Shown piece by piece: positions 1 to 53,934 of a stretch of DNA of 53,934 nucleotides. A program made the translations under genes and the position numbers. This DNA comes from Burkholderiaceae bacterium. Lineage in GTDB: Bacteria; Pseudomonadota; Gammaproteobacteria; Burkholderiales; Burkholderiaceae. The stretch covers positions 1 to 53,934 of the forward strand of contig JAIXPY010000096.1 in assembly GCA_027486025.1 (NCBI GenBank), read 5' to 3'. The notes beneath the pieces are model-generated. The model ran no database searches. It was given only the letters and a program-made list of their open reading frames with translations, and was not told the DNA's origin. The number at the start of each line of letters is the position of its first letter. Position 1 is the stretch's first letter.

Positions 1-215
1 AAACTGGACTCACCCTCTTTATTTTTAAAGGTGATGGTGCGTGTTTTGGCATCAATCTTCACGACATCGCCCTGATATAAATCATAGACGGTATCCATAA
101 TGGCAGCCGCCTCTACTTTTGGCTTGGCCGGGCTAGCAGGCTGCGCTTGAACGAGTGCAGCGGATGCAAGTAATGCAGCAGTGACTGCAGCGATGTGGAG
201 GGATTTACGTTTCAT
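1..215 (-). CDS. Hypothetical exported protein, partial (C-terminus outside window)
   Basis: Reverse frame from ATG at 215 reads MKRKSLHIAAVTAALLASAALVQAQPASPAKPKVEAAAIMDTVYDLYQGDVVKIDAKTRTITFKNKEGESS with a signal peptide; open at the window edge. Confidence 0.6.
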   Translation of the reverse strand, partial: MKRKSLHIAAVTAALLASAALVQAQPASPAKPKVEAAAIMDTVYDLYQGDVVKIDAKTRTITFKNKEGESS

Positions 216-257
216 ATGCTTCCTTTTGGTTTGATAAAAAATGGACCTCTGGTTTTA

Positions 258-1199
258 CTACGTACTAATTGATTCAACAAGCTGGGTTTGTCTTTCTTGG
301 CGCTCCCACCAATTGCCTACAAAGTATCCCTGTAGCCAGTCGATGCATTGACTAACCTTTCCGGGCACAAGTCGCGGGGAAGAGAACACCGCATGGATTT
401 CTTGGGACGGCAAAGTCCAGTCTGTCAAAATAGGTTGCAAATTTCCTTTTTGAACTGAGCGGTGTGCTACGTACCAAGGGATCGTTGCAAGACCCATTTT
501 AGCGATGGTGGCTGCCAATAACGTCGACAAATTATTGGAATACAGCGGTCCTTTGACGGGGACGGAGAGTGTTGCGCCATCGGCACCGCTAAAGTGCCAG
601 CGGTGGTTATCCTGTACCGAGCTGTAAATTAAAGCCTGATGCTCCGTTAACTCCGTCGGGTGCTTTGGCGTGCCGTACTCTTCTAAGTAGGCTGGGCTAG
701 CCACCAGCACCCAGGGGTTAAGCCCCAAATAACGGGAACCCAGCGATGAGTCTGGCAGGCGACCCATGCGAATCGCCAAATCAATGCCTTGCTCCACCAA
801 ATTCACATAATGGTCATCTAAACTGAGGTGCACTTGCAGTTGGGGGTGCTGGCTCATGAATTCCAGTACCAAGGGGGTCAAAATGCGTCGCCCGAAGGCA
901 ACTGATGAGCTAATCGACAATTTCCCCTGAATCTTGCTCTGCAGGAGTGCAGCTAAGTTATCTGCATCCTCAAGCTCGCGCGAAATGACTTTGCATTTCT
1001 CATAATAGATTTGGCCAATTTCGGTCGGGGTAACACCTCTGGTGCTGCGATGCAGCAAAAGGGAGCCAAGGCGCTTTTCTAAAAAAGCGATGTGTTTGGT
1101 CGCGGTAGGCTGAGTAATACCAAGGCTGATGGCGGCCTTACTAAAGGAGCCAGTCTCAACGACGCGAACAAATAGGGCGATGCCCTGGATGCGATCCAT
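258..1199 (-). CDS. LysR-family transcriptional regulator
   Basis: N-terminal LysR HTH (FVRVVETGSFSKAAISLGITQPTATKHIAFLEKRLGSLLLHRSTRGVTPTE); divergent from gcl. Confidence 0.93.
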   Translation of the reverse strand: MDRIQGIALFVRVVETGSFSKAAISLGITQPTATKHIAFLEKRLGSLLLHRSTRGVTPTEIGQIYYEKCKVISRELEDADNLAALLQSKIQGKLSISSSVAFGRRILTPLVLEFMSQHPQLQVHLSLDDHYVNLVEQGIDLAIRMGRLPDSSLGSRYLGLNPWVLVASPAYLEEYGTPKHPTELTEHQALIYSSVQDNHRWHFSGADGATLSVPVKGPLYSNNLSTLLAATIAKMGLATIPWYVAHRSVQKGNLQPILTDWTLPSQEIHAVFSSPRLVPGKVSQCIDWLQGYFVGNWWERQERQTQLVESIST

Positions 1200-1230
1200 T
1201 TGCCTATTCTAGCCTGATTCTGATTCAAGG

Positions 1231-1247
1231 TATTCCAAATTGGAATA
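1231..1247. promoter_or_regulatory. Candidate LysR-type operator, perfect palindrome TATTCCAA-A-TTGGAATA
   Basis: 8-bp perfect inverted arms in the LysR/gcl divergent intergenic region; fits the T-N11-A class. Confidence 0.7.
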
Positions 1248-1329
1248 GGTGATATGAGTGAGCCTGCCATTCTCATTTGGACGGGAAATCGCCATCATCC
1301 AATCATTCTTAAAACGTGGAGGAGACATC

Positions 1330-3120
1330 ATGGCCAAAATGAAAGCCGCAATGGCTGCAGTACTAGTAATGGAAAAAGAAGGTATTACAACTGCCTTTGG
1401 CGTTCCAGGTGCAGCAATCAATCCGCTGTATGCGCAATTACGCGAGCGTCAGTCGATTACACACATTTTGGCTCGCCACGTTGAAGGCGCCTCCCATATG
1501 GCCGAGGGATACACCCGTGCCAAAGCCGGCAATATCGGCGTTTGCATTGGCACCTCAGGCCCTGCTGGAACCGACATGATCACTGGCCTTTATTCTGCCA
1601 TTGCTGATTCCATTCCAATTCTCTGTATTACTGGTCAAGCACCGCGCGCGCGCCTCTACAAAGAGGACTTTCAAGCGGTTGATATTGAGTCAATCTCCAA
1701 ACCCGTAACCAAGATGTCCGTTACTGTCCGTGAGCCGGGCTTAGTGCCACGGGTGTTCCAGCAAGCATTCCATGTGATGCGCTCTGGACGTCCTGGCCCA
1801 GTCTTAATTGATTTGCCGATTGATGTTCAACTGGCTGAAATCGAATTTGATATCGATACCTACGAGCCATTGCCGGTCTACAAGCCTGCGGCTAGTCGTA
1901 AGCAGATTGAAAAAGCAATTGAAATGTTGATGGCATCTGAAAAGCCCCTGATCGTATCTGGCGGCGGCGTTATTAATGCGGATGCAGATAAGTTATTAGT
2001 TGAGTTTGCCGAACTGACTGGCATCCCAGTGATTCCGACTCTGATGGGCTGGGGCACAATTCCGGATGACCATCCGCTGATGGCTGGTATGGTTGGATTG
2101 CAAACATCGCATCGCTACGGTAATGCCACGATGCTCGCCAGCGATTTTGTTTTAGGTATCGGCAATCGCTGGGCAAATCGTCACACGGGCTCTCTTGAGG
2201 TGTATTGCAAAGACCGTAAGTTTGTCCACGTCGATATTGAGCCAACCCAAATTGGCCGTGTCTTTAACCCAGACTACGGTATTGTTTCCGATGCCAAAGC
2301 TGCACTAGAGCTATTTGTTGAGGTTGCTAAAGAATGGAAAGCCAAAGGCAAGCTCAAAGACTATAGCGATTGGGTCAGCCGTTGCCAAGAGCGTAAGCGT
2401 TTGATGCTGCGCAAGACCAATTTTGACAATGTGCCTATCAAGCCACAGCGCGTATACCAAGAGATGAACTCGGTATTCGGTCGCGACACGGTTTATGTAT
2501 CCACGATTGGTTTGTCACAGATTGCAGGCGGTCAGTTCTTGCACGTCTATGGCGCGCGCCAGTGGATCAATTGCGGTCAAGCCGGTCCTTTGGGTTGGAC
2601 TATCCCTGCAGCGCTCGGCGTATTGGCGTCCGACCCAACCAAGACAGTCGTTGGCCTTGCCGGTGACTATGATTTCCAGTTCTTGATCGAAGAGCTAGCG
2701 GTTGGCGCGCAGTTCCATTTGCCGCTCGTCATGGTATTGGTGAATAACAGCTACCTTGGTTTGATTCGTCAAGCGCAGCGCGGCTTTGAGATGGACTACT
2801 GCGTCCAGCTCGCCTTTGACAACATCAACGTCGACGATCAAAACCTTAAGGGTTATGGCGTTGATCACGGTAAAGTCGTCGAAGGACTTGGTTGCAAGGC
2901 TCTCCGTGTTACCGATCCAAGCAAAATCAATGCCGCATTGATTGAAGCGCAGAAGATTGCCAAAGAGCATCGCGTTCCAGTAGTGGTTGAAGTCATCTTG
3001 GAGAAGGTAACCAATATTGCGATGGGCACCGAGATTAATAATGTCAATGAATTTGAAGACATTGATTGCCGTCACCCTGCTGGTACTGAAGGACTGGTTA
3101 CAGCCGGCTTGCTCGAGTAA
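1330..3120 (+). CDS. gcl: Glyoxylate carboligase (tartronate-semialdehyde synthase)
   Basis: ThDP-enzyme family sequence ([37 protein letters not shown]...). Start trimmed from 1258 to ATG 1330, preceded by GGAGGAGAC. Neighbours hyi and glxR. Confidence 0.95.
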
Positions 3121-3150
3121 TTGATTTAAGCAATAAAATGCTGTTCTAAT

Positions 3151-3183
3151 GCGGTATTACGAAGGTAATACCGCAACTTTTTT
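3151..3183 (+). terminator. Rho-independent terminator GCGGTATTAC-GAAG-GTAATACCGC-AAC-TTTTTT
   Basis: Perfect 10-bp stem, 4-nt loop and a 6-T tract between gcl and hyi. Confidence 0.85.
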
Positions 3184-3225
3184 GCCATTTAGGTTTTGTT
3201 TGTTTGAATTTGATAAGGAATAGGA

Positions 3226-4002
3226 ATGCCGAAGTTTGCTGCCAATCTCACCATGTTGTTTAATGAAGTTCCATTTATGGAGCGCTTTGACAAGGCTGGA
3301 GCAGCCAAATTTAAGGCGGTGGAATTCCTATTTCCGTATGCTTTTCCGGTTGCTGACATTAAGGCAAAGCTTGATCAAAATAAACTGACTTTGGTGCTGC
3401 ACAATTTGCCCGCAGGAAATTGGGAGGCTGGTGAGCGCGGTATTGCCTGTCTGCCAGACCGTATTGAGGAGTTTCGTAAAGGCGTATCGAATGCAGTGGA
3501 ATATGCCACTGCACTTGGCGTGACGCAAGTGAATTGTTTGGCTGGAAAAATACCCGATGGCGTTGCCCATAACGTATTACGTTCTACCTTTATTGATAAC
3601 TTAAAGTACGCTGCTGCTGAGCTGAAAAAAGCTAATATCAAGCTTTTGATCGAACCCATCAATACCTTTGATATTCCGGGCTTCTTCTTATCTGGAACGC
3701 AGCAGGCCATCGATATCATCACTGAAGTTGGCTCCGATAACCTGTTTTTACAGTATGACATTTACCATGCGCAGCGCATGGAAGGTGAGCTTGCTAACAC
3801 CATTCAGAAGCACCTTACTAAAATTGCGCACATTCAGCTTGCTGATAATCCTGGCCGTAACGAGCCTGGCACCGGTGAAATTAATTATGCCTATATCTTT
3901 GCCATGCTCGATCGCATTGGTTATGCCGGCTGGATTGGCTGCGAATACAAACCTGCAACAACAACTGAAGCGGGTTTGGGTTGGTTTAAGCCCTTCGCTT
4001 AA
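3226..4002 (+). CDS. hyi: Hydroxypyruvate isomerase
   Basis: MPKFAANLTMLFNEVPFMERFDKAGAAKFKAVEFLFPY... TIM-barrel isomerase; between gcl and glxR. Confidence 0.93.
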   Translation: MPKFAANLTMLFNEVPFMERFDKAGAAKFKAVEFLFPYAFPVADIKAKLDQNKLTLVLHNLPAGNWEAGERGIACLPDRIEEFRKGVSNAVEYATALGVTQVNCLAGKIPDGVAHNVLRSTFIDNLKYAAAELKKANIKLLIEPINTFDIPGFFLSGTQQAIDIITEVGSDNLFLQYDIYHAQRMEGELANTIQKHLTKIAHIQLADNPGRNEPGTGEINYAYIFAMLDRIGYAGWIGCEYKPATTTEAGLGWFKPFA

Positions 4003-4036
4003 ATGGGCTGCTGCCATATTCATTCGCTAGTTTGGC

Positions 4037-4051
4037 ATTCCAATTAAGAAT
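4037..4051. promoter_or_regulatory. Possible second LysR half-palindrome ATTC-CAATTAA-GAAT
   Basis: ATTC-N7-GAAT spacing identical to the 1231-1247 site; upstream of glxR. Confidence 0.4.
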
Positions 4052-4137
4052 AGGGGTCTGCTCTTGCGAGATAATTTGCTTGTGCGGTCCCGCAATCCCG
4101 AATAATAAAATCCATCACTTCAAATAGGATAACTACC

Positions 4138-5043
4138 ATGTCACAACTCAAACTCGGTTTCGTCGGTCTTGGCATTATGGGCGCTCCCATGGCCGGCCAT
4201 TTAGTTGCCGCAGGCCATATGGTTTATGTCAATACGCGCAGCAAGGTGCCAGAGGTAATTGCAAAATCCGCTGCGATTCAATGCGCAAGTCCCGCTGAAG
4301 TTGCTGAGAAAGCCGACATCATATTTACAATGGTCCCAGATACCCCCGACGTTGAGCGCGTTCTGTTTGGTGATAAAGGCATTGCCAGTGGTTTAGCCAA
4401 TGGCGGTAAAGGCAAAGTCGTTGTGGACATGAGTTCCATATCGCCGATTGCAACCAAAGAATTTGCCAAGCGAATTAATGCATTGGGCGCTGATTATCTC
4501 GATGCTCCAGTTTCGGGTGGTGAAGTAGGTGCAAAAAATGCAACCCTGTCGATCATGTTGGGCGGTGATGAAGCCGTCTTTAATCGTGTTAAGCCCGTAC
4601 TGGAATTGATGGGCAAGAACATTAATTTAGTTGGCGGCAATGGCGACGGTCAAACAGCTAAAGTAGCCAATCAGATTATTGTGGCCCTGAATATTGAGGC
4701 TGTTGCGGAAGCGCTTTTGTTTGCCGCCAAAGCCGGCGCCGATCCTGCCAAAGTACGTCAGGCATTGATGGGTGGCTTTGCCAGTTCCAAAATTTTAGAA
4801 GTGCATGGCGAGCGCATGGTCAAGCGTACTTTTGATCCTGGATTCCGAATTGAGTTGCATCAGAAGGATTTAAATCTGGCGCTCAACAGTGCGCGCGCAT
4901 TAGGCGTCTCGTTACCAAATACTGCCACCGCTCAGGAGTTGTTTAATTCCTGCTCTGCTCATGGCGGTAAAGCGTGGGATCATTCAGCCATGGTACGCGC
5001 CCTAGAAAAACTGGCTAACTTTGAGATTGGCCAAAAAGCCTAA
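4138..5043 (+). CDS. glxR: 2-hydroxy-3-oxopropionate (tartronate semialdehyde) reductase
   Basis: Beta-hydroxyacid dehydrogenase family: LGFVGLGIMGAPMAGHL, DAPVSGGEVGA, KDLNLAL. Confidence 0.92.
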   Translation: MSQLKLGFVGLGIMGAPMAGHLVAAGHMVYVNTRSKVPEVIAKSAAIQCASPAEVAEKADIIFTMVPDTPDVERVLFGDKGIASGLANGGKGKVVVDMSSISPIATKEFAKRINALGADYLDAPVSGGEVGAKNATLSIMLGGDEAVFNRVKPVLELMGKNINLVGGNGDGQTAKVANQIIVALNIEAVAEALLFAAKAGADPAKVRQALMGGFASSKILEVHGERMVKRTFDPGFRIELHQKDLNLALNSARALGVSLPNTATAQELFNSCSAHGGKAWDHSAMVRALEKLANFEIGQKA

Positions 5044-5100
5044 TTCAGCGTTTCTCCATTGACTTAAACCAGTATTGAATTCGGTTGCATAATAAGTAGC

Positions 5101-5688
5101 ATGAATTCACTACTGGTTGTTTACCTTCACGGCTTTCGTTCGTCCCCGCGCTCGAGTAAAGCTCGGATGACTAGCGATGCTATCGCGCATCGCGTAGAGC
5201 AGGGGGCTGCCATCGAGTGGTATTGCCCGCAATTAGATGCCTCACCTCAAAAATCGATGGACATGGTACAGCGATATATTGATGCATCCAAGGCAGATCG
5301 ACTATCCGTAATTGGTTCTTCTTTGGGCGGCTTTTATACCAACTACCTCGCAGAACGCTACGGTTGCAAAGGCATCGCCTTAAATCCAGCAGTGAGGGCA
5401 GGGCGTGAACTAGCGCCGCATATCGGGATGATGACGGCCTACGATAGCGAAGAGCCTTTTGACTTTCGTGCTGAATACATTGATGAGCTCAATCGCATGC
5501 AGGTGGAATCAATCACTCTGCCAGAACGGTATCTGCTATTAGCCGCAACCGGCGATGAATTACTCGACTGGCGTGAGATGGCTGCTTTTTATCCTGGTGC
5601 CCAGCAGGTCATTATTCAAGGAAGCGATCACGGGATTGATAATTACGGTGATTATCTTGATGCGGTCATCCGCTTCGCTTGTGATTAA
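5101..5688 (+). CDS. yqiA: YqiA/YcfP-family alpha/beta hydrolase (esterase)
   Basis: YLHGFRSSPRSSKA, GSSLGGFYTNYLAERYG, GSDHGIDNY. Confidence 0.85.
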   Translation: MNSLLVVYLHGFRSSPRSSKARMTSDAIAHRVEQGAAIEWYCPQLDASPQKSMDMVQRYIDASKADRLSVIGSSLGGFYTNYLAERYGCKGIALNPAVRAGRELAPHIGMMTAYDSEEPFDFRAEYIDELNRMQVESITLPERYLLLAATGDELLDWREMAAFYPGAQQVIIQGSDHGIDNYGDYLDAVIRFACD

Positions 5689-5727
5689 TTAAATAGGCTC
5701 ATTTCATGAGCTTCTAGCTTGACATAC

Positions 5728-5771
5728 TGCACTCTGGACTAACCAGCGCACTAGCGCTAAACCGGAGTGCA
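5728..5771 (+). other. Two-tier RNA hairpin overlapping the ribosome-binding site of a small ORF
   Basis: TGCACTCTGG ... AGCGC-ACTA-GCGCT ... CCGGAGTGCA: 10-bp outer stem with one G-U, 5-bp inner stem; the GGAG lies in the outer stem. Confidence 0.5.
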
Positions 5772-5773
5772 CT

Positions 5774-5872
5774 ATGCAAACCCTAAAAACATTTTTTATC
5801 TGGCTAGTATTTGCTGAAAAACAAGGCGAGTGGCAACGTTCAGAATGGATTTGCCGCAATCGAATTGAGTAA
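5774..5872 (+). CDS. Candidate small ORF, 32 aa (MQTLKTFFIWLVFAEKQGEWQRSEWICRNRIE)
   Basis: ATG six nt after GGAG, ends TAA; below the length cutoff of the supplied ORF track. Coding status unproven. Confidence 0.35.
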   Translation: MQTLKTFFIWLVFAEKQGEWQRSEWICRNRIE

Positions 5873-6008
5873 AAAAATCCGAATGGGATGGCCTAGTCAT
5901 TGCCGCATAGGGTCAATGGCAGTGCGTTGATCACCCCTATAATTTTCTGTAAGATGATTGTCATGCAGTATTGCGATGATTGGGGTCATTACAGAGAGGG
6001 GAGTGTGC

Positions 6009-6590
6009 GTGCTGAGCATCTTGAAGTTAGACGCCGGCGGTATTCCGCAGTGCTGGATTAATGCGGAGGAGGCGACCAAACAATATGCGGATCAGAGCGT
6101 ATTGTGGACACTGGGCGATCCGATTGCGGTGATGCGCGGTGGCATCTCACGGGCTACTGGCAAACAATCCATCATTGAGCTTCATTCTATCGTTGCCGTC
6201 AAAGGCTCGGCACGCATCAATCTATTCGATGTTGTGCCGGGCATTACGAAGCGTAAGTTGTACCGCCGTGATCGTGGGCTGTGTGCCTATTGTGGCGAGC
6301 GCATTACCGAAAACGATGCTGAAGCGGAACACATTATTCCCAATAGCCGTGGCGGTAAATACACGTGGATGAATTTGGTTGTTTCTTGCAGGCCATGCAA
6401 TCAACGTAAAGGCAATCGCACCCCTGAAATGGCCAACATGAGTTTGCTATATGCGCCTTATATGCCAAGCTTGTATGAGGATATGATTCTCAAAGGCAGA
6501 AATATTCTGGCCGATCAAATGGATTTTTTGGCTGCAAACTTACCCAAGAATAGCCGCCTGCTGGAAGGATTATTCTGGGAGCAATCCTAA
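6009..6590 (+). CDS. HNH endonuclease family protein
   Basis: CAYCGERITENDAEAEHIIPNSRGGKYTWMNLVVSCRPCNQRKGNRTPE (HNH with two CxxC). GTG start at 6009 chosen because AGAGGGGAG precedes it; ORF track starts at TTG 5958. Confidence 0.88.
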   Translation: MLSILKLDAGGIPQCWINAEEATKQYADQSVLWTLGDPIAVMRGGISRATGKQSIIELHSIVAVKGSARINLFDVVPGITKRKLYRRDRGLCAYCGERITENDAEAEHIIPNSRGGKYTWMNLVVSCRPCNQRKGNRTPEMANMSLLYAPYMPSLYEDMILKGRNILADQMDFLAANLPKNSRLLEGLFWEQS

Positions 6591-6616
6591 GTCGTTTTAA
6601 GCCGCTGTGGATTCTG

Positions 6617-7555
6617 TTGGCAGCCTTGGTGCTGTCCATACTCGCGCACCTCATTTTATTTTTCTGGCTATGGCTGCTGCCCACCGGCTCTCTGATTGCG
6701 CCCCCACAGGAATCCCCCTTTGTCGCCACCTTAAAAGAAGAGCCGGTTAAGCAAATCAAATTGACCCGCTCAGCAAAAAAAGCAGTGCCGCAGGTAGACA
6801 ATGCTTCAAGTGAGATAGGGACGCCAGCAGGAGCAGCAGCAGAGCAGGGCAATGGCCTAGCCGAGCAAGATGGGGTGGCATTTCGCCTTCCCGAATCGGC
6901 GCTGCTATATTACGACGCCTACGTTGATGGCCAGCAAGTGCAAACAGGTGAAATTAAATGGATTGCTGACGATTCAGGATATGCCTTATCGATCACAATT
7001 CCCTATGCTTTTGTGGGCCCCTTTGTTTTTGAATCCAAGGGCAAGATCGACGCCTACGGTTTAGCGCCCTCCATATACTGGGCGCAACGCGGCAAAAATC
7101 CCCCGCGGTTTTCACGCTTTGAGCGCAATGCGCAGGGTGGGCCGGTGATGTTTTTTTCAGAGAAGATGGATTTTTCTCCACCAATCCCACCGGGTACTCA
7201 GGATCGATTTAGTCTGATTTTTCAGTTTGCCTCACTCCTGAATGGCGATGGCAAAATTGATGAAGCGGGCACCATTCGGTCCATTCCGGTAGCGAGCTTT
7301 GACATGATTGAGCCTTGGCAGTTTAAGAGCTATGGCGAGCTTGTTTCGGATGATGTGCCGAGCATGGGGGTAACCACCTTGCGCCACTATGAATTACTTG
7401 ATCGCCCCAGCAATAAGTTCAAACGGCGCGTTGATTTATGGTTAGTGCGTGATTTGGACTGGTTGCCAGGCCGTATACGAACCACGGAGGCGAATGGTAG
7501 GGTGTTTGAACTCGTTTTTAAGCAGAAGGCGCCGCTGAGCCCGGCTTCCGAGTAA
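6617..7555 (+). CDS. DUF3108 domain-containing protein
   Basis: N-terminal TM, C-terminal RRVDLWLVRDLDWLPGRIRTTEANGRVFELVFKQ. Confidence 0.75.
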   Translation: MAALVLSILAHLILFFWLWLLPTGSLIAPPQESPFVATLKEEPVKQIKLTRSAKKAVPQVDNASSEIGTPAGAAAEQGNGLAEQDGVAFRLPESALLYYDAYVDGQQVQTGEIKWIADDSGYALSITIPYAFVGPFVFESKGKIDAYGLAPSIYWAQRGKNPPRFSRFERNAQGGPVMFFSEKMDFSPPIPPGTQDRFSLIFQFASLLNGDGKIDEAGTIRSIPVASFDMIEPWQFKSYGELVSDDVPSMGVTTLRHYELLDRPSNKFKRRVDLWLVRDLDWLPGRIRTTEANGRVFELVFKQKAPLSPASE

Positions 7556-8036
7556 CCAAGGCGCCCATCATGGAATACAGGGCGGCACCCGACATGGATA
7601 CAGAAAAAATGCCCGAAAATGAGATCAAAATGGGTAATATTTGCCAGCTTATGCCTAGGGGGTAATTACCAAAACCCAAGGTGGTGTACATCTCGCCAAC
7701 AAAGTAGAAAGTCTGGGTAATCCCTGGAAATATCGCAAAAGCAACCAGCACATAGGTCCATGCGATGATTTCAGCAATGTGGGCCAGCATGATCAACAAG
7801 ATTGCAATGAAATAGGAAATAAAACTGGCGCCGGCTAAATGCGGTATTGATTTGAGAAATCGATCAATTGCATGAAACGCACTGGCGATGACCAATACAG
7901 CAACGCCATGGATAGTGAGCATAACCGCCATAAAGGCTACGATCAGATATAGCTCAACGTTGTCGCCAATGTCCAACTGAATCTGCTGCAATAGCTCAGG
8001 CAACGAGGGTAAGGTAGAGGTCTTTTCAGTAGACAT
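7518..8036 (-). CDS. Small K+-channel-like membrane protein
   Basis: Hydrophobic helices around a pore-like YTTLGFGNYPLG motif (TxGFG filter type). Confidence 0.7.
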   Translation of the reverse strand: MSTEKTSTLPSLPELLQQIQLDIGDNVELYLIVAFMAVMLTIHGVAVLVIASAFHAIDRFLKSIPHLAGASFISYFIAILLIMLAHIAEIIAWTYVLVAFAIFPGITQTFYFVGEMYTTLGFGNYPLGISWQILPILISFSGIFSVSMSGAALYSMMGALVTRKPGSAAPSA

Positions 8037-8092
8037 GCATATCCCTAAAATGACTTATCTATCTTATTTGACATAATAATGATTATACGCAT

Positions 8093-8806
8093 TTAGGATT
8101 TGGGCCCACCTGGGTATGACTCGTTATAAAGCTTTTGCCAACGGGCTCTTAAGCCCTTTTGGATTTCCTCTTGGTTAAAGAGTTCTGCCACATCAATCGC
8201 CGAATAACCCTGCTGGTTTCTTATCCGAATATCCGCGCCACGATCAAGCAAGAGACGAACTAACTGGATGTTGCCAGCGCGAATGGCCATCATTAAGGGG
8301 GTTGTCTCATTCGGACTTGGTGCATCGACTGCAGCACCTTTATCTAGCAAAAACTGGGAAATTTCCAGATGCCCATTGGTGCAGGCGTAATGCAGTGGTG
8401 TCCAGCCAGAGCGGTTAACCGGAACTTGTTTCTGATCTACCAAAATCTTAACTTCCGACATTTGGCCATACAAAGCGGCAAACATGAGCGGAGTCTCATT
8501 CGTCATATTAGGCTGATTGAGGTCAATGCCTTTAGCATTAATGAGGTAATCCACTGTTTTAGTAGAGTTTTCTTGGATTGCAACCATCAAAATGGGCATG
8601 CCGCGCGGATCCTTTTGATTGGGGCTTACGCCTTTCTCAATCAGGGACTTAACTGCCCTTACATCATCAAATTTAGCGGCACTCGTGATGGCTGCTATTT
8701 GAGAGTCGGTTTGCGCCAATACCCATTGCGGCATGGCACTAAGCGATACAAATGCGATGCCGAGGATTCCAGGCAGGGCTTGGATATACTTAATATTCAG
8801 AATCAT
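8093..8806 (-). CDS. Ankyrin-repeat protein, exported
   Basis: Signal peptide and repeated ankyrin units (GWTPLHYACTNGHLEISQFLLDKGAAVDAPSPNETTPLMMAIRAGNIQLVRLLLDRGADI). Confidence 0.9.
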   Translation of the reverse strand: MILNIKYIQALPGILGIAFVSLSAMPQWVLAQTDSQIAAITSAAKFDDVRAVKSLIEKGVSPNQKDPRGMPILMVAIQENSTKTVDYLINAKGIDLNQPNMTNETPLMFAALYGQMSEVKILVDQKQVPVNRSGWTPLHYACTNGHLEISQFLLDKGAAVDAPSPNETTPLMMAIRAGNIQLVRLLLDRGADIRIRNQQGYSAIDVAELFNQEEIQKGLRARWQKLYNESYPGGPKS

Positions 8807-9591
8807 GTTAATTCTCTATTTACTTGAAAACATTGAAAAAAATTATTTGTAGTATGCTCTGCAATGGTGTCTATAGAAACGCCCTTCAGATCAGCGATAT
8901 AGCCAGCCACATGGGAGACCCAAGCAGGTTCATTGGTCTTGCCTCGGTGAGGCATAGGCGCTAAATACGGCGAGTCCGTCTCAATCAGCATACGCTCTAA
9001 AGGCACCTGCCGGCAGGTCTCCTGAAGGTCTTTAGCGCTTTTAAAGGTCACAATGCCAGAAAACGAGATATAAAACCCTAAATCAATGGCCTGCCTTGCA
9101 ACCTCAAGGCTTTCGGTAAAGCAGTGCATTACCCCGCCAATGCGCTCAGCGCCCTCTTCTTTGAGGATCCGTATGGTGTCTTCAGAGGCTGAACGGGTAT
9201 GGATGATTAAGGGGCAACCCGACTCAATAGCCGCCCGAATGTGCGTGCGAAACCGGGTGCGCTGCCACTCCATATCGGCATACGCCCGGTCGGCCATCCG
9301 GCAGTAATCCAGCCCAGTTTCCCCAATCGCAATGACTTTGGGGTGCTTTGCCGCCTCGACTAAAAAGTCGACCGTGGGCTCTGGCGTATCTTCGTAATCG
9401 GGGTGGACGCCAACTGAGGCATATAAATGGGGATGGCTCTCGGCCAACTGCCTCACCAGCGGAAAGTCCGGGAGGTCAACCGAGATGCAGAGTGCATGGC
9501 TAACCTGAGCAGCTGCCATATTGGCGAGGACTTCGGGTAAGCGCTCCCGATACTCCGGAAAATCAAGATGGCAGTGGGAATCAATGAACAT
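8803..9591 (-). CDS. TatD-family metal-dependent hydrolase
   Basis: MFIDSHCHLDFPEY, IGETGLDYC, HTRSA, ETDSPYLAPMPHRGKTNEP. Confidence 0.94.
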   Translation of the reverse strand: MFIDSHCHLDFPEYRERLPEVLANMAAAQVSHALCISVDLPDFPLVRQLAESHPHLYASVGVHPDYEDTPEPTVDFLVEAAKHPKVIAIGETGLDYCRMADRAYADMEWQRTRFRTHIRAAIESGCPLIIHTRSASEDTIRILKEEGAERIGGVMHCFTESLEVARQAIDLGFYISFSGIVTFKSAKDLQETCRQVPLERMLIETDSPYLAPMPHRGKTNEPAWVSHVAGYIADLKGVSIDTIAEHTTNNFFQCFQVNRELT

Positions 9592-9648
9592 GACCTTATT
9601 TTAAGCGCCAGCGCCCATCCCGGCCGATGGATGCAAATAAGGGCTTCT

Positions 9649-10806
9649 TTAGTCACTAAAAATCTGCTGGTATTGCATCAAGATTGACTCAAGCTGAATA
9701 CGCGTTGCCAGCGGGTGATTCTCGTGCCGGCGAGCCTGTGTTACCCCTTTCCAAAGGCGCAATAGCTTTTCGATACGCACTTGTTTTGCCAATACCTCAA
9801 TACTCTCAGCGTGTTTGGGGTAAAAACGTACTGCATTTGCCTGAGCACTGCCTTGTAAGTCGGCAAGCCAACGCTGCATCGAAGCAAGCAATACCGCAAA
9901 CGATGCTTTATGGGTTTTTTCTGCTACATCCAACCAATCAATTCGAACCCCCTGGGATAGGCCTTTCAATAAGTAGCGGGAAGCCTGAATTGAAACAAAG
10001 AGCTCATCTTTCTCATTTTGACCTTGCTTGGCCGATAGAAAATCCAGGGTCGCGTAGGGCGCCCCACCCTGCTCATAAAAGATGGTTTCCAGTTCATCCT
10101 GGGAGACGGTCAATTCTGGATGCGACGTGATTTCGTGTTTCAACCATGCAAGGCCAGTGGCTCGATCGGGCGGCGGCAATGCAATTAAACGGCAACGAGA
10201 ACGAATGGTCGGCAAGACGCGATCGAGGCGACTTGTTACTAGTATAAAAATAGTGCTGGCCGGCGGTTCCTCTAAAGACTTTAGCAAGGTGTTAGCTGCA
10301 TCGGGCCTTAATGACTCTAAGGGGTAGACCAGGACTACGCGATTGCCACCGCGGTGCGTGCCGATTGCTAAACCTTCGATGGCTGATCGCGCTTCTTCAA
10401 TGGCAATGTTTTTCTTTTCTTTTTTTTCGGCAGCGTCACCATCTTCATCGCGAGCTGGCTTGGCTTTCTTGCTCGATGATGGATCGCCATCGGCGCCCTC
10501 TAAGGCCTCATTTGGCATGAAGCGGCGGTGGGTCTCCGGGACAAGGGCGATAAAGTCCGGATGATTGCCCGTATCAAACCAGCGGCATGCCTCGCAGCAA
10601 TTACAGGGCTTCTTATTTTCATTTGGTGATGTCTCGCATAGCAGAGCCTTGGCAAGCGTCAGCGCAAAGTCTGCCTTACCAATGCCAGCCTGCCCATGGA
10701 GCAGTATGGCATTCGGACACGCTACTAAGTCAATGCCATCCCACTGCGGCTGTAACCAAGGTGCGATCATCGAATTACCAATGGCGTGCGACATAAAAAA
10801 TCCCAA
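9649..10806 (-). CDS. holB: DNA polymerase III subunit delta'
   Basis: [73 protein letters not shown]; next to tmk. Confidence 0.93.
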
Positions 10807-11420
10807 ATCGCCTCTTGCGTTTGAGTAGCGTCTACCAAGACAAAACGCTTTGGATCTGCTTTTGCTCTGCGCAGGTATTCCTGCCGAACCCGCTCAAAGA
10901 AAGCCAGATCAAGTCGCTCAAACTTATCGGGCGTGCGCGCCTTCGAGCGGCGTGCTTCAGCTACTTCTCCCGGTAAGTCAAACAAAAAAGTGATATTTGG
11001 TTGCAACAACCTTCCATCGCTTTGCATTTGCACCCATTGCTCTAAGGCATTGAGTTTTTCAATGGAGAGTCCGCGTCCGCCACCTTGGTAAGCAAAACTA
11101 GCATCGGTAAAACGGTCGGACACCACAATATGCCCAGCCGCAAGTGCTGGAGCGATAACTTGTGCCACATGCTCACGGCGTGCGGCAAACATCAATAGCG
11201 CTTCCGTTTCTAAATGCATTGGCGCTTCTAATAGGAGCGCTCGAAGCTGTTCGCCTAAAACGGTGCCTCCTGGCTCACGCGTTAGCACCAATGTTCGCTC
11301 TGGAAAGCGGCTTTTGAGTAAATCACAGTAGGCATTGATGTGGGTGCTTTTTCCGGCACCATCGATGCCCTCAAAGCTAATAAAAAATCCAGGTTCATTC
11401 GCATTCATCGTGGCATCCAT
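10767..11420 (-). CDS. tmk: Thymidylate kinase
   Basis: [52 protein letters not shown]. Confidence 0.96.
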
Positions 11421-12475
11421 TACGGTGATGGTCTCTTTGCTGGCACTTTAATGGAGCGCTGATATTGGTCAACGGCTTTTTCATGCTCAGGCAGTGTTTT
11501 GGAGAAGTGGCTACTGCCATCGCCCTTGGCAACAAAGTACAAGGCATCGCTTTTTGCAGGGTTGACTACCGCAAGCAGCGATTCCATGCCGGGAATCGCA
11601 ATTGGGGTGGGAGGTAAACCGGCACGCATATAAGTATTGTATGGACTGTCGCGGCGAAGATCCATTTTACGTAGATTGCCATCAAACCCTGGGCCGATGC
11701 CATAAATCACGGTAGGATCGGACTGCAGGCGCATGCCAATCTGTAAGCGATTCAGAAACACTGCCGCAATCTGGCCACGCTCGCTGGATTTACCGGTTTC
11801 TTTCTCCACGATGGATGCCAAAATGAGCAAATCATATGGTGTTTTCAGTGCACCTGTATTGGGTGCCCTGCTCCAGGCTTTCGCCAGATTCTTCTGCATG
11901 GCATCGGCAGCACGACGATAAATGACAAGGTCGCTCTCACCGGGATCAAAAACGTAGGTATCCGGAAAGAAGAGTCCTTCCGCGTTTGCGTGGCTTAAGC
12001 CAACCGCCTTAGAAAATGCGGCAGAAGTCAGTCCTTTAGTTTTGTGCTCCAAAGCAGGATGGGTATCGACCACTTGCCGCAGTTGCCAAATCGCCATGCC
12101 GGGAACAAAGGTGATCGATTCTTTAATGCTCTCACCGCGAGCCATCTGCAACAGGATGGTTGCCATGCTCGCATCAAATGGAAACAGATAGGTTCCAGGC
12201 TTTAACTTCGCTTTCACGAGCAAGGCGCGCGATCCAAGCTGAAACACGATGCCATTGAGCCCAATACCTTGGTTTTGCAGTTGCTCTGCAATACTCGCAA
12301 CCCCGGATTTGGGAGTGACTTTGGCTATAAAGCCGCCTGGCCTTGCTGGATCATTCGCTGTAGAAGGAACGACGCCCCAAAAAAATAGGGTCGCAAAAAA
12401 GAGTAGCCCTACTAGAGCCCCAATTCCGAAGAGTTTGAGGGGTAATGCCCAAAATGACGCACGCTTTTTTCGCAT
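11420..12475 (-). CDS. mltG: Endolytic transglycosylase MltG
   Basis: YceG-like: [60 protein letters not shown]. Confidence 0.95.
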
Positions 12476-12551
12476 CAGGCTATGATAAAAGCGTCTAGAC
12501 TTTGTTTATGCAAATCGCACGCCCTACACCACCCTAAAAAAGATCCATTCT

Positions 12552-13514
12552 ATGAAAACCGCTGCCAATCTCGCCGACTGGGGACTCATTATCGTTGAGG
12601 GCGACGATGCGGCCAGTTTTTTACAAAACCAACTGACAAACTCGGTGTTGGGACTCACCGCAGTAGCGCCTCCGGCGATTGCAAACGGGCCCGATGCAGT
12701 TCGCCTCGTTGGCTATTGCAGTCCTAAAGGCCGCTTAATTGCCAGCGCATGGCTCGGCCTTTTTTCAAAAGCGGATGGGGATAAGCGATTCTGCTTATTT
12801 ATTTCGAAAGATATCGCAGCCAGCACCGCAAAGCGCTTAGCGATGTTCGTCCTGCGCTCTAAGGTAACGGTCACCGATGCCAGCAGCAGCTGGGTAATTA
12901 CAGGCTACTGCACCAGTGGAACATTGGATAACGTAGAAGTGGATAAAACCAGCATCTTGCTGCAACTGCCCGACGTTGTCACGGCAGGTGTGGCCATGCG
13001 GCGGGTATTAATTGCCCAGCCCATTGCTTCTGAAGCGGCACCAATCGAGGGGGCTTCTGAGGATGCCGCGATTCTGTGGCGTTCGCTGGAAATTATGAGT
13101 GCAATTCCACGTATTGTTGCCGCAACCCAGGATCAATTCGTACCCCAAATGGTGAACTTTGAATCTGTGTACGGCATTGACTTTAAAAAGGGATGCTACC
13201 CCGGCCAAGAAATCGTCGCACGCAGCCAATACCGTGGCGCAATTAAGCGGCGCCTGCAGCTGGCGCATTGCCCCATCGATCAACTTGAAAATGCCCCAAC
13301 CGGCCCTGGAAGTGAAATTTTTCATGCGGATGATGCAGGTCAGCCAGCTGGAATGGTTGTCCTCAGCGCCCCCAGCATTGCCAATACCCGCCGCATGGAC
13401 TTCCAGATCGAGATTAAAACCGAGCTGCAAGCCGGTGGCACCTTCCATCTTGGGGCGCCCGATGGCCCTATTTTGATGCTAGATCAACTGCCCTACCCCC
13501 TAATTGAAATTTAA
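12552..13514 (+). CDS. ygfZ: YgfZ/GcvT-domain folate-binding protein
   Basis: GIDFKKGCYPGQEIVARSQYRGAIKRRLQ motif. Confidence 0.92.
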   Translation: MKTAANLADWGLIIVEGDDAASFLQNQLTNSVLGLTAVAPPAIANGPDAVRLVGYCSPKGRLIASAWLGLFSKADGDKRFCLFISKDIAASTAKRLAMFVLRSKVTVTDASSSWVITGYCTSGTLDNVEVDKTSILLQLPDVVTAGVAMRRVLIAQPIASEAAPIEGASEDAAILWRSLEIMSAIPRIVAATQDQFVPQMVNFESVYGIDFKKGCYPGQEIVARSQYRGAIKRRLQLAHCPIDQLENAPTGPGSEIFHADDAGQPAGMVVLSAPSIANTRRMDFQIEIKTELQAGGTFHLGAPDGPILMLDQLPYPLIEI

Positions 13515-13531
13515 TCAGGCATAGTATTGCT

Positions 13532-14389
13532 ATGTGCCTCATTCTCTTCGCCTGGAAATCCCATCCCGACTATCCGCTGGTAGTCGCTGCGAATCGCGAT
13601 GAGTTCTATGAGCGCGATACTGAAAAAATGGATTGGTGGCCCGAGCACCCTCAGCTTCTTGCTGGCCGTGATCGCGCCGATGTCTTAGGCAGCCCCGGCA
13701 CCTGGCTTGGCTTTACCAAATCAGGCCGCTTTGCTGCGCTCACCAATGTTCGAGCGCCCAGCGAAAAAAATCCGGACGCACGAACCCGTGGCGAACTATC
13801 GCTAATGTATCTGACGGGCGAGCATAAGCCGGGTGGATTTATTCAACACAACGCAAAACGATTTGAGCAATACAACGGCTTTAATATGCTAATGGCCGAT
13901 CTTAGTAATCCAAGCGATGCCCAGATGCACTGGGTTAGTAATCGCATGATGCTTGGCCAATCGATTCGGCCACGCAAAACCTTTCCGCAAAATGCGTTAG
14001 ATGCGGGCGTCTATGGTTTGTCGAATGCCATGCTGGATACCCCTTGGCCTAAAGTCACGCACCGGGTGGCTGCTTTTGCTCAAACTTTAGCAATGGATCA
14101 AGGTAATCTGAAGCACGTGGATCACTACTTGCATCTGCTGAGTGATACCCGCGTTGCAGTAGATCAAGAATTGCCAAGCACAGGGGTAAGCAAAGAATGG
14201 GAGAAAGCCCTTTCTCCCGCATTTGTCCAAACTCCAATGTACGGAACACGCTCTAGTACGGTATTACGCATCCGGAAAGACGGCGCATTTGAAATGGTTG
14301 AACGCCGTTTTGATGCCAATGGCACGATTGGCCACGACGTCATTACCGGAGCTCTCACCAGCGCATCCGGCTCCAATCTCTCGGTTTAG
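13532..14389 (+). CDS. NRDE (TANGO2-like) family protein
   Basis: MCLILFAWKSHPDYPLVVAANRDEFYERDT ... GSPGTWLGFTKSGRFAALTNVR. Confidence 0.92.
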   Translation: MCLILFAWKSHPDYPLVVAANRDEFYERDTEKMDWWPEHPQLLAGRDRADVLGSPGTWLGFTKSGRFAALTNVRAPSEKNPDARTRGELSLMYLTGEHKPGGFIQHNAKRFEQYNGFNMLMADLSNPSDAQMHWVSNRMMLGQSIRPRKTFPQNALDAGVYGLSNAMLDTPWPKVTHRVAAFAQTLAMDQGNLKHVDHYLHLLSDTRVAVDQELPSTGVSKEWEKALSPAFVQTPMYGTRSSTVLRIRKDGAFEMVERRFDANGTIGHDVITGALTSASGSNLSV

Positions 14390-14400
14390 TTTAGACGGAT

Positions 14401-14883
14401 TTACTCGACCCGCTGATCGGGGTTGATGACGCGCTCTCCATTTGCGTTACGTGTCGGTAAGCGCCGTAGGTACTTAAATGTGCCAGTAGCCATGCAGCAC
14501 ACACGGCCTTGATCGTCATACAACTTGGCTTCACAAAAGGCCATGGTGACGGTACGGTGGACGGTATCGGCCTTCACACGCAGAATGCCGTTGGCGGCTT
14601 GTAAAAAATTGGTATTGAGCTCAATCGTCACCACGCTGCGGTCATCTGGATCGCCTGAACGAGCGGCAACCGCCATCGCCACATCCATTAAGGTCAATAG
14701 AACGCCGCCATGCGCGACTTCCCAGGTATTTTTATGCTCGGGCTTGATGGCCAGCAAAATTTCGCCGCTACCCATCTCAGCGCTAAGGCAACGAATTCCG
14801 AGTAATTTTAGGAACGGGACATCAAGCTCTTGGCCTAGGTTACTCAGTTTAGCGGCGGCGGTGAGTTCAGTTTGATTGGTCAT
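14401..14883 (-). CDS. PaaI-type thioesterase
   Basis: Hot-dog fold: NTWEVAHGGVLLTLMDVAMAVAARS, VVTIELNTNFLQAA. Start trimmed to MTNQTEL at 14883. Confidence 0.85.
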   Translation of the reverse strand: MTNQTELTAAAKLSNLGQELDVPFLKLLGIRCLSAEMGSGEILLAIKPEHKNTWEVAHGGVLLTLMDVAMAVAARSGDPDDRSVVTIELNTNFLQAANGILRVKADTVHRTVTMAFCEAKLYDDQGRVCCMATGTFKYLRRLPTRNANGERVINPDQRVE

Positions 14884-14953
14884 GTGCAGTATGGGGCAAT
14901 AGGTGTATTGGTCTTCGACGTCAGGGGCTAAATACCCATAGAATAATGAACTT

Positions 14954-16414
14954 ATGGCATTTTCTCTCATCGGCGACGACACCTGTCAATTTATCGCCCC
15001 CACCCCCCTTCCAGATCCATATTGGATTGCGGTTTCCCCTGAGGCGGCCGAACTCGTTGGTATTCCATTGGGCTCAAACCATTTACCGCAGGATCCGGAT
15101 TGGCTCGCAGTATTAGCGGGAAATCCAGCAGAATTAGGCGGGCGCCTATTTCCAAAGCCCATGGCTACAGCGTATAGCGGCCATCAATTTGGTCATTGGG
15201 CTGGGCAGCTGGGTGATGGTCGGGCTATTTTATTGGGGGAGCTAAACCACCAAGAGCTACAACTAAAGGGGGCAGGCATGACGCGCTACTCGCGCATGGG
15301 TGATGGTCGGGCCGTTCTCCGCTCATCCATTCGTGAGTTTTTATGCAGTGAGGCCATGCATGCCTTAGGCATTCCGACCACGCGGGCATTGTCTCTGGTG
15401 GGCTCCAAGCAGGCAGTGCGGCGCGAGACAATGGAGACGGCAGCCGTTTGCTCCCGCTTTGCCCCTAGCTTTATTCGGATCGGCCACTTCGAGCACTATG
15501 CTGCTAATGGATTGCATGTGCGATTGCAGGAATTAGCGGGCTATTTAATCGAAGCGCACTACCCCGAGTGCCAATCCAGCATTACTCCATACCTTGACTT
15601 GTTTAAGGCGATATCGGCGCGCAATGCGAGATGCGTTGCGCAGTGGCAGGCAGTGGGGTTTTGCCATGGAGTACTTAATAGTGACAACATCAGCGCGCTC
15701 GGCCTCACTATGGATTACGGCCCCTTTGGTTTTTTAGATCACACCGCCCTAGACCACATTTGTAACCATACCGATAGCGGCGGTCGTTACGCCTACCATC
15801 GCCAACCTAAAATCATGCACTGGAATATGGCCTGCCTTGCTAATGCGATGGTTCCGCTCGTAGAGATGGAAAGCCCGGGCAAGGATGCTGCCGATATCTT
15901 GCGCGCAGCTTTGAGCGACTTTCCGCCGGAGTATGAGGCGAAATGGTTAGCACTCTTTCGAGGGAAGCTGGGCTTACAGATCGAAGCGCCAGAGGACATG
16001 GACTTAATTGAAGCCCTATTGCAACTGATGCATGCTAATCGGGCTGACTTTACGAATGTGTTTCGTAGTCTCTCTGCCGTACAAAAAAAGGATGTCCATT
16101 CGAATTGGCGCGATCAGTTTTTAGATCGGAATGCAGCCGATGCATGGCTATTACAATACCGCACGCGCTTAATGCAAGAAGTGAACTCCGATGCAGAGCG
16201 TGCGGAGCTGATGAATCAGGTGAACCCTAAATTTATTCTGCGCAACCATTTAGCCCAGCGCGCCATCGAGATGGCACAAGGCGATGACTTCACTGAAGTG
16301 AATCGATTGCAGCATATCTTAAGTCGGCCATTTGATGAGCAACCCGCGTTTGAGCAATATGCATTAGCCCCATTACCCGATGAGGTTGTAACGGATCTGA
16401 GTTGTTCTTCTTAA
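14954..16414 (+). CDS. selO: Protein adenylyltransferase SelO (YdiU family)
   Basis: TAYSGHQFGHWAGQLGDGRAILLGE, GVLNSDNISALGLTMDYGPFGFLD; C-terminal CSS in place of Sec-S-S. Confidence 0.95.
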   Translation: MAFSLIGDDTCQFIAPTPLPDPYWIAVSPEAAELVGIPLGSNHLPQDPDWLAVLAGNPAELGGRLFPKPMATAYSGHQFGHWAGQLGDGRAILLGELNHQELQLKGAGMTRYSRMGDGRAVLRSSIREFLCSEAMHALGIPTTRALSLVGSKQAVRRETMETAAVCSRFAPSFIRIGHFEHYAANGLHVRLQELAGYLIEAHYPECQSSITPYLDLFKAISARNARCVAQWQAVGFCHGVLNSDNISALGLTMDYGPFGFLDHTALDHICNHTDSGGRYAYHRQPKIMHWNMACLANAMVPLVEMESPGKDAADILRAALSDFPPEYEAKWLALFRGKLGLQIEAPEDMDLIEALLQLMHANRADFTNVFRSLSAVQKKDVHSNWRDQFLDRNAADAWLLQYRTRLMQEVNSDAERAELMNQVNPKFILRNHLAQRAIEMAQGDDFTEVNRLQHILSRPFDEQPAFEQYALAPLPDEVVTDLSCSS

Positions 16415-16450
16415 TAAAATGCATCAGTCCACAATAAAGGGTAAGAGCCA

Positions 16451-16855
16451 ATGAAAAAAACCAATGACGAATACCGCGCTACATTAAGCGACATCGAATA
16501 CCGCGTCACGCGCGAGGCCGCTACAGAGCGTCCTTTTACTGGAAAGTATTGGGACCATTGGGAAAGCGGCAAGTACCAATGCGTTTGTTGTGGCACCCCA
16601 CTATTTGAGTCGGGCACTAAATTTGATGCTGGCTGTGGCTGGCCTAGTTATCACACCCCCCTGAATCCGGATGCCATATCAGAACATCAGGATGGTGCTT
16701 ATGGCATGGTCCGCACCGAGGTACGCTGCAGTAATTGCGACGCCCATTTAGGCCATGTCTTTACCGACGGTCCGAAGCCTACAGGCCTGCGCTATTGCAT
16801 TAACTCTGCATCCCTGCGCTTTGAACCCAGTAAAAACGTGGAATCGGCTCAATAA
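16451..16855 (+). CDS. msrB: Peptide-methionine (R)-S-oxide reductase
   Basis: [56 protein letters not shown]. Confidence 0.96.
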
Positions 16856-16871
16856 AAGCGATAATCACACC

Positions 16872-17423
16872 ATGAAATTTTTATTCGACCTTTTCCCTGT
16901 CATTCTGTTCTTTGTTGCATTTAAGTTTGCCGACATCTATACCGCCACCATCGTGGCAATGGTTGCCACCATCGCACAAATTTTATGGGTGTATTACCGT
17001 CATCGCAAAATCGATGCAATGCAGTGGATGAGTTTGGTATTGATTGTGGTTTTAGGCGCATTGACCATCTTTTTGCAAGACAAGACATTTATTCAATTAA
17101 AGCCGACCGCACTCTACTGGCTATTTGCTGCCGGCCTCTTTATCAGCGCCCAATTTTTTAATAAGAATTGGATTCAGGTGCTGATGGGTAAACAGGTCAC
17201 TCTGAAAGAACATTCGGCACGTAATACCTGGAGTCAACTCAATTTGGCTTGGTCAATTTTTTTCCTCTTCATGGGCGCACTGAATTTATATGTCGCCTTT
17301 CAGTTTTCGGAAGATACCTGGGTTAATTTCAAACTCTTTGGAACAACTGCCCTGCTTATTGTTTTTGTCATTGCCCAAGGATTTTGGCTGAGCAAACATA
17401 TGGAAGAGGAGACGCCTTCATGA
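16872..17423 (+). CDS. yciB: Inner membrane septation protein A (YciB)
   Basis: MKFLFDLFPVILFFVAFKFADIYTATIVAMVAT; ATG at 16872 inside the longer supplied ORF. Confidence 0.92.
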   Translation: MKFLFDLFPVILFFVAFKFADIYTATIVAMVATIAQILWVYYRHRKIDAMQWMSLVLIVVLGALTIFLQDKTFIQLKPTALYWLFAAGLFISAQFFNKNWIQVLMGKQVTLKEHSARNTWSQLNLAWSIFFLFMGALNLYVAFQFSEDTWVNFKLFGTTALLIVFVIAQGFWLSKHMEEETPS

Positions 17424-17710
17424 GCCGAAATCAAGAACGGATTGCATTATTTTTAGTCGATCTCAAGGCCGCACTGCCGATTGATCAGATTGCCATCGAA
17501 GATGAAAGTCATTTACATGCAGGCCATGCTGGCGCTGCTAGCGGTGGTGGTCACTTTAAACTGACCTTGGTGTCATCGGCTTTTGATGGCCTCAATCGGA
17601 TTGCGCGCCACCGCTTAATTTATGCCGCCCTGAATCGCCATATTCCCACTGAAATACATGCACTGACTATTGAGGCGCATAGTCCAGCGGAAGCGCTGTT
17701 GCTGAAATAA
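17420..17710 (+). CDS. BolA-family protein
   Basis: IEDESHLHAGHAGAASGGGHFKLTLVSSAFDGLNRIARHRLIYAAL; ATGA overlap with yciB. Confidence 0.9.
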   Translation: MSRNQERIALFLVDLKAALPIDQIAIEDESHLHAGHAGAASGGGHFKLTLVSSAFDGLNRIARHRLIYAALNRHIPTEIHALTIEAHSPAEALLLK

Positions 17711-17765
17711 GCCAAGCGAAATTGAACCCATTACTATTACCTATCCTTATTTACTGATCCTCACT

Positions 17766-18563
17766 ATGAAACCACTCTCTCTATTCGCCCTATTCACTGC
17801 CTGTGTGGCCCTATTTGGTAGTTCAGTTGCTTTAGCGCAAAATGCCGCAATTGTGAATGGCAAAGCGATACCTAAAGCGCAACTAGACAACCTAGTGAAA
17901 AAATCGGGGCAGCCAGCAAATGATCCCCAGGTTCGTGAAAAAGCGCGCGAGGTATTAATTACCCGTGAGTTAATTATTCAGGAGGCTAATAGTCGCGGCC
18001 TCAGCCAAAAAGAGGCAGTCAAAGACAAGATTGAGCAATCCCGAGTTGGCATTTTAGTTGCCGCCGTATTTGAGGATTTTGTTGAACGAGAAGGCGTAAC
18101 CGATGCCGAGCTCAAAGCTGCTTATGCTTCCATTCAAGCCGATTACACCGGCAAGGAATATCAGGTAAAACACATCTTGGTAGAAAAAGAGGCCGAAGCA
18201 AATGCGATGATTGCTAAGATTAAGGCTGGTGCCAGCTTTGCTGATCTAGCGAAGCAGAACTCCAAAGACCCAGGCTCTGCACCCAACGGTGGCGATCTAG
18301 GTTGGGTTAGTGATAAGTCATTGGTGCCTGAGTTTTCAAAAGCGATGGTTTCCTTAAACAAAGGTCAAATGACCGATAAGCCAGTCAAAAGCCAATTCGG
18401 TTGGCACATTATTCGCGTGGACGATGTACGCGATGCCAAAGCCCCTCCGATGGAAGAAATCAAAGCGGAACTTAAGCAAATCTTGACTGCCGATGAGAAC
18501 TGGCAAAAAGCCAAGTTCTCTGAAATGATGCAAAAACTTCGCGCCAAGGCAAAGGTTCAGTAA
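17766..18563 (+). CDS. Periplasmic parvulin-type peptidylprolyl isomerase
   Basis: Signal peptide; [66 protein letters not shown]. Confidence 0.93.
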
Positions 18564-18565
18564 TC

Positions 18566-18952
18566 ATGATGCTATTGCATACCATGCTGCGGGTTGGCGA
18601 TCTCGATCGCTCGATCGATTTTTATACCCGCATCTTAGGCATGAATTTATTGCGCACAACGGAGCGTCCTGAGCAAAAATATTCCTTAGCCTTCGTTGGT
18701 TTTGGCAAGGGCAATGCCGATGGCCAGGCAGAGATTGAGCTCACCTACAACCATGGCGTCCATCAATATGAGCTGGGTACGGCCTATGGCCACATTGCCT
18801 TAGGCGTAAGCGACGCCTATGCCACCTGCGCTGCAATTAAAGCCGCCGGTGGTCAGGTTACCCGCGAAGCTGGTCCGGTTCTAGGCGGCGATACCATCAT
18901 TGCCTTTGTCACGGACCCGGATGGATACAAGATCGAACTGATTCAGCGCTGA
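18566..18952 (+). CDS. gloA: Lactoylglutathione lyase (glyoxalase I)
   Basis: [42 protein letters not shown] ... [12 protein letters not shown]. Confidence 0.95.
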
Positions 18953-18957
18953 GCAAT

Positions 18958-20142
18958 GTGGCACTAAATAGCCCCATCGAACTTCGTGTCCTGGACCGCA
19001 TTCAGACAGTCTCTGCCGAACACTGGGATGGCTTACTGGCGGCAGATTCAACGCCGTTTTTGCGTCATGCCTTTCTATCCGCTCTTGAAGAGCACCACTG
19101 CGTTGGTGGCAATACCGGTTGGCAAATAGCCCACTTAGCCATTTACCCGGCGGATTCAGAAAAACCCATTGGGTTAATGCCGCTTTACCTAAAAAGCCAT
19201 TCCTACGGCGAATACGTGTTTGACTGGTCCTGGGCAGAAGCCTATAACCAGCATGGTATGCAGTACTACCCCAAAGCCCTGTGCGCGATTCCCTTTACGC
19301 CGGTCCAAGGGTCGCGCATGCTGCTAGATCAAGAGCACGATCCAGAACGAACCCAGCAGTGGCTAATACAAGGTCTAAAACAACTCTTAATTCAGAATGA
19401 ACTTTCTTCAGCCCACGTTTTATTTGCTGAACAAAAAACCCAAGACGCCCTATTGGCGCAAGGTTTTATGGCGCGCGATGCCGTACAGTTTCACTGGAAC
19501 AATCAATCCTACGCAACGATGGATGCATTCTTAGACCAGCTCACCATGAAACGTCGAAAAAATATCCGGCGCGAACGTAAAGAAGTAGTCGAGGCTGGAG
19601 TGCAATTTAGGCACGTTCCAGGAGAAATAGCCAGTCAGGCGGATTGGGCATTCTTCTACCGGTGCTATGCCAACACCTACTTGGAGCACCATTCATCACC
19701 CTACTTGAATGAAGCCTTCTTTCAGGCATGGGGCAAGCGAATGCCGGAAAACCTTCACCTAATTATTGCCGAGAAAGAGGGCCGCCCCATCGCGGCATCG
19801 CTCTTAGTAGTCGATCAAAAAGCTCCGATACCAACAGCCTATGGACGCTATTGGGGCTCGATTGAATATGTCCCCTGCTTGCATTTTGAGACTGCCTACT
19901 ACCAAGCTATTGAGTATTGCATTCAAGAAAAAATCCAAATTTTTGAGGGTGGCGCCCAAGGCCAACACAAAATGGCACGGGGATTTTTGCCGGTTACCGT
20001 GCAGTCAGCCCACTGGATTAAAGACCCTGAGTTTGCAACTGCCGTTGAGCGCTTCTTAAAACGGGAGCGCGCCGGTGTTGGAGCCTACGTGGATGAGCTG
20101 GCTGAGCACTCACCGCTTAAATCGAATACAGTACTGGAATGA
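18958..20142 (+). CDS. GNAT/FemAB-like N-acyltransferase (PF04339 type)
   Basis: LYLKSHSYGEYVFDWSWAEAYNQHGMQYYPKALCAIPFTPVQGSRML; YAnTYLEHHSSPYL. Confidence 0.85.
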   Translation: MALNSPIELRVLDRIQTVSAEHWDGLLAADSTPFLRHAFLSALEEHHCVGGNTGWQIAHLAIYPADSEKPIGLMPLYLKSHSYGEYVFDWSWAEAYNQHGMQYYPKALCAIPFTPVQGSRMLLDQEHDPERTQQWLIQGLKQLLIQNELSSAHVLFAEQKTQDALLAQGFMARDAVQFHWNNQSYATMDAFLDQLTMKRRKNIRRERKEVVEAGVQFRHVPGEIASQADWAFFYRCYANTYLEHHSSPYLNEAFFQAWGKRMPENLHLIIAEKEGRPIAASLLVVDQKAPIPTAYGRYWGSIEYVPCLHFETAYYQAIEYCIQEKIQIFEGGAQGQHKMARGFLPVTVQSAHWIKDPEFATAVERFLKRERAGVGAYVDELAEHSPLKSNTVLE

Positions 20143-20387
20143 GTACTTCAAATACCAACGAACCCATTAGCGGCGCCAATTCTTTGTTAACGGGAGACGC
20201 TGAATCCGACTCCCCCTGTATTGGCATTTGCTCTACTTTGTACGATGAAATCTGCAAAGGCTGCGGCCGAACCCTGATCGAGGTCAGCAATTGGGTTTTT
20301 ATGACGCCGGATGAAAAAGCAGCGGTATGGCAGCGCATTCAGACAGAAGGCACTGCAGTTCGCTTTCAGCGCAATAAAGCAGACTAA
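20139..20387 (+). CDS. DUF1289 domain-containing protein
   Basis: SPCIGICSTLYDEICKGCGRTLIEVSNW cysteine pattern. Confidence 0.85.
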   Translation: MSTSNTNEPISGANSLLTGDAESDSPCIGICSTLYDEICKGCGRTLIEVSNWVFMTPDEKAAVWQRIQTEGTAVRFQRNKAD

Positions 20388-20650
20388 GATAAGGCCAAGT
20401 CTGAACTAAAGATTTGAATCGAACCATCATGTGCATGACCACCTAATATCTTTTGCTCTGCAATCGATAGGAGCTTGAGTTGATGGTTTTTGAAGTGCAC
20501 TAGTGCATCACCCAGAATGCCATCCGGCTCGACATCATCCAGTGCTTCGTAACTAAAATGGCAAGCCAGCTTTTGACCATCTAATAGTGCTGGATAGTTA
20601 ACGCCGCCGTCGTGGGCAATACTTGCTGGGCCTACGAATTCAATCTTCAT
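20384..20650 (-). CDS. DUF1488-like small protein
   Basis: MKIEFVGPASIAHDGGVNYPALLDGQKLACHFSYEALDDV; compact family resemblance. Confidence 0.55.
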   Translation of the reverse strand: MKIEFVGPASIAHDGGVNYPALLDGQKLACHFSYEALDDVEPDGILGDALVHFKNHQLKLLSIAEQKILGGHAHDGSIQIFSSDLALS

Positions 20651-20653
20651 GAA

Positions 20654-21037
20654 TTAAATTCCCTTCATATTATCTACGCCTACAAAATACGTTTTGGCAT
20701 ACGCAATAATTTGTGCGTCCGTAGGATGATCAACGGTCTCGACACCAACAATGGCTCGAAATGCGACTGGATCATGAGCGGCCGCATGCTTTACTAGTTC
20801 GGTCTTGGCCGAACCGGGTCCAAGAATCAGAATTTCTTTAACGCTTGCAACTGCAGAAATCACCTTATGCAAAAATTCATGATCGATTGGGGTCTTACCA
20901 CTTCCAATGGCGTTTGCTTTGTGATGTATGTGATGTTGAGCAGAATCGCTTTTTATAAACTCATTTTTGCTAGCATCAAAATAAAGGATGCGAGCTTCTT
21001 TGTGATCAATCCAAATGGCAACGTGGTTGGTTTGCAT
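20654..21037 (-). CDS. eRF1/Pelota-domain-like 'translational machinery' protein
   Basis: NHVAIWIDHKEARILYFD ... ILILGPGSAKTELVKHAAAHDP ... VETVDHPTDAQIIAYAKTYF. Confidence 0.6.
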   Translation of the reverse strand: MQTNHVAIWIDHKEARILYFDASKNEFIKSDSAQHHIHHKANAIGSGKTPIDHEFLHKVISAVASVKEILILGPGSAKTELVKHAAAHDPVAFRAIVGVETVDHPTDAQIIAYAKTYFVGVDNMKGI

Positions 21038-21243
21038 GCTTTATCCTGAAATTAAATCAAACGGGGTTAGCCCAAAGCGGGTTCTATACCAATTATCGTC
21101 TTAATAAAACGTGAATAATTTTTAATATCAAAGAAAATACGTTATTTTCTGGATTGCAATTGATCTATCGCAAACAATTCGATACTAATTGCTGAATTAG
21201 GGTTGGAAATACAGGTGACGCCAACCAGGCTAGCTAAGCGACA

Positions 21244-22851
21244 TCAACCCGCCAGCGACTGGCTGCGCAAATACTCTTCGTAGGTACCAGAGTAGTCAAC
21301 CACACTGCCATCCATCTTCACTTCCAAGATACGATTGGCCAGTGCAGAGACAAACTCACGGTCATGCGAGACAAAGATCAAGGTACCTTCAAACTTCTCT
21401 AAGGCAATTTGCAAGCTCTCAATCGATTCCATATCCATGTGATTGGTAGGCTCATCCATGGCTAATACATTATGCTTTTGCAGCATCAACTTACCCCAAA
21501 TCATGCGGCCCTTTTCGCCACCAGACAATACTTTGACCGACTTACTAATGTCATCGCCAGAAAAGAGCAATCGTCCTAAAGTGCCCCGAATGACCTGATC
21601 ATCATCACCCGTATTGCGCCATTGATTCATCCAATCCATCAACAGATCATCGTTTGGAAATAGCTCTGTAGTGTCTTGCGGCATGACGCCTACATTCGCG
21701 TTCTCAGCCCACTTCACATCACCGCTATCAGCCGGGATGCCACTAAAGCGTTTGCTCAGAATGGTTTTGAGTAAAGTCGTCTTTCCGGCGCCGTTTTGAC
21801 CGATGATTGCAATTTTTTCCCCAGCACGGACGCCAATTTTGAAATTCTTAAAAATGGGGCGATCAAATGCTTTGGTTAAGGCATTGCACTCTACAGCCAT
21901 GTTGTGCAATTTTTTCTCGTAATCAAAGCGAATAAACGGATTTTGCCGTGAGGATGGCTTAATTTCAGTAATTTCAATCTTTTCCAGCTGGCGTTGCCGT
22001 GAGGTTGCTTGGCGTGCCTTCGAGGCGTTTGCCGAGAAGCGGCTCACGAACGCCTGCAATTCAGCAACTTTCTCTTTAGCCTTCACGTTGGAAGCCAGTT
22101 GCTGCGCCCTCGCCTGCGTCGATGCCAACATATAGGAGTCGTAATTGCCTGGATAGACCTTCAGCGTACCAAAGTCCATGTCAGCCATATGCGTGCAGAC
22201 TTCATTTAAGAAGTGGCGATCGTGCGAAATAATAATGATGGTACTGTTCAGTTGGTTCAGGATTTCTTCTAACCAATGAATCGAGTGAATATCTAAGTTA
22301 TTGGTTGGCTCATCGAGTAACAAGACATCTGGATCAGAAAATAGCGCTTGTGCTAACAGTACCCGGAGCTTCCAACCAGGCGCAACGCTACTCATGAGGC
22401 CTTGGTGCTGCTCAATCGGAATACCAATACCCAGCAGCAACTCCCCTGCTTTGGCTTCAGCGGTATAGCCACCGTACTCTGCATACTTGCCTTCTAATTC
22501 AGCGGCGCGCATGTAATCTTCATCGGTAGCATCAGGATTGGCGTAAATGGCATCGCGCTCGGCTGCTGCCTTCCACATTTCTTCGTGGCCCATCATAACG
22601 ACATCCAATACGCGCATATCTTCAAAAGCAAATTGATCTTGGCGCAATTTACCCAGGCGGATATTCGGCTCTAGGCTAACGTTTCCGCTACTAGGCTCCA
22701 GATCACCGCCCAAGATTTTCATAAAAGTGGATTTACCACAGCCATTCGCTCCGATGAGGCCGTAGCGATTGCCGCCGCCAAACTTCACAGAGATGTTTTC
22801 AAAAAGGGGTTTTGCCCCAAACTGCATGGTGATATTAGATGCGGACAACAC
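21244..22851 (-). CDS. ybiT: ABC-F family ATPase, YbiT type
   Basis: Two ABC cassettes; [57 protein letters not shown] linker. Confidence 0.93.
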
Positions 22852-23115
22852 GGATATGTTCTTACTTTCTTAGGTTCAAAGGCGCAATGCGCGCTGCAAT
22901 ACAAGTTGGATGCTATTTTAACGGGGTTGTGGGGGCAATGCCCGATTTAGCCTGTGGCATTTAGGCCCCTGCCACCTGGCCCTCACACCGACCTCATCAA
23001 TCGCCAGTTATCCGCCCCAAATAAAGCTAGTTCGCCCTGTCGAAAGCCGGCCTAAGGGGCATCCTAAGCTGTTTGGGCTTAACTCGCTGACATTGACATG
23101 CCATTCCGGCGAATC

Positions 23116-23706
23116 CTATTTTTTAATCTGAATGCGCTGCCGTATGAATGGGAGACGGGCTAGCAGCAACACCACGATGACAGCAAGATAGATTGAGACC
23201 GTTTCATAATCGCTCTTACCGGCCTTATGCCACCAATAATGGAGGATGGCCAGTATTGCAATAGCGTAGATCATGCGGTGTAACTGGCTCCAACGCCGAC
23301 CGAGCTTAAGCTGCGCCCAGCGATTGGAAGTAAATGCCAGCGGAATTAAAAGGACGAAGGCAAGAAAACCGAACGTAATATACGGACGCTCTAATACATC
23401 CAGCCACATCGCCGCCAGCGAAAAGTCATGATCCAGCCACAGCCAAATCAGAAAATGCAGGGTGGCATAGAAGAAACAAAATAAACCGAGCATCCGCCTG
23501 AGGTGAATAAACCCAGTCCAGCCGGTTATGACCCGTGCTGGCGTCATCGCCAAACTGAGGCATAAGAAAACCAAAGTCCAGGTCCCCATTGAGCGCGTAA
23601 TGAACTCAATCGGGTTAGCGCCTAAATCTTGTGCGCTGCCAAGCCAAATCAGCCTCGCCAGAGGCAGCAAGGCAAGTAAAAAGACGAATGGCTTGACGTA
23701 CTGCAA
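23116..23706 (-). CDS. msrQ: Heme-binding membrane subunit MsrQ
   Basis: GFIHLRRMLGLFCFFYATLHFLIWLWLDHDF, LGRRWSQLHRMIYAIAILAILHYWW; adjacent to msrP. Confidence 0.93.
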   Translation of the reverse strand: MQYVKPFVFLLALLPLARLIWLGSAQDLGANPIEFITRSMGTWTLVFLCLSLAMTPARVITGWTGFIHLRRMLGLFCFFYATLHFLIWLWLDHDFSLAAMWLDVLERPYITFGFLAFVLLIPLAFTSNRWAQLKLGRRWSQLHRMIYAIAILAILHYWWHKAGKSDYETVSIYLAVIVVLLLARLPFIRQRIQIKK

Positions 23707-24678
23707 TTAGTAATTCTTTTTGAGGTCCATGCCGGTATATAGGCTTGCCACTTGCGTAGCGTAACCATTAAACATCTCGGTTGGGATCTTGGGAGCAAAA
23801 ATTCCACGGTTATCGCCGAGGCGACGCTCGGTGGCCTGGCTCCAGCGCGGATGATTCACATTCGGATTGACGTTGGAATAAAAACCGTACTCCCGGGGCG
23901 CCGATTTCACCCAACTGGTAACGGGCTGTTTCTCGGTGAAACGAATCGACACAATTGACTTCGCACTCTTAAATCCATACTTCCAAGGAACCACAATTCG
24001 CACTGGCGCGCCATTTTGCTTGGGCAATACTTCGCCATAGAGCCCTAAGGTCAGCAAGGTAAGTGGGTTCATGGCCTCATCTAATCGCAAAGCTTCTCGG
24101 TATGGCCAATCCAGAATGGGGCGAGCCAGACCAGGCATTTGCTGGGGATCTGCAAGGGTCACAAACTCGATGAACTTGGCCGAACCCAATGGCTCCACTA
24201 CATTGAGCAATTTAGAAAGCGAGTAGCCATTCCACGGAATAACCATTGACCAACCCTCAACACAACGCATCCGGTAGATGCGCTCTTCGATTGGCGCCAA
24301 TTTTAGTAAGGCATCAATATCAATAGTCATCGGCTTTTTAACCAGGCCGTCAATCGTGACCGTCCATGGACTGGTTTTCAGCGAGCCAGCGCGGCGGGCA
24401 GGATCGGCCTTGTCCAGCCCAAACTCATAGAAATTATTGTAGGTGGTGACTTCTTTGTATTCCGAGAGGGTCTCTTTAGTGGAATACGGCGATTCAATCA
24501 CATTCTTAAATTTCACCGCATCGGGATTGTTAGCAAACGCCTTGCGCGAGAACCAAGGAGCCAGTGTTAGGCCCATACCCCCTGCTGCTGCCAGTTGAAT
24601 TAAAGAGCGACGCTGCTCAAAAATAGACTTCGGTGTGATGTCACTCGCTTGAATCGTCGGATCGTGAAATTTTTTCAT
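23707..24678 (-). CDS. msrP: Periplasmic Mo-cofactor methionine sulfoxide reductase MsrP
   Basis: Tat-like leader; [45 protein letters not shown]. Confidence 0.95.
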
Positions 24679-24680
24679 CG

Positions 24681-25382
24681 TTAAACCTTTATCTTAAATG
24701 GCGTGAAATTCGTGTCGGTGTCGTAATAATCTTCGTTTTCTTTTTTCTTTAAAAATCCAATGACGGCATAGGTCATGGGCGTTGCTAAAACCTCCCACAG
24801 GGTTTTTAAAACATACTGAGCCAGCGCAACTTGAATAATCTGACTAGTTGACCAAATGCCATAAAACGCAATCACATAAAAGAGGCTGGAATCAACTAGT
24901 TCCCCTACTACAGTAGAGCCGATCGTGCGGGTCCACAAATACTTGCCTTGGGTGAATATCTTCATCTTTGCCATGACATAGCTATTGGATAAGCTGCCAC
25001 ACCAAAATGCAATCATTGATCCGAGCGCAATCCGCCACGAATTGCCGAATACTGTTTCCAGTCCATTCTGATATCCAGCCATATAGGATCCTGGTGCCAC
25101 CGGCAAGGCGATCACCACTTGCGCCATGACTGCCGCAAAAGCTAGTGCTGTAAAACCCACCCACACTGCCCTGCGATCATGCGCATAACCATAGACTTCG
25201 GTCATGATGTCGCCAAAAAAATAGGCGATGGGGAAAAACAAAATACCGGCGCCAAAAATAACGGTGCCAAACAGAGGTAAATCCAGCGTCGCTACCTTAC
25301 CAGCGCCAATGAAATTACTACACAGCAGCACCACCACAAAAGCGGCAAGGAGCAAATCATAATAGCGGTGGCGGCGTTGCAT
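24681..25382 (-). CDS. yhhQ: Queuosine precursor transporter (YhhQ family)
   Basis: [60 protein letters not shown]. Confidence 0.92.
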
Positions 25383-25477
25383 GGGTTTTAGGTGGGTGCT
25401 AACAGCAGGTTTAAGCTAAAAGTTGGATAATCAGTAGGATAGCCGGATTTAACAAAAAACACAGGAAATGCCGATAT

Positions 25478-26656
25478 ATGAGTAAGCCGATTTTTCACTG
25501 GGAAGACCCATTAATGCTGGATTCCCAGCTCAGCAGCGAAGAGCGCATGATTCGGGATGCCGCCTACGAGTACGCCCAAGGAAGCCTTGCTCCACGGGTA
25601 CACGAGGCCTTCCGGAACGAAACAACGGACCCCGCCATCTTCCGTGAAATGGGTGAATTAGGCTTGCTCGGCATTACGATCCCCGAAGAATACGGTGGTG
25701 CCAACCTCAATTACGTATCGTATGGCCTCATTGCCCGTGAAATCGAGCGGGTCGACTCCGGTTATCGCTCGATGATGAGCGTGCAATCCTCCTTGGTGAT
25801 GGTGCCGATCAATGAATTCGGTAGCAAGGCCCAAAAAGAAAAGTTTTTACCTAAATTAGCCAGTGGCGAGTGGATTGGGTGCTTCGGCTTAACCGAACCC
25901 AACTACGGATCGGATGCTGGCGCCATGATTACCCGAGCGCGCACTGTACCGGGCGGCTTTGAACTCACCGGCTCCAAAATGTGGATTTCCAACTCACCGA
26001 TTGCCGATGTATTCGTGGTCTGGGCCAAAAATGATGAAGGCGTGATTCGGGGCTACATTTTAGAAAAAGGCATGAAAGGTTTATCGGCTCCCAAAATATC
26101 GGGCAAGATGAGCCTGCGAGCATCGATTACCGGCGAGATCGTGATGGACAGCGTTTTCGTTCCTGCTGAGAATGAGTTCCCTGAAATCACCGGACTCAAG
26201 GGTCCATTCACTTGCCTTAATTCAGCACGCTATGGCATTTCATGGGGCGTACTCGGCGCTGCTGAAGATTGCTGGCTTAAAGCACGGCAGTACACCATGG
26301 ATCGCCAGCAATTTGGTCGCCCATTAGCGGCCAATCAGCTGATCCAGAAAAAATTAGCCGACATGCAAACCGACATCGCCTTAGCACTGCAGGGCTGTTT
26401 GCGCCTCGGTCGCATGAAGGATGAGCACATTGCTGCTCCAGAGATCACCTCGATCATGAAACGCAACTCCTGTGGTAAAGCCCTGGATATTGCCCGCATG
26501 GCGCGCGATATGCACGGCGGGAATGGCGTCTCAGATGAGTATGGCGTGATTCGCCACATGCTCAACCTAGAGGCGGTGAATACCTATGAAGGGACACACG
26601 ACATCCACGCACTGATTCTGGGACGTGCGCAAACTGGCATCCAAGCATTTAGTTGA
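25478..26656 (+). CDS. gcdH: Glutaryl-CoA dehydrogenase (acyl-CoA dehydrogenase family)
   Basis: [90 protein letters not shown]. Confidence 0.94.
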
Positions 26657-26690
26657 TGTAAAGCGTTGTAGGTTTATAGAAGTTAATTCA

Positions 26691-26723
26691 AGAGGCTAGG
26701 CGTAATGCACTAGCCTCTTTTTT
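26691..26723 (+). terminator. Rho-independent terminator AGAGGCTAG...CTAGCCTCTTTTTT
   Basis: 9-bp perfect stem, 10-nt loop, T tract after gcdH, in the convergent gap with mnmH. Confidence 0.85.
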
Positions 26724-26727
26724 ATTG

Positions 26728-27801
26728 CTACCGCGCTCGAATGGCGCTAGCCACCTTAGCAAAATCGGCATCACTGTCGCTATCTAAGGAAACGCATTGA
26801 TCCGATTGATATCGAGGGAAGTTACGCTCGATCGAGGACTGGTACGACGGATCGTAATGGGTGACCAATAGATCGTTTACTAAATCGGTAAACCGCCCTT
26901 CCCGAGCCTGCTGACACCATTCAGTAATCGTTTCTTTGCCGTAACGGGCGTTAAGCATCTGTAGCTTGCTTTCAAGTACCGGCGTATCGCTTAAGAAGTG
27001 CTGATACTCGCGCATCAGCCATGCTACGCGAGTCGCATTACTTGCCCGCACCTCAACGCACTCCCCATCCCGAATCCGCTCCATTAGGGAATCCGGAATA
27101 TGGACGCCACCTACTTTTTTACTCTCCGACTCAACATAGATGATTCGTGCTGAGTCCATACTGCGCAGTGCATTCCACAGGCGTGTCTCAAATGCTTTCT
27201 GCGCGGGCTGGGGCTCTAACGGATCGCCTCCCAATACGGAGCCGCGGTGATTGGCCAAGCCCTCCAGATCGAGGACTTGTTCGCCTTGCAGGGCCAGCTC
27301 GTGCAATATACGCGTCTTGCCACTGCCGGTCATGCCGCAAACCACCTGAAAAGAAAATTGCTTCGCAGCCGCATCAAGCTCAGTAATCACCTGCCGACGA
27401 AATCCTTGATACCCGCCGCCGAGCTGAACTGCTTTCCAACCAATGCGTTGCAAGATATGCGTAAAAGCACCACTGCGTTCACCCCCGCGCCAGCAATAGA
27501 CTAATGGACGCCACTCGCGCGGCATATCCATAAAGTGGGCCTCAAGGTGACGGGCAATATTCTTAGCCACTAATGCCGCGCCGCGCTTCTTGGCGGAGAA
27601 TGGGGACTCTTGCTTATATAGCGTGCCAATCAGAATGCGTTCATCGTTATCGAGTACGGGGCAGTTGATCGCACCTGGGATATGGTCCAGCTCAAACTCA
27701 GCTGGCGAGCGGGTATCAATGATGCAATCAAACGTACTCAGTTGGGTGCTGAGTAATGCTGGCAAGAGCTTGGCTGTGTCGCCAGCACCCTGCGCTGCCA
27801 T
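26728..27801 (-). CDS. mnmH: tRNA 2-selenouridine synthase
   Basis: Rhodanese motif VYCWRGGERSGAF followed by P-loop CGMTGSGKTRILHEL and LEGLANHRGSVLG. Confidence 0.95.
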   Translation of the reverse strand: MAAQGAGDTAKLLPALLSTQLSTFDCIIDTRSPAEFELDHIPGAINCPVLDNDERILIGTLYKQESPFSAKKRGAALVAKNIARHLEAHFMDMPREWRPLVYCWRGGERSGAFTHILQRIGWKAVQLGGGYQGFRRQVITELDAAAKQFSFQVVCGMTGSGKTRILHELALQGEQVLDLEGLANHRGSVLGGDPLEPQPAQKAFETRLWNALRSMDSARIIYVESESKKVGGVHIPDSLMERIRDGECVEVRASNATRVAWLMREYQHFLSDTPVLESKLQMLNARYGKETITEWCQQAREGRFTDLVNDLLVTHYDPSYQSSIERNFPRYQSDQCVSLDSDSDADFAKVASAIRAR

Positions 27802-27802
27802 C

Positions 27803-28234
27803 CTAGCGCAATACTTTCAGGATGGATTCAGGCCAGGGCATCGACTTGTTCTTTTCCAGATCAACCCACAGCATGGTAGCGCCGCCAGCGGCAGACAACA
27901 CGGGATCCTCATCCGCATTTGCGCCAATAAACTCCATGGTATTTAATAGATCAACGGTCGAATTTCCAATTGCACCAACAAATGTGGTGATGCGCAGTGA
28001 TCCCGGAAAACTCGCTTGCTTGTAAAAATTACAAAAGCCATTGACCATAATCATCGCTTCTTTTTCTGCGGTGGAGCTAAAGCCGAGCGAGGTAATCCAT
28101 TCAATCCGAGCCTGCTCCATATACCGAAAATAGACAGTATTGTTAATGTGCCGATACGAATCCATATCACCCCAGCGAATAGAGATGATCGTCTCATGAA
28201 TCTTTTTTTTATGTTCAGGAATATCAATGCGCAT
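27803..28234 (-). CDS. Acyl-CoA thioesterase (4HBT/YbgC-like)
   Basis: ISIRWGDMDSYRHINNTVYFRYMEQARIEWI. Confidence 0.9.
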   Translation of the reverse strand: MRIDIPEHKKKIHETIISIRWGDMDSYRHINNTVYFRYMEQARIEWITSLGFSSTAEKEAMIMVNGFCNFYKQASFPGSLRITTFVGAIGNSTVDLLNTMEFIGANADEDPVLSAAGGATMLWVDLEKNKSMPWPESILKVLR

Positions 28235-28263
28235 GGCCTAGCTTTTTTATTCCAATCGCTCGC

Positions 28264-28575
28264 TTAATGCGATTTGGTTGATAAGGTATCAGCCAGCCGC
28301 GACATGGTTTTTGCTAACTCAAAATCCAACTGGGTAAGGCCGCCTTTGTCATGCGTTGATAAATGTACCGTCACCGTATTCCAACAATTCGACCAATCGG
28401 GATGGTGGTTCATTTTTTCTGCATGCAAAGCCGATGCCGTCATAAATGCAAACGCAGCTGTAAAGTCATCAAACACAAAGGTGCGTACCAAGCGATCAGG
28501 GCTGCGGACAATTTGCCAAAGCGGCAAGTGCTGAAGTTGGCTTTCTTGCTCGGACTGCGTTAACAAGCTTGGCAT
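28264..28575 (-). CDS. phhB: 4a-hydroxytetrahydrobiopterin dehydratase
   Basis: AFAFMTASALHAEKMNHHPDWSNCWNTVTVHLSTHDKGGLTQLDFELA. Confidence 0.93.
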   Translation of the reverse strand: MPSLLTQSEQESQLQHLPLWQIVRSPDRLVRTFVFDDFTAAFAFMTASALHAEKMNHHPDWSNCWNTVTVHLSTHDKGGLTQLDFELAKTMSRLADTLSTKSH

Positions 28576-28578
28576 TGC

Positions 28579-28923
28579 TTAGCCAAGCTGCAGTGCGAGG
28601 TGATACAAATTGGTTGAACGCGCGCCCGAGCGGCAAAACGCCAAAATAGGACCAGGCATGGTTTTTAAGAGGCGATTCATCTCTTGGACTTCAGCTGGCG
28701 TCATTGATCCTGGGGCCACGGGCAGAAAGGCATAGTGCAAGCCCAAGGCCTCTGCTTTTGCAGCAATATCGGCATTCTTGGGCTGCGATGGACCTGCTTC
28801 GCCATCTGGGCGATTATTAATGACACTTTTATAGCCTTGGGCAGCAATTTCAACTAACTGGTCTGCCTCGATTTGGCCTGCAGTGCCAAAGGCAGTGTTG
28901 TGGCAAGTAATGGCAACGCTCAT
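28579..28923 (-). CDS. TIGR01244-family sulfurtransferase/phosphatase-like protein (Blh N-terminal-domain type)
   Basis: IAAQGYKSVINNRPDGEAGPSQPKNADI ... GPILAFCRSGARSTNLYHLA. Confidence 0.88.
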   Translation of the reverse strand: MSVAITCHNTAFGTAGQIEADQLVEIAAQGYKSVINNRPDGEAGPSQPKNADIAAKAEALGLHYAFLPVAPGSMTPAEVQEMNRLLKTMPGPILAFCRSGARSTNLYHLALQLG

Positions 28924-28952
28924 CGGATCCTCGTACTAAAGCATTAAAAGTA

Positions 28953-29402
28953 CTATTTTAAAGCAGGAGCCCGTTTATTGCCGCTAAAGAACCATTCACA
29001 AGCAGCCATGCCAACCAGCATGGCCAAAACGAAGACCAGGGGCTTAGCATATCCAGTGCCAAGAGCCACTAAAGCGGGGCCGGGGCAAAACCCAGCAATG
29101 CCCCAACCAAGGCCAAATAAGAGGCTACCAATCACCAATCGCCGATCGATATCGCGCCGGGTCGGTATTTGCAGGGCATCGCCAAAAAAGCTTTGTGTCC
29201 GCTTTTTGGCCAAATAAAAAGCCGCCAGACCCACCAACACTGCGCCGCCCATGACAAAGATTAAAGAGGGATCCCAAGCGCCGCCAAGGTCAAGGAAAGC
29301 CAAAATCTTTTCTGGATTACTCATTCCAGAGACAAGTAGCCCCAGACCAAATAAAACACCTATGAGGTACTGACTTATGAATCCAATGGATTTACGCATC
29401 AT
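28953..29402 (-). CDS. YeeE/YedE-type permease, C-terminal half protein (PmpB/DUF6691-like)
   Basis: [61 protein letters not shown]. Start trimmed to MMRKSIGF. Confidence 0.88.
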
Positions 29403-29833
29403 GAGAGTACGTGCCGAAGAAAAAATACGGTGAAAAAACCAGCTCCCATAAAGGAGGCGGTAGCGACCAAAGAGCGCGGCGATAAACGCGATAAGCCACA
29501 AATGCCATGGCCACTAGTGCAGCCAGAGCCATAATGTGCACCAAAACCAACGAGTAAACCAGCCAAAATCAAGGCGCCCCACTCCGCCTGAATTACCTGC
29601 GTAGGGTGAAAGTCAAACAGAAATGCCGCCCAAAAAGAGGCAGTCAATAAACCCAGCACGAAACAAATGCGCCAAAACAGATCGCTCTTTTGAAGGCGCA
29701 ATAGTCCGCTCACAATCCCGCTGATGCCGAGAATGCGGCCATGAAAATGAATGTAGAGTGCGGCGGATATTCCTAGCAGAATCCCACCAAGTAGCGCGGG
29801 GCCGGGTGTAAATGCGGTCCAATCAATGCTCAT
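29399..29833 (-). CDS. YeeE/YedE-type permease, N-terminal half protein (PmpA-like)
   Basis: [50 protein letters not shown] 29833 (MSIDWTAF) preceded by GGAG; ORF track starts at GTG 29893. Confidence 0.88.
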
Positions 29834-29896
29834 CGCCTTGCTCCAAAATAGTAAGGTTATGCAGAGGCTAAGTGTTAAACCTCTAATAGCCACCAG

Positions 29897-29928
29897 TATA
29901 ACATTATATTTAAATATATAATGTTATA
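29897..29928. promoter_or_regulatory. AT-rich operator, copy A: TATAACATTATAT-TTAAAT-ATATAATGTTATA
   Basis: 13-bp perfect inverted arms around TTAAAT, immediately upstream of the YeeE pair; shares 24 identical bp with 43396-43419. Confidence 0.8.
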
Positions 29929-29966
29929 CGAAGGGTGTGACTAGAAAATAAATGAATGAGTTGGGG

Positions 29967-31088
29967 TTATTGGCAAGGATTGGGAGCCATACGCCATTGC
30001 AGATACAGCAGGCAAAGGTATGCACCCAAGATAAATCCGGGTAAGGCAATAAAGGAGCCAATCGCTAGCGTCGAAATTCCGGTGAGGCCTTGCCCAACCG
30101 TACAGCCCATCGCCGTAATGCCGCCAAAACCCATTAAGGCACCGCCAACCAAGTGATTACCGGTATCTTCGGCATTCCGAAAGGATTCCCAGCGGAATTT
30201 TTTAGTAGCAATGGCGCTAATGGCGGATCCTGTAATGATCCCAGCAACGGCAACGATACCCACCGTTAAGATGCGGGACGTATCGCTATAGAGCATGAGC
30301 CAATCCAAAGTAAATGCATATGGAGCAACAAAGGACAAACTCTCCATGCGACCCGTATTAGTCCGCAAGAATACTTCCTCCAGAGTATTGGGGTCTTCAG
30401 CAACATAGCCAAGAGCGCCCGAAACCCACCAAATCGCACAAATGCCGAGGCCGATACCGATGCCCGCCAATAAATTATCGAAGGTCCAAAACGATTTATC
30501 CAATACGGCATAGGCCACTAGCGCACCACCAATTGCAAATCCAAGGATGAGTTGCAGCAAGGACTTAGCAATACCGGTTTGAGCAGCAATCACGCTGGGT
30601 AGATCTTGGGTGCTAGCTAAGGTAAAAAATACTTTATCTACAGTCTCCACCCGAATCACGCCTAGAAAGCCGCGCATCGTCATATAGGCCGTAAGCCCCA
30701 AAACCATGAAGACCACCATCGACTTTAAATTACCGCCGCCAATGCGCACCAATGTTTTACTACCGCAGCCGGAGGCAAGCACCATGCCGATTCCAAACAG
30801 CACGCTACCTATAAAGAGCGAGAGATAGAGAACACGAGTTCCGGTATAGATGGACTTCGATGTATCAATGATGCCGAAGTGGGACATCAGCGCAACGCCA
30901 ATCACGGAGATGCCGATCGCCAAAGACCACTGCTTCAGGCGTGTCCAGTTCGACATAATGAATGCGTCGGATACTGCACCCATGGTACAAAAGCCGGTTT
31001 TTTGCATCACGATACCGAGCACCACGGTGATTCCAAAGGTAGACCATAAAACAATCTTGCCGAGCGCGGCAACTGCTACTGAATCCAT
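29967..31088 (-). CDS. Full-length YeeE/YedE family permease (possible TsuA-like thiosulfate transporter)
   Basis: GFCTMGAVSDAF, VLASGCGSKTLVRIGGGN, GGITAMGCTVGQGLTGIS cysteine motifs; about 9-10 hydrophobic segments; sox neighbourhood. Confidence 0.88.
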   Translation of the reverse strand: MDSVAVAALGKIVLWSTFGITVVLGIVMQKTGFCTMGAVSDAFIMSNWTRLKQWSLAIGISVIGVALMSHFGIIDTSKSIYTGTRVLYLSLFIGSVLFGIGMVLASGCGSKTLVRIGGGNLKSMVVFMVLGLTAYMTMRGFLGVIRVETVDKVFFTLASTQDLPSVIAAQTGIAKSLLQLILGFAIGGALVAYAVLDKSFWTFDNLLAGIGIGLGICAIWWVSGALGYVAEDPNTLEEVFLRTNTGRMESLSFVAPYAFTLDWLMLYSDTSRILTVGIVAVAGIITGSAISAIATKKFRWESFRNAEDTGNHLVGGALMGFGGITAMGCTVGQGLTGISTLAIGSFIALPGFILGAYLCLLYLQWRMAPNPCQ

Positions 31089-31110
31089 ACTAAATAATTT
31101 CTTCTAATAA

Positions 31111-31425
31111 TTAAGGTTTGAATTTATAAAACTGCTTATTCAGATAGGCTAGGACATCGGCCTCATCTTCTGGAAACATGTCCAAACGGAGTTCGGTATT
31201 ACACATCGCCACCATGGTCTTAAGTCGAGCATAGTCTTTGACCTTGCGATCGGAGCGCGTATAAATCATGTCGCCATTGGAAAAACCCGTTTTTTTAGCA
31301 TGGCATGCATAGCACTTCGCTTGATCAATGGCTTTGCCATTTTGAACATTCGGGGCCGCATACGCATGGCTCGATAGCAGCAAGACAAGCGACAGCAGAA
31401 CTACTTTAGGAGTGACGCACTTCAT
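31111..31425 (-). CDS. Small exported c-type cytochrome
   Basis: Signal peptide; heme motif CYACH; LDMFPEDEADVLAYLNKQFY. Confidence 0.88.
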   Translation of the reverse strand: MKCVTPKVVLLSLVLLLSSHAYAAPNVQNGKAIDQAKCYACHAKKTGFSNGDMIYTRSDRKVKDYARLKTMVAMCNTELRLDMFPEDEADVLAYLNKQFYKFKP

Positions 31426-31501
31426 CGGATGACCTCTGGAAGGGAAAAATGACCAAAATCAACTTATCCCGCCATTTTAAAGCCCTATGGGCTAGTTTGG
31501 T

Positions 31502-32488
31502 CTATTCGGCCTGAATTGAGAGATACACGTTATAGGCGTTCATGCGGTTTGCAGCCCGAAATAAGGGCATTCCTTCGTATTCTGACCAGTCTGCCTTGGC
31601 ATAGGCCTCCTCAAAAGGGTCTAAATCTCGGGCAGCTGGGCCCATCACTTCGCGTAAATAGGCCAAATAGTTCCGAGTAAAGGTAATGTCTGCAAGCGGA
31701 TTGGTTGAATATGATCCGTGGCCTGGAACCACAATCTTGGGGTTCTGCTTCTGTATTTCGTCCAAGGCACTCATCCAGCCCCGGCTATCCGCATTGCCTA
31801 CAAATGGAATTCGACCCCGAAATACCAAATCCCCTGCGAATAAGACTTTCTCCGAAGGTATGGACACGATCAAGTCTTCCGGTGCGTGCGCAGGCCCTAC
31901 TCGGCCGATCCGAAACTTGACCCCACCAACCGTAATGGTTTTACTTTGGTCGATCCAAACATCAGCAGGCACTAGGCGGGTATTTTCATTCACCCAAGGA
32001 GCAAAATCAATTCGGGAAGCAATGAGGCGCTGCTTTGCTGTTTCCGACGTCAAATAGTTGAGGCCATCCCGCTGTGCGTAGATCGTTGCTCCCAAGCGTT
32101 TAAATTCTTGCAGACCGTACACATGATCAGCGTGGTAATGAGTTAGAACAACGGCTACTATTTTTTGCTTCGTGATTTTTCGAATTTCTTGAATGAGCTT
32201 TTGGGCTAATACTGGCGAGCCAAGTGCATCAATCACTACGACCCCTTTTGGGGTCACTACAAAACCAGCATTGGAAATAAAATTCTGATTCTGCTTACTG
32301 CCCATTTCAGGAACGCCTTGGACAAAATACGTATTGGGCGCTACCTGAATCGCCTTAACCTGAATTGTGCCGTCTGCACTGACTTGAGGGGCACTTGATG
32401 TTTGCGCCTGCGCTATCGGACCCCCAACAAAACAGGCGGCCATGAGTGCAAGCGACAGAATAGAAACGCAGTATTGTTGCTTGTGCAT
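31502..32488 (-). CDS. Exported MBL-fold metallohydrolase (SoxH/quinoprotein-relay-like)
   Basis: Signal peptide; LTHYHADHVYGLQEFKRLGA, SEKVLFAGDLVFRGRIPFVGNADSRGW, VPGHGSYS. Confidence 0.9.
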   Translation of the reverse strand: MHKQQYCVSILSLALMAACFVGGPIAQAQTSSAPQVSADGTIQVKAIQVAPNTYFVQGVPEMGSKQNQNFISNAGFVVTPKGVVVIDALGSPVLAQKLIQEIRKITKQKIVAVVLTHYHADHVYGLQEFKRLGATIYAQRDGLNYLTSETAKQRLIASRIDFAPWVNENTRLVPADVWIDQSKTITVGGVKFRIGRVGPAHAPEDLIVSIPSEKVLFAGDLVFRGRIPFVGNADSRGWMSALDEIQKQNPKIVVPGHGSYSTNPLADITFTRNYLAYLREVMGPAARDLDPFEEAYAKADWSEYEGMPLFRAANRMNAYNVYLSIQAE

Positions 32489-32521
32489 GAATGACCGGAT
32501 TAAATTAAAACGCGCAGGAAT

Positions 32522-32962
32522 TTATGGGCGAATGTATGCAAAGTTATTCTTAAACTGCAAATCGGCAATCCGAACCACTCCAGAGGGCGTGAAATCCGCA
32601 TCCAAAGTGAACTGCTCTTTTTTTAGATTCCGGTTCTTTAAAGTAATTTCACAAACCTCAAAGCGCACGCCCCTCGACTTAAGAGCGCCAACCAAGGGGC
32701 CGTAGTCCACATTACTTTTGAGATCCTTACCGCCATCCATGAGGATATCAACGCCATTGGCGTGGGTTACTACGGTTATCTTGGTATCCGGTGCCACATC
32801 CAAATGGTTGCGAATATTACGCAATCCCTTTAAGCCCTGGGCCTGTGCGTCATCAATGTGATACACCACTGAGGTTTGGGCGAATGCCGGGATTGGAGCA
32901 GTCATCATTAAACCAATACCCAAAAGCGTTACGAATCGAATTGCTATCCAATGCATCTTCAT
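32522..32962 (-). CDS. Exported DsrE-family protein
   Basis: Signal peptide; VVYHIDDAQAQGLKGLRNIRNHLDVAPDTKITVVTHANGVDIL, single Cys in GVRFEVCEITL. Confidence 0.85.
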   Translation of the reverse strand: MKMHWIAIRFVTLLGIGLMMTAPIPAFAQTSVVYHIDDAQAQGLKGLRNIRNHLDVAPDTKITVVTHANGVDILMDGGKDLKSNVDYGPLVGALKSRGVRFEVCEITLKNRNLKKEQFTLDADFTPSGVVRIADLQFKNNFAYIRP

Positions 32963-32977
32963 TCTGCCGCTCCTTGA

Positions 32978-34708
32978 TTAAATTGCTGCCATTCCTGGGT
33001 TACCTTTGACGCCTTTAATGATTGGCTCATTGAGCTTGACGGCTTTCACGGTCTTTACATCCCGTAAATGGCGTGCAATCACATCCCAAATCGGCTCACC
33101 ACCGGCATTCTTAGCCTCTTCGCTGACCGGCGCCCATCCTGCAACGCGGTAGGTTTTATTGGCATCCAAGAGCTCGCCATTTAAACGCATCTCTGAAATC
33201 CGCGAACCCATGCTTCCAGCAGGATCAATCGTGTATTGCAAGCCGCCAACACGAACCATATCGCCACCCTGCTGGTAATACGGATCTGGATTAAATAGGT
33301 TGTCTGCTACGTCTTCCAGGATCGTCTTAATGGTTGCGCCCGACATGGGTGCAACGGTGGTGTACGGATAAGTAATCGCTGTTTGGTCAAGCAGGTTTTC
33401 CATGGTGATGGCTTGCCCTGGCAATAAGCTGGTGCCCCAGCGGAATCCAGGTGAGAACGCAATCTCGGCATTCTTCTGCTTGAGTAAGCCATCTAAGATC
33501 ACCTGGTCAAAACTGCCATTAAAGTTACCACGGCGATAGAGGGTGCCCTCAGTAATTGCCAGCTTTTCTGCCAGTTTCGTTTCGTAGGGTGCGCGTACTT
33601 TTTTAATCAGCTGCGTCATCGCGGGATCAGCCGGCAAGAGGTTCGAGAAGATCGGCAATAACTTGTAACGGAAATCAACCGCTTTGCCGCCCTTCACATC
33701 AAAATCGAGCACTCCTAAAAATTTGCCGTTCGAACCCGCATTGGTAACAAGGGTAACTCCGCCTGCATTCTTTACCTTGACTGGAATTGGAACGCCATCG
33801 TGCGTATGGCCGCCCATAATCGCATCAAGACCACGCACGCGTGAGGCCATTTTGAGATCGACGTCCATGCCGTTGTGCGACAACAAGACCACAACCTTAG
33901 CGCCCTTGCCCTTGACCTCATCGATCATCTTCTGCAGATTCTCTTCCTGAATACCAAAGGTCCAGTCGGGCGTGAAGTAACGTGGATTAGCAATCGGCGT
34001 ATAGGGGAAGGCCTGACCAATAATGGCAACCGAGACGCCATTCATATTACGGATGGTGTAGGGGCTAAAGACCTGATCACCAAAGTCCGCGGTTTTAATG
34101 TTTTGCGCAATAAACGAAACCTTACCCTGGAAATCCTTTTGCACGATTTCCATCACACGCTTTTCACCTAGGGTCATTTCCCAATGGGGAGTCATGATGT
34201 CAACGCCCAAGTTCAGCGCGGCATCGACCATGTCTTGGCCATTGGTCCATAGGGATGTTCCAGAGCCCTGCCAAGTATCGCCACCATCCAGCAATAATGC
34301 ACCTGGTCTAGATGCCTTTAATTGCTTAACTAAGGTCGACATATGGGCAAAGCCCCCCATCTTGCCGTAGGTCTGCGCAGCAGCAGCAAAATCAAGGTAG
34401 GTGAATGCATGGGCATCGCGCGTGCCCGGCTTAATTCCGTTCGCCTTAAGGAATGCTTCACCCACCAAATGCGGTTCTTTACCATACTGCGAACCAATTC
34501 CTAAATTGACATTAGGCTCACGAAAGTAAATCGGCAAGAGCTGCGCATGGCAGTCGGTGAAATGCAGTAAATGCACATTACCGAACTTTGGTAAATTGTA
34601 AAATTTTTGAGCGGCACTTTGAGCGCTAGCAAAACTCGATTGCAGGCTCATTCCACCCGCAGAGGCGAAAGCCAAAGCTTGCATAAACTCACGGCGATTC
34701 AATGACAT
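32978..34708 (-). CDS. soxB: Thiosulfohydrolase SoxB
   Basis: Tat-type leader NRREFMQALAF; LLHFTDCHAQLLPIYFREPNVNLGIG, GGHTHDGVP, GDMVRVGGLQYTIDP. Confidence 0.97.
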   Translation of the reverse strand: MSLNRREFMQALAFASAGGMSLQSSFASAQSAAQKFYNLPKFGNVHLLHFTDCHAQLLPIYFREPNVNLGIGSQYGKEPHLVGEAFLKANGIKPGTRDAHAFTYLDFAAAAQTYGKMGGFAHMSTLVKQLKASRPGALLLDGGDTWQGSGTSLWTNGQDMVDAALNLGVDIMTPHWEMTLGEKRVMEIVQKDFQGKVSFIAQNIKTADFGDQVFSPYTIRNMNGVSVAIIGQAFPYTPIANPRYFTPDWTFGIQEENLQKMIDEVKGKGAKVVVLLSHNGMDVDLKMASRVRGLDAIMGGHTHDGVPIPVKVKNAGGVTLVTNAGSNGKFLGVLDFDVKGGKAVDFRYKLLPIFSNLLPADPAMTQLIKKVRAPYETKLAEKLAITEGTLYRRGNFNGSFDQVILDGLLKQKNAEIAFSPGFRWGTSLLPGQAITMENLLDQTAITYPYTTVAPMSGATIKTILEDVADNLFNPDPYYQQGGDMVRVGGLQYTIDPAGSMGSRISEMRLNGELLDANKTYRVAGWAPVSEEAKNAGGEPIWDVIARHLRDVKTVKAVKLNEPIIKGVKGNPGMAAI

Positions 34709-34756
34709 TTCTTTTTCCTATTACTAAAACAGGCCTTGCGGCCTTTCTTGTTTTAC

Positions 34757-35368
34757 TTATTGATTAACGGGCGATTTAGGATCCAGCAGCAAGGCCATTA
34801 CGTCTTGCATTTGCTTTTCATCTAAGAGTTTGAAATGCGCAAAACGGGGCATGTTGCTACAGGCGTTGTAAGCCTTGGAATTGCTAATGCGTCCCCAGGT
34901 GTACTCAACAACCTCCTTTGAGTAGCCGCGCATCTTGCCGTAATTCCACAGACTTGGGCCAATGTTGCCATGGGAGATTTCGGCTTTATTGATTTGATGG
35001 CAGTTATAGCACCCGCCACCGACCGGCGTACCCGGTTTATCAGTCCAAGTTGCGCCACGGCCACTTTGCGCTATGCGCTCACCGCTCTTCCAATCGCCGA
35101 TGTATTTACCATCGGATGGTTGTTTGATGGTTGCCATATTGATCTTTTCAATCTCAGCGCGTTTTGCACCCGATTTTTCATCGGTTAAATTTTTCGCATC
35201 CGAGCAAAACTTTTGGGTTGCATCCTGATTAATACGATCTAAGCCGGCTTGGCCTTTGGCCTCAAAACCAGATTTCATCATCTTGTCATAGGCGCTTTGT
35301 GCTTGCACACTAGCGAACGGAAGGGCCAAGAGGGCTGCAGAAATAAGTATTGTTTTTTTCATTTTCAT
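34757..35368 (-). CDS. soxX: Cytochrome c SoxX
   Basis: Signal peptide; RGATWTDKPGTPVGGGCYNCHQINKAEISHGNIGPSLWNYGK. Confidence 0.95.
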   Translation of the reverse strand: MKMKKTILISAALLALPFASVQAQSAYDKMMKSGFEAKGQAGLDRINQDATQKFCSDAKNLTDEKSGAKRAEIEKINMATIKQPSDGKYIGDWKSGERIAQSGRGATWTDKPGTPVGGGCYNCHQINKAEISHGNIGPSLWNYGKMRGYSKEVVEYTWGRISNSKAYNACSNMPRFAHFKLLDEKQMQDVMALLLDPKSPVNQ

Positions 35369-35381
35369 ATTCTCCGGCGAA

Positions 35382-36233
35382 TTAACGCTTCAGTCCTGGT
35401 GTTTCGATAGTGCCGCCATTGCCGGTGTAAGCCATATACATCGACAGCGCAATGGTGTTGTCGGAAATATAGACTGGCTCTGGGAAGCGCTGCTGACGGT
35501 AGCAATCGTTTAAGCGACGCTGCATGGTCCAAAAGTTACCACTCGAAACGCGATAAGCGGGCCAGTAACCCCAGCCCATCGCAGCACCTTTCGGCTCGGT
35601 AATATTAGGCAAGTCTTGCAAGCGAATACGTTTGCCGTTTTCTGCGTGGCATGAGGCGCAGGAGAAGTCCATTGGACCACCTTGGAAGAAGAAGGACTTC
35701 TTGCCTAGCTCATACATCTCTTTTTCTTTTGGATGCTTAATCGATACCTTGATAGGCATTCCTTTGGAATTCGCAACCACGTAAGCTACAACTGCCTCGA
35801 CGTCCTTGCGCTTACCTTTTTCAAAGCCAGCAGTAATGATTTCGTTTGCATCGTAACCCTGCAAGCGAACCATACAGGTCACTAAACGCGATTCGAGGTC
35901 TTGTACTTTATTGGTATCTTTAAAGTAGCGCGGCAATTCAGCAGAAGCGCCCTTCACCACACCAGGTCCCTTGCCTAAGTCACACTTTTGTAGACTGACG
36001 TTTTTGGGGCCCATGGGCTTTTTCCAAATTTCTTCACCGGCCGCCTCATACAAGTCGGCAGGATTACCATCGGCAATCATTGCACGATAACGTGCTATTT
36101 CATCCGTAGCAGAGCCACTGGGAGCGGCTGCAGGTGCGGCCGCTTTGGGTGCTTCACTCTTTGTCGGGCTGGTACAAGCCTGCAAAAAAGCGAATGATGC
36201 AATAACAACTCCATAAGCAATGCGCTTATCCAT
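35382..36233 (-). CDS. soxA: Cytochrome c SoxA (one CXXCH)
   Basis: FSCASCHAENGKRIRLQDLPNI, QRRLNDCYRQQRFPEP; flanked by soxX and soxZ. Confidence 0.95.
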   Translation of the reverse strand: MDKRIAYGVVIASFAFLQACTSPTKSEAPKAAAPAAAPSGSATDEIARYRAMIADGNPADLYEAAGEEIWKKPMGPKNVSLQKCDLGKGPGVVKGASAELPRYFKDTNKVQDLESRLVTCMVRLQGYDANEIITAGFEKGKRKDVEAVVAYVVANSKGMPIKVSIKHPKEKEMYELGKKSFFFQGGPMDFSCASCHAENGKRIRLQDLPNITEPKGAAMGWGYWPAYRVSSGNFWTMQRRLNDCYRQQRFPEPVYISDNTIALSMYMAYTGNGGTIETPGLKR

Positions 36234-36279
36234 GGTAACCCCTTCGTCTTAGTGCGAATCCATTATTCGGATTGGAAAA

Positions 36280-36588
36280 TTAAGAAACCGTTGCTTCGTC
36301 GGTACGCTTAGCACCGCGGTTATCAACCCACGTTACGGTAACCTTTTCACCTTTGGCACCCTTGTACTTGAAATTCAAGAATGGGTCTTTGGAAACCGCT
36401 GGGCCGAACTCACCCATGAATACATTTTTACCTTGAGCTTGAACGGTAACGGTGCTGATAAACCACTGAGGGATGGTTTTGCCAGATGCGTCTTTACGCT
36501 GACCGGCTTCCATATCGTGCTTCATCAAAATCTTTACATCAACCACACCACCTGCTTCAGTTGCTCTAACGCGCATTGGATCAGCCAT
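36280..36588 (-). CDS. soxZ: SoxZ
   Basis: VDVKILMKHDMEAGQRKDASGKTIPQWFI ... FLNFKYKGAKGEKVTVTWVDNRG. Confidence 0.95.
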   Translation of the reverse strand: MADPMRVRATEAGGVVDVKILMKHDMEAGQRKDASGKTIPQWFISTVTVQAQGKNVFMGEFGPAVSKDPFLNFKYKGAKGEKVTVTWVDNRGAKRTDEATVS

Positions 36589-36645
36589 TTTGCTTCCTCT
36601 CTAATTATCTATATATATACGATTACCTTGTGTTCCGAGTCGGCA

Positions 36646-37098
36646 TTAGCCGCCGCAACCACCCAAAGTAACCTTGACTTCTTTCATTGACATGAACCAT
36701 TTGCCATCTGCTTTAACAACAGCGTAAACGTTCGATGTTTGACCCATCTTCACACGGGTGGTAACAAAGGGTTCAGTACCGGCTGGAATAAAAAACTGGG
36801 CAGCAAGTGAGCTAGGGTTTTTCTCAACCAAGATCGCCATTTGCTCGGCTTTTAATGTGCTGGAAATGCCAACAGGAACAACCGCGCCGTTTTCAGCAAT
36901 ATCGGGAGCAACTAAAGTGACTGCAGTCGAGCTGCTTGGCTTGCCTGCATTGAGGGCCTTGAATACATCATCCAAGCTCTTGCCTTCAAATGCTGCTTTA
37001 TTCCACTCTTGGGCTTGCGCTTCTGTAATTAAACCGGCTGAAGCCATGAGGCCAAAGACCGCGGAATACTTTAAAAGACTACGGCGTTGCTGATTCAT
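36646..37098 (-). CDS. soxY: SoxY
   Basis: Tat leader NQQRRSLLKYSAVFG; C-terminal GGCGG sulfur-binding motif. Start trimmed to MNQQRR. Confidence 0.95.
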   Translation of the reverse strand: MNQQRRSLLKYSAVFGLMASAGLITEAQAQEWNKAAFEGKSLDDVFKALNAGKPSSSTAVTLVAPDIAENGAVVPVGISSTLKAEQMAILVEKNPSSLAAQFFIPAGTEPFVTTRVKMGQTSNVYAVVKADGKWFMSMKEVKVTLGGCGG

Positions 37099-37179
37099 AA
37101 ACACTCCTTTATTAATCTGTTTCATTGCTAACTTTTAATCCACAATTACTGACACATGTATTGGTGATTCTACTCACTT

Positions 37180-38265
37180 TTACTTGCCTGTCAGCATCCA
37201 CTCCACTAATGCTTTGTTATCTGCATCCGACAATTGATCTTGAGCTGGCATTGGAATAGCGCCCCAAGCACCTGCACCACCCTTCTTCACCTTGGCCATC
37301 AGCTTTTGCACTGCATCGGCTTGACCTTTGTACTTGGCTGCTACCTGCTCAATAGAAGGGCCAACCAGCTTTGCTGCAGGTGCGTGACAGGCAGAGCAGT
37401 TCTCTTTTTTAAAGAGCGCGGCAGGACCTGTAGGTGCAGCTGCCATAACAACTGGCATCATCCCCGCAGCAGAAGCACCAGGCAATTTACCGAGTGGCGG
37501 CTTGGTTGAATCTGCGCCGAGGTAAGGGCCGTACTGGCGATTTTGCAATGCAATATTTTCATGCGCATTGCGGGCGTAATCCGGCAAGGTCGAGCCAATC
37601 TGCACAAATGCGACGCAATTGTTCATACAGGGCTTGGTATTGACGTCGGGTTTGCCATTCACACTCCACAAACCATGTTGCTGCGTCATGCCGTTGCGAT
37701 TTGGCATCATGGCTTGCGCTTGCTTGATATTGGCATTACTCAAGACGAAGGTATCCGGAACAATCTCTCCCAAATAAAGTATGTAGGCAACTAAAGCATA
37801 GGTATCGTCATAGCTCAGCGAACGCGGCGCATTCCATGGCATCGCACGATAAATGTAATCCCAAAGGGTAGAGATCGTTGCGACCTTCATCAACGTAGTC
37901 CGCTGTGGCTGCTTGTTATCTGCTAGCGCAGCTACCCGTCCGGTTTTGATATCGTCTTTAGTCGTGCCGCCGGCAATGGGTGTAAAGACCTCATTTGACT
38001 CACCGAAAGTGCCATGGCAACTGGCGCATTGCGCCTCCCAGACTGTCTCGCCTTTTTTTACCGAGCCCGATCCATTGGGCAGACCTTTAAAATCCGGACG
38101 AACATCGATATCCCAAGCAGCTACTTCAGCTGGCGTTGCCGCTCTACCAATGCCAGGAAACTTTCCTGGACCTGATGCAGCACCCTGTGCATACGAAATA
38201 CCTGCGGCCATCATGAGCGTGACCGTGAGACTCAAACAGGAACCTAATTTACCCAACTTGTACAT
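37180..38265 (-). CDS. soxD: Diheme cytochrome c, SoxD-type
   Basis: Two heme motifs (CASCH, CSACH); overlaps soxC by 17 bp. Confidence 0.93.
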   Translation of the reverse strand: MYKLGKLGSCLSLTVTLMMAAGISYAQGAASGPGKFPGIGRAATPAEVAAWDIDVRPDFKGLPNGSGSVKKGETVWEAQCASCHGTFGESNEVFTPIAGGTTKDDIKTGRVAALADNKQPQRTTLMKVATISTLWDYIYRAMPWNAPRSLSYDDTYALVAYILYLGEIVPDTFVLSNANIKQAQAMMPNRNGMTQQHGLWSVNGKPDVNTKPCMNNCVAFVQIGSTLPDYARNAHENIALQNRQYGPYLGADSTKPPLGKLPGASAAGMMPVVMAAAPTGPAALFKKENCSACHAPAAKLVGPSIEQVAAKYKGQADAVQKLMAKVKKGGAGAWGAIPMPAQDQLSDADNKALVEWMLTGK

Positions 38266-39649
38266 TACTCACCTCGCCGTTGGAATCCAATTTCCACGAT
38301 TGAATTGCGTTGTTGTGATAGATCGAGCGCGTACCACGTACATCCCGTAGCGCCTTGATCGTCGGCTGGACGTAGCCTGTCTCATCCATCGCGCGCGACT
38401 GCATGATCGTGGGCGAACCATCCCAAACCCAGTCAATATTGAAGCGGGTTACTGCTTTGGACAAAATTGGCGTTTCTAAACGAGCCGTTCTCCAATTGTT
38501 ACCGCCGTCAAACGACACATCAACACGCTTGATTTTTCCGCGGCCCGACCACGCCATACCGGTCACGTTATAGAAGCCCTTATCGAGCAACTGCTGGCCA
38601 CCCGATGGCGTTGTAATAACGGACTTGCACTCTTGAATCGAGGTGTACTGGCGATGCAAGCCATTGGGCATTAAATCAATGTAATGAATCGCTTCGTCTT
38701 TCGCTCCATAGGGCATATCACCTACTTCAAGGCGGCGCAACCACTTGACCCAACTCACGCCTTGCACACCAGGTACAACCAAGCGTAGTGGGAAGCCATT
38801 CTCAGGGCGCAGCATCTCGCCATTCATGCCCCAGGCCACAATGGCATCCTTGAGTGCGCTATCTAAGTTGATGGTGCGAGTCATACCCGAACCATCGCCA
38901 CCCTCTGCCAACAAGAACTTCCCTTTTTTCAGGTCAGCGCCGCATTCATCCAGCAAGACAGATAGCGGCACCCCAGTGAATTCGCAGCACGACAACATGC
39001 CGTGGGTGTATTGCACGGTTGGCACTGCCACATTGCCCCACTCTAAGCCGGTGTTAGCACCGCACTCAATAAAGTGAATGCGCGATACCGAAGGCATGCG
39101 CATTAAGTCACTCATCGTAAAAACACGTTCGCTTTTAACCAGGCCGTTCACCATCAAGCGATGCTTATTGGGATCCAAGTTATACCAACCTTGATGGTGC
39201 CGCTCAAAGTGCAGTCCATTGGGAGTAATCATGCCAAACAGACCCTGCAGCGGGGCAAACGAAACCGATGCTGCCGCAACTCGGGTTAAGCCGGGTGATT
39301 CACGGCGGATTAAATTCGATTCATAAACGGAAGGTAAACCATAGGGCATGGTCGCAACGTTTTTACCCAGCGTGGTTTGCCATTCTTGTTTTTCTAAAAT
39401 GGCGGGGTCGCCTGCACCCGATGCCAATACAGCAGGCGCTGCAGCTAGGCCGGCGGCACCCCCAATCGCAGACATAAAGCCTTTGCGCAAAAAGCCACGG
39501 CGATTTTCATCGAGGCCATTTTTATTGACATCCGCAATAAAGTCTTGCGAAATAAAGTGCTCTGGCGCCTTACGTAAGCGCGACTGCCCTTTCGGCTTCT
39601 CAACGTAGGGAATGTCTTCTGAATTCAGTTCCAGTTGATTTTTATTCAT
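38249..39649 (-). CDS. soxC: Sulfane dehydrogenase subunit SoxC (molybdoenzyme)
   Basis: Tat-type region NRRGFLRKGFMSAIGGAAG; RIHFIECGANTGLEW; Mo-cofactor sulfite-oxidase fold. Confidence 0.95.
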   Translation of the reverse strand: MNKNQLELNSEDIPYVEKPKGQSRLRKAPEHFISQDFIADVNKNGLDENRRGFLRKGFMSAIGGAAGLAAAPAVLASGAGDPAILEKQEWQTTLGKNVATMPYGLPSVYESNLIRRESPGLTRVAAASVSFAPLQGLFGMITPNGLHFERHHQGWYNLDPNKHRLMVNGLVKSERVFTMSDLMRMPSVSRIHFIECGANTGLEWGNVAVPTVQYTHGMLSCCEFTGVPLSVLLDECGADLKKGKFLLAEGGDGSGMTRTINLDSALKDAIVAWGMNGEMLRPENGFPLRLVVPGVQGVSWVKWLRRLEVGDMPYGAKDEAIHYIDLMPNGLHRQYTSIQECKSVITTPSGGQQLLDKGFYNVTGMAWSGRGKIKRVDVSFDGGNNWRTARLETPILSKAVTRFNIDWVWDGSPTIMQSRAMDETGYVQPTIKALRDVRGTRSIYHNNAIQSWKLDSNGEVSNVQVG

Positions 39650-39685
39650 TGGATTAATAGCTCACTCAATCATTAATTAATACAA

Positions 39686-40024
39686 CTAGGTTTTCATCTC
39701 TTCTACAACGCGCGCGCATACGCTCTGGCAAATACCCAATGTGGCCTCATCGCCAATCGAGTAATAGACCGTGACGCCCTCTTTGCGGCGCTTTAGTATT
39801 CCCTCGCGGTGTAACGCAGTTAAGTGCCGCGATACGTTGGCTTGACTCGAACCAGATTCCTCAGTTACTTGATTCACTGATTTCTCGCCATTGCACAAGA
39901 TGAAGAGGATCTTTAGACGCGATGGCTCTGCCAATAGGCCAAAAAACTGAGATACCTGAGCAAAAACCTGCTCCATTTGTGCAGGAGTCAAACCCTTAGT
40001 TTCTGGTGGAACAAGTTTGCTCAT
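39686..40024 (-). CDS. ArsR/SmtB-family repressor, SoxR-like
   Basis: LLAEPSRLKILFILCNGEKSVNQVTEESGSSQANVSRHLTALHREGILKRRKEGVTVYYSI; upstream of soxC. Start trimmed to MSKLVPP. Confidence 0.9.
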   Translation of the reverse strand: MSKLVPPETKGLTPAQMEQVFAQVSQFFGLLAEPSRLKILFILCNGEKSVNQVTEESGSSQANVSRHLTALHREGILKRRKEGVTVYYSIGDEATLGICQSVCARVVEEMKT

Positions 40025-40052
40025 ATGTCTGTTTTTTGTTACGTATAAGGTG

Positions 40053-40086
40053 TAAATATGCATGATAACGCATTTATGCATATTTA
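40053..40086. promoter_or_regulatory. Candidate SoxR-like operator TAAATATGCAT-N12-ATGCATATTTA
   Basis: 11-bp perfect inverted arms in the soxR/modB divergent intergenic region. Confidence 0.7.
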
Positions 40087-40170
40087 ACGCTTTTGACAGT
40101 GCGGTGACTATAGTGAATTACCCTAGCTCAAGCAGTCAGGAATGCCGCACTTAGGCCCTAAAATTGGGAC

Positions 40171-40809
40171 GTGCTGGATACCGAAGCGATTTTTCTCTCA
40201 TTTAAGTTAGCCCTATACACATTGGCAATCATGCTGCCTATGGGTATTTGGCTGGCGCATCGCCTAGTCCGAATGGGATCAGCAAAGCCCTGGATCGAGG
40301 CTTTTCTGGCCTTGCCCTTGGTCTTGCCGCCCACGGTACTGGGCTATTACCTTCTGGTCGGTTTTGGGGATATCACCCTATTTGGCCACCCCTTGGTCTT
40401 CTCGTTTGAAGGCATTCTTCTGGCGTCCCTCATAGTTAACTTGCCGTTTGCGGTACAGCCAATACAGCGCGCCTTGGAGTCCATCAACCCCGAAATACGC
40501 GAGGCTGCCGAGGTCAGCGGACTATCGCGGTGGCAAATTTTTCGCCTGATCGAGCTTCCTTTGGCCTGGCGTGGAGTGACAAGCGCCGCCGTCATGACCT
40601 TCGCTCATACCTTGGGGGAATTTGGCGTCATATTAATGGTGGGCGGCGCTATTCCCGGTGAAACCAAAACCGTCTCGATTGCAATTTATGACAAGGTTCA
40701 AGGTTTTGATATTGCTGGCGCAGGATTACTTTCCCTCTTGCTATTGGCTACTTCGCTGATTGCAATTGCACTCTCCTATGGCATTTTGGGCAGGCGCAAA
40801 TCATGCTAA
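40171..40809 (+). CDS. modB: Molybdate ABC transporter permease
   Basis: LALPLVLPPTVLGYYLLVGFGD, EAAEVSGLSRWQIFRLIELPLAWRGV, HTLGEFGVILMVGG. Confidence 0.93.
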   Translation: MLDTEAIFLSFKLALYTLAIMLPMGIWLAHRLVRMGSAKPWIEAFLALPLVLPPTVLGYYLLVGFGDITLFGHPLVFSFEGILLASLIVNLPFAVQPIQRALESINPEIREAAEVSGLSRWQIFRLIELPLAWRGVTSAAVMTFAHTLGEFGVILMVGGAIPGETKTVSIAIYDKVQGFDIAGAGLLSLLLLATSLIAIALSYGILGRRKSC

Positions 40810-41924
40810 AGCTGCGCATACACCAAACCACACCCATGCCGCTTCAACTCAATATCGAGTGCGACAACGGTGAACTGCATGCGCTGGTAGGGCCATCAGG
40901 CAGCGGCAAAACATCAGCACTACGTACGATCGCTGGTTTACGCAATCCGGCCCATGGCCAAATCGTATGCGATGGTGAAACTTGGTTTAATGCAGAAGAA
41001 GGAAACAAGGCTCAATCCCTTGCCCTATCCCCGGCCCAGCGCTCGTGCGGGCTACTGTTTCAGCAATACGCCCTCTTTCCGCATTTATCCGCTATTGATA
41101 ACGTAAAGATTCCTTTGCAAAATAAACGGCATACGCCATTGGAAAAACAGGCCATTGCGCAAGATTGGCTGGGGCGTATGGGCATTGGTGAACTTGCACG
41201 GCGTATGCCTAATCAACTCTCCGGCGGTCAACAGCAACGCGTCGCATTGGCAAGAGCACTGGCGCGTGAGCCTAAGATCCTACTGTTGGATGAACCCTTT
41301 TCTGCGATCGATACGCCAACCCGGCAAGGCCTTTACAAAACATTGGCGCAATTGCGACGCGATTTACAGATTCCCATTATTTTAGTCACGCACGATTTGC
41401 GTGAAGCAGGCTTATTGGCCGATCGCATTACCGTCATTGATCGCGGCATTGGTCTACAAACCGCGAGCCCGCAAAACTTATTCCAAAAACCGCGTAATTC
41501 CAGAGTAGCGGAGCTGGTTGGCATCAGCAATCTATTCCAAGGGCGATTCAATCAAGGCAAGCTATATTGGCAGGGCACGGATATCGCACTCGATGTCGTA
41601 GATAAAAATAAAATTCCAGCGGATAGCGTGGTTGCCTGGGTTATTCCACAAAGCGGCATCAGTGTCAGCAGAACAAAAACGGCACTTAGTCAGCCTGCCC
41701 TAGTAACTGAAATCAGCACCATTGGTCAAATTGCCGTGATTCAGTTTTCCATTCCAGCAAGCGATCAAACCGTTATTTGGGAAGCCTCTGCAGCTGAGGT
41801 GCGGCGACTTGAGCTCAAGGTTGGCGTCCAGATTGAGCTTGAACTTGATGGCAAGCAAATCCATATTATGCCGCTGCGACCCATTAATGATCCACGGCGC
41901 TTTACGACGACTGCACCCAGCTAA
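40803..41924 (+). CDS. modC: Molybdate ABC transporter ATP-binding protein
   Basis: VGPSGSGKTSALRTIAGL, QLSGGQQQRVALARALAREPKILLLDEPFSAID, C-terminal TOBE-like region. Confidence 0.92.
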   Translation: MLKLRIHQTTPMPLQLNIECDNGELHALVGPSGSGKTSALRTIAGLRNPAHGQIVCDGETWFNAEEGNKAQSLALSPAQRSCGLLFQQYALFPHLSAIDNVKIPLQNKRHTPLEKQAIAQDWLGRMGIGELARRMPNQLSGGQQQRVALARALAREPKILLLDEPFSAIDTPTRQGLYKTLAQLRRDLQIPIILVTHDLREAGLLADRITVIDRGIGLQTASPQNLFQKPRNSRVAELVGISNLFQGRFNQGKLYWQGTDIALDVVDKNKIPADSVVAWVIPQSGISVSRTKTALSQPALVTEISTIGQIAVIQFSIPASDQTVIWEASAAEVRRLELKVGVQIELELDGKQIHIMPLRPINDPRRFTTTAPS

Positions 41925-41962
41925 AGCACCTCTAAAAGAACTTTAATTGACTGCAAGTCGCT

Positions 41963-42151
41963 TTATGATTTGCTATTGGTATTGATACCCAAAAGCGGAT
42001 AGGCTGGGCAAAAACGAAACGCACCTGTCAACACCGGGACAATACCAATCCAGCCCCACATGCCGATCGTGCCAGTTGCGGCCAGTCCAATTAAAACTAA
42101 TCCTGCGATGATGCGGATGGCGCGATCCACATTGCCTACGTTACATTTCAT
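41963..42151 (-). CDS. DUF2892 (YgaP-like) small membrane protein
   Basis: MKCNVGNVDRAIRIIAGLVLIGLAATGTIGMWGWIGIVPVLTGAFRFCPAYPLLGI. Confidence 0.92.
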   Translation of the reverse strand: MKCNVGNVDRAIRIIAGLVLIGLAATGTIGMWGWIGIVPVLTGAFRFCPAYPLLGINTNSKS

Positions 42152-42180
42152 AATGAACTCCTCTTTGTAATGAATCGGAT

Positions 42181-42489
42181 TTATTTACGGCAATAATGCT
42201 TGTAAAGCAATGTCATGACATCCACCGCAATGGCGCTGGATAAGGAGTAATAAATTAATTTGCCATCACGGCGCGTTTCAACCAACTCTTCGTTACGCAA
42301 TACAGTCAATTGCTGCGACAGTGTTGGCTGATGAATATCCAATATATCTTCAAGCTCACCCACGCATTTTTCGCCCTGACTAATTTCACACAGCAATAGC
42401 ATACGGTCTGGGTTCGATAACACCTTCATTAAACGGCAGGCTTCATCGGCCGAAGTACGCATGCGTTCTAAATCAATGGTTGCTGGCAT
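42181..42489 (-). CDS. ArsR-family repressor, BigR/SqrR-like
   Basis: LMKVLSNPDRMLLLCEISQGEKCVGELEDILDIHQPTLSQQLTVLRNEELVETRRDGKLIYYSL; Cys42 plus C-terminal Cys100; next to blh. Confidence 0.9.
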   Translation of the reverse strand: MPATIDLERMRTSADEACRLMKVLSNPDRMLLLCEISQGEKCVGELEDILDIHQPTLSQQLTVLRNEELVETRRDGKLIYYSLSSAIAVDVMTLLYKHYCRK

Positions 42490-42515
42490 GGCGGTCTGTT
42501 TTTTTCTTCTGGGGT

Positions 42516-43385
42516 TTAAATTGCGTTTAATGGAATCTTTAAATACGCGGTGCCATTACCCTCTGCTTTGGGCATATGGCCTGCGCGAATGTTGACCTGA
42601 ATCGACGGCAAAATAAGTACCGGCATTGGGAGGCCTGAATCGCGTTTATTGCGCATGGCCACAAACTGCTCTTCGGTCACGCCCTCGTGCACATGAATAT
42701 TGTTCTTTTTTTGATCTGCCACAGTGGATTGGTATTCAGGAGATCTGCCGTCCGGAGGGTAATCATGGCACATATATAACGTGGTACTGGGCGGGTATTT
42801 CAAAATGGATTGGATGGAGCGATACAAATTGCTCGCATTGCCACCAGGGAAGTCACAACGCGCTGTTCCAACATCCGGCATAAACAAGGTATCGCCAACA
42901 AAGATACTGTCACCGATCTCATATGCCATGCATGCAGGAGTATGGCCGGGGACATACAAGGCCTTGAAGGATAACTTACCAAATTGTATGGCTTCGCCTT
43001 CTTTAATTAACGCATCAAACTGCGAGCCATCCACTGCAACATCGTCTAAGTTAAACACACCCTTGAATACCTTTTGCACGGAGGTAATGTGATCGCCAAT
43101 CGCTATCTTCCCACCCAGCTTTTCCTGAATATACGGCGCTGCAGTCAGATGGTCAGCATGGGCATGGGTTTCTAAAATCCATTCGAGCTGTAAGTGGTTG
43201 TCCTTAATAAAGGAAATCACTTCATCAGCCGACTCTGTTTTAGTGCGACCCGACTTCGGGTCGTAATTCAGCACGGAATCAATCACGATGCATGGCGAAC
43301 CTTTGGATTCATAGACCACATAGGTATAGGTCCACGTTTGCGGGTCAAAGAATGCTTTAACGGTTGCTTGGGTCGATCTATTCAT
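42516..43385 (-). CDS. MBL-fold persulfide dioxygenase-like (Blh/ETHE1-type)
   Basis: ETHAHADHLTAAPYIQEKLGGKIAIGDHI, VGDTLFMPDVGTARCDFPGGNASNLYRSI, MCHDYPPDGR. ATG 43385 or GTG 43391. Confidence 0.93.
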   Translation of the reverse strand: MNRSTQATVKAFFDPQTWTYTYVVYESKGSPCIVIDSVLNYDPKSGRTKTESADEVISFIKDNHLQLEWILETHAHADHLTAAPYIQEKLGGKIAIGDHITSVQKVFKGVFNLDDVAVDGSQFDALIKEGEAIQFGKLSFKALYVPGHTPACMAYEIGDSIFVGDTLFMPDVGTARCDFPGGNASNLYRSIQSILKYPPSTTLYMCHDYPPDGRSPEYQSTVADQKKNNIHVHEGVTEEQFVAMRNKRDSGLPMPVLILPSIQVNIRAGHMPKAEGNGTAYLKIPLNAI

Positions 43386-43395
43386 AAGCACAGTG

Positions 43396-43419
43396 TAACA
43401 TTATATTTAAATATATAAT
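43396..43419. promoter_or_regulatory. AT-rich operator, copy B: TAACATTATATTTAAATATATAAT
   Basis: 24 bp identical to 29899-29922; in the blh/TSUP divergent intergenic region, with TATAAT readable on both strands. Confidence 0.8.
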
Positions 43420-43460
43420 ATAAATATGAATTTATTACTTAAGGGTGGATACTGAGCCGT

Positions 43461-44270
43461 ATGGATAGCATTAGTGCAATTAGCGCAGGGCTTGGGGTCT
43501 TCGTCGGCATGATGATGGCCTTAACAGGGGCTGGCGGAGGCATTCTGTCGGTGCCGCTCTTGGTATTTGGACTTAATCTCAGCGTTGCTAGCGCGGGTCC
43601 GATTGGTTTATTGGCAATCGCCGTGGCAGGCTCTCTTGGTGCTATCCATGGTCTGCGCACGAAGCTATTGCGCTATCGCGCTGCCCTCGTCATGGCAACG
43701 CTGGGTATCGTACTGGCACCCATCGGCCTATATCTGGCGCAGCGCATCCCCAATCAACCACTATTAATTGCATTTGCTAGCTTACTCATTATTGTGTCCG
43801 TTCGGATGTTGATTCAAGCGCAGCAGGAGATCACTGGCGCAATTCCAAAAGAGCTGTCCGCTCCACCTTGCAAATTAGACCAATCGATTGGTCGCTTAAT
43901 ATGGTCTGTGCCGTGTGCGCGCGCACTTATAGGTTCTGGCGCTGTGGCAGGTTTCTTATCCGGACTACTTGGCGTTGGCGGCGGCTTCATCATTGTCCCC
44001 GCCCTAAAAAAATATACTGACCTTCCGATGCAATCGATTGTTGCCACGTCGCTAGGTGTTCTAGCGTTGATTTCAATCACGGGAGTTACGAGTGCCGCAG
44101 TGGCAGGTCATTTGAACTGGCCAATCGCCCTTCCATTTGCAGCTGGGGCCGTTGCTGGAATGGTACTGGGCAGCATAATTGCAAAACAAATCAGCGGTCC
44201 ACGTATACAGCAAGCATTTGCCATCTTTACCTTTTTAATATCAATCAGTTTATTGTATAAAGCAATTTAG
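43461..44270 (+). CDS. TauE/SafE (TSUP) family sulfite/sulfur exporter
   Basis: GMMMALTGAGGGILSVPLLVFGLNLSVASAGPIGL, SGLLGVGGGFIIVPAL. Confidence 0.93.
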   Translation: MDSISAISAGLGVFVGMMMALTGAGGGILSVPLLVFGLNLSVASAGPIGLLAIAVAGSLGAIHGLRTKLLRYRAALVMATLGIVLAPIGLYLAQRIPNQPLLIAFASLLIIVSVRMLIQAQQEITGAIPKELSAPPCKLDQSIGRLIWSVPCARALIGSGAVAGFLSGLLGVGGGFIIVPALKKYTDLPMQSIVATSLGVLALISITGVTSAAVAGHLNWPIALPFAAGAVAGMVLGSIIAKQISGPRIQQAFAIFTFLISISLLYKAI

Positions 44271-44284
44271 TAGAGGAGCATTCC

Positions 44285-44719
44285 ATGCAAATTAGCTGCC
44301 CCCATTGCCATAAGCAAAATCGCTTTCCAAGCGATCGCATTGCGCAGGATCCACTGTGCGGCGCCTGCAAGAAAAGCCTTCTATCCTCGCCGATAGAATT
44401 AAATCAAGGCAACTTTGCCGAAGTAACGGGACAAAACCATCTGCCTGTTTTGCTTGATTTTTGGGCCCCTTGGTGTGGCCCATGTACTCAGTTTGCCCCC
44501 ACGTTTGCAGCTGCTGCCGAACGCCATGCAAACCAAGTGGTATTTGCCAAAGTCAATACCGAAGCAGAACAGGCGCTCGGGTCGCAATTTCAGATTCGCT
44601 CGATTCCAACCTTAGCAGTCTTTAAAGGGGGAAAGGAACTAGACCGGCTATCGGGCGCACTCAGACCGCCAGAACTCGAGCAATACGTAAATACCATTCT
44701 GCGCAAATGGAAGGTTTAG
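44285..44719 (+). CDS. trxC: Thioredoxin 2 (TrxC)
   Basis: N-terminal zinc CPHCHKQ/CGAC plus WAPWCGPC. Confidence 0.95.
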   Translation: MQISCPHCHKQNRFPSDRIAQDPLCGACKKSLLSSPIELNQGNFAEVTGQNHLPVLLDFWAPWCGPCTQFAPTFAAAAERHANQVVFAKVNTEAEQALGSQFQIRSIPTLAVFKGGKELDRLSGALRPPELEQYVNTILRKWKV

Positions 44720-45354
44720 TGTTCTTGTACAGGTTTTCGCGCCACTAAACCCAACAAAGCCGACATCCCGGTATGCTTCGGTCCTTCGGATAGCTCTTTT
44801 TCATACAGGCACAGATCAATCGGCTCTAGATCGCCAATCAAGTTACGGATCATATCTTCTGTATATAGGTATTCGAGTATCGAAGGCCCCCCCGTTTTAA
44901 ATTCCAACTGCTTCGGGGTATATCCCTGAACGATGAGCAATCCTCCGGGCCTCAGGGTCCTTGCCATTTGCGCAAATAAACGGGGACGCATGACTGGGTC
45001 AGCAAACTGAATAAAAATGCCGACTACGGCATCGTACTGGTTTGGCTGCCAATCCCAGGTATCGCTCGATGCCAGGGTAAATTGAACGTGCGCGGCCTCT
45101 TCTCTGGCAAGAGCAACCGCTTTTTTTAGGGCCACTTCCGATAAATCAAATGAATCAACCTGCATTCCCTGCTTTGCTAGCCAAACCGAGTTTCTACCTT
45201 CTCCGTCGGCAACGCACAAGACCGCATCACCTTTCTTTAGATGAAGCTTAGCTTGCTCCTGGAGGTACTCATTAGGCGCTCTGCCAAAAATATAATCGGG
45301 CGTATCAAAACGCTTATTCCAAAAATCAGTGCTGTCTGAGAATGCAGATGCCAT
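44716..45354 (-). CDS. Class I SAM-dependent methyltransferase (TehB-like)
   Basis: FWNKRFDTPDYIFGRAPNEYL, VLCVADGEGRNSVWLAKQGMQVDSFDLSEVALKKA. Confidence 0.88.
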   Translation of the reverse strand: MASAFSDSTDFWNKRFDTPDYIFGRAPNEYLQEQAKLHLKKGDAVLCVADGEGRNSVWLAKQGMQVDSFDLSEVALKKAVALAREEAAHVQFTLASSDTWDWQPNQYDAVVGIFIQFADPVMRPRLFAQMARTLRPGGLLIVQGYTPKQLEFKTGGPSILEYLYTEDMIRNLIGDLEPIDLCLYEKELSEGPKHTGMSALLGLVARKPVQEH

Positions 45355-45432
45355 GGCCGTCTGTTCTATGTCGATTGAAATAGAAAAGCTTGCCTAAGCT
45401 TCACACAAAAAGTGATGTGCCTTATCACGGAC

Positions 45433-46647
45433 TTATTTTTTAAGGCCGCCTTGCAAATCACGGATCAAATCATCGGGATTTTCAAGGCCAACCGCAATCC
45501 GAACCAGGCCATCGGAAATGCCTGCGGCTTTGCGTGCCTCGGGTGACACGCGGCAATGGGTGGTCGTTGCAGGATGCGTAATCGTGGTGCGGGTATCGCC
45601 TAAATTAGCGGTTATCGAGCAGAGTGTAGTTTGATCGATTAACTTAAATGCTGCCTTTTTGCCACCTTTGAGAACAAAAGACAGAATCGCTCCACCAGCC
45701 TTTTGCTGCTTCTTCGCCAAGGCAAATTGCCGATGAGACTTTAGGCCGGGGTAATAAACCGCTTCAACTCCCGCTTGCTTTTCAAGCCACTGTGCTAAAG
45801 CTAGTGCATTGGCACTCTGCTGTTTCATGCGGAGATCGAGGGTTTCTAGACCTTTTAAAAAAATCCACGCATTGAAAGCCGACAGGGTTGGCCCCGCTGT
45901 GCGCACATATGGAAATACTTTATCCATGATGAAGGATTTCTTACCCACGATAGCCCCACCGAGTACCCTACCCTGACCATCTAAATACTTGGTCGCTGAA
46001 TGAATGATGACATCGGCTCCCAAATCGAGGGGGCGCTGCAATGCTGGCGTGCAAAAACAGTTATCCACTACAAACAAGGCATTTGCCTTCGTTGCAATCT
46101 TCGCAATGGCACGAATGTCCGCAATCTCAGTCATTGGATTGGATGGCGTCTCGAGGTAAAACATCCGGGTATTGGGCTGGACTGCAGCTTGCCACGCTTT
46201 GTTATCGGATAAATCAACGTAGCTGGTGGTGATGCCAAAGCGACCCAAAATACTGCCAAACAACTGAATGGTTGCGCCAAATACCGAACGTGAGCAAACC
46301 ACATGATCACCCGCCTTCAGGTGAGCCATGGCAGTCGTCATAATGGCAGCCATACCCGATGCGGTAGCAATGCAAGCCTCACCACCTTCGAGTGCAGCCA
46401 AGCGATCCTGAAACATGCTGACGGTGGGATTAGTAAAGCGCGAATAAATAAAACCGGATTCGGCATTTGCAAAACCATGCTCCGCCTCTTCAGCGCTATT
46501 AAAGCAAAAGCTCGATGTTAAATACAGCGCTTCTGAATGCTCTTGATACTCTTGGGAACGACGCGTACCAGCACGAACCGCAACCGATTCGGGGGCAAGT
46601 TTGGATAGGTCGAGTGATCGACGCTTTGAGGTAATTTTGCTAGCCAT
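45433..46647 (-). CDS. metZ: O-succinylhomoserine sulfhydrylase
   Basis: Cys/Met PLP family: HSATKYLDGQGRVLGGAIVG; SVAVRAGTRRSQEYQEHSEALYLTSSFCF. Confidence 0.93.
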   Translation of the reverse strand: MASKITSKRRSLDLSKLAPESVAVRAGTRRSQEYQEHSEALYLTSSFCFNSAEEAEHGFANAESGFIYSRFTNPTVSMFQDRLAALEGGEACIATASGMAAIMTTAMAHLKAGDHVVCSRSVFGATIQLFGSILGRFGITTSYVDLSDNKAWQAAVQPNTRMFYLETPSNPMTEIADIRAIAKIATKANALFVVDNCFCTPALQRPLDLGADVIIHSATKYLDGQGRVLGGAIVGKKSFIMDKVFPYVRTAGPTLSAFNAWIFLKGLETLDLRMKQQSANALALAQWLEKQAGVEAVYYPGLKSHRQFALAKKQQKAGGAILSFVLKGGKKAAFKLIDQTTLCSITANLGDTRTTITHPATTTHCRVSPEARKAAGISDGLVRIAVGLENPDDLIRDLQGGLKK

Positions 46648-46660
46648 GCTATTAGTGTAC

Positions 46661-48199
46661 TTAATCTTCGGTCGCTAAGTGCAAGTGCAACTGGGAGCGC
46701 GCAAAGTCGCCAGGATCCTTTTGGCGGTCAGCTTGCGCGGTTTCAGAGGTGCGCGCAGCTTCCAAGGCATCTAGATAGGAATCGTTTATATCGCCAGTAA
46801 TGTAATGGCCATCAAAACACGATGCCTCAAAATTCTGAATCTCGGGATTGATGTCGCGCACTGCCTGCTTCATGTCCTCAACACTTTGATAAATCAGCTG
46901 ATCAGCACCAATCATCTTATTAATCTCGGCATCCGTACGGCCATAGGCCACTAATTCACTGCGGGTTGGCATATCGATGCCGTACACATTCGGAAAGCGG
47001 ACCGGAGGTGCTGCTGATGCAAAGATCACTTTCTTGGCGCCCGACTCACGCGCCATTTGCACAATCTCGTAGGAGGTTGTACCGCGCACAATCGAGTCAT
47101 CCACAATTAACACGGTCTTGTCTTTAAACTCAATCCGCATCGCATTGAGTTTTTGGCGCACCGATTTACGACGCACAGCCTGTCCAGGCATGATGAAGGT
47201 GCGGCCAATGTAGCGGTTTTTAAAGAAACCTTCGCGGTAACTAATGCCTAAGCGCTTAGCCACTTGCATGGCTGCTGGCCGGCTAGAATCCGGAATGGGC
47301 ATTACTACATCAATTTCACTGACATCGGTTTCAGCCCGAATTTTCTCAGCCAAATAATCGCCCATGCGCATACGCACGTTGTAAACCGTTACACCATCAA
47401 TCGTGGAGTCTGGTCTAGCCATGTAGACGTATTCGAAAATGCAGGGATTGAGGACTGCATTGGGTACGCATTGATGAGCAACAAAGTTTCCATCGAGGTC
47501 AATATAGATAGCCTCCCCCGGCGCAACATCGCGAACAAAGGTAAAACCCAAACCTTCGAGCGCCACCGATTCAGAAGCAACCATCCACTCGGGACCATCT
47601 GGACCATCAATCCGGCCAATGCACAAAGGACGAATGCCGAATGGGTCCCGGAATGCCAGTAGACCGTAGCCCGCTATTAAAGAAACTACCGCGTAGGAGC
47701 CTCGCACTCTTCGGGTGAGTCCGGTTACCGCTTTAAACATGGATTGCTCATCCAGTGCAGCGCTATTGGTTTCTTTTTGCAACTCATCCGCCAGCACGTT
47801 GAGTAGTACCTCAGTATCAGAGCTGGTATTAATGTGACGGCGATCACGGTAAGCCATCTCGGTGCGCAGTGCAGGTGCATTGGTTAAATTACCGTTGTGC
47901 GCCAGAATAATTCCATACGGCGCGCTAACATAAAAGGGTTGGGCCTCCTCCTCACTACTGGCCGAACCGGCGGTGGGATAACGAACCTGACCAATACCCA
48001 CATTGCCAACCAAGCTGCGCATATTGCGAGTACGGAACACGTCACGTACCAAGCCATTTGCCTTATGCATCGTAAATGAATTGCCATTCATTGTTGCAAT
48101 ACCAGCCGCATCCTGACCGCGATGCTGGAGTAGCAGCAAGGCGTCATACAGCAACTGATTTACTGGGTAACGCGAGACACTTCCGACTACGCCGCACAT
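46661..48199 (-). CDS. purF: Amidophosphoribosyltransferase
   Basis: MCGVVGSVSRYPVNQLLYDALLLLQHRGQDAAGIAT; VLIVDDSIVRGTTS. Confidence 0.97.
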   Translation of the reverse strand: MCGVVGSVSRYPVNQLLYDALLLLQHRGQDAAGIATMNGNSFTMHKANGLVRDVFRTRNMRSLVGNVGIGQVRYPTAGSASSEEEAQPFYVSAPYGIILAHNGNLTNAPALRTEMAYRDRRHINTSSDTEVLLNVLADELQKETNSAALDEQSMFKAVTGLTRRVRGSYAVVSLIAGYGLLAFRDPFGIRPLCIGRIDGPDGPEWMVASESVALEGLGFTFVRDVAPGEAIYIDLDGNFVAHQCVPNAVLNPCIFEYVYMARPDSTIDGVTVYNVRMRMGDYLAEKIRAETDVSEIDVVMPIPDSSRPAAMQVAKRLGISYREGFFKNRYIGRTFIMPGQAVRRKSVRQKLNAMRIEFKDKTVLIVDDSIVRGTTSYEIVQMARESGAKKVIFASAAPPVRFPNVYGIDMPTRSELVAYGRTDAEINKMIGADQLIYQSVEDMKQAVRDINPEIQNFEASCFDGHYITGDINDSYLDALEAARTSETAQADRQKDPGDFARSQLHLHLATED

Positions 48200-48204
48200 A
48201 TAAC

Positions 48205-48759
48205 TTAACTCCCTGAGGGTGGTGGTGCAGGAACAACGCTGTTAGGCGCACTTAGCTTCGCCGCCCAATCGGACGGTAACCATACTTGGATCACCCCCAT
48301 CGCGACATCAATTGCAGGACGGGTAATGGCTTCCTTCCATGCATTGGTTTGGGGGACCGGCGTTAATACTGCCAAGGTCGATAGAACAACTACGACAAAC
48401 GCGCCGCGAACTAAACCAAAGGCCAGACCTAAAAAACGATCCGTAGAGCTCAGGCCGGCCGAGATGATCACCTTTTGAATCATGGACCCAATAAAGTTGC
48501 CCGCAATGAGTACCGCGATAAACAAAATCAGAAAGCTGAGACCAAGTCGCACCATCTCATCAAGCTGAAAAGTAGAGAGCCATTCCACCGCTAAATAGTT
48601 ACTGTAATGATAGGCAACCCATGCCGCCACAAACCAAGAAGCTAAAGCAAGCACCTCTTTAAAAAAGCCACGGTAGATTCCAACGAAAGCCGACACTAGC
48701 AAAATGGCAAAGGCAAAATAGTCAACCGAGGTCAGCTTGAGGGTGGCGAGAATGTCCAT
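48205..48759 (-). CDS. cvpA: CvpA family protein
   Basis: TSVDYFAFAILLVSAFVGIYRGFFKEVLALASWFVAAWVAY, FLGLAFGLVRGAFVV; upstream of purF. Confidence 0.93.
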   Translation of the reverse strand: MDILATLKLTSVDYFAFAILLVSAFVGIYRGFFKEVLALASWFVAAWVAYHYSNYLAVEWLSTFQLDEMVRLGLSFLILFIAVLIAGNFIGSMIQKVIISAGLSSTDRFLGLAFGLVRGAFVVVVLSTLAVLTPVPQTNAWKEAITRPAIDVAMGVIQVWLPSDWAAKLSAPNSVVPAPPPSGS

Positions 48760-48785
48760 GCGCTATCCAGTAAATGGGCGAGGGG

Positions 48786-49598
48786 TCACTGCTTCCCCAC
48801 TTCAACCACACGGGGAGCAAGGCCCATGGCCTTGATTTTCTTTTCAGCGGCTTCTGCTGCTTCTTTATCCGCAAATGGGCCTGCACGGAGAGCAATCAAT
48901 TTTGCGCCGTCAGTACCAGTGCGATTTAAAACATAATTCGGAATTTTTTGCTCTTTCAGTTTTGCAATCCAACCATTTGCACGCTCTTCTGATGCAAAGG
49001 CGCCAATTTGAATCACAAACTTCCCGGAGCTACCAGGAGGAGCGCCTGTACTAGCCGGCAAATTTGGTTTGGCCGCAACGACAACTTCTTCGCCAGATGC
49101 CAAGCCCATCGTTTTATCTGCTGGGCTTGGTGCAACTGCTTTTACAGGAGGTGAGGAAGAGGTTGCTGACGGAGTTGACTTGCTCGATTCTTTGGACTCG
49201 ATTACAGGAGCGGGAGTAGCGATCGCGGGCGAAACTGGTGGCGTTGCCTTTTTAGCTTCCTCAGACTTTTGCTCGGCAGTTGGTGGTGACGTTGGCTGGG
49301 GCGCTGCTGCCGCCGGCAAGCTACTCACAATGGTGACGGCGATGTCATTACTAACGGACTTTGGTTTGCTATCAAGTACCCGAGGTAACACAATAATCGC
49401 AACTAAAACTAGTACCGCAGCGCCAATGAGGCGATGACGGGCACGTTGGTGTTCAGGATCTTCGGTTAATACGGGATCATCTACCGTTACACGCGAACTA
49501 CGACTGTTAAGCTTGGCATCCGTGCGCGATCGAGTTGAAGCACGCAACCCATCATCGGGTTGGGAATCGCGCTTAAACAGCTGGGATAGACGAATCAT
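48786..49598 (-). CDS. SPOR-domain protein (DedD-like)
   Basis: One TM, Pro/Ala-rich linker, C-terminal FVIQIGAFASEERANGWIAKLKEQKIPNYVL SPOR domain. Confidence 0.92.
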   Translation of the reverse strand: MIRLSQLFKRDSQPDDGLRASTRSRTDAKLNSRSSRVTVDDPVLTEDPEHQRARHRLIGAAVLVLVAIIVLPRVLDSKPKSVSNDIAVTIVSSLPAAAAPQPTSPPTAEQKSEEAKKATPPVSPAIATPAPVIESKESSKSTPSATSSSPPVKAVAPSPADKTMGLASGEEVVVAAKPNLPASTGAPPGSSGKFVIQIGAFASEERANGWIAKLKEQKIPNYVLNRTGTDGAKLIALRAGPFADKEAAEAAEKKIKAMGLAPRVVEVGKQ

Positions 49599-49601
49599 GG
49601 A

Positions 49602-50927
49602 TTAGTGCGCCTGGTTGTTTCGATAAGCCATTACGCCTGCGACAGTATAGAAAGAGCCGAATACCACTATTCTATCACCCTCCCCTGCAGACAAAAGTGC
49701 CTTTTGGTAGGCATCTCCAGGGCTTGCAAAAGTCTGAATACCACCATCTTGACCCTGCTCGCGCTTGACTCCAGCGCCCTCTAGAATATGGGCAAGATCA
49801 GTTGCACTGGCAGCTCTGTTGGTTGGCAAGTCAGTACAGAGCCAGTGATCCACAAGGCCCAGCATCGGACGTATGACGCCCGCAATGTCTTTATCGGCCA
49901 TCGCGCCAAACACAGCATAGGTGTAAGGGTGATAGCCCATCTTATCGAGGCTCTGCCCCAGAGTCGCAGCAGCATGCGGATTGTGTGCCACATCCAGCAC
50001 AATCGTGGGCTGCCCTGGCAGAACCTGAAAACGACCCGGTAACTCCACCATGGCAAATCCATTGCGTATATCTTGTGCACTAACGGGTATGCGGTCACGC
50101 AAAGCACTTAAGGCTGCAATCACAGCGGAGGCATTGAGTAATTGATTAGCGCCCCGCAAAGCGGGATAACCCAAACCACTAAAGCGCTTGCCTCGTCCAG
50201 ACCAAGCCCATTGTTGTTTATCTCCTTGAAAGTTGTAATCCCGACCCATGAGCCATAGATCACAGCCCAGCGACTCCGCATAGTCAACCAGGCTAGCAGG
50301 CGGCATCGGGTCTCCACAAACTGCAATCGCATTGGCGCGAAACACACCGGCCTTTTCCCGCGCAATTTTTTCTCGGGTATCCCCCAAGAAAGCAGCATGA
50401 TCAATGTCGATGCTGGTCACAATCGCACAATCGGCATCCAAAATATTGATCGCATCCAGACGACCACCCATACCTACTTCGAGAATAACGGCATCCAATT
50501 TGGCATCCGCAAAGAATCGCATGATGACGAGGGCCGTAAATTCAAAATAGGTCAGTGTGGGGGCATCTGGCAGGCTGACTCTTGCCGCTTCCACTTCAGC
50601 AAAATGGACCAGTAGTTGCGCATCCGTCGCATTGGCACCATTGATGCGTGCCCGTTCATTAAATTGCAGCAAATGAGGAGATGTGTGGCATCCAACGCGA
50701 TATCCTGCTGCCAGCAAAATGCTCTCTAGAAAGGCGCAGGTAGAGCCCTTGCCGTTCGTCCCTGCAACCGTAATGATGGGGCAATCAAAGTGAAGGTCGA
50801 GGACTGCTTTAACGCGACTAATGCGCTCAAGACCCATATCAATTCCAACCGGATGGGCCGTTTCGAGGTGACTAAGCCAGGCCTCGAGGCTAGAAAATGA
50901 AATTGGATCTGGGCTTGATTCGCTCAA
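49602..50927 (-). CDS. folC: Bifunctional folylpolyglutamate/dihydrofolate synthase
   Basis: VAGTNGKGSTCAFLESILLAAGYRVGCHTSPHLLQFNER; LDVAHNPHAA. Confidence 0.96.
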   Translation of the reverse strand: MSESSPDPISFSSLEAWLSHLETAHPVGIDMGLERISRVKAVLDLHFDCPIITVAGTNGKGSTCAFLESILLAAGYRVGCHTSPHLLQFNERARINGANATDAQLLVHFAEVEAARVSLPDAPTLTYFEFTALVIMRFFADAKLDAVILEVGMGGRLDAINILDADCAIVTSIDIDHAAFLGDTREKIAREKAGVFRANAIAVCGDPMPPASLVDYAESLGCDLWLMGRDYNFQGDKQQWAWSGRGKRFSGLGYPALRGANQLLNASAVIAALSALRDRIPVSAQDIRNGFAMVELPGRFQVLPGQPTIVLDVAHNPHAAATLGQSLDKMGYHPYTYAVFGAMADKDIAGVIRPMLGLVDHWLCTDLPTNRAASATDLAHILEGAGVKREQGQDGGIQTFASPGDAYQKALLSAGEGDRIVVFGSFYTVAGVMAYRNNQAH

Positions 50928-50941
50928 CGCTTTAACGCGGA

Positions 50942-51838
50942 CTAAGAGGAGGAGCCAACAACAGTAGAGGCAATGGATGGCTCTGGCAGTTTTTGTAACA
51001 AGGCCAATATGCGGGCAATCTCAGCGCGCATGTTACGGCGATCCACAATCATGTCAACGCCACCCTTCTGCATTAGAAACTCGGAGCGCTGAAATCCTTC
51101 TGGGAGTTTTTCGCGAACGGTTTGCTCAATCACACGGGGTCCAGCAAAGCCAATTAATGCTTTGGGCTCGGCCATTACCACGTCGCCCATGAAAGCAAAG
51201 CTAGCCGAAATACCACCCATGGTGGGGTCAGTCAATACGCTAATGTAAGGCAAGCCTGCTTTTGAAAGCTTCGTTAACATCGAATTCGTTTTCGCCATTT
51301 GCAAGAGAGATAACAGACTTTCTTGCATGCGCGCACCGCCCGTGGCGGTAATGCAAATGAATGCACATTTTTTATCAATCGCTTCTTGGGCGCCGCGTAC
51401 AAAACGCTCACCCACAACCGATCCCATTGAGCCGCCCATGAACTGAAACTCAAAACAAGCGGTGACTACCGGAATCGATTCAATCTTGCCGCCAAGTACC
51501 ACCAAGGCATCGGTTTCGCCCGAAACGTCTACCGCTTCTTTGATGCGATCGGGATATTTTTTGGAATCCTTAAACTTTAATGGATCAACCGGAAAGACAT
51601 TGGCGCCAATTTCATAGCGCCCTTTTGGGTCGAGCAAGCTATCTAAGCGTTGGCGCGCACCAATGCGCATGTGATGACTGCATTTAGGGCATACCGAAAG
51701 ATTGGCTTCAATATCGGTGCTATACAAAACGGCTTCACATCCAGGGCACTTAACCCACAAGCCTTCGGGCACCGACTTGCGATTAGCAGGGTCAGTGTGC
51801 TGAATTTGCGGCGGAAGAAGTTTATCAATCCAACTCAT
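50942..51838 (-). CDS. accD: Acetyl-CoA carboxylase carboxyltransferase subunit beta
   Basis: [53 protein letters not shown]. Confidence 0.97.
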
Positions 51839-51843
51839 GTACT

Positions 51844-52641
51844 TTAGCTATCCAATGCAGTGCGAATCTCGCGTATGAAATGTTCAAGCGATTGTACCGC
51901 CTCGCCCGGAGCTGCCTCTTCAAGCAAACGAATGATGCGACTGCCAATCACAACAGCATCCGCCGTATTGGAAACAGCCTTGGCGCTGGCAGCATCGTGA
52001 ATACCAAAACCAACGGCAATGGGTATTGCAGTAGCCGCTCGAATCTGCGGGATGATGCTGGCCACATCTTGGGTATTCAGGTTATTGGCACCGGTCACGC
52101 CGCGCAATGAAACGTAATAGATGTAGCCAGATGCTATTTTTGCAGCCTCTTTAATTCGTGCTGGCGATGACGTTGGCGCTAAGAGAAAAATCGGATCTAC
52201 TCCAGCCGCACGCATCTGCTGCGCAAAATCAACACACTCTTCTGGGGGGTAATCCACAATCAGTACCCCATCCACACCGGCTGCCTTCGCCTCGGCCGCA
52301 AAACGGGCAGCGCCCATTTGCTCAACTGGATTGGCATAGCCCATGAGTACAACCGGTGTATTGGCATCGCTCTCCCGAAATGCCTTCACCATCTCGAGGC
52401 AATGGCGTAAGGTGACGCCCTGGCTCAGTGCCCGCTCGGAGGAGCGCTGAATCACCGGACCATCAGCCATGGGATCTGAAAATGGCACGCCAAGTTCAAT
52501 CACATTAGCACCACCGCGCACCAGTGCATGCATGAGCGCAACTGTTAAGCCGGGATCCGGATCGCCAGCCGTAATAAAAGGAACTAAACCTTTTTTACCG
52601 GCATGCTTTAAATCACTGAATACCGCTGAAATTTTCGACAT
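51844..52641 (-). CDS. trpA: Tryptophan synthase alpha chain
   Basis: [51 protein letters not shown]. Confidence 0.97.
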
Positions 52642-52657
52642 AAATCCGCTCTACTCC

Positions 52658-53851
52658 TTAACCTTCAGACCCGGTTGCTTGGGCAACGGTATGCATGTCC
52701 TTATCACCGCGGCCAGACAGGTTAACCAAAATGGTTTTATCTTTTGGCAAGGTAGCGGCAAGCTTGCAAGCGTATGCAATCGCATGCGCGGACTCTAAGG
52801 CGGGAATGATCCCTTCAATTTGGCAGCAATCATGAAATGCTTTGAGGGCTTCTTGATCGGTAATCGCCACATACTCAGCGCGGCCGGAATCTTTCAGCCA
52901 AGCGTGTTCAGGGCCAACTCCTGGATAGTCCATGCCGGCAGACACTGAATGCGTCTCCGAAATTTGGCCATTTTCATCTTGCAATAAATAGGTGCGATTG
53001 CCGTGCAATACGCCGGGTTTACCGACACACAATGCGGCGGAGTGTGCAGCCGTATTAAGGCCGTGACCGGCCGCTTCAACACCAACGAGTTTGACTTCCG
53101 GGTAATCAATGTAGGGATAAAAAATGCCCATGGCGTTCGAGCCACCGCCAACGCAAGCCATCACATAGTCTGGCTGACGACCAATCATCTCCGGCATTTG
53201 TACTTTGCACTCTTCTCCAATGACGCTCTGAAAGTCGCGAACCATCATCGGGTATGGGTGTGGACCCGCAACCGTACCAATGATGTAGAAGGTATCTTCC
53301 ACATTGGTAACCCAGTCGCGCATCGCTTCATTGAGCGCATCTTTTAAAGTTTTAGTGCCCGACTCTACAGGCACTACCTTGGCACCCAAGAGTTTCATGC
53401 GAAAGACGTTTTGCGCCTGACGAGCCACATCCACTGAGCCTTGATAGACCGTGCAGTCCAGACCAAAGCGCGCGCAAATGGTGGCAGTAGCAACGCCGTG
53501 CTGTCCTGCGCCGGTTTCGGCAATGATGCGGGGCTTACCCATGCGCTTAGCAAGCATGGCCTGACCAATGACGTTATTAATTTTGTGCGCACCCGTGTGA
53601 TTTAAGTCTTCGCGCTTTAAATAAATCTGCGCGCCGCCCAGCATTTCACTCCACCGTTTGGCGTGATACACGGGGGACGGACGACCAACAAAGTGCTTGA
53701 GTTCGTAATGAAACTCTTCAATGAAATCGGGGTCGTGCTGGTAGCGTGCGTACGCTTCTTTTAATTCTTCAAGCGCAAACATGAGTGTTTCTGAAACGAA
53801 AACACCGCCGTAAGGGCCAAAGTGCCCGCGTGAATCCGGCTTATCGTACAT
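52658..53851 (-). CDS. trpB: Tryptophan synthase beta chain
   Basis: [48 protein letters not shown]-type motif. Confidence 0.97.
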
Positions 53852-53871
53852 AGTTACCTCTTTTGATTGGG

Positions 53872-53934
53872 TTACCGCATTTGTTTTTTGGAATCAGCCA
53901 GTCGAACTGCCTCAATAAACTGGCCCATTAAAAC
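53872..53934 (-). CDS. trpF: C-terminal fragment of phosphoribosylanthranilate isomerase
   Basis: Reverse frame [20 protein letters not shown]-stop upstream of trpB, in the expected trpF-trpB-trpA order. Confidence 0.6.

Follow-up and report, generated by a model that had tools for sequence, protein, structure and literature searches.

In the transposase genes of IS10 and IS50, read-through RNA has an upstream arm that folds back and hides the Shine-Dalgarno (SD) sequence; the mRNA made from the gene's own promoter is without this arm. In Caulobacter crescentus, the SOS-independent activator DriD, a WYL protein, is paired with didA, which encodes a small division inhibitor (PMC4211646, PMC12340889). 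DriD sites overlap with a -35 of poor quality, and their spacing to the -10 element is fixed (PMC12340889). The two small division inhibitors SidA and DidA are controlled by LexA and DriD, respectively (PMC4211646). PafBC of mycobacteria works by sigma adaptation (PMC11804915). Our search of the literature on the SOS response or small proteins of Polynucleobacter found no paper.

The locus described here belongs to a stretch of 53,934 nucleotides (hereafter the window) from a freshwater Polynucleobacter-like bacterium, and 186 Polynucleobacter genomes were used for the survey of the genus. A small-protein gene lies between the YqiA and HNH genes, where the initial annotation had placed it. Sequence comparison makes it somewhat probable that this is a single regulated gene, activated by a WYL protein and linked to damage, with a hairpin that would provide fold-back insulation against read-through RNA. 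The features of the locus are the following.

5101..5688, + strand: UPF0227/YqiA gene, co-directional upstream, possible source of read-through (Pfam PF05728, E 1.4e-40)
5697..5711, + strand: putative palindromic operator GCTCATTTCATGAGC (GCTCA-N5-TGAGC), centre near -31, exact in 18 of 18 non-LexA core loci
5719..5724, + strand: TTGACA, probably not a -35, not conserved among relatives
5723..5728, + strand: -10 element CATACT, 11 nt 3' of the operator, with this spacing fixed in all palindrome loci
5728..5737, + strand: 5' arm of the SD-sequestering stem, about -7 to +3 (from sequence, folding, arm-swap test and pairing in relatives)
5735, + strand: predicted transcription start (+/- 2), placed 7 nt past the last base of the -10 element
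5745..5758, + strand: inner stem-loop AGCGC-ACTA-GCGCT, conserved less strictly (pairing in 72.5% of cells)
5762..5771, + strand: 3' arm of the stem, with the SD sequence inside (from sequence, folding and pairing in relatives)
5774..5872, + strand: small-protein gene, 32 residues, MQTLKTFFIWLVFAEKQGEWQRSEWICRNRIE, TAA included (conserved frame, dN/dS)
5958..6590, + strand: HNH endonuclease-like gene, downstream, start uncertain (Pfam PF14279)

The open reading frame of 32 codons, which was missing from the list of frames behind the initial annotation, is a real gene, as shown by the intact frames of its relatives and by a low dN/dS. The peptide search that had been suggested was carried out as a six-frame protein search. 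Clear relatives were obtained in about 46 of the 186 Polynucleobacter genomes, all with intact frames and with one clear copy per genome. Close orthologues are located beside the same genes in six genomes. Compared with these six orthologues, the window gene differs by 8-12 synonymous codons and 0-8 amino acids, and dN/dS is about 0.02-0.03 versus the closer orthologues. The HNH gene stays near the peptide gene in the gene order of palindrome-type loci.

The proteins of the family are 31-40 residues long and share the conserved core F-[AD]-E-x-x-G-E-[WF]-x-x-x-E-W-[VI]-C. The N-terminal half is hydrophobic. The tail is polar and conserved and, with its GE-x-x-x-x-EW-x-C signature, is better conserved than the hydrophobic part. 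The best 19-residue hydropathy is 0.2 in the window form and 0.8-1.5 in forms with a LexA-type promoter (see below). The short form is thus weakly hydrophobic and its insertion into the membrane is not assured.

The peptide has no match in Pfam, NCBIfam or PADLOC and no meaningful match among solved structures. Beyond the genus, only two weak, chance-like matches were obtained among 399 genomes of the order. No copy was found in collections of phages, plasmids and viral contigs and no second copy is present in the window genome. An origin as a repeat or a mobile element was rejected on these grounds. The labels of the 33 loci from named genomes are nearly all Polynucleobacter, Burkholderiaceae or beta-proteobacteria. 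One typical Polynucleobacter-type copy of the locus (L206, CALPOM020000114.1) is labelled Thermoflexus hugenholtzii and is probably mis-binned or mislabelled.

Two types of promoter precede the genes of the family. An exact LexA box, CTGT-N8-ACAG, is present at 28 loci, and the lexA genes of these genomes were confirmed to carry the same form of the box. The palindrome GCTCA-N5-TGAGC is present at 18 loci, including that of the window, where it is the only match to the motif. No locus has both elements, and both are missing from three distant relatives. We also looked for a concealed LexA box in the promoter of the window locus, but the window contains none. A role of the palindrome as terminator of yqiA was rejected because its position relative to the peptide gene is kept even where a different or a divergent gene lies upstream.

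The initial annotation had noted a TTGACA resembling a -35 and had found no clear -10. The hexamer is indeed present in the sequence. However, relatives read TCGACA, TTGAAA or TTTGCA at this position, and nATACT is kept a few nucleotides further on, at a conserved distance of 11 nt from the palindrome. Because the position of TTGACA varies while nATACT and the 11-nt spacing are kept, TTGACA is probably not a -35. Both the TTGACA assignment and the missing -10 can be traced to the different layout of this promoter. On the LexA side, the loci of one subgroup (L036-L038 and L063-L073) have a second LexA box, about 50-63 nt 5' of the first. A UmuD-like gene (L120) with the LexA box CTGTGTTTTTATACAG is present in G202, a genome closely related to that of the window.

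The pattern made of the palindrome, 11 nt and the -10 element gave 60 matches in 43 of the 186 genomes, and the reversed control gave 12. A search allowing one mismatch in the palindrome was too loose to be useful. The combined motif precedes genes for a WYL regulator, for a DUF4407 protein, for two small uncharacterized families (about 95 and 120 residues) and for a family of about 150 residues. Of 27 regions 5' of WYL regulator genes, 24 contain the exact palindrome, and in two lineages the regulator gene directly adjoins the peptide gene. The regulator is present in 17 of the 18 palindrome genomes versus 7 of the 28 LexA-type genomes (Fisher p 3e-6, a value that ignores relatedness). The palindrome genome in which no WYL gene was found, G098, is 80% complete. 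The window genome has three sites only, which precede the WYL gene, the 32-residue peptide gene and a gene for a secreted protein, located next to a second WYL gene.

The regulator is composed of WYL (PF13280, E 1.9e-18) and WCX (PF25583, E 1e-14) domains, and HTH_DeoR/HTH_11 matches are seen below their cut-offs. By sequence, it resembles the solved structures of PafBC (E 2.8e-17) and of DriD (E about 2e-6). In alignments judged by eye, PafC's two key WYL arginines correspond to one arginine and one alanine, so that ssDNA would be no more than a possible ligand. Predicted binding of the WYL protein to the palindrome is well supported by these associations. Because the palindrome also precedes the WYL regulator gene and several others, the likely activator is a WYL protein of the PafBC/DriD kind.

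Other carriers of the motif show additional features. In the window genome, the WYL gene (L235, G000:C24) begins 71 nt past the start of the palindrome and adjoins a divergent ORF of AbrB/MazE-like antitoxin type. The protein encoded beside the second WYL gene, with the same motif (L240, G000:C147), is a secreted protein with NNSPYN repeats. The DUF4407 membrane protein gene (L152, L131, L123 and others) has a WYL-type promoter and, in most species, an arm-SD stem that matches the one at the window locus in strength. The secreted-looking 95-residue family, of MLSSLVFITLMPLQVSPSG type (L151, L127, L178), and the 120-residue family, of MRNYTYIDGTRF type (L152, L149, L165), have the same promoter motif and no clear SD stem.

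The hairpin described in the initial annotation is borne out by direct reading of the sequence. The outer arms TGCACTCTGG (5728-5737) and CCGGAGTGCA (5762-5771) form 10 base pairs with one G-U. They enclose an inner stem in which AGCGC (5745-5749) pairs with GCGCT (5754-5758) around the loop ACTA. As had also been pointed out, the SD sequence GGAG (5764-5767) is within the stem, 6 nt 5' of ATG 5774. The fold has a free energy of -22.7 kcal/mol with z = -5.0, far from chance for a sequence of this composition. Folding calculations give an unpaired probability of the SD of 0.00 in an RNA containing both arms, and of about 0.5 in the shorter RNA that begins at the predicted own start. A search of the window against Rfam gave no match.

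The stem is conserved among relatives. In eight sequences, the outer helix is paired in 86% of the cells, and the two helices together in 81.7% versus at most 48% when the pairing is slid. Across clades, the SD and the arm co-evolve. Exchanging arms between clades weakens pairing for the peptide loci (p = 5e-5), for the DUF4407 gene (p = 3.5e-4) and for a LexA subgroup (p = 0.0012), in permutation tests that take clades as independent. The same test gave no clear signal with the genes of the 95- and 120-residue families. Taken strictly column by column, covariation within eight close sequences is modest, with both sides changed in 2 of 15 pairs. The arm/SD pairs differ in sequence by clade (TGCACTCTGG/CCGGAGTGCA, TGGCATT/AATGTCA and TGATCTCTC/GAGAGGGTCA; GCATTCATCC/GGATGAATGC upstream of the DUF4407 gene). 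Stem length, sequence and stability also differ widely. In the stem-bearing LexA subgroup, the promoter is a textbook TTGAAT-N17-TATATT with the LexA box as its spacer, and the arm that pairs with the SD is again placed across the -10/+1 interval. The idea that the stem or the peptide might not be conserved in close relatives is contradicted, since the stem is kept and a peptide family was found.

The stem is absent at two palindrome loci (G075 and G100). It was found in 0 of 14 loci of the other LexA subgroup, in which the upstream gene is mostly divergent. Upstream transcription is co-directional at the window locus and at most stem-bearing peptide loci, with exceptions. One clade has the stem despite a divergent upstream gene, and the DUF4407 genes bear it whatever the upstream orientation. 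The orientation of the upstream gene was rejected as a clean predictor of the stem, as it holds only in part when the DUF4407 loci and the LexA subgroups are considered. In the leaders of one LexA subgroup (L040, L046, L049 and L053), a small GC hairpin, for instance GAGGCTAAGCCTC or AGGCACTGTGCCT, is located directly 3' of the LexA box. These hairpins are near the predicted 5' end and their sequences vary by species.

The following mechanism can be proposed. A WYL activator of the PafBC/DriD kind would occupy the palindrome 5697-5711 in place of a -35 and would help RNA polymerase to use the -10 element at 5723-5728, with a start near 5735. Because 7 of the 10 nucleotides of the 5' arm are upstream of this predicted start, the gene's own mRNA should be unable to form the stem. 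In this short mRNA, the SD would be free and the 32-residue protein translated. RNA entering from upstream, for example from yqiA, would carry the 5' arm and fold over the SD, and the protein would not be made. The hairpin thus probably serves insulation from upstream messages rather than sensing of heat or of a ligand. Elsewhere in the genus, LexA would instead repress the promoter of this protein. The mutually exclusive LexA- and DriD-type promoters suggest synthesis of the protein following DNA damage. The stem in the clade with a divergent neighbour, and that of the DUF4407 genes in any context, argue that read-through from the neighbouring gene would not be the whole story.

The initial annotation had proposed a thermosensor, a ligand or ribosome switch, or a leader-peptide device, in which the stem would be part of the gene's own mRNA and would open for translation. 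The strength of the stem and the complete masking of the SD in an RNA that includes it would suit such a riboregulator. However, the conserved promoter sets the predicted +1 within the 5' arm, and the arm is placed alike at the LexA-driven loci with their textbook TTGAAT-N17-TATATT promoter. Moreover, no Rfam family matches in the window, and a stem whose sequence, length and stability vary so widely by clade is unlike a tuned sensor. We regard regulation of this kind as quite improbable. Slightly better placed, yet still unlikely, is a logic resembling that of type I toxins, in which a long inert primary transcript would be activated by processing or by a second start. The damage-type promoters, the small hydrophobic protein and a long form that hides the SD are in line with it, and both inert and active isoforms are described for tisB and dinQ (PMC7708055, PMC3567139). 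The Rfam search of the window shows no antisense RNA, and a polar tail that outdoes the hydrophobic part in conservation is not what is expected of pore-forming peptides.

Whether the palindrome is that of the WYL protein bears on the same argument. Regulator genes are often under the control of other factors and a few motif genomes have no WYL match, so that the WYL gene might be a mere target of a different regulator. We consider this unlikely, as the WYL gene is the palindrome's most regular partner, co-occurs with it and directly adjoins the peptide gene in two lineages. Finally, short ORFs and hairpins are frequent by chance. Nevertheless, a fortuitous combination of the two without a transcript is extremely improbable here, since the protein, the SD, the operator, the -10 spacing and the arm complementarity are all conserved.

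At the level of the genus, we see about an even chance that Polynucleobacter has a LexA-independent WYL damage regulon with the operator GCTCA-N5-TGAGC. The new small-protein family would have moved between LexA repression and WYL activation, keeping a promoter-embedded and co-evolving anti-SD arm against read-through. If true, this would give a natural example, beyond Caulobacter, of a small protein linked with the SOS as well as the WYL response to damage. Because one family of proteins would be subject to either type of control, the way in which the WYL branch works would become testable in small free-living genomes. An anti-SD arm between the -10 element and the start might also be a general signature of genes barred from read-through translation. 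As to the role of the protein, a delay of cell division is the leading guess, a tentative one, less likely than not, drawn by analogy with SidA and DidA; the protein might instead be toxin-like or regulatory.

The present locus shares with DriD/didA a WYL-domain regulator having a small protein among its putative targets, a palindromic site over a poor -35 at a constant distance to the -10 element (11 nt here) and a site near the regulator's own gene. In contrast, the operator GCTCA-N5-TGAGC does not meet the DriD consensus ATACGAC-N7-GTCGTAT. Therefore, the regulator is not classed as DriD itself. The peptides, of 31-40 residues, are likened to DidA by analogy. SidA of Caulobacter, a 29-residue inner-membrane division inhibitor controlled by LexA, is comparable in size, and 28 genes related to that of the peptide are preceded by a LexA box. 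Such a box is absent from the window member, and the likeness considered here is one of size and control. The regulator resembles PafBC by its WYL-WCX domains and by an upstream element that stands in for the -35. PafBC is a heterodimer that needs RNA polymerase as a partner in order to use its -26 motif, whereas the site here is palindromic. TisB and DinQ of E. coli are small hydrophobic proteins with a link to LexA, and their longer transcripts are inert; they differ from the present family, which has a conserved polar tail and, according to Rfam, no antisense RNA in the window. As in the fold-back of IS10 and IS50, the 5' arm is upstream of the predicted own start and the 3' arm covers the SD. 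Unlike in these elements, the gene is a chromosomal small-protein gene of damage type, and its arms co-vary in several lineages.
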